Assembly (NCBI GenBank): GCA_026770575.1
Contig: MU657182.1
Span: 52,960 to 116,959 of the forward strand
Origin: Pelagophyceae sp. CCMP2097
Taxonomy: Eukaryota > Sar > Pelagophyceae
Direction of reading: 5' to 3'
DNA: 64,000 bases
Shown here: piece by piece, positions 1 to 64,000 of the stretch
How the letters are laid out: each line of letters starts with the position of its first letter
Numbering within the stretch: position 1 is the stretch's first letter
The notes under the pieces: model-generated
Database searches by the model: none
The model's input: only the letters and a program-made list of their open reading frames with translations
Told to the model about the DNA's origin: nothing
Program-made: the position numbers and the translations under genes

Positions 1-1424
1 GCCCGCCTGCTCCTTGGCGCGAACGATTGCGCCCGCGCGCTTCAAATCTTCGTCTGGCTGCACGACCCATTCTCGGCCGTCTGTGACGTTCCGCCAGACC
101 GTGCACGACCCAGAGACGCCGAACCGGGCCTTGCGCTCCGCGGAACGGACGACCTTGAGCTCGTTGCGGCAAAAGTTGTCCTGCCACCAGTCGCCGCAGA
201 CCATCGAACGGTCGCCGGCGTCGAAGCTAGTGAGGTATTCAGAGGGATCTACGGCGCGTCGGGCCGTCCGCGAATGGCGGGGAAGACTCACCGTTTCACC
301 AAGTCGGTCATGTGCGCGAGGAGGTGCGGCACGGTCGTGGCGCAGCCGCTTCGCGTCCACCAGTTCTTGTCCGGCAGGTGGTGCACCAGAAACGCTGCAA
401 AGTGGCGCGCAGGCAAGATCTTGCGCCGGCGGCAGTTCAGGTACATGTTCCACCCTCCCGCTCTGACGCGAGTAAAGCTCCCTGCCGTCTTTGTGACCCT
501 CAGGATGGCGCACTCGGCGTGCATGGCTTTGAGCTCGTCTCGCGCCGCGATCCAGGCGCCGGCGTGCGGGTTTACCATGGTCAGGTACAACTCGCCCCCA
601 ACTTCCACGGCGTGCCACGAGTCGACGTTATTCTCCCACGTCACCTGCTCCGCCCCCATGCCGATGCCAGTCTTCTCGAAGCGCTGCCACCCGAGGACGT
701 ACTTGTTGCCGTTCTCAACTGCCTCGAGTTTGCGAGAGGCCGCATAATAAGCCATGACGTGGCGCAGCTCGACGTGGACGTCGTCCTCGGCGTAGACGAA
801 GACATCAAAGTCGTCGAGGCGCGAGAGCATGTCCTGCCGGTGCAACATGGTGACTTCGAACCTAAAGTTTCGAAGCATCTTTGAGACCCGGGCATCGATA
901 CGGCACACGCACTTGAGCTCGGCGGGGCACATTCGGATCTCGAGCGCGATGGACCCGCCTGTGCGTTCACGCGTCGGCGGGTCCGCCGCGCTGCGCGTCT
1001 TCGAGGCGTCTCGAGGGTCGGCGCACCGCTGTAGCCGGAGCACGTCTGGACGATGCTACAGAGGCGCGCGTCGGCAAGGCCGAAAGGTGCGGGCCACGTA
1101 CTGCCGCAGTTCGGCTTCTTGGAGCGTGGTGTAAGGGTTACTGTCGCTTGTGTAGAGGATCATCTCGACCTGCAGCCCGCCCTCGCACATGGACACCGCC
1201 GAGAGGAATAACTGCAGAAGATGCACGTGCTGCTTGCGGTCGTACGCCGTGATGCAGTAGAGCAGCCGCAGAGGCGTGGAAACCGGCGAAACGGCGAGCC
1301 GCCGCGGGGAAACGCTCGACGACGGCACCTCGGAACCCGACGGCCCATCGTCCCGCCACGCCTCCGACGGCGCCGCGCCGCCGAGGGACAGCAGCCAGAC
1401 CGCCGCCGCGAGGGCGCGTCGCAT
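1..1424 (-). CDS. Secretory-pathway glycosyltransferase-like protein, 3' end beyond window
   Basis: The protein starts at an ATG at 1424 with a signal peptide or membrane anchor (hydrophobic residues 4-19). It then reads LLYCITAYDRKQ and later VFVYAEDDVHV, an acidic DxD-like motif after hydrophobic strands, followed by NPHAGAWIA. This resembles GT-A-fold glycosyltransferases of algae and fungi; an enzyme acting in ER or Golgi is inferred. Exon 2 (292 to about 990) ends at a clear GTGAGT donor. A 65-bp intron (227-291) with a CTAG acceptor leads to exon 3 (226 down to the window edge), which reads on in phase with a Cys/Trp-rich segment (CGDWWQDNFC). The first intron is less certain; the phase-consistent choice is 991-1059 (GTAGCA...GCAG). 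The protein is incomplete at its C terminus. The specific sugar and acceptor are unknown. Confidence 0.6.
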
Positions 1425-1925
1425 GATGCGCCCGCCGCGGGACGGGCGGCACCCGGCGGCGGAGCACGTGTATTGTGCGCTCGCTAAACCTTTTTGGCGA
1501 TCTACGCGGGCCGTAGGTGAACCCGATCCACTCCGCAGGCAGCGTAGCGCAGCGGAGGTGGGGACCGGGGGTTTCCGGTTGCAGTCCGTGAATTCCCGCG
1601 GCCACGCAGTGGGCGTGTGGAGGAGTGCGGTTCCTCGGGTGGGATATCTCTCTCCCCTGTTTTCCTCGCCGTCGCTCGCGCGTAAGCGTGGAAAGGCTTA
1701 AACGAACCGCTCTCTCGTAAACTGGAGGCTACCGTCCGTCCATGATGTCCCGGTTATGTGTTCCGATTGGAACCCATAACTGGGGGATTTAAGGTTATGT
1801 GCTCCGAATTGGGACCCACAAACCGGTACATCATGGACGGACGATAGCTTTTTTACGAGAGAGCGGTTCGAAAAGCCGCAGGAGGACGAGCTGCCTTCAA
1901 GCTCGCCCAGCCGGCGGCGACGGGT
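1425..1925. other. Intergenic region between divergent genes
   Basis: This is the upstream region shared by the minus-strand glycosyltransferase-like gene and the plus-strand RAP gene. Apart from the palindrome at 1703-1870 I see no ORF with plausible protein features. No TATA box or other promoter element is convincing. Confidence 0.5.
1703..1870. repeat. Palindromic (foldback/MITE-like) element
   Basis: The two ends are an imperfect inverted repeat of about 52 bp: 1703-1754 matches the reverse complement of 1819-1870, including CGAACCGCTCTCTCGTAAA at the tip and the core CGTCCGTCCATGATGT. The interior holds two tandem, self-complementary units of the form GGTTATGTGYTCCGAWTGG. The block lies just upstream of the RAP gene start at 1926. 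The flanks also share GGCTT beyond the tips. No transposase is present, so a non-autonomous element is inferred. Confidence 0.6.
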
Positions 1926-4900
1926 ATGCACAAGTTCCGGCCCCGCGCGTTTCCGGCGGGCCTCCTGCCGGCGGTCCGTCGTTTCGCCGGCCGCACGGCG
2001 GCGCGGGGTTCCACGGACCAGCCGCAACGCCCCGACGGCAAGGCAGCGGCGATCGCGCTGAACCAGCAGCTCGTGGCGAGCGAGCGAGCCGCCGACGTCC
2101 TGTTTCTCTTCAAGGACAAGGGCGGCGAGTTCAACCACGTCAACCTCGCGACGGCGCTGCACCGCCTCGGCAAACTCGGCCGTTCGTTCGAAAGGTCCTC
2201 TATGCCGCTCCTGCACAAGTTGGCGGAGCGCGCTGCATCGAGCATTATCAACGATTCAAAGCAGTGGGCGTCTCGGGGACTCGCGAATGCGTGCTGGGGC
2301 GTCGCCAAGATCGGCAACGTCGAAGCGCCGGCGCTGTTCGAGGCGGTCGCCGCAGATGCGCCAAAGAAGATCGCCACGTTCGACTCGCAAGCGCTCGCAA
2401 ACACCGTGTGGGCTTATGCGAAAGTGGGAGCCAAGGCGCCGGCGCTGTTCGAGGCCGTCGCCGCAGAAGCACCAAAGAAGATCGAGACGTTTGTGCCGCA
2501 ATCCCTCGCGAACATCGTGTGGGCCTATGCGACGGCGGGAGTCGAGGCGCCGGCTTTATTTGAAGCGGTCGCCGCAGAAGCATCAAAGAAGATCGCGATG
2601 TTCNNNNNNNNNNCGCCGCAGAAGCATCAAAGAAGATCGCGATGTTCGACCCGCAAGCGCTCACGAACATCGTGTGGGCCTATGCGACGGCGGGAGTCGA
2701 GGCGCCGGTGCTGTTCAAGGCAGTTGCTGCAGAAGCACCAAAGAAGATCGCGACGTTCATTCCGCAGGCGCTCGCGAACACCGTTTGGGCTTATGCGACG
2801 GCGAGCGTCGAGGCGCCGGCGCTGTTCGCGGCAGTCGCCGCAGAATCATCAAAGAAGATCGCGGCGTTCAATTCGCAAAACCTCACAAACACTGTGTGGG
2901 CTTATGCAACTGCGAGAGTCGAGGCGCCGGCGCTGTTCGACGCGGTCGCTGCAGAATCGTCAAAGAAGATTGCGACGTTCAAGCCGCAAGGCCTCGCAAA
3001 CACCGCATGGGCTTATGCGACAGTGAGAGTCGAGGCGCCGGCACTGTTCAAGGCGGTTGCCGCAGAAGCATCGAAGAAGATCGCGGCATTCAATTCTCAA
3101 GACCTCGCGAACACTGTGTGGGCCTATGCGACGGCGGGAGTCGAGGCGCCAGCGCTGTTCGAGGCGGTCGCCACAGAAGCACCTAAGAAGATCGCGATAT
3201 TCGACCCGCAAAACCTCGCGAATACCGTGTGGGCTTATGCAACGGCAGGGGTTGAGGCGCCGGCGCTGCTCGAGGCAGTCGCCGCAGAATCATCCAAGAA
3301 GATCGCCATGTTCAATTCGCAAGACCTCGCGAACACTGTGTGGGCGTATGCAACGGCGGGAGTCGCGGTGCCGGCACTGTTCGAGGCTGTCGCCGCAGAA
3401 GCACCAAAGAAGATCGCGGCGTTCAATTCGCAAAACCTCGCGAACACCGTGTGGGCCTATGCGGCGGCTAGGGTCGAGGCCCCGGCGCTGTTCGAGGCCG
3501 TCGCTGCAGCATCATCGGAGAAGATTGCGACGTTCACTTCGCAAAACCTCGCAAACACCGTGTGGGCTTACGCAACTGCTGGAGTCGCGGCGCCGGTGCT
3601 CTTCGAGGCGGTCGCCGCAGAAGTACCGAAGAAGATCGCGACGTTCAATTCGCAAGCGCTCTCGAACATCGTGTGGGCTTTTTCAACGGCGGGATTCGAG
3701 GCGCCAGCGCTGTTTGAGGCGGTCGCTGCTGAATCATCAAAGAAGATGGCGACGTTCGATCCTCAAGCGCTCGCAAACGTCGTGTGGGCTTATGCGACGG
3801 CGGGAGTCGAAGCTCCGGCGCTGTTCGAGGCCGTCGCTGCGGCATCATCGGAGAAGATCGCGACGTTCAATTTTCAAAACCTCGCAAACACCGCGTGGGC
3901 TTATGCAGCGGTGGGAGTCGAAGCGCCGGCGCTGTTCGCGGCCGTCGCTATAGAAGCATCAAAGCAGATCGAAACGTTCGACACGCAAGCGCTCTCGAAC
4001 ATCGTGTGGGCTTATTCAACGGCGGGAGTCAAGGCGCCGGCGCTGTTCGAGGCGGTCGCCGCAGAGGCACCAAAGAAGATCGCGACGTTCAACCCACAGG
4101 ACCTCGCAAACACCGTGTGGGCTTATGCGACGGCGGGAGTCGCGGCGCCGGTGCTGTTCGAGGTAGTCGGCGTAGAAGCACCAAAGAAGATTGCGACGTT
4201 CAGTTCACAAGCGCTCGCGAACACCGTATGGGCCTATTCGACGGCGGGCGTCGCGGCACCAGCGCTCTTCGAGGCGGTCGCCGCGGAGGCACCAAAGAAG
4301 ATCGCGACGTTCAATTCGCAAGAGCTCGCGAACACCGTGTGGGCTTATGCGATGGCTGGCGTCGCGGCTCTGGCGCTGTTTGAGGTGATTGCTTTGAGAA
4401 TCGGAGCAAAGATCAGCGAGTTCAGTTCCGATGCGCTTTCTCAGCTGCACCCAGTCTACGTTCATCTCCGACTGGAGGCGCCGCAGCACGCATTGACTTT
4501 GCTCCTGAGTCGGCACGAGGCCGACCTTCGTGCAGCTTATAGTCGTCTAGAGCCGAGCCCATCTCGATCGCAGCGCGATGCGTCGGCGGCGCTCTCCCGC
4601 ATTGGATGGGCGCACGAGTTCGAGCACGTCACTGCCGAAGGGATCAGCCTCGACATGGCTCAGCCGGCTTCAAAGGTCGCTGTGGAATTCGACGGTCCGA
4701 CCCATTATCTCGTGGGTTCCTCGGCGGATGACGTTCCGACTCGCGTGCTCGACGGCAAGTCCAAGTTCAAAACGAGACTGCTCCGCCGTCTGGGCTGGAA
4801 GCTGGTCCGCGTGCCTTACTTTGAATGGCAGACGCGGTCGAGTGCCGAACGAGAAGCGTACCTGCGCGACGAAATGGCCGACGCGTTCAGTCCGAGACGA

Positions 4901-5116
4901 GACGCCGCCGTCCAGTCAGCGGACGGAGGCGATGCGTCGGCGACGACGGGCGAGGCTGCGAGCCGCGAGTGCGGCGAAGCAGCGTACTCGCAGATGATGG
5001 TCAAGGATCTCAAGGCGCTCTTGAAAGAGCGCGGCCTCAAGCAGGCGGGCCTCAAGAAGGAGCTCGTGCGGCGCCTCGAGGACGAGGACCAGAGGCCGAG
5101 GGAAAGGCTGTCATAA
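1926..5116 (+). CDS. RAP-domain protein with about 19 tandem 37-residue repeats and a C-terminal SAP domain
   Basis: The ATG at 1926 opens a basic, Arg/Pro-rich N terminus typical of an organelle targeting peptide. From about 2270 to 4440 there are about 19 copies of a 37-residue (111-bp) repeat with the core LANTVWAYATAGVEAPALF, like the helical repeats of RAP/FASTK/octotricopeptide-type organelle RNA factors. A RAP domain follows (AVEFDGPTHY at about 4678, then GWKLVRVPYFEW at about 4794). A SAP helix-turn-helix (MVKDLKALLKERGLK) precedes the stop. By family, the role is likely RNA processing or translation in mitochondrion or plastid. Ten Ns at 2604-2613 break the frame. The 34 bases before and after the Ns are identical, and overlapping them restores one continuous frame, so I treat this as one gene. 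Repeats are nearly identical at DNA level, implying recent homogenisation. Confidence 0.88.
2604..2613. other. Assembly gap (10 N) inside the RAP gene
   Basis: The run of N is flanked by identical 34-base sequences (2570-2603 and 2614-2647) from one repeat unit. The gap therefore most likely separates overlapping contig ends, or hides an unknown number of repeat units. Confidence 0.9.
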
Positions 5117-5449
5117 GATATATGTACATTCCTTGTGGATAAGCCCTCCCTCGTTCTCCGCGTCGCATGCAGCCTGCGGGCACTCCCTTTCCCAATCTAG
5201 ATCTAAAGTGTGCATGGTGGCCGGTCCTGGGTCGGCCTCGAGCGCGCCGGTCGTTCAAACCGTGTTATTCCGAGTTGTATAATTTCCGGGCGTCGTCTAG
5301 TACCAGCAGCCTCTGCACTTGGCGTTGGCGCCGGCGGGCTTTGGCGGTGGCTTGGTCGGCGCTGGCGGCCGCCAGCCGGGGCGGCTCTGGCGCCAATCAG
5401 CGCGGCTCTGGCGGACATTCGACCTTCGCGACTCGAGCAGCATAGGGTC
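5117..5449. other. Intergenic region between convergent genes
   Basis: The stretch lies between the RAP gene stop (+) and the stop of the minus-strand gene at 5450. Only short, Arg/Pro-rich frames of random type are present. I see no RNA gene or repeat in it. Confidence 0.5.
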
Positions 5450-6015
5450 CTACGTCGCCTTTCCATGGACCGCGGGGCCCGCGACGCGCGCGACCATGAC
5501 TCGTCCGTCGTGGCCTCTGACGGTCCGGCGCCGCGAAAAGAGGCTCTCTAGTCTCTCGCGAGCCGCGCTCTCGCCACGGACCTGCCTCCAGCCTATTCCC
5601 TGGCTACTGGTCGAGTCGTCGGTGCCGTCGTCGGAGCCGCCCGGCCCGCCGATGTACGTCAGCGCCGGGTGCTCGCGGCAGTTGGCGCGGGGTCTCGGCA
5701 CGTAACTCGACATTTCGATAAATTGCTTCTTCCGTTTCGGCCGCGGCCCGCCGTTGTCGGGGGGGCGCGAGCGCGCAGGCGGCGGGCGCCACGGCCCTGC
5801 GCGCAGTCGTGCGCTGGCGGCGACGGCCCCGCGGCGCGGCACTCACGCGTTTGCTCGCCGGCGTCGTCGCTGCCACTTCGCAGCGGGGTCTCGTCGCCGT
5901 ATACGGGCGACGAGGACCGCTCCGAGTTTCGCTCCGACGGCGCGTAGGACCGTTCGGAGGGTGTGAAGTCCCCTTCCTCGCCCTCCACCATGAGCGACGC
6001 GGCCACCGTCGTCAT
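5450..6015 (-). CDS. Uncharacterised Ser-rich two-exon protein
   Basis: The model starts at the ATG at 6015 (MTTVAASLMVEGEEG) and continues with a Ser/Glu-rich segment (SERSYAPSERNSERSSS). Exon 1 is 5847-6015 and ends at GTGAGT. The intron is 5797-5846 (50 bp, GCGCAG acceptor) and the phase closes into exon 2 (5450-5796), which contains a basic patch RPKRKKQFIEM and then EHPALTYIGGPGGSDDG. The total is about 171 residues. The frame stays open upstream of 6015 with no earlier ATG, so a further 5' exon is possible. I recognise no domain. Protein-like composition, a good donor and phase agreement support a gene; lack of homology keeps confidence moderate. Confidence 0.4.
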
Positions 6016-6380
6016 CCCGGCTGCGGCGACGCTTTCCGAGGCGCCGCGGCGGCCAAACAGGCGGTCCTTCGGGCCTTTCCACAACCGCTGAAGCACCGCG
6101 CCTGCCGCTCCAGGCAGGCGGCGCCGCAGAGCCGGAATTCAGTTCTTCGTTTCAGAGGCCTTTTGAGGATTTGATTCGGTTGAGCACATTCTCGGCGGGT
6201 TTTACACCGTGGGAAAGTCGACGGTGCCGAAAGCGCGAATTCCCTCGCGGCACGCGCGCGGATCGACCTCGGCCTTTTGCGTTTCCCGAGAAGGCCGCCG
6301 GGTTTCCCGTATCGGCGCGGATGGCCTCGCGCTGGCCTGCATCTTTGCGGAGCGACTCTTCCGATTCTCGCCTTGGGCGC

Positions 6381-9300
6381 ATGGGCCTCCCTCTTACAGA
6401 GGACGAGATGATGGCCCTCGCCGTAAGCAACTCCAGGGTCTCCGGCGAGCCTCTGCACGAGGCCGACCTCACGGCGCTGGACGACGTGATCACTTTATTG
6501 CACGAAGTGCTGGACGACCCGAGCGCGACGGACGACGCGGCTGACTTGGTTCACGAACTGGGCAACAAGTGCGCCGCGCTGTCAAGGTGCGCCTTTGTCC
6601 GGCGGTAATGCATCCTCCGATGCATCGGAGCCCAAATGCATCGCCGACGGCATGGCCCCCCCGACGCCCTTTGACACTTTGACGCCGCTCGACGCATCAT
6701 AGACGCATCGATAGGCAACTGTCGCTGGCCATCGACGCAGAGGCCGCGCGCGAGGCGGACGGCCGGCGCGAGGCGTACGTCGCGCAGCTGATCGGGCTGC
6801 AGGAGCGCGCGGTGGCCGTACTCCGGAGCGCGGGTATCGAGGCGCCGACGCACCCCCACGACGAAAGCCCGCGCGCGCCCGGCGAGCAGCGGTGAGCAAA
6901 TCGCGTGACGCCGTCGACGGCGGACGATTTTCCGCCGATTCTGGTACTTTTCGTAGGAGCACGCTGCTCAGAGACATCACGGGCCTACGCAGCGACCAGC
7001 GGCCGCGACGGTGCGCGCTGCCGTCCCTACCCCAAAGTGGGCACCCGGTGTGAAGCACGCGTCCTGCGCGGATCCGCTTTTTGAAGCAGAGCGCTTTGAA
7101 TACCACTCGCAGGCAAGCTGCGGCGGCGCGCCTGGCCGTGGGCGTCCGGCTGGCGATGCGTTCGGCCAAGGGCACGGCGCTGCGCGACGCGGCGGCCATG
7201 GGCGCTCTGGGGGCGCTGGCGTCTGCGTTTACGGCGGCCGTGAAGCATAACGAGTTGGAAGTGCGTCGCAAACTTCGCGAAGCGTCGTCGACGCGAGCAG
7301 GAGAGCATTTTGGGGGGCGCGCACAACGACGTTTTTGTTGGAATAGGTGCAGCACTCGGCGGCCATCGCCATCGCCGCTCTCATCCCGACGGAGCACGAG
7401 CCGACGACGCTGCTCCAGTACGCACCGGCGCTCCTCGACGCGCTGCGCGTCGCTCTCAAGGCGCCGACGGAGGCGGCTGCGGGGTCGACGTCCTCGGACG
7501 TGCACTCGGTGGCCGTCGCCGTGGCGCATTTCACAGTCCTGCTCCAGCAGGGGTAGGTGCCCTCGAGGAGAGGACTAGATTGAGCCCCCGTCGGCTCCTC
7601 GTGAAGACCCTGCCTTCTAGATGGGCGGGCGACCAGGACGACCTCCTCTGCGCCGCCGCAAACGCGCCGGGAAACGGTGCGTCTTTTTGAGATGCGTCTT
7701 TCGTAAGAGGTTTCCCCGAGAGGACGCGCCTGAGACCGCGAGGGCACCGTAGAAGCCGACGCCCGCGTTTTAGGCGCCGCGGACAAGCACCAGCCTTGGT
7801 TCGCGGCGGGCGATTCTTTTTTGGGCGACGCGCCGGAACCGAGCCCGCCGCCGTCGCCTGCGTGGCGGCAGAAGCGCAAGACTGACCCCGCAAACCCAGC
7901 CGCCGTCGACGCCCGCGCCGCCGCCGTCGCGCAGCGCACGCTCGACGCCCTCGCCGCCGCCTGCTGCGACGCCGCCATGGCCACGTGCCGCGCCAACAAA
8001 CGGCCGTCGCTGACGCCGACGCTCGCCGCCGCGCCGCCGCCGCCGCCTACAGACGGCGACGCGGGCACCGACGCCCTCGTCGCGTTTGCGCTCGCCAACC
8101 TCGCGCAGCTGCCCGCGGCGCGCGCGCTCCTCGTGCGCCGCGGCGCGCTCACCGCGATAGCGAGCTGGTGCGTTTTGTATTCGGGATTTGGTTGTCGGAC
8201 CAGGGCTCGGAGGCCACCGACTCGGAGCGAGGGCGTGCCTGAGGCGCCATCGTCTCAGGCTTCGGACGCGGCCGTGCTCGGAGCTGCACAGGCACGCGGC
8301 GGCGGCGTTGGCGTCGCTGTGCGGCTCGGCTGGTGAATATGGAGACATTTTGAACAATGAACCTCTCAGCGGCGCGATGGGCGCCCTCAGCCACGTCCTT
8401 GAGCCCGTCGACGTCCACACGCGCGGGTGAGAGGTTGGCCGCGGGGGAAGGAGACTGACCGCGAGCGACGTCGGTTGTCTTGTGAAAAAGGAGAATGGGA
8501 CGCGGGCACCAAAGATCGCCCGTGCGCCAAATATGCGCCCCAGGTGGATCGACGCGCGCATCGCCGTGACCGGCGGCGCGACACCGTGTCGACGACGGTC
8601 GGAAAATCCGTCGGACAAGGGGTGATTCTGGAGCGAGGTTGCGAAATACGTTAGGCGCTCTCTCGGCGCTGCTGCCGCTGGCGCGCGCCCCCATCGCCAC
8701 CGTGCGCGAGCACGTCGCCGCGGCCGTGGCGGCGCTGGCGTCGCGGCCGCCGAACCGGCCGGCCATAGTCGCCGCGGGAGGGCCCGCGGCGCTGTTGGAC
8801 GTGCAAAACCCGCGTCCGACATGCCCGTCGGGAAACCGTCGCGGGGAACAGTCGTGAGCAGAGGCGATGCCCGAGGGGAGACTCCATCATCCGCGCGTCG
8901 TCCTCGTGCGGTCGGCCGTACCGCGGTGAAGGGGTGATGCCAGAGCGAGCGCCGGCATGCCGTCCGATGAATGTGCAACAATACATCCAGGTGCTGACCC
9001 GCGCGGCGCGCGACGTGCGCGTGGCGCAGCGGTACGACTGCGCGGCGCGGCTGTGCGAGATGTCAATTTGCGCTTTGGAGAGTTTAGCTCTGGAGGTTGT
9101 CTTTGCCGAGCCGGACGACATGTCACGCGGAGATTACGACGGCGACGACGACGACGAGGCGCGCGACTCCGAGCTGGCCGCAGACGGCGACGCGCCGCCG
9201 CCGCCCGAGGAGCCGCCGTCGCCGGCGTCGTCAGCGGCGTCGCGGGCGTCGTCGCACAGAGCGGACGGCGCGCGAGTCGGGTCTAAGTTAGTGGACAAAG

Positions 9301-12300
9301 GCGCTCTCTCACTTTTCGTCGCCGTCGCCTGCCGCGCGCCGCCGCGGACGTCCCTCCGCTTGGCCGCGGTGCGCGCTCTTGCAGTGCTGTCCGACGATGA
9401 AAGAGGCTGCGGGGCGTCGTTGTGGCACAAATATTTTGAAACCTCTGAAATGCCCATTCCAAAGCGCCTCTCCAACTCGGGCGGCGGCGACGACGACGAC
9501 ACCGAGCGCTACAAGGCTCTCTACGCGCCCGCGGTGAGCGCCGACGCGGATGAGATTGCGGGAAAACCTTGCTTGCTTCAAGTAACATCCACCGAGGGTC
9601 CCTTGCCCGCAGCACAACGCACCTTGCCCGACGTGTCGTTGCCCTCTAGGCGGTCGACGTCTTGGTTCGGCTGGGCGCGTCGCTGGACCACGAGCACGAC
9701 GAGCCGGGCGCGCAGACGCGGAGCGCTTCGTCAAGGCGGAGCTCGTGGTGCCTCGATGAAGACGAGGCGGATTATAATTATCCAGCTTCTGCGGACCGCC
9801 CGGACCTCGCAGTCGACGCCATCGAAGCGCTCCACGTCGCCTTCGTCCTCGCAAACGTCGCGTGCGTCGGGACAAGGCGGGGGGGCGTTTGTTGAAAGGC
9901 AGACGCTGTAGGTCGCAGCCGGCTCTCGCGGAGCGTTTAGTGTGGCGGCACGGCGCGACGCCGGTGCTGCTGCACATGCTTCGTTCGAACCGGCTGGCTT
10001 TAAAGGCGCAGGCGCTGCGGGCCTTGGCGAATCTGGCGCCGCCGCTGTTGCAATCGCCAGCGCGGAGCCGATGGACGCCCGAGGGCGACGTCCTCGACGT
10101 CGACGCCGCCGCCGCAACCGCGGCGGCCCTCGTCGACGCCGCGTTGGCCGCGTTGGACGCGAGCGTGAGCATGTGCAAGGACCGCAGCTTGGACGAGGCG
10201 GAGCTGGACGTGCGCAAGAGCGCCCACGCTTGGAAAACGGGGCCCCGTCCTTTGTTTCGCATGTTCTTCCAGGATGCCCTCGTACGCCGCTCTAGGTCTC
10301 GGAGCAGCTGGTGTACGAGGCTGTCCGGTGCATAAAATCTTTAGCCTACGCGGAGCCTTTGCGGCAGCCTCTGGTATCCCGGGCCTTGAAGCCTCTTCTC
10401 AGCATTGCAATCGACGCGCGCGGGTCTTCGGCGCAGCTGCGAGCTTTGGCAGAGGCGGCGCTGGTGACGTTGGGCTTTGAAGGCGGCGCCCGCGATTTGG
10501 AACTGTGCGGCAACGACGCGCGCCTCCTGAACGAGTGGTTCTTGCTTCGCCGAGCTCTAGAAATCCAAAACGCCCTGCACCACGACTACGCCCGAGCTCT
10601 CGCTTATAACTGGCCCTACGACGACGACGAGGCCGAGGCCCCCGAGACCAAAATGCCATTGGCTTTAGTGCTCCGCCAGGGCCACCGGCGGCACTCCTCG
10701 GGAGCCGACGGCGACTGGACGGACGCTCTCCGGGCCACGGTCCGCAACATCCTCCTCAACCCGCTGGCCGTCGCGCGGTCCGGCGCGCTCTTCCGCTGCG
10801 GGTCTACGGATGCTCTATTTGAAGAAGGTTTCGACTTTGACATGTTGCCGCAAGGCCTGCTCCCTGTGCGGTCTTTGCTCGGGCCGGCTCTGGCGGGCGT
10901 GGCGTCCCCGCTCGCGCCGCGCGACGCGCGCCGGCCGCGCGGCGTCTCGGCGCGCGCCGCCTCGGAAGAGGTCCCGGAGGCGCCGATGCTGGGCCGACGG
11001 TCGAAGACGGTCTCGGACGCCGCGGTCTCAGCTTCCGAAGATCGCTCGTCGGGCGAGTTGCGGCCGGAGGAGGCGGAGGACGACCTCGAGCGCAGCGTCC
11101 TCGGCGCGGCGGCGGCGCTGCCGGCGTGGTGGGCCGCCGCACGCTCCGAGTTAGAGGCCAAAGCTGCAACGCAGGCCGCCGCGGGCGACGCGGCAGCGGA
11201 CGAGGCCGCGGACGAGGCCACTTTGGAGCCACCGCCGCCGCCGCCGCCGCCGCCTCCGGAGGGGCCACCGCCGTCGCCCGTGACGCCGGCGCCGCAAAAG
11301 GAGGTGCTGCCGCCGCCGACTCCCGTTGCCGCGCCGAAAGCCGCGCCGGAAGAGGAGGCCAAGGAGCCAGGGGGCCAGCCCGCAAGGAAATGGCGCGTGG
11401 CCATCAAGGCCGTCGTGGCTCTGGTGCGCATGGGCCGTGCGGAGGGGCCCGAGGCTGACCGCTTTGGGACGTACGACGCCGGGGACGGCCCTCCGCCGCC
11501 GGCGGTGCAGCCCAGCGACGCCAAGCTGCGCAAGTCCGCGACGTTCAACGACGGCCCGCCGTTTTCGCGCGAGGGCGCCGCGCCGCCGAAGATGACGCTG
11601 ATGCGGCGGACGTCTTCGGCGTCCCCGACGACTTCGCCTCAAAACGCGGCCGTCGCGGCCGCAGAAGACCTGCCGCCGTTGACTTTACGGAGGTCGGCTT
11701 CCGCGACCGCCTCGGAGCCGCGCTTGTCGCCGCCGCATGGCCGCTTTTCCACGCCGACGGACGACGGCGAGCCGCACGCGCGGCTTTTGAAATCTCTCAG
11801 AGCGCATTTCCCCTGCAGTCTGCAACGCCGAGCGGTGGCGCCGCTGCACCGGCTGCCGGGCGGCTCGGCGACGTGGCACCCTTCCGCCATGCGCGTCGTG
11901 GCGCTGGCGTCGCGGCAATACTTTAGCTTTGCTCGGGAAGCGCGCGTGATCCACCGTCTTGTCGGCGACTCTACGGAGCGGTGGGGCTTGGTCTTCCGGG
12001 AGTCGCGCTTCGCGGGCGAGTTCTGCGAGTTGTTGCTCTCGTGCCTCGCGAGCGTCGTGGCCATTGAGTCGCTGACCTTTGTAAACACGTTGGCAACGCA
12101 CCCCGCCCAGACTCCTGCCCAATTATCCTTTTTTGGAGGCGACCAGCGCGAACCCGAGCTGCACGCCTCGACGGTCCTGGCCTACCTCGTGGGCGCGCTG
12201 CCGCAGAGCGTGCGCAGCGTCACGCTGGACCGCGCGTTGGGCCGGGACGCTCTGCAGATTCTCGGCATTCTGCTCCGAACGGCGGAAGAGCGGAGGACCA

Positions 12301-15300
12301 TCGCTCTGCGCAAGCTCAACTTTGAGATTGCGGAGATGGAGGACGGCACCGCCGTGACACAGCGCGACTCGTTGGACTCTGGATCGCTGGACTCTGGATC
12401 TCGGACCAAGGAGTCGGACCCCTCGAGCCGCACCACTTCAAAGGCGAGAAAGCTCATGCGCATGAAGGAAGCGCTGACGCCCCTCGCCGACGGCGGCGCC
12501 TCGCTCTCGCTCCTGGCCGTGTGCAACCACGACCATTTGAAGCCGGACGATTTTACGAGCTTGCTCCTCTATCTCGAGGCCTGCCAAGTCCCAAAGCTCC
12601 CAAAGAGCGTCGCCGTCGGCTCGGCCTTCAGCAGGAGCCTGAGGTGGCTCGACTTGTCGGGCAACAAGCTCGGCGACGCCGGGGTGGCGCGCGTTTTAAG
12701 GTGCTTGGATCGTCCGGACTCGCCCGTCACGGCTCTTGACGTCTCTGGAAACGCTCTCGGAGCCTTTGCAGTGAGCACTCTCGAGGCTTTATGCCGCGCG
12801 GCGCGCGGCGGCCACGCGGGCGCGCTCTTCTGCGGGGCGAAGCTGCGTTGGCTCTCCCTCGCCAACAACGCCCTCGGGCCGCGCGCCGCCACCAAGCTGC
12901 TTCAAGCCTTGACCGACCAACCTCGCAGAGAATTGAATTCCTCTCTTCGGGGCCTCTCGCTGGCCGGGTCGAACCTCGGGCCCCCCTGCGTGATTGGGGC
13001 CATTGCGCAATTGGCGACGGCTCTTCGTTTATTGGCGCATTCTCCCGGACTTTTGGAGGAACTCGACGTCAATCGATGCCGTTTGATGCAGGACTGCGGC
13101 AAGGAGCTCTATCTCGGACTCGTCTCCTCGCGGAGCAACGGCGTCGCCACGCGAAAAAGGACGAATTCGAGCGCCGTCAAGGCCACGGCAGCGGCGGCTT
13201 CCTTGTCCGGAAACCCAGAGTCGAAGCACGACGGCTTCGCCTCGGACGACGGCGGGTCCGAATCGGACGACTCGGACGACGACTGCTCAGACTACGCCGC
13301 GCACGAGAGCGAGTCCGACGATTTACCCCTCGGGCCCGGCGCCGCCAAACGCGCCAAGAACCCACGGCTCTCCTTTGTCCGCTTGGCTTCGGGCAATTCC
13401 ATCTCGCCGGAAGACGTCTGGCTGATCCGCGACGAGCTGCGCGAGACGCGGCGCGCGCGAGTCCGGCGCGTCGCCGTCAAGCAAAAGCGGCGAGTGCACG
13501 CTGTGGTGGTGGCCGCGCCGCTGCCCTTTGACGACGGGCTGCCCTATGACGTTTTACTCGAAGCGCCGGTGATGGCCACGGCTGTCGTCGAGACCCCCGC
13601 GGCCGCGGCAAAGGTCGCCGTCGACGCGGCGCGCGGCCCGCCTACGCCGCTGGCGGCGCCGGACGCCGCGCGCCCGGCGTCGCCGCCGTCGCCGCAGGGC
13701 CGCGCGCCCGCGCGAAGGCACCACCACCGTGGTCGGTCGGACGGGGAGAGCGACTCTTCATCTGAATCGTCCGACGAGTCCGCGAGCGACGACGACGGGG
13801 CGCCCGAGTCGGAGAAGAAGGCGGCGGCGCCCGACGACGCCGAGCCGCGCGGCGACGGGGCGCCGGATTCAAAAAGCAGGCCGGCTTCATGGTCCGTCGG
13901 AGAATCGCAGCGGCAAAGACCGTCTAGGAGAGTCGTCCAGGCCAAGGAAGTGTACTCGGTCTGCGCGCTCTTCGCGGCGCCGCTGGCATGGCAGGACTCG
14001 ACGGGGGCGCTGCACGCGATCGAGGGCTTAGACTTTGACGCAGAGAGGTTAGCAATCACCCAGGCTTTGGACGATGCGCGCCGGTCGCGTTTCGGCGTCG
14101 GGGTGCACTTCGACGTGGCCACCACGCAGCGCCTGCAGTCGTACTTGACACTTGGAAAATGCGACGTTTTGCATTACAGCGGCCACGGCCACCCGCAGTG
14201 CTTGACCTTCGAAGACGGCCGCGGAGGACTGCAGCCGCTCTCGCCGGCGAGCTTGGCCGCGCTGGTGGCCAACGCCGCCGCGGCCGCGACGGCGACGCAC
14301 GCTGCCGCGCGGTCGGGCGTCGGGCGTGCCGACCCTCCGCGGCCGAGGCTGGCCTTCGTCTGCGCATGCCATTCGCAGCAAGCCGCTCTGGCCTTCGTCG
14401 CCGCCGGCGTGCCGCACGTCGTCGCCGTCGCTCTGAACGACAAGATCCAGGACGCGGCGGCGACTGCCTTTACAAGGGCGTTTTATCTGGCGCTGTCCGT
14501 CGGCGAGTCCGTCTCCGAAGCCTTTCAGGTCGGCGTCGACGCAGTCGCCGCGTCCCCGCATTCCGCCGCCGCAGCCGCTTCGGAAGTCGGCGCCTCTGGC
14601 CTCTCGGCGGCCAAGCAGCGCGCTGGGTTGAGGCTCGGGGGGGCGTTCGAAGCGCAAAAGTTCGTCCTATTACCAGAGGACGCGCCGCACGACGAGCGGC
14701 TCTTCCCGCGCGTGCGGCGATCCACGCGGTCGACGGTCAAGCCTCTACCGGCGCCGACGTGGCCGCCGCGCGCGCGCGACGAGGCGCGGTACGGGGCCGT
14801 GGCTCCTCCGCCGTCGGCGCCAGACGACTTTCTTGGCAGGGAAGTCGACACGTACAAGGTCGTCGAGCTCCTCGGCCGCAGGCGCAGGCTCGTCTCTGTG
14901 ATCGGGCAGCCGGGCGTGGGGAAATCGGCTCTGGTGGCTGCTGCTGCTAGATACGTTGCCGAGCGGCGTTTTTTCGAGGACGGTGTCGTGTTCTTAAGGT
15001 GCAGCGGCGCCACGTCCGTCGACTATGTCGAGAAGAGTTTGCGCGCTGCGTTGGCGCGGGTGCACGGCGATAAGGAATTGCCGGAGAAGGCCTCGACGAC
15101 GGAGGAGAAGCACTCTTCATCGTTTTATTCGCTTAGAGACGCTAAACTCCTCCTCGTCCTCGACGGCGTCGAGTCCATCGACCGCGGCGAGTTGCGCGTC
15201 CTGCTGAACCAGCTGCTGGACGACGCGCGCGGGGCGTGCGTCCTCCTCTCGTCGCGCGGCTCGCTCTGCCGCGCCGCCGCCGCGGGGGCCGCGCCGGGCT

Positions 15301-15998
15301 TGGCGCCGGGCGGCGCCGGCGCCACCGAGTCGCTCGTGCGCCTCGGGCCTTTGTCGCTCCGCGCGGCGGCGCGGCTGTTCGCGCGGCAGTGCCCGCAATT
15401 ACACACGGCCGCGGACCGGCGAAACTTCCATTCCCTCGTCGCGGCGCACCCCCAAGACGCGTCGTCGCGTGCTCTCCGGGCGGCGCTCAAGTCGTCTGAC
15501 AAACGCACTCGGCGGTCGGCGCAGGACACGCCCGGCGCACGGGAGAAGAGGGCGCTCCTCGCCCTCGGCAGCGGCTTCCCTGGGTCCATCGTCGCGCAGG
15601 CCTTTGACACGACGCGCGACGGCCTGCAGCACCTCCTCGACGTCGCCGCGCCCTCGGCCGACGACGCCGCCGAAGACGCCGCCACGCAGGCCGCGGAAGA
15701 GGCTACCGACGGCGACTCCCGGAGCACCAAGGACGCGGCCGGAGCGACCAAGGACGCCGCTCCGGCCGCCGCCACGCCCGCGGCCACCGCCGCAGCACCC
15801 GCGGCCACCGCCACGACGCCCGTGCCCACCGCCAGAACACTCGCAGCGCAGCCCGGCGGATCGCCGCTCGACGCGGGCCAGCGCCGCGGCGCCGCGCGCA
15901 GCCCGACGCGCAGCCCGACGCGCAGCCCGACCGGCGGGACGCGCAGCCCGATCCGCGCCGCCGCCACCGACGACGCGGACCCGCCGGCCGATGCATAA
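6381..15998 (+). CDS. NLR-like ARM-LRR-CHAT-NB-ARC protein (13 exons)
   Basis: Thirteen exons join in phase into about 2,778 residues: 6381-6586, 6715-6891, 6957-7010, 7113-7260, 7353-7552, 7621-7676, 7774-8167, 8292-8426, 8638-8800, 8991-9581, 9650-9861, 9912-10209, 10296-15998. Residues 1 to about 1000 are armadillo-like helical repeats (for example HGATPVLLHMLRSNRLALK). A Pro/Ser-rich linker follows, then ribonuclease-inhibitor-type LRRs at about 1460-1824 (SLRWLDLSGNKLGDAGV). A CHAT protease domain spans about 2095-2300 with the catalytic pair HYSGHG (His 2175) and ACHS (Cys 2236). An NB-ARC/STAND ATPase spans about 2388-2660 with Walker A GQPGVGKS (Lys 2421) and Walker B LLLVLDG. The tail is low-complexity with SPTRSPTR repeats. 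By family, the ATPase would oligomerise on sensing and activate a caspase-fold protease, so an immune or regulated-death role is inferred. The start could also be the ATG at 6321, and exon 9 may begin slightly differently. Confidence 0.82.
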
Positions 15999-16046
15999 GG
16001 CGCCCAAGACACCGATCCGATGTATAAGGCGCCCAAGACACCGATC
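15991..16046 (+). repeat. Direct repeat spanning the stop codon of the NLR-like gene
   Basis: A 27-bp unit (ATGYATAAGGCGCCCAAGAC and the following ACCGATC) occurs at 15991-16017 and 16020-16046. The first copy contains the TAA stop of the NLR-like gene. Immediately upstream, 12-bp units (CGCAGCCCGACG) encode the SPTR repeats of the protein tail. Confidence 0.7.
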
Positions 16047-16570
16047 GATCCGATGTATCTCCGCGCAGTCGCAGCCGCAGCCGAGCCGGCCGAGCGCGAC
16101 CGACCATGTGTAGCGCGACGTCACCGCGGGATCGAGCCCCGATTCGATCCGATTCCGCGTCGCCGAAATACCCCCTTTTGTGAACGAATTCGACGATCAA
16201 AACGATAATACAATTGTAGGGATCGGAAATCAAAAAAATCCGCGCAAAAGATCGCGTCAACTTGACGTCCACCAGAAGCGCGGAACGTTCCGCGCGCTGT
16301 GAAAGTCGCGCCGCGCGCGCGGGCTGAGACGCACACGCACACCTCGCCCTTGCCGCGTTGAAACCCGTGAGGGAGACAATTTGGGGAGGAAGTATGTAAA
16401 CGTTAACAGAGAGGCGCCCCGCCGCTCGTCTATCAGTGTGCTTGGGTGTAAGTCGCCGCCGCCCGGCCGCCGCGCCGGCGCGGAAACTTGTTGCGCGCCT
16501 GGCGGCTGCTGGCTCCGATGGCCGCACCTCAGTAGTGCGCCGCCGCTGGCGCGCTCGCGCGTTGGCTGCC
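15999..16570. other. Intergenic region
   Basis: The region lies between convergent genes. It holds the 27-bp direct repeat, a palindromic TACAATTGTA at about 16210 and an AT-richer patch at 16180-16230. I see no gene. Confidence 0.5.
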
Positions 16571-17150
16571 TCAGTTGCCGTCTTCGTCGAGGTCGTCGGA
16601 GAGACGCAGGTCGCCGTCGCCGTCGTCGCTCTGCTCCCCGTCGTTGAGGTGGAGGTCGCGGTAGACCTCGACCTCCATGAGCGGTTGCATCTGGAAGTGG
16701 CCGGAGAGGTCGGATTGGTAAAACGAGCGCAGCTCGTCGTCGGCGGGCGCGGCCACGTCGGCGGCGTCGAGGCGATCGCAGAGCTCGCGCATCTGCTCGC
16801 GCTGCGACGGCGAGCCGTCCTGCTCGACCTTGGAGACGAGCCACGCCTCGAGCGAGAACGCATGCACCGCGCCCTCGCCAGAGTCGGCCAGGTCGTCGAG
16901 CGTAGAGTCCAGCGAGGCCTAAAGGACGCCGTCGAGCGGACGATGCGGTGGGCGCGCGCGGGCCCCGCACGCGGGGCGGGGCGCGCGGTATTAAATAAAA
17001 GGTAAACACCTGCCGCACGTTCCCAGATGCCCACTTATAACTCGTTCGAGATAATTCGCCGTCGCCATCGTCGCCACCCCTGGGAAGACCGCCTCTTCCT
17101 TCCGGGGCGGCCCGTGCCCCCGGGCGCCCGGGGGGGCGGGGCGGGGGCAT
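16571..17150 (-). CDS. Small uncharacterised protein with acidic C terminus
   Basis: The last exon (16571-16918) is well supported. A TTTAG acceptor leads into ASLDSTLDDLADSGEGAV, then an amphipathic segment (MRELCDRLDAADV) and a very acidic tail ending DDLDEDGN. The best in-phase upstream exon starts at the ATG at 17150 and runs to 17019 (Pro/Arg/Gly-rich, ending at a GTGCGG donor), giving about 159 residues. I do not recognise the family. The 5' exon is the weaker part of the model; another exon could lie further upstream. Confidence 0.4.
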
Positions 17151-18889
17151 AGTAAAATTGATCTAACGTCTGGGATTTGTCGTTGTCAGTTCAATTTGGC
17201 GGACGCCGGGGCGTACCCCCCACATGTCGGCGACGACGACGAGGCCGCCCGGGAGGACGAGGGGGCGGCCCTTAAACGGCAGGTTGAGATACGCCGTCTT
17301 GATTGTGGCGATGAGCGCCCTTGCCTCCTTGTCGTTTCCAGACGGGGCACATTGCGCGCAGTTCGAGGCGAAAGAGCGCGAGAGCGTGGAGGGGGACAGC
17401 ATGTCTCCTGGCCCGCTTTTAGCAAAGTAAACGCGCCGCGCACATGCTAACCGGGGGTAAGCCGAGAGATTGAACGTGCATATGCTCGCGTTCTCTGGTC
17501 GTCGATAAGAGAGACAGACACTTTGGCACACTGAAGAAAATTCTTTTGCAACGGACCAACGTTACCCGATCTTGGACTTCGGGCCTTGCGCCGCGGCCTT
17601 AGACCGGCGCCCGACCGCGCACCGCGACCGGAGCGCGCCTCGCGGGGGGGCACCGATCCTCCAACGGCCACGCTCGCGTTGCCGAGTCTTCAATGGAGTC
17701 CAGAACTTTGTCTAAAGTGCGAGGACAGACATCCAACGGACAGTGAACATTTCCTCGCTGGCGGCGCGGCGCTTGCGCAAGGAGCCCCGCGGACGCCGCG
17801 CTCGTGCAGACACGTCGTTGCCGCCGAACGCTCGTTTGAAATATCAATCCAAGTGTCACTCCGTTGAGAGCGAGCGGGCCGTTACGTTTTGCCAAGAACT
17901 TGGTTCTACGACAGCGATCATCGCCAAGGATCTCACACACACACTCTGGACATCGCCCGCATCCTCTTCGCTCGTCGTCCCGCCCCAGCATACGAGGCGA
18001 GTACCTTGCCGCTTCCCTCTTCGGTGCGAGAGCGCCTCGGTCGCGCCGACTCTGCTTCGCGAGGAGCGAGTCTGCCCGACTGGGCGGTGGCATTTCCACC
18101 ACAAATAGAGCAGGGCGGGCTGCGTGGCCTAATTTCACAGGGGCCACCGGCCCACACCTTCTGCGAAGCGCGCCGATTCCCCCATGAAGGCACAAGCGCA
18201 GCAGTAATGCTCAAGACCAAACCAGAACCGTCGTGTCGAGACCCTCACGGGTTTCCGCGGCCGTTCACTCCATATTCCTCCTCATTCGGAAGCCTCTGGG
18301 CAATTACCCGTTGTGAGATAACCATGGAGCGCACACCATCCAACCCTAGGCCTCATTCGGCGCGCCGACGGCGGCCCGGCGCTGGACACGGCACGTTACC
18401 CGCGCGTATCGCCCCTCATTATGCCGTCTTAAAATCACAAGACTTCATCTCACTTCAACGCCTCGTCTCCGCTCGGACGCCGGGTCCGCGCCCCATGGGT
18501 CATTCCGCTGACGATGGTCCCTCGACGGTTCCTCGATGTGTTGCCCGCTCATACCCGGGCGCGAAGGGTTCCGTCTTGACACTTGCCCCTAGGACGTTTC
18601 GGAGACTCGACTGACCACGATCCCTCTGGCACTCTGAGTTCTCCCCGGCTTGGTGCCGCGTGCCGACAGTGGTCCCTCTCTCAATGCGTCGGATATCCCT
18701 GAGCGCCTTGAGTGTCGTCGTCGACGCGTGTCGACCTCGAGCGACCTCGAGGGTGGATCGGAGATTCGATTCGACAGAGCACGATCCCTCTGATACGCCG
18801 TGTCCCTCCCCGACTCGGTGAAAGGCGTGCGAGCCCTCGAGACGGGCGTATACGGGGAACGCCGACAGAGTCCGCTAGAGTCGGAGGCC
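17151..18889. other. Long region without a convincing gene
   Basis: A minus-strand frame at 17163-17531 and a plus-strand frame at 17889-18614 are open, but neither shows domain features or plausible exon junctions. Composition is less GC-biased than in the flanking genes. Two diverged related segments begin GATCCCTCTG at about 18620 and 18786. The block could be decayed mobile or gene-remnant DNA; I cannot assign it. Confidence 0.35.
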
Positions 18890-20605
18890 TCATTTAGTCC
18901 GCTTCGGTGACTGCTGCGCCTTCTTCTTCTTCGGCTCCTGCGGCTTCGCCGCCTGCTGCGGCTTCGTCGCCTGCGGCTTCGTCGGCTTCTTCTCTTGCAG
19001 CTTCTTCGCCTCGGGCGGCTTTTTCTCTTGCGGCTTGGCCACGACCAGCGGCGCCGCCGCCTCGTCATCCTGGAAGCGGAGGACCTTGCGCTTCTTCGGC
19101 GCCGCCGCCGCCGCGATCGCGTCTTCGTCGTCGTCATCGTCGTCGTCCGGCGCCTTGCGTACCTTCTTCGTCACGGCCTTTGCGTCCTTTTTCGCGTCCT
19201 TTTTCGCGTCCTTGCGCGCCTTGGCGGCGGCGCGCACGTCGGCTTGCGCGGCCACCGCCGCGAGGCGTTCCTCCTCGTCCTGCGGCGGCGGGGGCACGAA
19301 GACGGTGAGCGAAGTCAAACGCGTGCCGATGTGCACCGACGCAGACGGCTCGGGCGCCTCCGACGGGGCAAAGTCGCGCCACGTCTCGACGGTGCCGTCG
19401 GAAGTCGCCGCGAGGACAGCGTGCGAGCGGGACCACGCAGCCAGCGGCGTCTCGTCGTCGTCTTCGTCGTCGTCGCTGTCGGCCGCGGCAGACTTGCTGA
19501 TCACGGCGAGGGCCTTGATGCGCGCGGCCCCACGGCGAGGCGCGATCCTACAAACGACGGTCTATTCAGGCACTTTCGGAGGGCCACAAATGTATCCCCT
19601 CTCATGCCGAATCCGTGTGCACCGCCCCGCGTCGCCCCCGCCTTTTCGCTTGCGCACCAGACGGGCACGTCGTCGCCGGCTGCGTCCCAGACGCGCAGCG
19701 CGCCGGCGCCGTCGGCGGTGGCGAAGAGGTAGGTCCCGTCCAAAAACGCGGCAGTGAGGCACGTAGATTTGTGCGCCGCGCGGGCCACGACCACGTTGCC
19801 CTCGACGGCGCGCACCTGTGGCGCGCGTACGCGCCTCGCGCGCAGGGCATGGTCGAAGCCTCGCGCGCGCAGGACGCACCTCGCACATGGGCCCGATGAC
19901 GACGAGGTACATTGAGCCGTCCGACGACCAGGCGCAGTGCGACGCCTCGCCCTTGGTGCGCGTGATGAACGCGCAGCGGCCGCGGACCTAGTCAGCGGCT
20001 CGAGGACGATCCATCGTCACGAGTGTCCACGAATCCCAGTCGGACCGCAGAGAACCGTCTCGGGGCCGCCTCTGGACCGTTCTCGGGCCCGTCTCTTGTC
20101 CTTTCGAGGCTTTACGCACGAGGTCCCAGAGTCGGAGCGTGCGGTCGACGCCTGTGCTCAAAGCGAGGCGGCCCGAGGGGTGCGCGGCGAGCGACGTCAC
20201 GGCTCCTTTGTGGCCTCCAAAGACGTGAACGCACTCCCAGTCCGCGGCGCGCCAGACGCAGATGGAACCGTCCTCGCTCGCCGACAGGGCGTGGGATTCC
20301 GTGCACCAGACGACTGCCAGCAGAGTGCCGAGCTGCCGGCCCACCTCGCCCATCTGGCGAAACGTGCGCAGCGAGTAGATCTTCAGCAACTCGTCGTCGC
20401 CGCCGCTGAGGAGGACGCCGCGCATGCCGCCGCGGCCCATGCCCGCGGCGGCGACGCAGCGGACGCAGCCCGTGTGCCCGGCGAAGGAGAACCTCAACGA
20501 GAGTTCAAGCGTCTCCGAATCGACAACCCAGCCATGCAAGCCGCCCTCGTACGAGCCGCAGCAGACCACCGCCTCGTCGAAGTTCTCCTCGTCCGCCTCG
20601 GCCAT
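18890..20605 (-). CDS. PAK1IP1: PAK1IP1/MAK11-type WD40 ribosome-biogenesis protein
   Basis: Four exons join in phase into about 469 residues: 20120-20605, 19880-19987, 19658-19815, 18890-19547. Repeats include GSYEGGLHGWVV, FSFAGHTGCVRCVA, GGDDELLKIYSL, FGGHKGAVTSLA and TLRLWDL joined to VRGRCAFITRTKGEA, the diagnostic MAK11 segment. RIKALAV follows as in the family. The ATG at 20605 gives the expected N terminus. The C-terminal 100 or so residues are an acidic then Lys/Pro/Gln-rich nucleolar-type tail (PKKKKAQQSPKRTK). In yeast and animals MAK11/PAK1IP1 acts in 60S subunit assembly in the nucleolus. The gene is head-to-head with SF-assemblin over only 114 bp. Confidence 0.85.
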
Positions 20606-20719
20606 GGGGGCTCGACCGCGCCGGAAGCTATCGCCTTCCTGAAATCAATGCCTCTCCAACGGACCTCAGGCTAACGGGCGTTGCTCAGCGCGCGGCCGGA
20701 GCGCGCGGGGGCGGCGGCG

Positions 20720-21668
20720 ATGGTGGCTCCGATGGCCGACGTCATGCCGGCGCAGTCGACGGGCAAGGTGCGTGCAGCGACGCCACTTCGGGGGAGCGAA
20801 GAGCACCGTCCGTTGTTCCGGGACTGGGGCTTCTCGTTTCGCGGCGGACGTCCCTCTCGAGAAGGAGAGGCTTGTATCCCCGCGAGTCTATCCCCGCGAG
20901 TCGGTTCTTTGAATGATATACGGCTCGTAGCGCCTGGGCGACATATTGTCTTCCTTTGACTCGTTTGACGCGGACATGCGGGTCGGCACGCGGCAGCGGC
21001 GCGAGAAAGACGAGTTCAAAGTCTTCCAGATGCAGGAGCACATGTCCGCGCTGGAGCGGAGGTTGGAGACGGAGATGCACCGCCGGTCGGAAGTGGGCAA
21101 ATCGATGGCCAAGTGGTGCGACAAGCAAATCGACGAGACGCGCGCCTCGATGCGTTCAGACGTCGCCGTGCAGCAGAAGGAGCTGCAGGCCCGCGTCGAC
21201 GCGCTGAAAGAGCGGCTCAGCGACATGCAGCAACGCTTCGCCGTGGATATCGAGGCCATCCCCTTGGATATCGAGCAGCGTGGCCGCGAGCTCGCCGCGC
21301 GTTTGAAGCACTCGATGGAGGACTTTGAGGGCGAGTCGGCGTCGCGCCTCGACCGCGAGGCGGCGATGAACGCTTTGCTGGCGGACCAGGCTTCCGACGT
21401 GGCCAAGCGCTTCGACTCTGGCCGCACGCAGAGACAAGCCGCCTACGTCGACAACCGCAATTTGCTCGACGACCACGTGCGCCGGCGCACAAAGGCCGAC
21501 GAGGCCTTAAAAGCGACGCTGCACGAGGACATGGCCTCGTTGACCAATTCGATCACGATTGAAGCGAAAGCACGGTGGCGCGAGGACGCGGAAGTCGCGG
21601 ACGCAATGTCCGCCTACGTCGACCGCCTGCAGGACTCGCTCAGGGTCGTCAATTCCGACATTGTCTAA
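20720..21668 (+). CDS. SF-assemblin-like flagellar root striated-fibre protein
   Basis: Exon 1 (20720-20767, MVAPMADVMPAQSTGK) splices in phase 0 to exon 2 (20931-21668), giving 261 residues. After a short non-helical head (ILSSFDSFDADMRVGTRQRR), nearly the whole protein is a continuous coiled coil with the spacing of SF-assemblin/beta-giardin rods (EFKVFQMQEHMSALERRLE). Length matches the family. These proteins polymerise into striated fibres attached to basal bodies. This implies that the organism builds, or once built, a flagellar root. Confidence 0.8.
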
Positions 21669-21701
21669 CTCCAAATCTCCTGTCTGAACTCCGTCTACGC
21701 G

Positions 21702-21772
21702 GCCCGGCGGGATGCATGTGCCCCCAGCGGGATCCGTGTGCCCCCAGCGGGATCCGTGTGCCCAGAGGGATC
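21702..21772 (+). repeat. Short tandem repeat between convergent 3' ends
   Basis: The 20-bp unit CCCCCAGCGGGATCCGTGTG is present twice exactly (21721-21760). A diverged copy lies before it and a partial copy (CCCAGAGGGATC) after. The array sits between the stop of SF-assemblin (21668) and the stop of the opposing gene (21848). Confidence 0.7.
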
Positions 21773-21847
21773 AAGTCAAAAAGCTTAAGAGAGCCGGCGG
21801 GCCGGCGGCAGAGCGTCGGAAAAGAAGAGCGCCGCGTCCGTCGCGGG

Positions 21848-23993
21848 TCATTGCGCGAGCGTGTGCGCGAAAATGTTCGTGCCGACGACGGTCTGCCGCG
21901 CCGTGGTTGCGGCGGGCCGCGGCTTCGGTTCGTCGTCGTCCGCGTCGAGGAGGTCCGGCGGCCGCTTCCGCAGCTTGAGCTCTCGGACGTGCTGCCGCGC
22001 GATGCCCAGCGCCGGGCGGCCGGAGAAGCCCACCGCGCCGTCGAAGCGGTCCGTCGGTAATACCCAAAGATCGTACTCGTCGCCTATTCGAGGGTGTGAG
22101 GCCCCCCCCCTGGCGTGCATCGAGCCGCTCGGTCAACACGCTGTCGTTGCGACGGGTTTCCCGACGCGGGCCCTTTACCTCGTTTCAAAAGCACTCGCGC
22201 GAGGACCCAGCTGCCCTCGTGGGCGCCCGAGAGGATCACGACCTCGACAGTGTCGGGCGCCTGGCGGCGGAGAGGGTCGGCCTCAGAGGCGGGAGAGAGG
22301 TATGGCCTCGGAGAGTATCCTTTGCAGGGGCGCACCTCGATGGTCCCGAAGAGGTCGACGTCCATGCCGGCGCCCCAGAGCTGCTGGAGGCGTGCGACGC
22401 AGGCCGCCGAGAGGCCGCAGCAGCCGTCGACCGCCAGTCTGCGCAGCTGCAGCCTTTGACTCGCTTCGTCGTCCGTTTCCGCCTCGTCTGCCGCGCCGCA
22501 GTATTGGAAGAACGCTTTCGGATCGGAAAGCTTTGGGCACCGCTCGACGGCGAGGTCCCGCAGCGACGGCAGATTTTGCACCGCGAAGTCGACGTCGGCG
22601 TCCGTCAGATCCAGATTCGTCGACAAGTCCAGGCGCCGGATCGTGCGCAGCTGCGACAAGCTGTTGAGGACGGCGGAGTCGTAACGCGGTAGGCAAATGG
22701 CAAGGCGCAGCGCGTTGTCCCGCCGGAGCGGCACCGCGGCGGGTGGGGCGGCGCGCGCAATCGAGGCGTCGTCTTTGCTGCGCGCGGCGAGGAGCGCGCC
22801 GTCGTCGCCGGCGAGGAGCGTGAGGTGCGCGGCCCGCGTGGCCGGGAAGCGCTTGCGCAGCTGCCGGAGCCTTCTGGGAACGGCGTTGGCGGAGCCGTCC
22901 AAGAGGACGTTCGTCCAGACGGTGTGCGCGGCGCAATCGAGGAGCTTGGAGAAACGCCTCGAGACTCTGTGCAGAGCCGCCAGCGCCGCGCAGTCGTGGC
23001 CGTCCAAGGGCGGCGCCGCTTCAAAGCCGCGCGTCCTCAACGCATGATTGTCGACGCAAAACGACAAGATGACGACCCAGACTTCGTTTGGCAAGAGACC
23101 CGCGCTTGAAACCCGTTGTGCACCGGTTTTGGTGTGCATCATCCGCCTGGGCGCGTTCGGCGACAGTGCCTCCGGGCACTCGCGGGCCACGACCTGCTCC
23201 GACTTGACGATTATGCACTTTGGATGCCATTGGAGCGAGGCCCACTTGATGACCTCCTGGACGTCGTCGTAGGCTCGGGAGCCGTTGATGTCGATGAAGA
23301 CGACGTCCGGCACTTTGCCTTGGAGAAAGTCCAAAAGCTGCTGAGGCCTTTCCAAAACGTCAAAGACGCCAAAGTCGGGCCTTTCCAACTCGAACTTGGC
23401 GGCGCACCGCTCGATGGCCTCTTCGACACGGACCTTTGCTTTGTCGATGCCCAACACGCTTCCCGTGGAACCGACGGCCCTTTGGATGGCCATCGTCGCC
23501 AGACCGACGTCGCAGCCAATCTCCAGACAAAAGTCGCCCAGGCGCGGCTGCGTCCTTGCGGCGAGGCGGAACTCTGACGTTTGGGACATCAACAGGATCG
23601 TGCGCGGCTCCGTGTCGCGGAAGATGGGCACCAAGTTCAAAGGTCGGATGCCATAAGAAGAGCCGTCCTTGTACTCGACGCGATACCGGCCCTCGACCAA
23701 CGCCCCGACGATTGTACCGCGAGCAAAAGGCCGCCTATGGTTTGGCGATTGGAGGCGCGAACCGGGCCGCCATGAAGGACGCACCTTCCACCGTTGCCTT
23801 TGGACTTTTGCACGAACACGGCCGCGCCGATGGCGTACGGCGCCACGACGTGCGGCGCGAAGGGGATGCGCGCGTACGGCGGCGGCGCAGACGGCGGCGC
23901 CTCGGCCGGCAACGGGGGCGCCTCGGCCGAGAACGGGCCAATCTCCGATGACGGCTCAGCCGCCGGCGCCACGCACTCCGGGGGCGTGCTCAT
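21848..23993 (-). CDS. Tudor-like / SAM methyltransferase / F-box-like / LRR fusion protein
   Basis: Three exons (23785-23993, 22179-23734, 21848-22083) join in phase into 666 residues. The N terminus has a Tudor/agenet-like strand set (VEGRYRVEYKDGSSYGI). A class I methyltransferase core follows, with motif I FCLEIGCDVGLATMAI, then VLGIDKAK and VVFIDINGSRAYDDV. Then LLPNEVWVVILSFCVDN looks like an F-box, followed by LRR-like strands (IRRLDLSTNLDLTDADV, LRRLAVDGCCGLSAACV). Near the C terminus, VEVVILSGAHEGSWVLARV joins across intron 22084-22178 to DEYDLWVLPTDRFDG, a second agenet-like unit. The frame is open between methyltransferase and F-box parts, so a true fusion is favoured. Methylation target unknown. 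Confidence 0.68.
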
Positions 23994-24452
23994 CGCCCGA
24001 CGCGCGGCGGGAGGCGCCCGAGCCCGCGTCGCAAGAGACCTTGGATCAAGTGGCAAATTTGCAAAGCCCGCCGATTTTCAGCGACAAGAAAAGTGGGGTG
24101 GTGTGTTCAAGCGGTGGGTCGGTCAAATCTTTCATCGGCTTGCCGACGTCGGTGCGCACGTGCACGGACGCAGGACCACCGCGCCGGGAGAGGCCGCCGT
24201 CGACGCATTGACGCAGGAAGGCATGCGACTCGCCGGCGACGGCGGTGCCGCGCCGGCACTCGCCGTCTTCGAGCAGGCCGACCTCTTCAAGATCATCCTG
24301 CGGCTGGCGGCGGAAGAAAACGCCGCGCAGCGGCCTCGCCGTTACTGATGCCGGTCTGTATTTGTTGTGACGGAGAACGGTTTGCATTCTAGTGCAATTG
24401 GCCTAGGAGGCCCGACAGCCACTCGTCAATCTTTAAAATGTTTAAATACAAG
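23994..24452 (+). other. Upstream region with a fragment resembling the 5' end of the WD40 paralogue
   Basis: A 41-codon frame from the ATG at 24223 to the stop at 24348 reads VFEQADLFKIILRLAAE. This matches the N-terminal LLTPILRLTAN of the WD40 gene at 34.2 kb. A second diverged version of the same segment lies at about 24449-24480. The block may hold the first exon of the WD40 gene at 24.45 kb, or a broken duplicate of it. No clean donor is visible. Confidence 0.4.
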
Positions 24453-25465
24453 ATTTTGACCGACTCCTGCGGCTGCCGGCGGCGCCACACGGGCTCCTCG
24501 TGACGAAGCAAGTCGTTCGCGATGCGCCGGCGGTGGCGCTGGCAGTGCGCAAACTCATCTGGCAGGACCGCACTTTGAAGGGCACGGCAATCCTCAAGGG
24601 GCACACCAGCAACGTCTTCAGCTGCGCGTTTTCGCCCGACGGCAAGCCCATCGCGACGACGAGCGGTGACGAGACGGCGCGGCTCTGGGACGCCGAGACC
24701 GGCGTGCTCCTGCTGAAGTTTGAGGGGCACACCGACAACGTCCTCTGCTGCGCGTTCTCGCCCGACGGCAAGCACCTCGTGACGGCGAGTGGCGACGAGA
24801 CGGCGCGGCTCTGGGACGCCGAGACGGGCGCGCTGCAGACGACGCTCGATGGGCACACCAGCGGCCCCGTCTTCTGCTGCGCGTTCTCGACCGACGGCAA
24901 GCGCCTCATGACAGCGGGCTACGACATGACGGGGCGACTCTGGGACACCGCCACGGGCACGCTGCAGACGACGCTCGATGGGCACCACGGCCCCGTCCTC
25001 TGCTGCGCGTTCTCGCCCGACGGCAAGCGCCTCGTGACGGCGGGCTACGACATGACGGCGCGGCTCTGGGACGCCGAGACGGGCGCGCTGCAGACGACGC
25101 TCAAGGGGCACACCGGCGTCGTCGTCAACAGCTGCGCGTTCTCGCCCGACGGCAAGCGCGTCATCACGGCGGGCAGGGACAAGACGGCGCGGCTCTGGGA
25201 CTCCGAGACGGGCGCTTTGCAGGCGACGCTCGAGGGGCACACCAACTGCGTCAGAAGCTGCGCGTTCTCGCCCGACGGCAAACGCGTCGTGACGGCGAGC
25301 TACGACAAGATGGCGCGGCTCTGGGACGCCGAGACGGGCGCGCTGCAGGCGACGCTCGAGGGGCACACCGACTGTGTCCTCTGGTGCGCGTTCTCGCCCG
25401 ACGGCAACCGCGTCGTGACGGCGAGCTCCGACAAGACGGCGCAGCTCTGGAATGTCGCACTCTAA
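24453..25465 (+). CDS. Seven-bladed WD40-repeat protein, 5' end unresolved
   Basis: Seven consecutive WD40 repeats of 41-43 residues follow the prefix RKLIWQDRTLKGTAIL. Their consensus is GHTxxVxxCAFSPDGKRLVT, then ARLWDAETGALQTTL. They form one complete propeller ending LWNVAL and a stop at 25465. Repeats are almost identical at DNA level. No ATG precedes the first blade in frame; the frame opens after TACAAG at 24452, so an upstream exon is needed (candidate 24223-24348). The paralogue at 34218-35512 shares the N terminus (SKHVARDARAV versus TKQVVRDAPAV) and the same C-terminal end. Such propellers are protein-binding scaffolds; no partner can be named. Confidence 0.75.
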
Positions 25466-25906
25466 AGTTTTTTCTTCTCTTCGGACTCGGGACTCGGTGC
25501 GACGTCGAGTCGAGGGACGCGTGCCGAGGCTTTCAAACTGCCTGATAACTCGAGGGTCTCATCCGAATCTCGTGTCCTTGCGGAATATTGGCCTGTTGTA
25601 TATTGGATCCGCCGACGGTAGAACCCGCTGCCGGCAGATGCCCAGTCACTCGGCATCAATCGGGGGCAACTCCCTGCGACGCCCTACACAAGCGCGCGGG
25701 GTGGCCGTGATGCGAGGCGTCGCAGTTGGCGCGAGGCACTCCCGAGGCGGACGATCCTACCAGACGGTGCGCGTGCCATCGGTCCACTCCGGGTGGGCTG
25801 TTCGTCTGCGGCGCGGGCCGGGAGTGCGTCGGCGAGGGAGCCCTTGAAGGCGGCCGTGTGGCAAGTCGGCGAGAAGGATTACGTCGACAGAGTGGGGCGT
25901 GAGCTG
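25466..25906. other. Intergenic region between convergent genes
   Basis: I see no ORF with protein-like features, RNA gene or repeat here. It separates the 3' ends of the WD40 gene and the VKOR gene. Confidence 0.45.
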
Positions 25907-27240
25907 TTACGGCGGCGCGAGTTGTGAGAGCGCTTCGAGTTCCGCGATGGACTTCTCGCCGGGGTAGAGCTTGCCGCCGATGTCCCACGTTGGGTAGCCG
26001 GCGACGTCGCGGGCCTATTGCAAACGTGCGGACGGCGCAGACGTAAAGTCTCGAGACCGAATGACTGAGTCATGTCTCGGGGACGGATCGGGCTTCGGTC
26101 TCATGCGGGTCGTGCCTCAGTCTCATGCGGGCCGCATCCTCGGGTGCGCACCTGGCAGCTCGTTCGCTCGCTTCGGGCGCCGTCTGCGGCGCACTCTATG
26201 TACGGCAATGAGACCAAAGCCTCCGCGCCGAACAATTCTTTCTGCGTAAAGCAGTGCGAGCACCAGTACGCGCCGTACATCTTCGCCCCCGTCTCCTCGA
26301 GGTGCTTCGCCAGCCTGAGAGTCCGCGGCGTGGAAGCAGTCTTGACCTTTGGCGGCTCGACGGCAAAGGCCTTCAAGCCAGCCTTCGTGGAAGACTGGAC
26401 CGCGACGTTGTCCGCCATCTGCACGAGCTTCGACGCGTCGAGCGACGACTCGGCGTAGAGGAAGAGCATGGACGCGACGGCGGCCGACGCGAACGCTGCA
26501 CCAACGCTCGGCAGTCGCTTTTCTGAGCTCTTGCGCGCCACCGCGGCGGACATGGCCGCGGAGAGCGCTGCCGACGTGAAACAGAAGACGCACATCACCT
26601 GGAGCTTGAGCACTAAAAGCGCGACGAGGCAAGTCGAAAACGCCGCCATTGCCGCAGTGGCCTACGTCGCACCTCGGCACGCGGGGAGCGGCAACAAGCG
26701 ACGCGCCATGGCGAGCGGCAGCCTCGTGGGCTCGTCGAGTTGGGCGCCCGCGGCCTTTGGCGCGACGGCGAGCGCGAAGACGGCCGTATAAGCGCCGCAC
26801 CCCAGGAGGCTCAGGGGCACGCCGGCGACGGCAGAGTAGGGCCCCGTGAGGACGTCGGCGCACGCCGCCGCGCCGCAGATTGCGGCGCCGCCGGTGACCT
26901 TTGCAAAGGTCAGGTACGCCGTCTCCGCCGCACCGAGCGCCGAGAGGACGGCCACCGCGGAGCGCGTCGATTCCCACGAAGAGGCCTACGCATGCGTCAG
27001 CGCCGAATCGGACGGCCGTGCGACCGCAGGCGCGGGACAGCAGCGCTGTGGGCTACACGTCATACGCTGGACGCGGCGGGCCACGTCGTCGTCGGCCGCG
27101 TCCGTCGCCGGCCCGGCGTCGCTCCATCGGACCCCTCGTCGGAGGCCCTGCGAATTGCGCGGCGGCGCGGCCCGTTTCAGGCCGGCTTTGAGCGCGGAGC
27201 AGCTCTCGCAGAGCACCGCGACGACGACCCAGCGCCGCAT
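25907..27240 (-). CDS. Vitamin K epoxide reductase domain fused to a thioredoxin-like domain
   Basis: Exon 1 (27085-27240) encodes a signal or transit peptide (MRRWVVVAVLCESCSA). Exon 2 begins at 26985 and carries the VKOR core: ICGAAACADVLTGPYSAVAG (outer Cys pair), then GVPLSLLGCGAY and the membrane CVFC redox motif. The thioredoxin-like part has YGAYWCSHCFTQKELFG and continues across intron 26015-26151 into ARDVAGYPTWDIGGKLYPG in the last exon (25907-26014). This fusion occurs in cyanobacteria and plastids, where it forms disulfides in lumenal proteins. An in-frame TAG at 26662-26664 lies just before the third membrane segment. A canonical 60-bp intron (26613-26672) would remove it and keep frame, but would also remove the hydrophobic stretch expected there. 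Confidence 0.8.
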
Positions 27241-27576
27241 CCTTGTTCGAGCGCCTTCAAGGAAACTCTTGCTAAAGACCTCGCACATGTGTCGAAAGCC
27301 GTTGCTCTCCCTCGAGATGGACTCCTCCTCAGCTCTCCTTGCGGAGGCACGAGACCGCCGGGCAGAGATCAACACCGAGCGATTTTACAACCAGCTTCAC
27401 AGTGGGGTCCCGGACGGGCTCGAAAGGCGAGGCTGTCGGCGGAGGCCGTCGAGAGAGCGTGCTCCCGGCATTGCCCGGCCGCTCCCCGAGGGGCTCGGAT
27501 CATAGAGGCCACTGCGCGCGCCGCTTCGGGTCGCGCGCGGCCACTAAGAGTGGCGGCCACTGCGAGACTGGTCGCC
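27241..27576. other. Intergenic region
   Basis: The stretch lies between the start of the VKOR gene and the stop of the next minus-strand gene. No gene or repeat is visible. Confidence 0.4.
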
Positions 27577-29358
27577 TCACCTCGCGTGTTGAAAGGCGTC
27601 GCGCAGGGCGGAGAGTGTGTTGGCGTCTGCGGCTTCCGTCGTCGCCCAGTCGCCGAACTCCGGGTGCGCGCCCCAGCCGCCGCGCCGCGGGCCGTCGCCG
27701 GCGAGGTGGTTCGGCGTCCGGTGCTCAGTCACCGTTTCAGACGCCTGTTTCAGCGGGCTCAGCCACGGATTGGCCCCCAGAGCAGGCGGGCGGACGCACC
27801 GCGCGCGTGCGGTGCGGCGAGTCGGCGTTGATGACGTCGCCCACGGCACAGAAGAACGTCGTCCGCGGCTTGCCCACGGCGTGCTTCGCAGGGCGCGCCG
27901 ACCGCCGCGGCCGCCTAGACGCGACGTGAGCGCAATGTCGAAGACCAGCGCGAACCGTTGGATCCGACGGGACGCCGCGTTGATTGGACTGCGCGGATCG
28001 GTCGGCGTATCTGTCGGCGGCGGCGCAGCTGTCCGTGGACTCGCGCGCGTCGCTTCTGTGGTCGTAGGCCGGCGGCGCAGCCGAGGACGAAGACTGCCTC
28101 GAAGACCCGCCGAACGAAAACCGCGCGACGGCGGCCTCGAGAGACCTGCGATGCGGCGGTCCGCCACCGGACGCGCCCTCCAAGGGCGGGAAGCGACGCA
28201 CGCTCGTGCGCCGAGGCCTTTTCGCGACGTCGTCGCCGTCGCCGTCGCCGCCGAGTCGAACCTACGGCGCGCGTCGGACGCGCGCGGGACCGGGGGCCGT
28301 CCGGCTTTCTCACGAGAGCTTGAGAGCGTTGGTGCACCGCGGCGCCGTGTGCAAAATGCTAGAGTCAAAGGACCGCGCGCCTACGTCCGCGGCGTCACCG
28401 CCTCTGCGAGAGTATGCGCCGGACGCACGGAAGGAAAAGTCGTCGTCGTCGTCTCCGTCCTCCTCGAATCGCATGGCGTGCTTAATGTCAGAGTCAATCG
28501 AAGAAGTCCGCGCGGGAGTCGACGCCGACTTGGTCGTCAGCGTCGTCGTCGCCGAACGCCACACGTGCAGCTGCGTCATGCGGTCCACCAGCGAGTCGCA
28601 CCGCCTAAAGCCAAGGCTTGGAGGACGACCGCGCCAAAGGGGGCCAAGGCGGACCAACGACCAAACGACCAAACGGCGACGCACGCGAGCACGGGCGGCG
28701 GCGGCGGCGACGGGTTAAAGATCGGAGACCTGCGCGAAGAGGCAGCCTCGAGGCGCGCGCGCCCACCGGCGCACCCTTGACACTCTGACGCGTTTTTGGG
28801 GCCAGGAGCTCACGTCGTCCTTGGGAGCGACAGTGGTCTGGGCGGCGAGTCGAGTGCGAGCCATCCGTTCTTGACGAGGCAGCTCTTGATGGCGTCGAGC
28901 GTGGCGGTCTCCTGGAACGACGCGCGCCGGATCTCGTACTCGTCGCCGCGCCGCTCGAGGCCGAGCTTGGAGCACAGGCTGTCGACGCGGTCGCGCCGCT
29001 CGCGGGGCCAGTCCTGCCCGACGAGGACCGAGCTCTGGTCCACCGCATCTGAGAGCCAGGCCTGATGCGGCGACAGTCGGGCGGAGGCGGTTGCAAACCG
29101 TCTCGTCGTCTCGTCATCAAAGAGTGCGGTCGCGGGGGGTGGGGCAGCGAGGCATTGGGAGCTCACCAGGTCCTCGTGCACCGCGTCCTTGAGCACGCCC
29201 TCGATCCAGTCCTCGTCGCGGCAAGCCGAGTCGTCGTCTGACGGTTTCTGAGGCCGCTCGCGGCGCTTGCGCGAGCGCCGGTCGCAGGGCGTGTTGTCGT
29301 CGTTCGGCGTCAAGCTTCGCAGCACCGACGAGCGGCTCCGGAGCCGCCCCTCGTACAT
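27577..29358 (-). CDS. Uncharacterised four-exon protein with C-terminal PEFGDW motif
   Basis: The exons 28814-29358, 28385-28604, 27800-28261 and 27577-27744 join in phase into about 464 residues. The ATG at 29358 follows a strong TTTACAG, so an upstream non-coding or coding exon is possible. Exon 1 is charged and helical (DEDWIEGVLKDAVHEDLV, later DAIKSCLVKNGWLAL). Exon 2 has CDSLVDRMTQLHVW and an acidic run EEDGDDDDDF. Exon 3 is Ser/Ala-rich and basic. The last exon ends GWGAHPEFGDWATTEAADAN and DAFQHAR. The PEFGDW box loosely recalls the plant NOI/RIN4 motif, but that similarity is too short to name a function. Confidence 0.5.
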
Positions 29359-30183
29359 CGCTGTAAACAAAACGGTGCTTGGACACCTCTAGCCTCTCAT
29401 TCCAACCGTGTCAGCGTGTTGCCTATCCGTGCAGTTCGGCATAGCATATTCCGATGGAATTCCCAGCGCAGCGCACCTGCGAGCGAGCCTTTGAGCCACC
29501 GCCGCGCGCGCCGCTGCTGCTGCCGCGGGGCACGACCGCAACCACGGCCACACGCCGAGACGACGGAGCAAAATTCGGAGAATCCACTTTCTGGTCAGAT
29601 TCCACTTTCCGATCAGAACCCTTCTGAATGCCGGACCTAAAGTGGGGCTTCAGATGTTTTATAGCGAACGTGGGGACCTTGGAAGCCCGGCCCCACGACG
29701 TTTGTGCAAGCCAACGTGTTTTCTTGCGTGTGGTCAGGGTTAGATTTCAAGTGCTCAACAAAAAAGAAAAGTTGTCTTGCATTTTTGCTTCTCTCAAGAA
29801 AGAGATTGAGAAACGTCCGTCCGGAGACTCGAAACGCTTCAACAAAGATCGATCACAATCTGTGTGAGTCTTCAGACACTTGTCGCGAGCGTTGTGGAAG
29901 CTCGGAGCACGTCGTGTTTCGTGCACTAACGTGTAAAAAATCAAGGTTAAGGTGCATGAAAGATCAGGGTTTATGTGCAAGTCAAACGAAAAAGGAAAAG
30001 TTGCGTCGATTTCAACTCACGCCCTCGGTCGAAAGTTTGGATCCTTCATAGCGACGTTCAAACAATCGGTAAAGTCCACGCTCCGACGCTCCGGTCGCGC
30101 GAAACGGTCTCATCGTTGGCGTTTCAATTTGTCTCGCCGCACGACCGGAAGCAACTTCCTCGCAACTCCAACACGTCGACGAC
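29359..30183. other. AT-richer intergenic region with a diverged direct repeat
   Basis: Base composition drops in GC between about 29560 and 30060. Segments near 29730-29776 and 29960-30003 share the pattern TCAGGGTT...CAAGT...CAA...AAAGAAAAGTTG, suggesting an old direct repeat. Open frames here are short and lack protein character. Confidence 0.4.
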
Positions 30184-31164
30184 ATGGGGGCCGGTGCGAG
30201 CGCGGCCCAGGGCGAGTCGGGCGCGTACGCGCACGCGCCGCTGGACCTCTCGGAAGAGTCCTTCATCTCTGTCCTGGACGTCCATCGCATCCTCGACCAA
30301 CCGACCGACTTGAAGGCCGACGGCGCCGCAAAGGCCTTTTCGCCCTCGGGCCCAGAGTTCGAACTCCTCCTCTACCTCATCTTCCCGAGAATCACCTTCC
30401 CGCGGCCCGCCGGCGGCGTTTCCGGCGAGGACGCCGCCGACGCGTTGGACACGCTCCGCGCGTGCTCCGCGCTCCTGCGAGACGCCCGCCTCACCGTGCC
30501 CCAGGCGGCGAGCGTCGCCGCCTGCGTCGGCTCCGAAGGCCGCCTCGACTTGCTAGAGATGCTGCTGGGCAAGGTCGAGTTTTGCGACCGCTTCGATTTC
30601 GTATGGACGGCAAGCGCTGTCTGCGAACCCTCGCTCGCGCCCGACGAACGGCGCGAGCTCTACCGCCTCGCATGCGCCCCGGCGGCGGCCGGCGACGTCG
30701 CCTTGTACGACGCCGCCGACGCGGCGCACGACGCCGCCGCGGTGGCGGAGTACGCCGCCGCCGCGTTTGAAGCCTACGACGCGGCGGCGGCGGCGGCGGC
30801 CGTGCGAAGGACACGACGCCTCCTCGCCTGCAAGCTGCCGCCGGCGTCCCTCGCCGCCGTCGCCGCCGCGCTGGGCATCCACGCGCACGGCGCCTGCTCC
30901 GCGCGGCGCCGGCGCGACGACGCCTCTGAATCGCCGCGGCTGTGCCGCTGCTGCCGCTGCTTCGTCGCCTCTGCGGCGCTGCAGGCGGCCAAGGCGCTCC
31001 AGGGCATCTATGCGCCCGAAGACACTCACGCGTTCTGCAAGCCCGACGCGCGGCAAGTCTGGGCCTCGATCCGATCAGTCGCAAAGGGCTCGCAGCAGAC
31101 CACCGACTGCGACGCCGCCGAAGCGACGCGCGCCCCGCAACGAATCAGCCTGATAATCCATTGA
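30184..31164 (+). CDS. Uncharacterised 326-residue protein with N-myristoylation signal
   Basis: This is a single exon with ATG at 30184 and TGA at 31164. The N terminus MGAGASAAQ fits the N-myristoylation rule (Gly2, Ser6). A helical region with FELLLYLIFPRITFP follows, then SGEDAADALDTLRACSALL. The centre is Ala-rich, and the C-terminal third carries a Cys cluster (RLCRCCRCF) and HAFCKPDARQVW. Codon use matches neighbours. I do not recognise the family. Membrane association through a lipid anchor is inferred. Confidence 0.65.
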   Translation: MGAGASAAQGESGAYAHAPLDLSEESFISVLDVHRILDQPTDLKADGAAKAFSPSGPEFELLLYLIFPRITFPRPAGGVSGEDAADALDTLRACSALLRDARLTVPQAASVAACVGSEGRLDLLEMLLGKVEFCDRFDFVWTASAVCEPSLAPDERRELYRLACAPAAAGDVALYDAADAAHDAAAVAEYAAAAFEAYDAAAAAAAVRRTRRLLACKLPPASLAAVAAALGIHAHGACSARRRRDDASESPRLCRCCRCFVASAALQAAKALQGIYAPEDTHAFCKPDARQVWASIRSVAKGSQQTTDCDAAEATRAPQRISLIIH

Positions 31165-31224
31165 AACATTTCCCCAAACCTCGCCCGCGAGCGCGGGAGC
31201 GGGAGTGTCGTGCGTTGTTTACGG

Positions 31225-32138
31225 TTACGTCGGGCGCGGCGCTATGGTGAGCCTCTTCCCGCCGGTCTGCTCGCGGATCATGTCGGCGAGGGCGTTGTTG
31301 CGTTGATGCTCTTGCGAGACGCTGTCGGCGAGGCGGCCGGCCAGGTCGGCCTTTCTCACCTCGTCGCGCGAAGGCTTGCGCGGCGGCGGCGCGCGCTGTG
31401 AAGGCGCGCTGGACCGCGGCGCGCCCGGCGCGCCGGGAGGCGGCCGCGCGGACGGGGGCGCCTCCGCTGGTCGCCGCACTTCGGCGGCGGCGGCCACGGC
31501 GGCGTTGCCGGCGCGCGTGGCGGACTCGATTGAATCTTTGGTCGAGGCGAGGTCCCATTTCTCTTTGTCCGAAAGAGCGAAATTCCACTTGTGCCGAGTC
31601 CGGCGGCACTTGTCTCGCACGTCGGAAGGAATGCCGTCGTAGTACATGGCAGAGAGCTTGCAGTCGTTCCAAAGCGTCGCAAAGTCCGAGAAACGCTTCC
31701 GCGTCTTGGACGTCTCCATTTCCTGTGTTGGAGAGCGTCGCCGGGAAAGGACATCGAGAGCGCCCCCAGCGGCCTCTTTGGACAGGAAAGGGAGCGCGAC
31801 GCACGTCGAAAAATTCGCCCTTTGCCTCGTGGAGCCACCTACGCCTGGGGTGTTGCGCGCGTCCGCAGAGGGGCGCCTCACACTCTGAATTCTTCGCTCT
31901 TTGTAAAATAGTCGTCGTCGCCGATCTTGGGCCGTGCAGAACCGTCGGCCGCGGGCCCCGGGAAGTCGGCGCAGACCGTCTTGGCCTTCTTGTGCTCCTT
32001 TTTCTCCTTTTTCTCCTTCTTGTCCTTAGACTTCTTCTCCTTTTTCTTCTCCTTTTTCTCCAACTTTTCCCGCTTGCGCTTGCGCTTCTTTTCTGACTCC
32101 TCCGACGACGAGCTCAAGGAAGAATCGTCTCTGGCCAT
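31225..32138 (-). CDS. Lys-rich, likely nuclear protein with a conserved-looking C-terminal domain
   Basis: Exon 1 (31884-32138) encodes a Ser patch, then a strongly basic coiled region (KKRKRKREKLEKKEKKKEKK), and ends DDDYFTKSEEFR. Intron 31723-31883 joins in phase 0 to exon 2 (31225-31722), which opens EMETSKTRKRFSDFATLWND and continues KLSAMYYDGIPSDVRDKCRR. Total length is 250 residues. The joined segment YFTKSEEFR...FSDFATLWND looks like one folded unit cut by the intron. It reminds me of a eukaryotic nuclear Lys-rich family, but I cannot name it. The C terminus is Pro/Ala/Arg-rich. Confidence 0.6.
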
Positions 32139-32593
32139 CGCGCCGGAGGAACCTCCAACTCGACGGTAATGGGGTCGACCCGCTCTCTAAAACTTCGGCG
32201 ATGGTCCGATAAAGCCGGAAGTAAGGTACCGGTAGGATCTAGTTGCTGGAATTGGAGTTGATTAAAGCCTCTGTATTTTCCCAGTTGAGTTGAGTGAGTT
32301 GTCGGTCAAAATATTCGAGGCAACTGGGCCAGTCGTTAGTTGTCAATCAAATTTTCGTCAACTCATTTAGAGTTGGTTTTGACGGGAAAACATAGAAACT
32401 CAGGTATTTTTAGTTGAAAATAGGTAAAAAAGGCTCATAATAGGGTAAATGTCGAATAATTGACAGCAATTTCGCCTTGAAATATTTGGATCTGACTAAT
32501 GCTGTCTTAACTCAACTTGGAGGTAGTTGGCTCATCGACCGCCTAATAACTAACTCGAGGCGAGTTGGATGCCACTCTCCCAATTACGAGTTA

Positions 32594-33580
32594 CCGGACG
32601 ACCCAGCCACTTTGCCATTTCACCATTTGCCGGCGCCAAAAATCGAACCGAAAAATCAAAAAGCGGAAAAGTTAAAAAACGCGTTTTTGCCGCCCGCTGA
32701 AAAAAACCAACGTCGGCGTTGTACTTTGCCGGTCATGGCCCAACAAAAACCGACAAAACCCGACAAAACCGACGAAAGTGACGTCAAAAATTTTTAAACG
32801 CCGACAAAAACCGACGGCGTTGTACTTTGCCGGTCATGGCCCACGCACTTTGGCAACGCCCCGACTAGGCGGGGTCTTCTGGGTCGCGAGAGACGCTCGT
32901 CGTCGTCGTGTCGTCGGCTACACAAGTTGTATTGCGACTGGGAGTGTATATTAGTAAGAAGGCAAAATTGCGGCGTTGGAGTGTCGTGCGCGTCGAGTCG
33001 GACCGACGGAATGGGCGGCCAGCCAAGAGCAACGACGCCACGGCGAGGCGACCCGGCTTCGCTGCGCCGCCCGCGCCGCGTTTGTGGAAATTCATGTTCA
33101 CGTGCGTGGCGAGTGCCGCTGCGAGCCCGCCAGCTGAGGCCGCCGACGACGAGGCGGCGCGCGCAGCGGCCCGTTCACGGGGCCCACGCGTTGTAGTGCG
33201 TGGAGCCGTCGTAGATGAGGCCGATGCACGTCGCCGGGTCAAAGAAGCCATGCGGGTCGCTTGCAAGCGCGCTTCGCGACGGCGACGTAAAACGAAAGTG
33301 ACGTCGAAAATATTAAAACGCCGCTAATCAAATATTATATTATTTACCTCAAATTTTCAGAAACCGCGAAAACTTTAGTGACTTTGCCGGTCGGAAATTT
33401 GGAACCGCGAAAGCTGAAAACTTTGCCTTGGTGGGTGTAATGTAATGTAATAGGAATCACAGGATGTCCAGTCCCGGAGGACCTTCTCCTGGCCTAGTCA
33501 GATCAACCAACTTAGCACGAATTTGATAGGATTTAAACAAAAAACGAGGTCATAGCCGGCAAAGTGGCTGGGTCGTGTAG
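32594..33580. mobile_element. TIR element 1, TA-flanked, carrying a captured gene fragment
   Basis: The left end at 32594 (CCGGACGACCCAGCCACTTT and on to 32616) matches the reverse complement of the right end at 33580 at about 20 of 23 positions. Both ends are flanked by TA (32592-32593 and 33581-33582), as expected for Tc1/mariner-like insertion. The AT-rich interior encloses a GC-rich piece (about 32860-33290) bracketed by 32-bp direct repeats. No transposase frame is evident, so the element is non-autonomous. Confidence 0.6.
33175..33275 (-). pseudogene. Captured gene fragment, OTU-protease-like C terminus
   Basis: The minus strand reads ASDPHGFFDPATCIGLIYDG, then STHYNAWAP and a TGA at 33175. 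The ending resembles the terminal strand and catalytic-His region of OTU-type cysteine proteases (pattern hydrophobic-x-Y-x-G-x-x-H-Y-N). Upstream the frame is not continued by a recognisable protease body. It sits inside TIR element 1, in a GC-rich island unlike the AT-rich surround. It is most likely a transduplicated piece of a host gene. Confidence 0.45.
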
Positions 33581-33621
33581 TAGTTGGTGGCCGAAAAGCA
33601 AGGATAACTCGCCATAAACTA

Positions 33622-34128
33622 CTGGACGACCCGGCCACTTTGCCGGTCAAGGGGCCTCGGCAAAAAAAACGCGAACCTGCGGTTCCGCATACCGGACCGG
33701 CAAACCTTAACGGTATTTATGGACTTCTCTTAAAATTTCAAATCAAAATTTCAAATAATGCGTTGATCGTTTTAAATTTTGACCTTTCCTTTGACTCGCC
33801 CAAGAAGAACAAGCTCAACGCCGTCGCTTGCCAGTGCGCTTCCCGAGTTGCTCGTCGCAGCACGATGCGTCGTCTCGGGCGGGCGGCTGACTCCGACGAC
33901 GACGATATGCCGGCCCTTTCCGACTTCGACGTCGACGATCTGTGCAAACGCTTTTTCCAAGGCCCTGAAAACTTCGCGACGCGCCTGAAAATTTCGCGGC
34001 GGCGGTTGCTGGAGTGCGAAATTGGACACCGGCATTTGCGGACTTTTTAATATTTGCCGGATTTTCATTTGGACTTGGCTGATTGGCCATGGAATTTGGC
34101 CAAACGGCAAAGTGGCCGGGTCGTCCAG
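33622..34128. mobile_element. TIR element 2 (507 bp) with perfect terminal inverted repeats
   Basis: The 24 bases at 33622-33645 are the exact reverse complement of 34105-34128, and both ends are flanked by TA (33620-33621 and 34129-34130). The ends are a variant of those of element 1 (CCGGCC in place of CCAGCC). An internal frame from about 33864 reads MRRLGRAADSDDDDMPAL and ends at 34050; its origin is unknown. No transposase is present. The perfect ends suggest recent movement. Confidence 0.72.
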
Positions 34129-34217
34129 TACAATTTCTAAATTGTAGTTAAAAAAATAACCAGTGACCGAATCGGAGGGAGACGTCTGTCGACAAGGGAA
34201 AAGGGGGCGGCGTGGCC

Positions 34218-35512
34218 ATGGTCGTCGCCGGCGCCGAGGTCACGCAGCGGCGACGCTCGCGCGCGACCGAGGTGCTGCAGCAGATCGACTTGCTCACGCC
34301 CATCCTCCGGCTGACGGCAAATTTGAACGCGCTCCTCGTCTCCAAGCACGTCGCTCGAGATGCGCGGGCCGTGGCGCCGGCGGCGCGCAGACTCATCTGG
34401 CACGACCGCATTCTGAAGGGCACAGCAATCCTCAAGGGGCACACCGGCCACGTCCTCTGCTGCGTGTTCTCGCCCGACGGCAATCGCATCGTGACGGGAA
34501 GCCACGACAAGATGGCGCGGCTCTGGGACGCGAAGACGGGCGCGGTTCAAGCGACGCTCGAGGGGCACACCCACGGCGTCACGAGCTGCGCGTTCTCGCC
34601 CGANNNNNNNNNNNNNNNNNNNNNNNNNNNNNNNNNNNNNNNNNNNNNNNNNNNNNNNNNNNNNNNNNNNNNNNNNNNNNNNNNNNNNNNNNNNNNNNNN
34701 NNNNNNNNNNNNNNNNNNNNNNNNNNNNNNNNNNNNNNNNNNNNNNNNNNNNNNNNNNNNNNNNNNNNNNNNNNNNNNNNNNNNNNNNNNNNNNNNNNNN
34801 NNNNNNNNNNNNNNNNNNNNNNNNNNNNNNNNNNNNNNNNNNNNNNNNNNNNNTGGCGCGGCTCTGGGACGCGAAGACGGGCGCGGTTCAAGCGACGCTC
34901 GAGGGGCACACCCGCGGCGTCACGAGCTGCGCGTTCTCGCCCGACGGCAAGCACCTCGTGACGGCGGGCTTCGACGAGACGGCGTGGATCTGGGACGCCG
35001 AGACGGGCGCGCTGCTGTTGACGCTCGAGGGGCACACCAAGACCATCATGTGCTGCGCGTTCTCGCCCGACGGCAAGCGCATCGTGACGGCGAGCAGGGA
35101 CGAGACGGCGCGGCTCTGGGACGCCGAGACGGGCGCTCTGCAGGCGACGCTCGAGGAGCACACCAGCAGCGTCAATAGCTGCGTGTTCTCGCCCAACGGC
35201 CTGCGCGTCGTGACGGCGAGCGACGACGGGAAGGCGAAGCTCTGGGACGCCAAGACGGGCACGCTGCAGACGACGCTCGAGGGACACACCTTGGCCGTCG
35301 AGAGCTGCGCGTTCTCGCCCGACTGCAAGCACCTCGTGACGGCGAGCTACGACATGACGGCGCGGCTCTGGGACGCCGAGACGGGCGCGCTGCAGACGAC
35401 GCTCGAGGGACACACCGGCGCCATTGACAGCTGCGCGTTTTCTCCCGACGGCGAGCGCGTCCTGACGACGAGCTGGGACACAGCGGCGCGGCTCTGGAAT
35501 GTCGCACTCTAA
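34218..35512 (+). CDS. WD40-repeat protein, paralogue of the gene at 24.5 kb, interrupted by a gap
   Basis: The ATG at 34218 opens MVVAGAEVTQRRRSRATEVL, then LLTPILRLTAN and RRLIWHDRILKGTAIL. At least six WD40 repeats with the same consensus as the 24.5-kb gene follow, ending LWNVAL and a stop at 35512. A 250-N run (34604-34853) interrupts the second repeat and shifts frame. The 91 bases on each side of it are identical but for one base. Collapsing them restores frame but leaves six blades, whereas the paralogue has seven, so one or more repeat units may truly be missing. A scaffold function is inferred. Confidence 0.75.
34604..34853. other. Assembly gap (250 N) in the WD40 gene
   Basis: The flanks 34513-34603 and 34854-34944 are near-identical 91-base copies of a repeat segment. 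The gap is therefore caused by tandem WD40 units that the assembler could not resolve. Confidence 0.9.
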
Positions 35513-35959
35513 TTAGTCACTTGAAAGCTTTTAAGGAAAGACCCACTGGACCCTTTAAGAGTGCGGACTGACGACCTTCCCATGCGGCAGTGTACTTGTC
35601 TCAAGAGGTATCGGGGCGAGACCGTAAAACAGGGCCATCGTCGCGCGGGTAGGATTCAAAACAGACATTAGATTATAGGGCTAAGACATTCCAGGGCGCG
35701 TCACACGCGGCGATGGGTACAGGTGTTGGACAGTATGTTCATCTCGAATGCGCGGCGGCGGCGGAACCTAAATGCGGAGTCGAGAGATGCATCGAAGGCG
35801 GCGTGGGGCCATCGATGGTGAGGGCTGCGAATCAGACAGGTGATCGTCGTCGACATTGGGAGTAAACCATCCCGGCTGGTCCAATTTGACTCCGTGGCCC
35901 AGCCAGGGACCTCGGCACGCGGGCGCTTAAACCCCGATCGGGGTCATCATCTTCACGGT
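35513..35959. other. Intergenic region with repeat copy at its right end
   Basis: No gene is visible. The last part (from 35831) is copy A of a 128-bp direct repeat described separately. Confidence 0.5.
35831..35958 (+). repeat. 128-bp direct repeat, copy A
   Basis: It shares ATCAGACAGGTGATCGTCGT at its start, TCCAATTTGACTCCGTGGCC in the middle and CCCCGATC near the end with copy B (36638-36765). The centre is self-complementary (CCGGCTGG paired with CCAGCCAGG). It ends at the stop codon of the rhodanese-RRM gene. Confidence 0.75.
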
Positions 35960-37911
35960 TCAAAAGAGCAAATGAGTAAGAGACGCACCGGTTGCTCCGC
36001 CGGGCGGCGGCCGCGCCGTCTGCACGGCGCCGGAGAGGTCGATTGCGGGCCCGAAGCCGATGCGGAGCGTGCGGCCGCCGACTTTTTGCGCTTTGAAGCC
36101 TTTGACGAGATGCTTGGCCGCGGCCAAAGACGAGCACTGCACCAGCGCAGAGCCGTAGAAGAGCTTGTGCGTGCGGTCCAGGAGCCAGGAGACCTTTGCG
36201 TCGTCGAGCTTCAAGGCCTTGAGCAGTTCTGTTCGGTCGGCCGTGAACGGCAGGTTGCCGACAAAGACCACGTCCGACTCTTTGTCAAGCTCGCGCTTCT
36301 TCCCTTTCTTGCCGCCCGCGACCTCAGTGGCGCGCGAACCCGGCGCAAGCTTGAGGCGCTGCGTCACCGCCGGCAGCGGCGCCGCGGCGGACCCGGCGAC
36401 GCCGGTGCGGCAGAGTCTGCATTTCAGCTTCAAACGAAACGCCTCCTTCTCAAAGGGCTTGGCCGCGTCCTTGTCTCGGCAGGGCTTGCAGACGATGACG
36501 GGCACGCGGCAGTCTCCGGTGGCGCACTTGTATTGGCCTCGGTACTGGTCCTCGTCCACTCCGCAAGCCGCGCACCTATTCATTCGTATCAAAAGCGGGC
36601 CCTTTTCGGTCCATGGGGGCATGTGACGGAAGCGCTGATCAGACAGGTGATCGTCGTCTTCAACGGTTATAAGTCGTCCCGACCGGTCCAATTTGACTCC
36701 GTGGCCCGGTCGGGTCCCTCAGAACACGAGCGGCTAAGCCCCGATCCGTCGTCATCTCTTCAACGCTTGATATGGGGCCTCTCAGCAGGGAACTCACTGC
36801 CCGAGCGGCTTGGAGTTCTGGGCGTCGTCGGGCCGTTGCTCGAAGCGTCGGTCGAACAAGTAATTGGCCCCTTTCCAGTAGCCGCCCTGCGGGAACGTGC
36901 GGATGTATCGCTCGATGCCGCCGCGCACCATGAGGATCTCCTTGATGCCCGGCGGCGGCTCCTCGGCCGCAGCGGCGTCGACAGCGGGTTGCTTCTGCAT
37001 GGCGTCTAAAAGCGCAGACGCCCTTTCGCACCGAATCCCGCCAGTACAGTACATCAACACTGTCTTGCCCTGCAGCTTAGACTGCGTCTCCGGCAGCGCG
37101 AGCCACTTTGGGAACTCGTGGGAATTCCGGATCAGCGGGTCGATGAGCGTCGCGCCCCCAATCGGCGGTTGAAACCGCCCTATCTCAGACTCATACGCAT
37201 TGCGCACGTCGATGACCACCGCGTCGGTGCGCTGCAGAGCGGCGTGGTACTCGACGGCGTCTAGATGCCTAGAGGTGAGGCGTCGGGCGGTTCGTAAAGA
37301 CGGACGCGTGACCTTCCACAAGACGGTTCAGTTGCATCAGTTCTATTAAGAGCATGAAGTTTTCTCCATCGGGCCTTGCGGCGCGTCAAGAAAGACTAAT
37401 CGGTTTTCAAAAGAGAATCATCATGTGCAACGTGCCAATGGTGAAAAAGAGGGGGGACGTACTTTGCCGCAGACGTCTCCAACCTCGGTGCGAGGTCGTT
37501 TGCCAAGCCGTAGCCGACGAGCTCGTCCGTCTTGCGGATGGTCAAAGCCTTGAACTTTTCGTGCGTCTGCAGGCCATCCGTGATTTTGAAGTCGGTGGCA
37601 TTGAAGAGCTGCGGCTTCCACTCCCGAAGGCCCTCGCAAAATAAACGAATCGACGCCGCCTCGGCAGTCAACGTGCAGTTCAAGCCTTCTGCCGCGCAGC
37701 GGCCGCGGCCCGTGATGCCGAACTGCTGGCCCAACGAGATGACCTTTGACAAAGCGCGCTTGTGGTCGGCGTCGGACCAGCAGGGTTCGCAGTACTGGTA
37801 GAAGAGCAGAAGCGACCACTTCTTGTCCGGCGGTAGGTCCGGCGCGGGTGGCAGCGGGCGGAAGGAAGTGGGCAGGGCCCACTCCGGCCGCGCCGCGTCC
37901 GCGTCCGCCAT
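35960..37911 (-). CDS. TrhO/TSTD2-like rhodanese-domain protein with C-terminal zinc finger and RRM
   Basis: Three exons (37463-37911, 36798-37268, 35960-36575) join in phase into 511 residues. The N-terminal acylphosphatase-like part reads WSLLLFYQYCEP, then GITGRGRCAAEGLNCTLTAE. The rhodanese domain has AVVIDVRNAYESEIG and the active-site loop MYCTGGIRCERASA with its catalytic Cys. This pairing defines the TrhO/UPF0176 family, which hydroxylates tRNA wobble uridine in bacteria; human TSTD2 is related. The usual Cys-rich tail follows (CAACG, YKCATGDC, CKPC, CRLC). Then, unusually, comes an RRM with RNP2 VFVGNL and RNP1-like KLFYGSALV. The RNA-binding addition fits an RNA-modifying role (inference). 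Exon 3 is bracketed by a 128-bp direct repeat. Confidence 0.82.
36638..36765 (+). repeat. 128-bp direct repeat, copy B, inside an intron
   Basis: Copy B lies in the second intron of the rhodanese-RRM gene (36576-36797). It matches copy A (35831-35958) over its whole length with substitutions that often preserve the internal hairpin (CCCGACCGG paired with CCGGTCGGG). Confidence 0.75.
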
Positions 37912-38274
37912 AGGCGAACACCCGGGAGTCGGGCGAAGCCAAACGACACCCGCGTTGGCGATAAGCACCACTTATCGCCACCTAATCGATCCGTTGGGAT
38001 TCAACGGGTCGCAACTTCTATCGGCCGGCGCGCCCGTGGCCGCGGCCTCGACTGGCCCAGACGACCGCGCGGCCTCGAGCAGAGCAAGTCGAGCAGTGGC
38101 GTAGGTCGGTCATTCTTATTTTTGAAGAAGTCGTCTCGAGAAGGGGCCCACCTTATTGGGCGTGGGCCCACTCCGAGGAGGGAGCGGCGGGCCCCTCGAG
38201 TTCGTGCATCGCATCGAGCGGCAGGGTGGAATTTATTAAAAGGTGTCGAACCGGACTTTGCCGCGCCGGGCGGG
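37912..38274. other. Intergenic region
   Basis: It lies between the start of the rhodanese-RRM gene and the stop of the MYND-RING-Sel1 gene. No gene or repeat is visible. Confidence 0.4.
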
Positions 38275-39283
38275 TCAATTCGGCCGGCCGCGCGGCCGGA
38301 GGCGCGCCTTTACGTCTTCGACGCCCTCAGAGGCCTCGGCGCAGCCCTTGGCCACGGCGAGAATGAGGAGGCGCAGCGCCTCGCGGTCGTCCTGAAGAAC
38401 GCCTTGGCCGTTTGCGTACGCGACGCCGAGGTTGTAGTGCGCGTCCGCGTCGCCCTGCGCCACGGCGAGGCGGAACCACTCGACGGCCGCAGCGTGCGAC
38501 TGCGGCAAGCCCTGCCCGCAGGCGCACGCCTTGCCGAGGTAGAGCTGCGCTGTGGGGTGATGCTGCTCCGCCGCGCGCTGGTTGATCTTGGCGCCGGCGC
38601 CTTTCCTGTAAGCAAACCCCAGCTGGAGCAGCGCCCCAGTGTGCCCTTGCGCCGCGGCGAGCTCGTACAGCCGAATCGCGCGCTTGGGATCCTTCCGGAG
38701 ATTGGTCCCGTTGCGGTAATTCGTACCGAGCTCCGTCTGCGCGTCGGCGTTCCCCTCGTCGACGTGCTTCTGCAGCCGGCGCAGCCACTCGGCCATCGAC
38801 GTTGCGACCGGCGTCCGGCAGAGCGGGCAGCGATTGTCGTACTCCATGCACTTGGCGGCGCAGTCGGCGCAAATTTGCTTGCAGCAGCACTCGAAGAACG
38901 TCTGGTTGCAATTATCCATAGGGAGCAGGTCCAGGCAGATGCCGCAAGTGCCCTGCCAATTCGGCTTGTCGTGCAGCGAAGTGGCCTTGACCACTGCCGT
39001 CGCCGCCGTCCGAGCCGGGCCCCGCGCCGCCGCCTTGAAACCAGCTGCCAGCGCGACGTCCTCGACGATGGGCGGCTCCTCTTTGATCTTCGCCGGCATT
39101 AGCGCGTCGAGGAGGCGGTCCTGGAACTCGGCTGCCATCTGCTTGCACGCCTTGCTGTGCCCTCGTTTCCAGTCGATGAGCTGGCATGCCTTGCCGCAGT
39201 AGTGGCGCGATTTGCACTTGGTGCAGTGCTTACCGCCCGGCTCGTGCTCGGGGCGGCGGCGGCCGGCGGGTCGTCCATCGTGT
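38275..39283 (-). CDS. MYND zinc finger (damaged) / RING-like / Sel1-repeat protein
   Basis: The frame runs without a stop to 38275. It shows HCTKCKSRHYCGKACQLIDW (rest of a MYND finger), MAAEFQDRLLDAL, a RING-like finger (CGICLDLL, CCCKQICADC, CPLC), then Sel1-like repeats (AIRLYELAAAQGHTGALLQL, AVEWFRLAVAQGDADAHYNL). Compared with the paralogue at 53.7 kb, which begins MDAPPPAAPKPCCVCDE, the likely start ATG at 39283 is out of frame and the first Cys pair of the MYND finger is missing; about 19 bases appear lost. Translation could instead begin at the in-frame ATG at 39138, giving a RING-Sel1 protein of 287 residues. Such proteins are usually adaptors or ubiquitin ligases. Confidence 0.65.
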
Positions 39284-39733
39284 CGTGGATGCCCGTCCGC
39301 CGAGTGCTCTGCTCGTTTGATACCTTCAGACGAACTTGAAGAGGGGTATAAGAGCAGTTGTCTTTGGGGGAAGGACGAAGAACGTACCGGGCGGGGTGCT
39401 CCCGAATGCGCCGACAGCGGAGCCCAGAGGCGCTCGAGCAAGTCGCCGGTGCGGCGGCCCGGGGGGCTGCAGGTGAGTTGCCGGCACGGCGCCGCGGCCG
39501 GGCCGGGTTCTCTTTGGCCTTTGGCGAAGGTGCGGCACCGGACCGTGCCTCGGCCGAGGTTCTCTTTGGTGCTCGTGAGTCGAAGACGGTGTCCGACGGC
39601 GGATAGCCCTCGAAAGAGGGCGTGGCTGGAGGCCGCGTCTGACTAAGCAGCCTGCTGCGAGTGTTTCACTTGATTGCTCTGTCTCTTAAAACTTGTTGCT
39701 CTCTGGGCGGCCTCCAACTTGGCCTTGAAGGCC
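39284..39733. other. Intergenic region
   Basis: It lies between the upstream end of the MYND-RING-Sel1 gene and the stop of the glycosidase-like gene. I see no supported gene or repeat. Confidence 0.4.
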
Positions 39734-42328
39734 TTAGATCTCGATGCAGGCCAGGTCGGGGACCGTCATCTTGACGACGCCGGACTCGGCGACGGTGCAC
39801 GTCGCGGCCAGCGTGGCCCTGCCGGGCGAGGCCGGCGGCAGGAAGTGGAGCGTGACGCGCTCGCCCGGCTGGCCGCGGACGACGACGGCCACGCCGCCTC
39901 CGTCGTAGGCGACGTCGACGATGCGGTCGTTGGACGCGGTGACCCACTTGGCCGTCTCGCCGAGGAGGGCCCAGCCGTTGCCGAGCAAGGGCGCAAAGGT
40001 CCAAAGTTGGAAGGAAAACGCGTCCGTCGCGGGCAGCACAAGCGGGTGCGCCTCGTCAAAGACGACGGGCGCGCCCGTGGCGTTGGCCTCGAACGCGACG
40101 GCGCCGTGCGGCGGCGGCGGCGCCGCCGCGCCACCGTAGACCACTCGCGGCGTGAGCGTCAAAGCGACCGTCTCTGCCGCGAGGACCTGTCGAAAGTGCA
40201 GCCCCGCCACGACGGCCGAGGCGCCCCAGAGTTCGCCGGCGGCGAGGTTCGCGTCTGCGCCGGGCAGCCGCGCGCGCGCGAAGAGCGCGGCGTCTAAAGT
40301 CGTCGCAGGAGCGTCGGGCTGGAGCAGCTTCCCGTCGGCGGCGCAGCTCTTCAACACCAGTGCCACGTCCGTCTTGCCCACGGCGTCGCCGACGGCGACG
40401 GGCCCGTTGCTCAGCGTGGAGACGGCGGCCTGGAGGCGGTTGTGGGGCTCGCTCAGCGTGGGGTACAGCTTGGAACCGGATTGGTCCGACGTCGACCAAA
40501 AAACGTCCTTCGTCGGTGTCAGCGCCAGCGCGTGCGCCAGCATCGACGAAAGCCCCAGGCGCCATTGCGAATTGCCCGGCTGGTAGTCGGCGGACGCCCG
40601 AGCTTGCGTCACCGCCTGCAGCTCCACGGACTGCAAGATGTGCCGGGGCCACGACATGCAGTACCTGCAGACGAAGCACGTCGAGGAGACGATTGCGCGG
40701 GGCCGACGTACTGAATGGTCACGTCGTGCCTCGCCGCGGCCTGTCCCATTTGCATAAGCCAGCGCCGCGCCAGCGTCGCCGACGCTTTCGTGGCTTTCAG
40801 GGCCACAAACTCGTTGTACAGCCAGTCCTGCTCGTAGACGCGCATGCCCCAGTCCTTGGATGATTGCATCAAAAAGTCCCAGAACTGAGAATCCATCGGG
40901 AGCGCCCAGGCTGCGGTCTTGTTCTTCGCAGTCACATTCTCTTCGATGATAAAGTCGTAGGCGCCGCCGTTGTGCTTGGCGTAGGGCGTCTCCCCGCTCC
41001 AGAACCGGTTGTGCGCCACGATGGGCCACCCCGTCTTCTCGTGCAGGTTGCGCAGACCGCTTGGGAAGACGTCGGCCCGCGCCGTCCAGTTCGTGACGCC
41101 GTCGTTCAAGCCGCGGTAGTACCACCACGAGTCCAGCAAAGCGTGCCGGTACGGCAGGCCCACTTGGTCGGCGTACGCCTTGACGGCGAGGATCGTCGTC
41201 TCGTAGTCCGGGTAGGCGCCAGTGTCGTAGTAGTAGAACGCGCCTGGCGCGTGCCTCATGCAAATCCCGCCCACAAATGCGTTGCAAAGTCTCGTTTCGC
41301 ACCGTTGTCCGTCGAATATCCGAGGTAGTTGACCGTAAAGTCGGCTTCCGCGATGGCGCGGTCCTTACGGTACCTTTTTAATAACTTTGCCCCCCAGGCG
41401 TCCATGGCCGCGTTGGGCCCGGCGCCGAGCGCAAAGTGCAAGATGGTCTCGTGCGAGAAGAAGCGCGGCACTTCCTCGACGCCGCCCATAAGGCCGTATG
41501 TCAGCACGCCGTCGGAAAACGTCGCACTCGAAGACATGAACGCCGACGCCGCCGAGACGACTGCACCGTGCTGCGTGTCGAAGACGCATAGAGGGCCAGT
41601 GCCCTTTAAACCGCCCCAAATCTTCTTGTTCAGGTCAGCGTCGTCGAGCGCGCCAAAAGAAGTGTTCGCCCCCGACATGCTGCCCTGCCAGTGGACGTAG
41701 CCGCGCTTCGTATCGGAGACGTTTGCGATGCGCAGCGCGGGGAAGCCGGAGACGAGGGCGTCGGTTGTCGCGGCTTTGGTGGCGTTGAGGCCCTCTGGGA
41801 AACGCTGCTCGAAGATGACCGTTGTAGCGTAGACGCGGACGCTCGTCACAAAGGGCGCGCCGGCGGCGGACCACTGGATCTCGGTCGCGTCGTAGGCACC
41901 GTAGCCGTCGGCGCCCTGAGTCGTCCAGCTCCGCTCGCGCACGAGACCGCCCGTCGAGAGCCGGTGCTCCGCGCCAGCCGACCGCACCTGCGCCGGGGCG
42001 TCACGAGCCGTCGAAGACCGCCCGACATCGACCGACGGCCGCCCGCGACGGCCGCCCGCGACGGCGCTGCCTCTCCAGCACGGGCCAAAAATTTCGATGA
42101 CGCAACAATCCTTCTTCCGGGCAATCGCGGTGGATCCAAGTCTCAAGACGACACCCCGCGTATCGCCCGTGCCCGGACGCTGGCCCGGACGAAGACGTCT
42201 GCGCCCTGGAACCAGACGTCATCGTCGACCTTAACGGAAAATACGCCAGTCTGATCGTTCACGTCCACAACCAACTTCGACGCGGCCGCGCCGGCGCACA
42301 GCGACGCCACGCCCAGGGCGCAAAACAT
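39734..42328 (-). CDS. Secreted glycoside-hydrolase-like protein
   Basis: Four exons (42155-42328, 41303-41987, 40712-41243, 39734-40664) join in phase into 773 residues. The ATG at 42328 starts a signal peptide (MFCALGVASLCAGAAAS). The N-terminal half is beta-rich (AYDATEIQWSAAG, RGYVHWQGSM). A barrel-like centre follows: NYLGYSTDNG joined to AFYYYDTGAYPDYETTI, then HALLDSWWYYRGLNDGVTNW, GWPIVAHNRFW and MRVYEQDWLYNEF, continuing QYCMSWPRHILQSVE. The C-terminal third is a beta-sandwich-like region. The aromatic/Asp strand motifs recall retaining glycosidases of the alpha-galactosidase/GH31 kind, but I cannot assign a CAZy family. Introns are only 47-167 bp. An extracellular or vacuolar polysaccharide role is inferred. 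Confidence 0.6.
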
Positions 42329-42561
42329 GCTCGGGGCGACACCGGTCGGCGCCGGCCTTGGAAGGATCTGCGTCGTCTCTGCAAAGAACAGCCCCGCGTC
42401 ACGCTGTCATCCAAAGTTGCAGGGTCGCCTAAACGACGTCCGTGCGGTCAAGTACCCTAAATGAGACCCAGCACGCACTTCGTCCTCGACGCACTTCGTC
42501 CTCGACGGCCGACCACGATTGCAGGTTTGGGGTCAACCACTGAGTTGCTTGTGAAAGGTCC

Positions 42562-43785
42562 TTATGACACGGGTGGGCTCGGAGGGTGCGTTGGGGCGGG
42601 TGGGACGTCGGACCCCGCGGCGTCGAGGGCCGCCTTGGCGGCGCCGATGCAGCCGGCGTGCGGGCCCGCGCCTAGGTAGCAAAGACGCATCACCCGCGTT
42701 TCGACGGCCACGATCAGCGTCTTTCCGGCGCAGCCTCGGATGCCGCTCCGTCGTGCCTGCCCGGGTTTTCCACGCGGCATCGACGCGGCGCGGCACCGAC
42801 GAGTCTGATGCGGTCGGCGCACTTTGGAAGACAATTCCAGCCAAGCTCTTCGACGTGCCGCCGCACCGCCGCTAGCAGCGCCTCGCCGGCGGCGGCCATG
42901 CCGCCTATTTGCACCCTTTGGATTTCGATGCATGTGGCCGCAACATGTGGCGTGCCGCAACGCGGTGGCGCACCGCCGAGGACGACGACTTGCGGGTCCA
43001 ATATGCGGAGGAGGTTGATGCAGCCCAGGGCTAAGTGCCTCGCCGAAACGTCGACGACGCGCATTGCGGCGGATTCGCCTTCAAGCGCTTTGGCGAAGAC
43101 GGCCGCGCACGTCGCTTCGGCGCCGGTCTCCTCGGAGTACATCTTTGAGACAGCGTTGGCCGACGCGTACGCCTCGAGGCAGCCGCGCGAGCCGCAGCCG
43201 CAGGGGCGGCCTTCGGGCCCCGCGACGATCATGTGGCCGCCCTCGACGAGGCGTCGCACCGTTTTTCCGCCGACGAGGAGACCGCAGCCGACGCCCGACC
43301 CGAGCGTGAGCCTAGAGGCGCGCGGTGACGCCGGCCGCGCGGCAGGCGCGTACTCGCATGGCGACGTGGTCGCAGCCCTTGGCGGCGCCGACCCAGACCT
43401 CGGCGCACAACGCCGCGTCGCCGTCGTTGAGCAGTGCCACGTCCGCCAAAAAGCCGTCGAATTTCGAGAGGGCCTCGAGGGTCAGGCGCCGCAGCGGCAC
43501 GGTCGCGTCGCGGAAGAGGTTGGCGCAGCCGGAGACGGTGCCCTCGAAACCGTCGACGGCGCCCGGCGAGCCGAGGCCCACGGCGGTCACGTCGGCCCAC
43601 GCCGCGCCAGAGGCCCGTACGGCGGCGTCGGCGGCGTCGGCGAGTAGAGCTACTACTTCGCTCGCTTCGAGGTCGATTGCGCCGTCGCCGAGGGCCCGGC
43701 TCGCCGACGCCGCGACGACGCCGTTTCCGCGCACGACCGCCGCCTTGGCGCTCGTGGCACCGAGATCTAGACCCAAGAGCACCAT
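42562..43785 (-). CDS. ROK-family sugar kinase
   Basis: The ATG at 43785 gives MVLLGLDLGATSAKAAVV, the ROK phosphate-1 motif. AVGLGSPGAVDG and LLNDGDAALCAEVWVG (catalytic Asp) follow. Exon 2 opens LTLGSGVGCGLLVGGKTV and carries the ROK zinc/sugar signature GGHMIVAGPEGRPCGCGSRG with CLEAYAS. The last exon (42562-42671) reads GAGPHAGCIGAAKAALDAAG, joined in phase 1 across 42672-42796. The family phosphorylates glucose or N-acetyl-hexosamines in the cytosol; substrate not determined. The first intron looks like 43312-43353 (GTACGC...CTAG), but this leaves a one-base phase conflict, so that junction or the sequence there needs correction. Confidence 0.82.
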
Positions 43786-44011
43786 GGCGGGGAGCGGGTG
43801 GGGGCAACCGGAGCCTTCGACTCGGAGCCCGGGCCGTCGGCGCCGTTCTTCACGGAACACAGTCGCCAAAAAAGCTGGTTTGGCGACCAGCGCGCGCCCA
43901 CTGGCACTGGCAGCCAGCCGCACGTTGCGAATCCTCGTTGCCATTTCGGGGATGCTGCGGCGCATCGCGCGGCCGCCTGTAGACGCGTTGCTGCGGCGGC
44001 CGTATCGTCGC

Positions 44012-44360
44012 ATGGCGTCGAAGAAGACGGTCTTCGTCCTCGAAAAAGACAAAACGACGAAGAACCAGATCCGCTTCTCCGCCGACCGTGCCACGCAGGA
44101 CCCAGAAATCAAGATGAATGGAGTGGATTACGACTACGGAGCCATGGGCGGGACGCTGACATTGTGAGATTACGACTACGGAGCCACGGGCGACTGAACG
44201 GAGCCACGGGCGACTGGACGGTCTTTCTAGGTACCTGACCAAGCAGTTTCTCACCGACGCTAACCTCACAGAAGACGCGCCCATCAAAGTGACCATCGAA
44301 CAGCAGCCCATCTCACGGAAGACCCGCACATCAAAGCATCCGGCCGACGAGCTCGTTTAG
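44012..44360 (+). CDS. Small 93-residue protein in two exons
   Basis: Exon 1 (44012-44163) reads MASKKTVFVLEKDKTTKNQI and ends YDYGAMGGTLTL across the junction. The 67-bp intron 44164-44230 (GTGAGA...CTAG) joins in phase to exon 2 (44231-44360), YLTKQFLTDANLTEDAPIKV, ending HPADELV. It is a compact beta-strand-rich polypeptide with no family I can name. The intron begins with a 25-bp near-copy of the end of exon 1. The gene is head-to-head with the ROK kinase across 226 bp. Confidence 0.6.
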
Positions 44361-45567
44361 AACCGCCGGCGCTTCGGCTCGCGAACCGCGAATGGACGTC
44401 GATCCGCACGTCTTGGCGCCGTCGCACATCCTTCGACGCGTCAAAAGGCCGTCTGGCTTCGGAATTGTCGCTCCCGTGGACCGGCTCAGATAAAAGGCCC
44501 ATCTCCGAAAACGACGACTCGTGACGACGAGGAGAACGGGCCTTGCAAAATCCTCTCCGGGCCCCTGAACCGGCCCAAAAATCCTGAGCAATACCAGAGG
44601 CGGATTTACTCGGATGGTGTTGGATTTTGACTGCAACGAGCGGCTGAAAGAGCGTCCAACGCCGCCCCGACCGGACACAGCGAAGGCCACACCCACCGAG
44701 GCCAAAGAAGCCCGTGTCGGAAGAGACCCAAAGAGGACTATAACCCACCGAGGCCAAAGAAGCCCGTGTCGGAAGAGGGACGAGCAGCCCCAGGGGGGCG
44801 GGTGGGCTGGCCGTGGCCCCACGGTGCCGGCACAGCGTGAGGGCGGGCGGGCAGGCAGGCGGCTGGCGAAGAATCAGTCGCTGAACTAAGTATTTTTTAG
44901 CAAAACAAATAGGCAAAACAGGGCCTTACCGGGTATATGGACAAATAACCTCGATATGCCTGGTATTTATTTGCCATACAAGGGGTATCGGTAATGACGC
45001 CGAGGACTTTCTGTCCATTGCAGTTTTCGTCGGTTGGAGTTTGGCTCTGTTGGGAGTGATAGAGGACGTCGCGCTGAGTCCGGAAAAGCCGAGACCCACA
45101 AAAATCTTCTGTTAAAAACGCTCAAGCTGGAAATCCAAACGTCTGTTTTGGCTCGTCTGAAGCGCCACTCGCGGCACTCGTATGGGATTCGTCATATACC
45201 ACCCCAGTACGTATGGACCCACCCCGTCACATAGCCAGAATTTCGAATCCTGCGATCCTGCGATGGTCAGCCGGGCCCGAACCTTCGCAATACGGAGGCA
45301 AAATCAGTTCAAAATCAAGATAAGGAGGCAAATACTGATTTTATCAAGTCCAAAATATTGGGGGAAACGCTTGTTCACGCCCTTGCAAGGCGCCCTCCTC
45401 GAGGCTGATCATGTCACGGACACCCCGGGGGGCAGGGAGGCCCGTAGCGACCACGCCCACCCCCGCAAGGCGGCCTCTGGGAGGCACAAACTTGCGCCCA
45501 TTGAGATCGGCTTTATCGCCGATACCACTTGCACGAGGAGCCGGCGCTACGGCGCCCCGGCGGCGGG
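44361..45567. other. Intergenic region with a short direct repeat
   Basis: A roughly 32-bp unit (ACCGAGGCCAAAGAAGCCCG and onward) occurs twice, at about 44696-44728 and 44749-44781. The open frames at this place are products of the repeat and lack protein features. The part 44880-45400 is AT-richer. No gene is supported. Confidence 0.4.
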
Positions 45568-46170
45568 ATGCGTATCTTCATACATGCGATCTCGAGCTGT
45601 CCACCGGAGCTGGGTGTCGAGCCGCATGACACGATCGGTGACGTGAAACGGATGATCGAGGACCGGTGCGGCAATCCGACGCATGACCAACGCCTCTTCT
45701 TCGAGGGCAAGGAGCTTAAGGACGGTCCCTCCCTCGTGGACTACAACATCCAGGACGAGTCGACGCTGTCCCTCATCGTCAACCTACGCGGCCCCCTGGG
45801 TCCTCCCGACGGCCTTCTCTTTCACGCGGCGCGCTCCGGGGACGCTGCGGGCGTCCTTGCGCGCATCGAGTTCGGCGTCAACGTGAATCATCTCGACGAA
45901 CAAGGGCAGTCGCCGCTCGTCGCCGCCTTGGCGGCCGGCCACTTCGACGTCGTCAAGGTGCTCATCCATCGCAGCGCCGACGTACATCAACCCGGTCCCA
46001 CGACGCCCCTGCTCGCGGCCGTGCGCTCGGAGGACGTTCGCGCCGTGCGCGCCCTCGTGCGCGCCGGCGCGTCGCCCACGACGCCAGAGGAGGAGGATTT
46101 CCTTGAGGACGACGCCCTCCGAGTCGAAATCAGAGCGTGCGCCCCCCTGAGGGCGTTGCGGTATTTCTAG
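45568..46170 (+). CDS. Ubiquitin-like / ankyrin-repeat protein
   Basis: I place the start at the ATG at 45568, since the longer frame has no earlier ATG. Residues 1-75 are a ubiquitin-like fold: [67 protein letters not shown]. Three ankyrin-like repeats follow ([59 protein letters not shown]). Total length is 200 residues, with a single exon. There is no C-terminal di-Gly, so this is an integral ubiquitin-like domain, possibly binding proteasome or ubiquitin receptors (inference). Similar fusions are common in algal genomes. Confidence 0.75.
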
Positions 46171-47150
46171 ATCTTCTTCTTCTTCTTCTATCAGCTACTA
46201 GATAAGAATGATGCGCTTCCGCCCGTTCAAGCCGGCGTTTAAACTGCCGCCGCGCGTTGACGACGCTTGCTGGACTGTCGTGTCGACGTCGCGCCGACGG
46301 TCCACTGTTCCGACGACTGCGCCGACGCCCGACGACTGTGCCCGTGCTGTTCCGACGGCCTTGCTGACTTGCGTGCATCGTGCCGCTTCGACTGCCGTGT
46401 CGACGGTCGCGCCGACGGTCCACTCTGTTGCCCGCTCTCTGAGCCGTTCCGACTGCTGTTCCGACGACCGCGCAAACGTCGGTTTCGCAGTGGCGGCTAG
46501 GACGCGGCCTCGCTGCTACAGTACCTCGCGTTCGTCTACACGGAGTTCCACGGCCGCATGCTCCGCATCTACCTCGCGCACCCCCGTCCAAGCGGCGCTT
46601 GAGAGCTCCGGTACAAGCCCCCATCGAGAGAATTCACCATATACCGTGACGACGAAAAGATGGGCGGCGTTGCCAATACTTTGTATAGCGCCACCGCTCC
46701 CCCGAGGCGACATGGCCCTGAGAGGCCCGCTGTCGTCGCACCAGGCGCCGGACCGAGGCCGATCCGGCGCAGCAAGACCCATCACAAGCTGTGGAGCCTT
46801 CATTGGCGGCGCGAAAAAAACGCCATTATTGTGTGGATCCAGCCGCGGCGGCCTCGCCTGTTGGTTTTAGCAGCCTCATTGGAGTGCATAATAGAAGAAG
46901 ATGAGTCTTTCGCCCCTACAATTGTAGGAATTCCTATACATGTACCCGCCCTACAATTGTAGAGGGATCCCTACACGATCCCAAAGCCCTCAGTGGTCCC
47001 AGAAGGGACCTCGAAGGAATTCGACTCTTGATGACGGAGCGAACCGGCTCTCGCGTGGGCATCTCCAAGCCTCGCGCGGGGCGGCGAGACGACGTCGACG
47101 CCAGCCCGGTCGCCTGCGGATACAGATGTCCATTTACGTTTCGCGGCGCC
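46171..47150. other. Intergenic region with degenerate repeats and palindromes
   Basis: From 46260 to 46470, words like GTCGACGGTCGCGCCGACGG and TTCCGAC recur in an irregular array. Palindromic CTACAATTGTAG boxes occur at about 46916 and 46951. No frame looks protein-coding. Confidence 0.4.
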
Positions 47151-48606
47151 TCAGTCGTTTTCTTCGAGCGCGGGGCCGGCCCCGCCGAAGCTCGTCGCCG
47201 TTTGCGAGACGGCCCGCGGCCGCGCGCTTCGGCTCACGGAAGCGGGGCCCTGGCCGGGCGGCGTGTCCCACTGCACTATACCGTGCTCGGGCTGGAAATA
47301 ATACGGGCAACCTAAAAAAGGGCTTTTATGCTGCAGCGTCGCGCGCGGCGGGCCGTGGATATGAAGAGGTACGCACCGTGATGCGAGTCGTACGAGGCGA
47401 ACCAGCCGTTTTCCATTCGCACCGTCGGATGCTCCTGCCCACGCGGCGGCGCGCCGCCCGCGGCGGACCGCGGCTCTGCGCGCGCGCGCGCCCGCGGCGA
47501 CTCGGACCGCGCTGTGCTCCTGCGCGAGTCGCGATGGGCGCGAAGACGGTCCGGCGACGCAAAAGACGCACTCGAATTTGCGAGCGAGGTCGGCGAGCCT
47601 AAAGCCCCCGCTTACCCCGCTTCGACGCGGGCCGTCGTCGGAGCATCGGCGAAACATCCCCTTGGAGCAGGAGGAGGAGACGGCGCTGGTGGGCGCTGGT
47701 CCTGGAGCCCAGCAAAGATATCAGCCGTCGGTTGCCCCTGCGCGTGGTGGTCCTGCGGCGGCCGTCGCGGCTGCGGCTGCGAGCGCTGCTGCGGCTGCGA
47801 ATGTGGGTGCGGGTGCGGGCGCTGCTGCGGCGGGTAGTCCTGCGACTGCTGGACGCCGTGCGCGTACATTGGCGAGAAGCCCTGCGTCGGCCGCGGCACG
47901 CCAAAGGCGTGGCGGGCATCGGGGTGCGGCGGCCGCGCCCCCCCCGGCGGCCCGATGCCCGCCGGCTCCAGGAGGCCGCCCTTGCAGCGCACGGAATGGA
48001 GCTTTGCGCATTGGGCCTCCAACTGCATCAGCCGCTCCGCGTTCATCACCTGACAACAACCCTTAGACATACCACCAACAAATATCAGCTGGAACGCCTC
48101 TCCTGCTATACGCCTCGCGTCCCGGGGGCGACGGTCCACCGGCCCACGTCCCCGGTGAACAATTACACACACACATGCACCTGCTCCAGGCGCCGGATCT
48201 GCTGCGCCTCGGCCCGCGACTCCGCCGCCGCCTGCGCCGCCGCGGCGGCGCCGGGGTCTTCGGCGGCGCCCGACTGCACCGCCACGTACGTGAGGTGGAA
48301 GCGGAGGAGGAAGCGCCGCGCGTTGGAGAACTCTGGGGGCGCGGCAGAAACGTGTACGTCCACCGTCCGAAAACCGGGCAGCGCCTGCGGCGGGAACACC
48401 ACGGGGATGCTGCCCGCGGCCACGCCGCCCGCGGCCGCGGCCACGTCGAGGCGCTTGAGGCCCAGGTCGACGAAGCCCGGCTGCGAAGACCAGAGCCAAA
48501 CCGTGCCTGCGGCGTGCCACGGAATCTTGACGCGCTTCGGCGCGCCGACGAGGAGCGTCTGCGAGTACTCGCGCACGAACGACGGCGCGTGCGGCGCCAG
48601 GCTCAT
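47151..48606 (-). CDS. WW-domain protein with N-terminal beta-rich domain
   Basis: Four exons (48181-48606, 47616-48049, 47377-47519, 47151-47311) join in phase into 387 residues. The N-terminal domain (MSLAPHAPSFVREYSQTLLV, GTVWLWSSQPGFVDLGLKRL, RRFLLRFHLTYVAVQ) is beta-rich and of unknown family. A helical linker (IRRLEQVMNAERLMQLEAQC) leads to a Gln/Pro/His-rich segment. The WW domain is split by the last intron: GWFASYDSHH joins GCPYYFQPEHGIVQWDTPP, with the first Trp, the Tyr-Tyr-Phe core and the second Trp present. WW domains bind Pro-rich motifs. The gene is head-to-head with CCDC40 across 238 bp. Confidence 0.68.
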
Positions 48607-48844
48607 CGCGCGCCCGGGGGGATGCCGCCGCCGACGCCTCCAGCACACGAGGGCCGCGACGGACTGGCTCTGCGGGTCCGTGGATCGTCACGCGCAATAT
48701 GGCTGGGTCCGGGCCCTCGGCGGCGGCGAGAGCGTCCCGGACGCAACGTGGGGATGCGCGTGTCGGAACGTAAGAAAACCCGGACGCTTGCAAATGCAGA
48801 CGATCAGGCAACGCATCGTTGAAACGACGACAGAGGCGGCTGGG

Positions 48845-51800
48845 ATGGCCGACTACGACGACGAGGCGGCGGCGGCGCCGGTGCCGGCCTCGGAGGTGCA
48901 GGCCTCGTCGTCGTCCGGCGACCAGCAGCGCGCCGAGGAGGAGGCCTCGAGGATGGAGCGGTCCGAGGCGGAGTCCCAGGGCAGCCCGGCCGGCACGCGC
49001 CTTATGGACGCGCCGCCGCCGCCGTCGATGGACTACGAAGACGGTGACGGGGGCCTACCGCCCATGCCGAATGCGCCGTACCGACCGCCGGCGTCTTGTC
49101 GTCAAAAAGTCGAGACGCCGTCGCAACGGGGGACGATGCGTCGAGAAGGCGCGCCCCGCCATCGTCGCATCTTCCAAAGATTCGACGTCCGGGAGGGCGG
49201 CGAGAGGCCCCGTCACGTGCGCCTCTGGATAAGCGCTTCAAAAGATTCCGCAGAGTTGCCGTCGCTCTTACCGGCGTGCTAGGCCCGACGGCCCCGACGC
49301 CCCCCGCGGCGGCTGGACGCGCGCGTCGACGGGCGACGTCGACGAGGACGCGGCGCTAGTGGCGGACTTTGCGTCGCACCCGATGATGGACCGCGTGCAG
49401 AAAGTGCTCATCGCGACGCTGGCGCGCGAGCTCGAGCGCACGGCGGCGACGGCGCGCGAGAAGGTTTACGCGGCGGCGCAGGCGTCCCGGAAGCGCGAGG
49501 ACGTCGGCGTGGAGCTCTACGGGACGCAGCAGCAGCTAGCGCGGCTGCAGCTGCACCTCGAGAAGATGCACAACGACTCGAACGACCTCGTCGAGAAGCG
49601 GTCGCGCGAAGAGGTCGAGGCCTCTAGCGCCAAGGCGGCGCACGCGGCGCTGGCCAAGGCGCTGGGCGAGCGGCGCAAGCATTTGACGAAGAACCAGACG
49701 GAGCTCGACGCGATCAACGACACTCTCAGGCAAGTGTCGAAATACAACGAGGAGATGCGCAAGGAGATCGCGGTGACCAAGCGAGCGACGTACAAGGCCG
49801 AGGAGAACGTTTCCCATCTGGAGACGGCGAAGCGCGGCCAGGACGTCTACATTGACTCTTTAGAAGAGCGCGTGCAGCGCCTTTCCGAGTCCATCGCGGT
49901 ACACGAGTCGCAGCTTCTAAGGCAGCAGGGCGAGTCCAAGGAGGCGCGGGGCATGCTCGCGGAGACGGCGCAGGAGATGGATCTCATCGCCTTTGAAAAG
50001 AAGCAGCTCTTGCAGCAGTGGAAGGCGGCGCTGGTCCAACTCACTCGCCGCGACGAGGCCCTGGCGGCGGCGGCGTCGACGCTGCAGCAGGCGCGCACGG
50101 AGATCCAGGACCTGCAGACGGAGATTGAGGGCACGCGGCGCGACGCCGGCAACGCGAGAGGCGAGGCCGAGGCGCTGCGGGCCGTGCGCGACCGCCTCGC
50201 GCGCGACGAGGCCGCGCTGGACGACGCCGCGGCCAAGCTGCGCGCCGAGTGCGGCGCCGTGGCGGCGCAGTTCCAGTTGCTCCAGCGGTCCATGGAGCAC
50301 ACTGAGCGGGAAGAGGCGCGCGTGGCCGCCGAGGGCAAGAAGAGCGGCGACTCGCTGGCCCAGCTCGGCCAGAACATCCAGACTGTGACGCAGGAGCGCC
50401 ACCGCGTCGAGACGAAGATCGCCGCCGCGCGGTCGGCGTCTACGACTGTGACCAAGGCCGTGCGCAACCTCCGAAAAGCGGCGCAGGTGGCCGTCAAGGA
50501 GGGCCAGGATCTGGAGATGGACCACGCGCACCTGGACAACGAGCTCGCGCGCGTCCGCGTCGACGCTTTGAACACGGACGCGCACAACTCGCAGCTCGGT
50601 TCGACGCTGGAGGTTTTGCTGCGCAAGCTGCGCGGCCAGGATGAGTTGATCGCAAAGTACCAAACGGAGATCCGCCAGCGAAACGACGACATCGAGAAGA
50701 AGATGTACCGCGTCGACCGCCTCAACCGAAAGCACGAGAAGATGACGGAGCGCGCGGAAGAGGGCGAGTCCGTGGGGCCGTTGGAGGCGACGATTCGCAA
50801 TTTATCAAAGGAGCGCGAGGCTCTCGCTTTAGAGGTGACGGCTTTACAATCTTCTTGGTTGGCGGACCAGACGAGCCTCGTGCACGCCACGCAGGCGACG
50901 GAGCAGACGCTTGGGCGCGCCGCCGAACTGAAGGCCCAGGCGCGCATTTTAGGCGAGAAGCGGCTGCAGCTTCTAAAGTCCGAGGAGCAGCACGAGGCGC
51001 AGGCGGCTTCCGTGGAGTCACACGTCAAGTCGATGCGCGCGGACGTGACGCGTTTGAACGAGCTCTTGGGCCGCCACGCCGCGCTCCAGGCGGACTTGCA
51101 GAACGAGTCGCACGTCATGGAGATGGCTTTCCAGGCCGAACTGAAAGAGCTCGAGGTGAGTTGAGTATCATTTGCAAGACGCGAGTCGATTCGAGTCGAT
51201 GTTTCATTGTGTGCCGCTTGAATCAACACGTCGATGTTTCATTGTGTGCCGCTTGAATCAACACCAATCAGGCGGCATCGCTCGTGGCGGAGAAGAAGGT
51301 TTCCTTGGTGCGCGACGCCAAGGCGGCGCTGCTGGAGGAGGTGGTGGACACGGAGCGCGCGGTCATGCTCTGGGAGAAGAAGATTCAAATCGAAAAAGAG
51401 ACGCAGGACGCTTTGAACCCCGAGGCAGGCACGAGCGAGATCAAGGCCATGGAGGTGGAGATCCACCGCATGCGCCTTCGACTCGACGCGCTGCAGCGCG
51501 AGCAGGAGCGCATGGTCGGCGATATGGAGAAAGGTCTGGCCAAGCGTGAGGCCATCACGCTGCGCTTCAAAGGCAAGGAGCGCCCCTCCATGGTCGAGGG
51601 CGGCGGCCACACGCGCGCCTCGCTGAAGAAGCAGGTCGCGCACCTCCGCGGCACCATCCAGCAGACGGCGCGCGACGCGGCGCAGCTGTCAAACGCCATC
51701 ACCGCGCGGCAGCGCCAGCTGGCCAACTCGACGGCGGCCCTCGCCGACGCGACGGCGCGCTACGGGGACCTCGAGGCCGAGGCGCAGGCGCTGCAGGCGC

Positions 51801-52132
51801 GCATCAACGCCCTGCTCTACGAGAAGCAGCGCCGCACGGAGCTGCAGCAGCTCCGCGACCGCACGGCGCGCCGCTTCCTCGACGTCGAGCGCGGCGCGGC
51901 GCCGGCGCTGACGGAGCGCGACGCCGCCGCGACGGACGCGCGCGCCGCCGCCGCCGCCGAGGATTTGAAGCAAGTCCGCGGGGCCATCACTCAGCTGCGC
52001 GCGCAGTTCGACTACCTCGCGGAACCCCTCGACCGCATCATGAAGCTCACCGACGACGCAGAGGCCGGCTGCATCCAGGGCGACGACGGCGCGCAACAGG
52101 ACGCGGGCGGCCACGAAGAAGACGACCTCTGA
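48845..52132 (+). CDS. CCDC40: CCDC40 (FAP172) axonemal ruler protein
   Basis: Three exons (48845-49077, 49283-51155, 51272-52132) join in phase into 988 residues. After an acidic, Pro-rich head comes the CCDC40 start LVADFASHPMMDRVQKVL and the family block KREDVGVELYGTQQQLARLQ. A long coiled coil follows with EEMRKEIAVTKRATYKAEEN, DLIAFEKKQLLQQWKAALVQ and RRDEALAAA, all typical. Exon 3 carries LWEKKIQIEKETQDALNPE and ends in an acidic tail. With CCDC39 this protein sets the 96-nm repeat of motile cilia. The second intron is built from two identical 35-bp tandem units. Confidence 0.88.
51195..51264 (+). repeat. Two tandem 35-bp units inside a CCDC40 intron
   Basis: The units at 51195-51229 and 51230-51264 are identical (start GTCGATGTTTCATTGTGTGC). 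They make up most of the 116-bp intron 51156-51271. Confidence 0.85.
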
Positions 52133-52479
52133 CCGAGCTGCCCCTCCCGAGGATTCTAAGGCACCGCCTTTGAAAGAGGCGACGCCGCGCCGGGGGAGCG
52201 CAGGGGTGAAGTGCTCGTCGCGCGTCTGGAAGAAGCCTGCGAGCTCCCCCGACGTCTCGCCCCGGCATGCCGTGGCGGTCGGAACGCGTCCGGAGCCGCA
52301 AGCGCAGGATTTCAGCCGCAAAAGACTTCTTGCCGACGGACGGTCCTCCCCCACGGGAACGGACTCTCGCGTCGACGCTCCTTCCAGTCGCACGTCATGG
52401 TGGGTCCGAGGAGCGCAGCTGCTCCGCTCGGAGTTTCAGCGGCGAAAGATGGTCCTTTGACTCAAGTTAAGGGCATCGA

Positions 52480-53702
52480 TTATAATTTCAGTTGGCCGGT
52501 GCGCACGGCCGCGAGGATCGTCTCGAGCGTGTCGACGGCAGCCGCAGCTTCGGGTTGCCCCTGGGCCGCGGCGCGCTTGTAGAGGCGCAGCGCCTCGTCG
52601 AGGTCCCGCAGCACGCCGTGGCCCGTCTTGTGGTGCTCCTCGAGCAGGTAGAGCGATTCTGCGTGGCCCTGCACCGCGGCGAGCCGGTGTCATCGCACAG
52701 CTTCCTCGTTCGACTGGGCCACCCCGACACCGACTGCCAACGCCAAGCCGAGTAAATCGCCGTGGCAAGGAATGGGGCCGATTGAGGAACGCCACGAGTG
52801 CCGCTTCGGTCACGACGGAGCGAGGTTTTCATTCGCTAAATGATTCTGCAAGGCAAGGAAGTCGAAAAGCTTTAAGAGTAGGGTCCAGACGGTTTTCTAA
52901 GCAGGGCAGCAAAGTCTGCATTGCGCTTCAGCGTATCCTTGCTCGTTTGCGCGCCGATACCACAGCATGGCAGTCTTGAGGTTGATCTTCACGCCTTGCC
53001 CACCCTCGTTACAACTAGCCAAGGTAGCCTGTGCGAGTGCGTGCCCTTGCGCCGCAGCGAGCTCGTGTAGCTGGACCCCCCGCTTAAAGTTAAGCTTGAG
53101 GCCCAAGGCACCAGTTCGGTATGCGTTGCCGAGCTGAAGCTGTGCCACGGAATTCCCGCCGTCTATGTGCTTCTGCAGCCGGCGCACCCACTCGGCGGGC
53201 GAATCGCAGGGTAGCGCCCGGCAGAGCGGGCAGCGTTTGTCGTACTCCCCGGCACTTGCCGGAGCAAGCCGAGCAAATGCTCCTGCAGCAACACTCGTAG
53301 AATCTACGTCTGCTTAAATTAGCTGGAAGCAGGTCAAGGTAGACGGCGCAATTGCCGCGCCATTCCGGCGTGCCGTCGTTCGGCGCGCTGGCCTTAACCG
53401 CCGTCTTTTCCGGCCGAGCAGCCGGTAAGCACGCCTTGAAACCAGCTGCCGGCGCGACGTCCTCGACGATGGCCGGCTCCTCCTTGATTTTCAGCTTCTC
53501 CGGCATCAGCGAGTCGAGGAGACGGTCCTGGAAGTCGGCTGCCATCTGCTTGCACGCCTCCTTGTGCCCGCGCTCCATCCAGTGACGAGTTGGCAGGCCT
53601 TGCTGCAATAATGCCGTGATTTGCACTTGGTGCAGTGCTTGCCGCCCGGCTCGTCGCAGACGCAACACGGCTTGGGCGCGGCCGGCGGCGGGGCGTCCAT
53701 CG
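52480..53702 (-). pseudogene. Decayed MYND / RING-like / Sel1-repeat gene, paralogue of 38.3-39.3 kb
   Basis: The start MDAPPPAAPKPCCVCDEPGG and the MYND finger (HCTKCKSRHYCSKACQLV) are intact. One base then appears missing near 53582 (compared with the paralogue) and the frame shifts into MERGHKEACKQMAADFQ. In the RING-like part the second Cys is Tyr (NCAVYLDLL). An extra base near 53254 shifts frame again into YDKRCPLC and Sel1 repeats (GVQLHELAAAQGHALAQATL), which stop at CRLCCPA (52897). Further repeats resume downstream, but a TGA stands where a Trp codon is expected (near 52695), before HRLAAVQGHAESLYLL, ending at 52480. Several independent lesions support a pseudogene rather than an error. 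Confidence 0.75.
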
Positions 53703-54084
53703 TGGCTTGCTCTTCGCGCTGCTCGTTTAAGTCACGGTACCTTCAGAAAACGTCTTCACGCGGAGTCGGCAGTCTTTGGGAAGGACGCGGCACTGACCGG
53801 GAATGCGCCGCCTCAGAGCGCTCGGGTCACGGCCGCGGTGCCACTCTCTGGAGATTTAGCTCAAATGCAAAACCGCGTCAAGCCAGATTTAATGAAATCT
53901 CTGGGATCCACCAGGTTAGCCCACTCCACTGCTCTAGGGGCCTGGGAGGAAAGTCGAGACGAAGCTCGCGCGGCCTCTGGAAGCGTCCCGGTCGCGGCCC
54001 GGATCGTGATAATGCAGTTCTTTACACTTCGGCGCGCGCGAGGGCGGGCCGCGTGCGTCGCGCGCCTTAGGCCAATGAGGGCGT
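53703..54084. other. Intergenic region
   Basis: It lies between the start of the MYND pseudogene and the stop of the UBA-like gene. No supported feature. Confidence 0.4.
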
Positions 54085-55680
54085 CTACGCGTCGCCGTCG
54101 AGCGACGCCCACTCGCCCGTCGAGTCGTCGGCGCGCCGCTCGACGACGAAGCGGTACTTTTTTGCCGGCTGAGCGAACGAAAACATACCTCCCGCCGCCG
54201 GCTCCGCCGACTTGTCGGAAACCTTTGTCCTACCAACGCGCGTGGCGCGCGCCCGGAGCCCCGAGGCGAGACGCACACGCGGTACTGGGCGTGCTTCTCG
54301 TGCCACGAGGGCCGGAGCACGTTCGGGTCGGATCTCGGGTCGTGCGACGCCGGGGCGTCCGCACTGCCGCGCAGGCGGCGGAAGTAGAGCGAGCCGTGGG
54401 CCGGGAACAACGCGCAGAGGAACTGCCCGACGCGGTGCAGCTCCTCCTTGGACCCCGACGCGACGACGACGACTGCGGCGACAGCCGCTTTGTCCTCGCG
54501 GTCGCCCCGCGCGTTGCCGCTGCCGTGCCGGAACGAAGCAGCCTGCGCCTGCCGCGCCTCCTCGCGCGCGCGGTCCTCGACCTCGTCGAACGCCGGCAGC
54601 GGCGCCGCGGCGGCGCCCGTGGCGGGCGCGGCGGCGCCGAGCGCCGCGGCCACCGCCGGGGGCAGCCGGTGGGCGCCGCGGCCCTGGCGCGGCAGCGTCT
54701 GCATGATGACCACGTTTCCGAGGCACTTGCGTAAGAGGTGCGGCTCTAGAACCTTCCACCACGCGTCGTCCAAATCTGCCAGTCCGACTGGGACCAGCCA
54801 GTACCCCGGCTCTTCCTCTGGCAGGCACCGACCCCAGACGTCGCCGAGCTTGTGCTGCGCCGCCTCGGCGGACTCCGAGGCGCGCGTGGCCGTCGAGAGG
54901 ACGATGCGCGAGTGCGCGAGCGTCTTCGGGCGGAGGTTCATCAGTTGGAGGTGGGCTTTTGCGACGGTAACGTCATCAAACGCACACCAAAATGAATCCT
55001 CATCCTTCGCGTCGCCGCCAGACTCCGCCGAGACCAACTTGCGCTGCCGCTTCGGCGAAGGCTCCAACGGCGGCGGCTACGAGGGGCGGCGTCGGCAAGG
55101 CCGCACCTTGGCAAAAGCGACGCACCTCGTCGTCGTCTTCGTCGTCGTCGTCGTCGACGTCGTCGTCGTCGCCCTCGTCGTCGTCGTCGCCCTCGTCGTC
55201 GCCGGCGAGCGCCTCGCCGAGCAGCGCCTCTGCCGCCGCCTGGGCAGCAAGCGTCGTCGGCCGCCGCCGCAACATGTCGTTGGGTGAGACGCCCCCCCGG
55301 TGGCGGCCGGCGTCAAGGATCGAGAACGCACCGCCGCGCCGTCCGCCGCCGCCGGGTCCTGCTGCGTCATGAGCTCTTGCCTGCGAAGAGGCAACATCGA
55401 GCACGTTGGCCGCGCCGCAAAAGCACACCGTGCCTCGCGACGGCGGTCCTCGACGACGACTTTTGCGGAGGTCCGTTCTTTCATCGGGAGCTGCGCGTCT
55501 CCTCTCCGCCTCTCTGCCTCGGTCCGGGGTGCTGGACGACGCAGTGGAATACCAGTCGTTCTCCAGGAGCCATTCCGAGGCCCCGTCCGCACTCCCGGCG
55601 ATCTGGATCGCGCGCCGGATCGCCTCGAGCGGCACAGACCCGCCCAGCATGGCGGAGATGGTCTCCTCAGCCGCGTCCAT
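54085..55680 (-). CDS. UBA-like-domain protein of unknown function
   Basis: Five exons (55553-55680, 55332-55380, 55126-55239, 54279-55061, 54085-54168) join in phase into 385 residues. The N terminus MDAAEETISAMLGGSVPLEA with AIQIAGSADGASEWLLEND is a UBA-like three-helix unit. An acidic stretch encoded by GAC repeats (GDDDDVDDDDDEDDDE) is followed by a nuclear-localisation-type PSPKRQRK. The main domain contains FWCAFDDVTVAKAHLQLMNL, GYWLVPVGLADLDDAWWKVL and FLCALFPAHGSLYFRRL, ending YRFVVERRADDSTGEW. I do not recognise this domain. The acidic exon is low-complexity and its length may vary. Small exon 2 (49 bp) is the least certain part. Confidence 0.6.
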
Positions 55681-56212
55681 CGCGCTGCGAAAGGGCGCCA
55701 ACTGATGACACCCTGCCGCGCCTCGTCGGAAAATCTGGCGATAGGGACGACGAAAATTGCGCGCCGGCGGAGGGGCGGCTCGATGCGGCGCCCGCCGGGC
55801 GACTCGGGCGAGGTGTGCGAGCGCGTTTTAAGCGCCGTCGAAAGTTATGACGATTTCAACGAGCCGAGGCCAGCAGGGGAAGGTGTGCGCCTTATTTTGT
55901 GCGTCCCCGAGCGCGGCGCGTCCGGGGTCGTCGCCGGGTGAGGGCGTTGGACCGTGTCGCGGGGGAACAGGTGCGCGCGGCGCGAGTGGCTTCGCCCGGG
56001 GCGCGGCGGGTCGGGGCGCGGCAGAGGGGAGCGCGGCGGAGGGGAACGTCGCAGCGAGCGTCGGAGCACTGAGGACGCGCATCACAGTCTTGTCGTCGGA
56101 GCGCGCGGAGCGGTTTACGCGTCCGTCGCCGCGGCTCGCCGCCACCGAGTCGCCGCGGTGGTCTCGCTGCCGTTCCGTCCGTCTTTGTCCGCCGCGGCCG
56201 GCGCGCCGGCGT
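55681..56212. other. Intergenic region
   Basis: It lies upstream of the UBA-like gene and downstream of the LYR gene. Only Arg/Pro/Ala-rich random frames are present. Confidence 0.4.
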
Positions 56213-56533
56213 TTACTTGTTGGCCTCGCGCTCGGCCTCGCGCTGCCGGGGAAGATTGTACTCGTTCAGCTCGTACTTTTGCTTCGGGTCGTAGCGAAAC
56301 TTCACCGCCCGGTACTTCTTCAGCTGGATCACGCCGATCATCTCCTTCACCGCCTGGCGGCCGTAGTGCACGCGCCTCTTTAACAAGTCCATGGTGTATA
56401 TGTTTTTGTGCTTGAAAAACTCCTTCTTCGCCTTTTCCCGGACAAAGTCCAGCCCCGGCGGGTAGTCCTTGCCCACGGTCAAGATGCGCTTGTACAAAGC
56501 GCGCACCATCGGGTGGATGCCCGCCGACGCCAT
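56213..56533 (-). CDS. LYR-motif (Complex1_LYR) mitochondrial protein, ETFRF1/LYRM5-like
   Basis: A single exon of 106 residues from the ATG at 56533. MVRALYKRILTVGKDYPPGL carries the LYR-type motif (LYK), followed by REKAKKEFFKHKN. Later RRVHYGRQAVKEMIGVIQLK and KYRAVKFRYD match the C-terminal signature of the ETFRF1/LYRM5 branch. LYR proteins bind mitochondrial acyl-carrier protein and assist assembly or control of respiratory flavoproteins and Fe-S proteins. The gene is head-to-head with rotatin with 92 bp between start codons. Confidence 0.8.
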   Translation of the reverse strand: MASAGIHPMVRALYKRILTVGKDYPPGLDFVREKAKKEFFKHKNIYTMDLLKRRVHYGRQAVKEMIGVIQLKKYRAVKFRYDPKQKYELNEYNLPRQREAEREANK

Positions 56534-56625
56534 CGCGAGCTCGCGCCACGCCTCGCGCGGCCGCGGAAGAATCTGGTACTATCGCCGAAAAGATATTTTA
56601 GCGACGCTTCTGGGCATTTGAATTT

Positions 56626-59600
56626 ATGTCGGAAGCCGCGCTGGCGCGGTCGCGCGCCGTCGTGGCGCAGCTCGGCCACCGCCTAGCCGCGATCCGGGGC
56701 CGCGCCGTGCGGAACCTGGTCTCGAAGCTGGACATGGGACTGATTCAACTCGAGGACCTCGACGTGCGTGACTCCCGCCCGGGGGACCTATACACTGCGT
56801 TCGTTCGCCGACGCCTCGGCGCATAGGCGGCGGAGCTCGCGGCGGCGCTGTGCGTTTGATATCGTTTGCCACGCGCGATTGTCGTCTTGATTCAAACGCT
56901 AGGCTGGCCTTCGTCGAGTCTGACGACTCGCAGACCGACACCGCGGGCCTGCGCGACGCGGCGGCCGTGCTCGTCATGCTCCTGGAGCGGCACGCCCTCG
57001 GCCGAAACGCGCTGCACGACGCGGGGACCGTGGCGCGTTTGGAGAGAGTGGCCGTGGCGGACGACATGGCGCGCGAGGCAATCGAGCGCGTTCTCCGAGG
57101 TCTGCTGCGGTCCTCCCCGCAAAAGGCGCGCGCACCACCGGCCAAGGGTAATGGGGCCTTGGACGATATATTTGAGGTGACCAAGTCGCCTAAGAAGGCC
57201 GCGGCGCCGTTCGTCTTCGAAGATTTGGAAGACACGCTCGGCAACGAAGCCGACGCCGACTACGACGCCACTGCGTTTCAAGAGGATTCGCGGTCCGAGG
57301 AGGACGAGGTCCTCCCGGAGTTTGCGGTGACGGCGCACGGCTGGGCCTGCGCCAAGGCTTATCTGTCAAGAGGCGACGAGCGCGCTCTGATTGAGATCGA
57401 GGACCGCGTCTTCACCGTCCTCCGCGCTCTGCGGCGCGACTCGGCGCTGGTGCGCGAGTCACCAGCTGAGATTATTTCCTGGCTGAGGGCGTGGCCCATG
57501 GCAGACTTCCCCTCGAGCGTCTGGCTCCAGAGGCCAAAGTGCCTCCTCGCCCTGATCGACGTCTGCGCAGCGCCCGCCTCGGGCAAGATCGCAGACGGCC
57601 TGGAGAGGCTGCGCGCCCAGGCGGTCGAAACGGTGCTCGCCATCCTCCGGGCGGTGCTCCTGGTGGACGTGCCGCTGGCGCTCGACGCCTCCATGGCCTC
57701 GCAGCGCTCGCCGCGCGCCGCGACGAAGAGGCGCTACCCGCCGCCGCGGTCCGCCAACGGCCAAGTCGACGACGAAGCCTCGGACGACGAAGACGAGGGC
57801 GATGCGCGCCTCTTCGGAGACCAGAGCCGCGGGGCGCCCATCTCCGTCGCGGGAGCGTGCTGCCGCGCCTTCGAGGCGGCCGCGAGGTCAGTTGCCGCAT
57901 TCGGCAATTGGTCGGTCAAAGAGCCCGTTGCATTCGGTCAAAGAGCCCGTTTGACGCGAAGGCGATAGGTTACTGTCCAACACGTCCGACCCACGCGTCC
58001 GCGTCGTCGCAGCCGAGCTCGTCGACGTCGTCGCGCCCTTCGTCAAGGAACCCCCGAGACCCGCCGCCGACGAAGACCGGACGAGGCCCGACGTGCGTCT
58101 CCTCTTTGACTCTTGTACTGCCCTTTTTGACGCGTCTGTGTGAAAAACGCAACCCTTGGTAGGCCGACGGCTCCGCGGCGTCGGCGCTGGACGCGGCGCG
58201 CCTGTCGCGGTGCCTCGCGGCGCTCGAAGCGGCGCTGGCCTCGTCGACTGCGCGGGACAGCGCGGTGGACGGCGTCGAGTCGCTGCGGCTCGTCTCGGAA
58301 CGAATCCTCGCCCTCTCGCTCAAGCTGCCCTTTGGCGCGGCGCCGCTGCCGCCCAAGCTCGCCGCGCTACGCCTCGCCGCCTTGGGCGACGCGGCGTTGC
58401 TGCACCGAAAGCCGGACCTCTTCAAGGTCCTCGCCGGTGCGACTGACGCACGGTGCGCTGCGGCGGCGAAAGCGGCGTTCCGCGACGCCGCGCTCGCGGC
58501 GCCGCTCCTCCCTGGCGGCGCGCACGCTTTATACGCCATTGACCAGCTCGGCGCCGCGCAGCGCCTCGTCGAGGCTTTTGTGGCGTACGACGTGTTGGTG
58601 GCTGAAAGAAGCGGCGGCAACGACGTCGACGGCGACGCTTCCTTCGGCGAATCGTACGACGCAGAGGCGGCGCGGTCGGCGCGCGTTTCCGGCGATTCGC
58701 GCGCGGCGAAAGCGTTGGAAGACCCGCGCCTCGCCGGCGTGGGCGGCGCGTCGGACGCGCGCGCGACGGTCACCGCCCTCGTCGACCGCATCGTCGGCGC
58801 CTGGGCCTCGTGCGCCGCCGCAGCGTCGGGCGACGCCTTGAATGCGGCGCTCAGGGACGCGCGCCTCGGCTGCGTTTTGCGGCTATTTGCTTCTCAGTCT
58901 GCCTTCATACGCAGAAGAGCAGTCGAGTCCGTCTCAATGTGCACTTTTGAATACGCCGGCGACGAAGCGCAAAACGGCGTCGTCCTCGGCGGCCTCGCGC
59001 AGGCGAACGCGGCGCCGCTGCGCAGTTGGCTCCTGCGCTGCGGGTGCTGGAGTCTGGACGCTGCCACTCGTCAGGCTTCCAGGACGGTCCTGGCGAAACT
59101 TTTAGAGGCCACACCGGCCTTCGAGGCGCCGACGTGGCACCGCGCCGACGACGCCTGGTTCGAGGTCCTCGGCCTCGCGTGCGGCGGCGAGAGGCTCCCG
59201 CTCGCGCGCCAGCTCTTCTCGAACGACGAAGCATCTCGGAAAAGCGCCGCAAAAGCGCTGCGTTCGCACTCCGAAGATCCAATCGGCGCCCTGCGGCGGC
59301 GCGGTCTTGCGCCCGTGCATGCCGTGCCCGACGACGCGTGCAACACGCAACAGCTCGACGACTTCTTTTCGCGCGTCTTCGGCCGCGCTTCCAACGACGG
59401 CGCCGTTTCAGACCTCTGCGGCGCCATCCTCTGCCACGCGCAGCTTTGCGATTTGGACAGGCTGGCCGCGCAGCTCCTCGCGGCCGGCGCGCCGCCGTCC
59501 GGCGGCGGCGACGCGCGCGCCAAGTGCATCAATGCGCTCACTTCGCGTGGTTGCCTGCGGCGGTGCGCGCTCGCCGCCGTGGAGGCGGCCGTCGACTGCC

Positions 59601-62600
59601 TGCTCCCCTACGTGCTCGGCGCGCCGCCCGACGACGCGCGGGGCCGCTCGGACATTTCCCACGACTGCGCCGTCGCGCTCTCATCAGCGCTCTTCGACGC
59701 AGACGGGCCGTGCTGGCACTCGGGGCCGGCGGCCGGCGACGGCTTTTGCGTCTCCGCGGCGGCCCTATCGACGTTTTCAACTTTGGCGAACAACTGGACG
59801 ACTGTGCACCCTTCCGAGCGGCTCGCCTCGGCCGACGACGCCGTGGATTTGTACTACGCCTCTGAAGCGTCTGCCTTTTGCGCCAAGCGCGCCGCGACGA
59901 CTGCGCTGCGGTGGTGCGCGTTTGAGGCCGACGAGGGCGCGTTTGAGGAGGACGACGGCGCCTGGGACGATTCGCGCCTGGCGAAGCTGTGCGCATCGAC
60001 TTTAACAAGAGCGGCGACGCGCCGGGTTTACGGCGATGCCTTGTGCGACGTGACGCAGTGGCTCGCGGACGCCGACGCGCGCCGCGCGTTTTCCAAAGAG
60101 GCGTGGCACGAAGCGTTTAAACGACCGCTGACCATTTCCCCACAAGGCCCCGCGGAACGGCTCCTCCTCGGCCACGCGCTCGGCGCTCTCCGGCACGTCG
60201 TTTCGAGCCTCGACCGCTGCGACCATCGGTGGGCGCAGGTTTTACATGCTCTGAACACCGTCATAGCCCCAGCCGCTTTAGCCTTCCCGCCTTCGAAGAA
60301 GCCGCGCAAGAACGACGAGCCGCGGTCCAAGGCGAGCATGCACGACGAGGACTTGATGGCCGGCTGCTGCGCCTTTATCGTCTCCGTCTGCGATTCTTCC
60401 ATTTCGGGTCGCGCGCGAAAGGCCTTGGCGGCAGCAAACGTCGTCGCGCCGCTCGCGGCGCAACACGTGCGCGCGCCGTCGCGAAGCAACGGCCACACGC
60501 CTCGAGCGCTGCGCTGCGCGTTGGCCGTGCTGGAGCGGCTGCTGCCGCACGTCGCCGATTCCACGGCAATCGATCTTTTAAGGAACGGCGAGCCGGCGCT
60601 GCTGCGGAGGCTCCAGGCCCTCTGCTGTCAGCCGAGGCAGGAGTCGTTCCTCGGCCGCGGCGTGGCAGTCGCCGCTCTGAAATGCTGCAGAGCCGTGGCG
60701 CAGACGTTCGACCTCGGGGCCAACGCCTGGCTATTGAAGCGCGCGGTGGACGGCGACGCCACCTTGGACTGGTGCACGCGCATGGTCCAACACCGAGACG
60801 CAGAGATGCGGTGCCGCGCAATCGCGTTGGTCGCCGAGTTCGCGACGCGCTACGCCTGGGCGCGGCGCGTGGCGCTCGACTGGGCCGCCTCGCCGGCGCT
60901 GCTAGCGGCGGCGACGGACTTGACGGAAGCGCCCGCGGTCCGAGGCTCGGCGCTCTCCTTCTTCGCCGCCGTGGCGCGCCTCCGAAGGAGCGACCACGAC
61001 GCGGACTGCCTCGGGCCAATCGCCGCCGCGCTCCGGCCGCTTTTATGCGACGAGGAGCCGACAATCACGGCAGCCACAGTCTGCGCCGGCGCCGCCGAAA
61101 TCGCACTCGCGCTCGCGACTCCGGCGCTCGCAGCAGGGCCGGCGCTCGCCGGTCCGACGGCGGCGGCGTCCGCGCCGTCGTCCGACGAGGCCGGCGAGGC
61201 GGCGGCGCACGAGCCAAAGACGTTTGAGGGCGCGGCGGACCTCGCTTTACGGTTGATGCCGCGGCTCGTGGCGTGGCGCGACTGCTTCGACGCCGGCGTC
61301 GCACAGTGCGCGGACGTTGACGCGCAAGCGGGTCTCTTCGTTGGCGACGCTGAAGGCTGGGCTTTAGTCGTCGACCAGCGCCGTTCAAAGCGGCAGGTCG
61401 CGCACGACGTCGCGACGACGCTGGCGCTGCGCGCGGCGAGGAAGCTCGCGCAGACGGACGTTGAGAGCCGCGATTCGCTTTTGCGGAAGACGGCCCTGCT
61501 CGCGCGCTGCGTCGAGACGCTCGCCGAGGCCTCCAAGAGGCTCGTCCTCGAGGCGTGCGCTTCGTCGGCGGCGGCCGTCGCGTCCGAGGCCGCGGCGGCG
61601 ATTGCGGAGCTCGTCTATGGAGACGTCACCGCTCGACTTTCGCAGCTCACGACGACGACTTCGCTGCTGCGCGACGACTCGCTCGTGCCGCGCGAGGTCG
61701 CCGACGCGGCATCGAGGCTCCTCGCGCACGGCGCCGCGCAGCCGCAGGCGCCGGCGAAGACGGCCGCAATCGTCTCGGCCGCGCGCCTCGCGCACGCCCT
61801 GAGCGCATCCCCACGGTGGCGCCGCATGCGGCCCTGCGATTCGCTCGTGCGCCTCGGCGTTGAACTCGCGCGCAGCTACCTCGACCTCGACGACGCCGAG
61901 GACGACCTTTGCGAAGCGCCTGGCCCCAACGAGGCTGATGAGGCGCCGCGCTTCATCGTCGCGACGGCGCTGGCAACGGTGCTGGATTCCAACGCATCTT
62001 CCCGCGAGTGCGCCGAGGCGCTGAACCTTTGTCGCAAGCTGGTTGCAAAGCTGAAGGATCTTGCCAATTTATTGGATGACCTCGTCGATGTGACTTTGCG
62101 GCCGGGCCACTTCCCGGCGAATACGCACCCCGCCCTCCTCGCCGCCTGCTCCTCCGACCGGCGGCGGAGGAGGCAGCCGGTGCAGCTGGCGTCGTCAAAA
62201 ATGCAATCGACGCTCTTATGTCTCCGGTCGCTTTTACGGTCCGACGCATCTCGCTGCGCGGCTTTAGAGGTCGACGTTGCCTGCGAGCTCTCGCGCGCCT
62301 GGCGCGCTTTGGTCGGCGCTGGGGAAGTGGCTTCCGACTGCTTTGAAGTTTTGCTGGGCTGCGTGGTCAACTTGGCCGCGGGTGACTCCCAAGCCAAGCG
62401 TGCAATCGTGGCGCCGCCCACGGGCCTCGCTCAGCGCGGTTCTTCCAGACTGTCCCTGGCGCCCTGCGCGCCGAAGCGGCAGCATACGTCGCCAACGAGC
62501 ACTTTGGCGCACCGACTCATCGACCTTTGCCTCCGCAGCGACAAATCGTTCCCAACAGACGAAACGCCGCAATCGCACGACGTGGAGCGGTCTACGACTC

Positions 62601-63400
62601 GCGCGAATTTGGCGGCGGCGGCGCTGCGCCACATCTCAAGCGAATATGTATTGCTCCAGGGCTCGTTCATCGGAGACGTCGTAATAGCAATACGCCGCCT
62701 CGCAGCCACCGCCGCCGCGCCGTTCTCAGGAAGCCACGCGCACCGCGCAGCCGTGCTTTCAAGGCGAAGAGCCGCCTTCTCCAGGGCGCTCTCACTTTTG
62801 CGGCTTTTGGTCTCGATGACCATGTTCGCCGAGGCTCAAAGGGCTTTACTGGCGCACGAGCAGACGCCCGAGCTTTTAGCGGATTTGGTGCACTACTACG
62901 GCGCCTCGCAGCCGCGGAAAAAGAGTTTGGCGTCGCCGCGGAGTGTCATGGATGACGACGACTCCGCGCCGCGCGGCCGCGCGCGCGGCCAGGCGCGCGC
63001 CGCCGAGTTCACCGCGCTGCTGCTGCGCAACCTCTCTTTGCTGCGGCGCAATAAAGCGCGGATCCTAGCCCAGCCGCCCTTGATCTCGTTTCTGTTGGAC
63101 CTCGGCGCATCTCCGACATCGACGGCGGGCGCCGTTTCGGCGGCGACGTCGGGCTTGTGGGCGCTGCTGCACCACAGTGAAAAGGCGCGCATGCTGCTGC
63201 GGAGCGATTCGGAGACTGCGGCGCGTCTGAGAGCGGCAAAGGCGCACGTCGACGCGAAATGCCTCGTCGTCGGCGCCGACGACGACGACGACGACGGCGA
63301 CAGCGCGGAAGAAGACGACTGCGCCGCGCTGGCGACGGCGCAGCGCGCCATCGCCGCCGTGACCGCGCTCTTGGCCTCGCCCGACTCGGACGAGGAGTAA
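56626..63400 (+). CDS. RTTN: Rotatin (RTTN/Ana3-type centriole and cilium assembly protein)
   Basis: Five exons (56626-56763, 56827-56849, 56903-57886, 57969-58092, 58163-63400) join in phase into 2,168 residues, close to the animal protein of about 2,200. The N terminus is the rotatin signature: VVAQLGHRLAAIRGRAVRNL, then VSKLDMGLIQLEDLD. The rest is armadillo/HEAT-type helical repeat, for example LFASQSAFIRRRAVESVSMC, ALNLCRKLVAKLKDLANLLD and RARGQARAAEFTALLLRNLS, LLRRNKARILAQPPLISFLL near the C terminus, with acidic ends (ADDDDDDGDSAEEDDC). Rotatin is needed for centriole elongation and ciliary basal bodies. Exon 2 is only 23 bp but its phase fits both neighbours. Confidence 0.85.
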
Positions 63401-63962
63401 GCGCCGCGCCGCCCCTGCCGTTGAACATAAGCAAAACCGTGTCTGTCACCGCCGTCGTACAATTGTACGAGGGGAGCCTCGCAAAGAGCCTCGCGCCGTC
63501 TGCGGCCGGCGATACCTCCAGGGTCGCCTGTCTGAGCAAGTCGAATTTCCGATGCCGTCGCCGTCGTCGAAACCGAGCCTGTCGAGGCATCGGCCGTCGC
63601 GCGACACGTGCAGCATGGTGCGCGTCGTTGGACTGCCCGAAGCGACCATGGCCGGGGGGGCGGCAGCAGCAGCGCCCCCGGGCCGATACATGTAGGGGCC
63701 GCAACCCTTTCCCCGAACACTTATAACTCAAGTCTAGCTGCTTTGGCGATCAGGTCGGCGGTGGTGAGTCCAGGAAGGATTATTATCATAATATACTCAG
63801 CAAAGAATATTATCTTAGAAACTTACTGTATATTATTACGTAATTTACCATAATTTACCCTAAGAAAGGGTAACTTACTTTATAGAGGCGTCTTTAAATC
63901 CACTCTTATTGGCATATTTCAAATAGTGAGAGCTCGTCGCCCGCCCCGGTGCTCCTTGCGAG
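63401..63962. other. Intergenic region, AT-rich at right
   Basis: The region 63770-63910 is rich in ATTAT/TTACC words with a palindrome-like TTTACC...AGAAAGGGTAA. A TACAATTGTA palindrome lies at about 63465. No gene is supported. Confidence 0.45.
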
Positions 63963-64000
63963 ATGTTCCGCGCCACGGCCCGCGTGGGCCTTGGCGCGCG
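63963..64000 (+). CDS. Possible 5' end of a further gene
   Basis: The ATG at 63963 opens MFRATARVGLGA, basic and amphipathic like an organelle targeting peptide, and the frame runs off the window. Too short to judge. Confidence 0.2.
   Translation, partial: MFRATARVGLGA

What the first reader, a model, noticed from the sequence alone, without database searches (positions are those of the whole stretch)
6381..15998. Algal NLR-like protein with ARM-LRR-CHAT-NB-ARC order
One reconstructed polypeptide joins a helical-repeat N terminus, ribonuclease-inhibitor-type LRRs, a CHAT caspase-fold protease with both catalytic motifs (HYSGHG and ACHS) and an NB-ARC ATPase with intact Walker A and B. Canonical NLRs put the ATPase before the LRRs and recruit proteases through adaptors. 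Here the order is reversed and the protease is built in. Related logic is known from prokaryotic CHAT-containing defence proteins and metazoan inflammasomes. An innate-immune or regulated-death switch in a unicellular alga is inferred and, to my knowledge, not described in this form.
Basis: partly seen in the sequence, partly recalled or inferred. Interest (0 to 1): 0.92.

Follow-up and report, generated by a model that had tools for sequence, protein, structure and literature searches.

The report
Algal protease with reversed NLR layout
This algal gene encodes one large protein that joins repeat-type sensor domains, a caspase-like protease and an apoptosome-type ATPase in an unusual order, and relatives with the same layout occur in several diatoms, which makes it a candidate for a protease switched on by sensing.

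The parts
6381..15998 (+). Whole gene model: 14 exons, 13 introns, 2801 aa. Introns 6587-6702, 6892-6956, 7011-7112, 7261-7346, 7553-7620, 7677-7734, 8168-8258, 8427-8543, 8588-8654, 8801-8990, 9534-9649, 9862-9911, 10210-10295
   Evidence: P0001-guided splice-aware alignment (GT-AG imposed by the method), no internal stop; start region resembles the start of P0001 by eye (sequences)
6961..10592 (+). ARM-type helical repeat region (model residues 134-1000), in exons 3-14
   Evidence: Family profile hit, 95.6 bits with nearest relatives left out; the profile of 20 relatives matches designed and Vac8 ARM structures
10296..15998 (+). Last exon: single open frame of 1900 codons carrying LRR, CHAT and STAND
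11781..13121 (+). Conserved YFSF segment plus ribonuclease-inhibitor-type LRRs (model residues 1397-1843)
   Evidence: phmmer to ribonuclease inhibitor, E 6.9e-5; family profile
13122..13946 (+). Acidic/serine/proline-rich linker between LRR and CHAT, probably disordered
   Evidence: sequence; inference
13947..14705 (+). CHAT caspase-fold protease domain (frame residues 1218-1470)
14184..14186 (+). Predicted catalytic His codon (frame residue 1297, model His 2198)
   Evidence: His in 145 of 145 ARM-LRR-CHAT sequences; 162 of 168 overall, 6 gaps
14367..14369 (+). Predicted catalytic Cys codon (frame residue 1358, model Cys 2259)
   Evidence: Cys in 145 of 145; 162 of 168 overall, 6 gaps
14811..15665 (+). 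STAND ATPase (NACHT/NB-ARC class): nucleotide-binding domain plus first helical domain
14922..14924 (+). Walker A Lys codon (frame residue 1543)
15162..15164 (+). Walker B Asp codon (frame residue 1623)
15666..15998 (+). Low-complexity Ala/Thr/Pro/Arg tail and stop codon; no domain

Best explanation
It is a sensor-gated CHAT cysteine protease. The N-terminal ARM and LRR repeats bind a ligand or a guarded partner and hold the neighbouring CHAT domain inactive; the C-terminal CED-4/Apaf-1-like STAND domain binds nucleotide and assembles copies of the protein, so that release of the sensor lets CHAT domains meet and cleave a substrate. Because the STAND domain lacks the winged helix that locks canonical NLRs (recalled), and because the diatom-holding clade has dropped the Walker A lysine, the ATPase is more likely an oligomerisation or nucleotide-binding scaffold than a hydrolysis-driven switch. 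Shown: domains, order, catalytic residues, conservation, no room for a winged helix. Inferred: gating by the repeats, oligomerisation, substrate cleavage, and the output (stress- or infection-induced cell death is my first guess).
Confidence: 0.55

Rival explanations
1. A housekeeping regulatory protease, like separase or the low-copy animal TPR-CHAT protein TTC28: it acts in cell division or trafficking and has no immune or death role. The ARM-LRR part is a scaffold for fixed partners.
For: Single copy; CHAT more conserved than the sensor in 8 of 9 pairs; the coral genome paper says most animals other than anthozoans have 1 or 2 TPR-CHAT genes and ties human TTC28 to cytokinesis (passages of PMC12314368); the Craspase paper calls CHAT closest to separase (passages of PMC9729208); RI-type LRRs of the same fold occur in flagellar proteins.
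Against: Fusion to a STAND domain of the NACHT/NB-ARC class; the nearest bacterial CHAT found is in a protein with an effector-associated domain, a conflict-system feature (recalled).
Confidence: 0.27
2. A conserved scaffold in which the STAND domain is a pseudo-ATPase and the CHAT site cleaves only the protein itself.
For: Walker A Lys replaced in 129 of 131 members of one clade; no room for a winged helix in nearly all members.
Against: The His-Cys dyad is kept in 145 of 145; the window species keeps Walker A and B.
Confidence: 0.12
3. Two or more neighbouring genes fused by the reader's exon joining.
For: The ARM exons rest on homology, not on transcripts of this species; a second guide protein gave a partly different, broken model.
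Against: LRR, CHAT and STAND share one exon; the homologs P0001, P0002 and P0003 match window stretches from about 7.1-7.9 kb to 15.8 kb in order; the Proboscia entry P0035 carries all four parts.
Confidence: 0.04

Closest known systems
Bacterial EAD7-CHAT-NACHT-TPR protein (locus L013, Anaerolineae MAG)
   Same: CHAT followed by a NACHT/NB-ARC-class STAND; CHAT 37% identical over its best segment
   Different: Bacterial protein has an effector-associated domain at the N terminus and TPRs after the STAND; the algal protein has ARM-LRR before CHAT and no domain after the STAND
Fungal NLRs with a CHAT protease as N-terminal module, and fungal TPR-CHAT that activates gasdermin (passages of PMC12881547)
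   Same: CHAT protease built into the sensor protein
   Different: Canonical effector-ATPase-repeat order, or no ATPase; here sensor-effector-ATPase
SAVED-CHAT (8tl0) and Craspase TPR-CHAT
   Same: CHAT fold, HxGHG and Cys motifs; activation on sensing
   Different: Sensor is SAVED or gRAMP/TPR; no STAND ATPase (recalled)
CED-4/Apaf-1 apoptosome with caspase
   Same: STAND fold nearest CED-4/Apaf-1, and the CHAT fold also matches caspases
   Different: Two proteins joined by CARDs there, one polypeptide here; CED-4 and Apaf-1 have a winged helix (recalled)
[quoted passage not shown] 2023, seen only as cited in PMC11378527)
   Same: Stramenopile STAND proteins with repeats proposed as immune receptors
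   Different: TPR instead of ARM-LRR, tandemly duplicated genes; no CHAT (recalled, not checked)

Membership tests
NLR (nucleotide-binding, leucine-rich repeat receptor) | STAND ATPase of NACHT or NB-ARC class | tested here: met
NLR (nucleotide-binding, leucine-rich repeat receptor) | LRR of NLR/ribonuclease-inhibitor type | tested here: met
NLR (nucleotide-binding, leucine-rich repeat receptor) | Effector - ATPase - C-terminal LRR order | tested here: not met
   ARM-LRR-CHAT-STAND in window and in the 145 of 168 set
NLR (nucleotide-binding, leucine-rich repeat receptor) | Winged-helix domain after the first helical domain | tested here: not met
   After the GxP motif the window has 138 residues, mostly a low-complexity tail; median 23 residues and at most 120 in 137 of 139 members with the motif
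NLR (nucleotide-binding, leucine-rich repeat receptor) | Immune function | not testable with these tools
   no functional data
CHAT peptidase family (clan CD) | Caspase/separase fold | tested here: met
CHAT peptidase family (clan CD) | HxGHG histidine and Cys dyad | tested here: met
   145 of 145; aligned with LHFIGHG and NAC of 8tl0
CHAT peptidase family (clan CD) | Pfam CHAT score over cut-off | tested here: inconclusive
   28 bits over cut-off 24 in the six-frame scan, not listed in the scan of the whole frame
CHAT peptidase family (clan CD) | Proteolytic activity | not testable with these tools
   no assay
STAND ATPase | Walker A Lys and Walker B Asp | tested here: met
   Window K1543 and D1623; but Walker A has R in 127 of 131 members of the diatom-holding clade
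ARM repeat proteins | Armadillo repeats | tested here: met
   Window N part scores 95.6 bits against the family ARM-region profile; Pfam Arm in 8 and ARM_ARMC5 in 10 of 20 relatives; the window's N part was not itself scanned with Pfam Arm

The most novel reading that the evidence does not exclude
A separate class of single-chain inflammasome/apoptosome: stramenopile algae took a CHAT-STAND core related to bacterial conflict systems, moved sensing to N-terminal ARM-LRR repeats, dropped the winged-helix lock, and in the diatom lineage turned the ATPase into a lysine-less scaffold while keeping the protease untouched; it would be the main protease trigger of regulated death in diatoms.
Probability: 0.3. 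Interest if true: 0.88.

Novelty: new variant of a known kind. Interest (0 to 1): 0.72.

Why it matters
Diatoms and related algae die in large numbers from viruses and stress, yet the sensor that would trigger such death is largely unknown (background knowledge). A conserved, one-chain sensor-protease-ATPase in diatoms makes that question testable. It also shows that NLR parts can be assembled in reverse, and suggests that in this family the protease is under stronger constraint than the ATP switch.

Tried and rejected
Gene-fusion artefact: judged unlikely. Viral origin: a viral-contig scan with the window CHAT-STAND alone, which reaches only close relatives, found 16 pattern matches and no relative; many of the best BFVD fold hits were replication-factor-C-type ATPases. 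Recent expansion in the genome: the CHAT-STAND query gave itself and one weak hit at E 0.086. Gasdermin as substrate in the same genome: PF04598 gave nothing, but nothing rang in the controls either, so it is uninformative. Host identity: the SSU rRNA search did not complete twice and was left; that the host is a photosynthetic alga rests on 60 chlorophyll-binding matches (exon pieces, not genes). Sensor-1 Arg as a second lost ATPase residue in the diatom-holding clade: R in 65 of 131 there and 4 of 12 in the Lys-bearing set, so no clean signal. Sequence search of the window CHAT-STAND alone against PDB gave P-loop matches (Clp, Lon and the like) and no CHAT. Papers: ten searches listed nothing describing this architecture, but one search showed 20 of 1,247 and one search showed 20 of 30 papers, and closed-access papers are not covered. 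PMC5599023 (passages) reports a T. pseudonana NACHT-family NTPase (Thaps3_24162) that drops under N or P limitation; I could not test whether it belongs to this family. Homolog searches scored only the about 8,000 candidates sharing most words, and one search listed 120 of 135, so counts are lower bounds and lean towards the queries. ARM and LRR profiles were built from 20 of the counted sequences. Eleven of the 168 sequences were left out of the tree, and its root was my choice. The GTDB scan used one peptide pattern around the His motif, so closer bacterial relatives with another motif could be missed.

Full report
WHAT IS THERE. The stop-to-stop frame 10296-15998 on the + strand is open for 1900 codons. 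It contains a conserved YFSF segment and ribonuclease-inhibitor-type LRRs, then a CHAT domain with HYSGHG and CACHS, then a P-loop ATPase. The order of these three is therefore read directly from DNA. Pfam on this frame gives NACHT at 38.5 bits and AAA_16 and nSTAND1 just over cut-off, LRR_6 and NB-ARC just below cut-off, and does not list CHAT; the six-frame scan of the whole genome gives CHAT 28 bits over cut-off 24 at the same place and NB-ARC 24.4 bits.

GENE MODEL. A splice-aware alignment of the homolog P0001 to 6381-10.5 kb, with GT-AG introns imposed, gives 13 introns and a 2801-residue protein without internal stop. The second guide, P0002, shares 8 of its 12 introns with this model but yields an internal stop, so the borders of exons 1-3, 6-7 and 10-12 remain provisional. 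The ARM region scores 95.6 bits against a profile built without P0001-P0004; the best of 20 shuffles scored -0.5.

FAMILY. Three searches gave 167 distinct homologs. Scanned with family profiles, 145 of 168 (167 plus the window model) show ARM, LRR and CHAT-STAND in this order, 2 LRR then CHAT-STAND, and 21 only the CHAT-STAND profile, in part or whole. Of the 145, four (P0014, P0063, P0064, P0099) have no aligned Walker A, so 141 carry CHAT and ATPase for certain. Independent Pfam scans of 20 of them found CHAT in 16, NACHT in 16, LRR_6 in 13, ARM_ARMC5 in 10, Arm in 8 and SPRY in 2. Named diatoms with all parts: Thalassiosira exigua, Seminavis robusta, Nitzschia inconspicua, Entomoneis paludosa, Proboscia alata (taxid checked) and a protein labelled Psemu1 (Pseudo-nitzschia multiseries, name recalled); a partial Thalassiosira sp. 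AJA248-18 protein reaches only CHAT. Where the sources name them, they are hypothetical, unknown or NACHT-domain proteins. P0006 carries the tag PLAT, which may be the stramenopile Platysulcus (my guess; taxonomy).

CONSERVATION. His and Cys are present in 145 of 145 sequences of the ARM-LRR set. Over all 168 each is present in 162, the rest being gaps: for His in P0075 and five proteins without CHAT in their Pfam list, for Cys in six such proteins. The Walker A Lys position holds Arg in 127, Lys in 34, a gap in 4, and Leu, Cys or Ser in one each. In the tree of 157 sequences the Arg-bearing ones fall in one clade of 131 tips (support 0.905), four of which are not Arg (2 Lys, 1 Cys, 1 Ser); the window and its sisters keep Lys. 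After the GxP motif the members end within a median of 23 residues; 137 of 139 have 120 or fewer, the exceptions being the window (138, mostly low complexity) and P0006 (162). CED-4 2a5y aligns up to its residue 353. I take this as loss or absence of the winged helix. CHAT (with the linker to STAND) has the highest identity of the four domains in 8 of 9 pairs that I chose; in the ninth, window against P0003, LRR 53, NBD 52, CHAT 51.

SURROUNDINGS AND ORIGIN. The genome has 60 chlorophyll-binding matches counted exon by exon, one metacaspase-family match, one NB-ARC match, which is this gene, five NACHT matches with this gene the best, and a second, partial CHAT match. CHAT-STAND is single copy. 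In GTDB genomes a scan with one CHAT pattern gave 24 loci; the best is an Anaerolineae MAG with EAD7-CHAT-NACHT-TPR. So the CHAT-STAND pair itself looks like an old conflict-type module; the eukaryotic step is the N-terminal ARM-LRR and the loss of what follows the STAND (inference).

MECHANISM. Most likely a sensor-gated protease with a STAND scaffold (confidence 0.55). Steps shown: parts, order, dyad, conservation. Steps inferred: ligand sensing by ARM-LRR, assembly through STAND, substrate cleavage, death as output. The main rival is a housekeeping protease like separase or TTC28 (0.27).

NOVELTY. CHAT on an NLR is known in fungi and CHAT-NACHT in bacteria, and CHAT proteases gated by sensing are known from CRISPR systems. 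ARM-LRR-CHAT-STAND without a winged helix appeared in none of the listings of ten paper searches. I rate it a new variant of a known kind.

Noticed in passing
window 2564-5113 (+): Repeat-rich FAST-kinase-like/RAP/SAP protein (FAST_1 98.8 bits, RAP 52.6 bits) with a short run of unknown residues inside.
   Followed up: partly
window 20931-21665 (+) and 24446-25462 (+): SF-assemblin (flagellar-root type protein) and a WD40 propeller protein.
   Followed up: no
window 58163-63397 (+): A 1745-codon open frame with gene-like codon use and no Pfam match in either half.
   Followed up: no
L002 910-3336 (-) (own genome, contig C131): Second CHAT match of the genome, only the last part of the profile (positions 213-289); the part before it is not recognised.
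   Followed up: partly
P0074, P0076, P0077, P0078 (relatives): Other CHAT architectures: kinase-CHAT, SH2-CHAT-NACHT, and a Cafeteria roenbergensis protein with a CHAT-like stretch and AAA_16, suggesting CHAT is a reused effector module.
   Followed up: no
P0072 (relative): SPRY domain in front of ARM-LRR-CHAT-STAND; weak SPRY also in T. exigua P0010.
   Followed up: no
L013 5686-8826 (+): Anaerolineae MAG protein EAD7-CHAT-NACHT-TPR, nearest bacterial CHAT found.
   Followed up: partly
PMC5599023: Thalassiosira pseudonana NACHT-family NTPase Thaps3_24162 drops in abundance under N or P limitation (passages); may or may not be a member.
   Followed up: no
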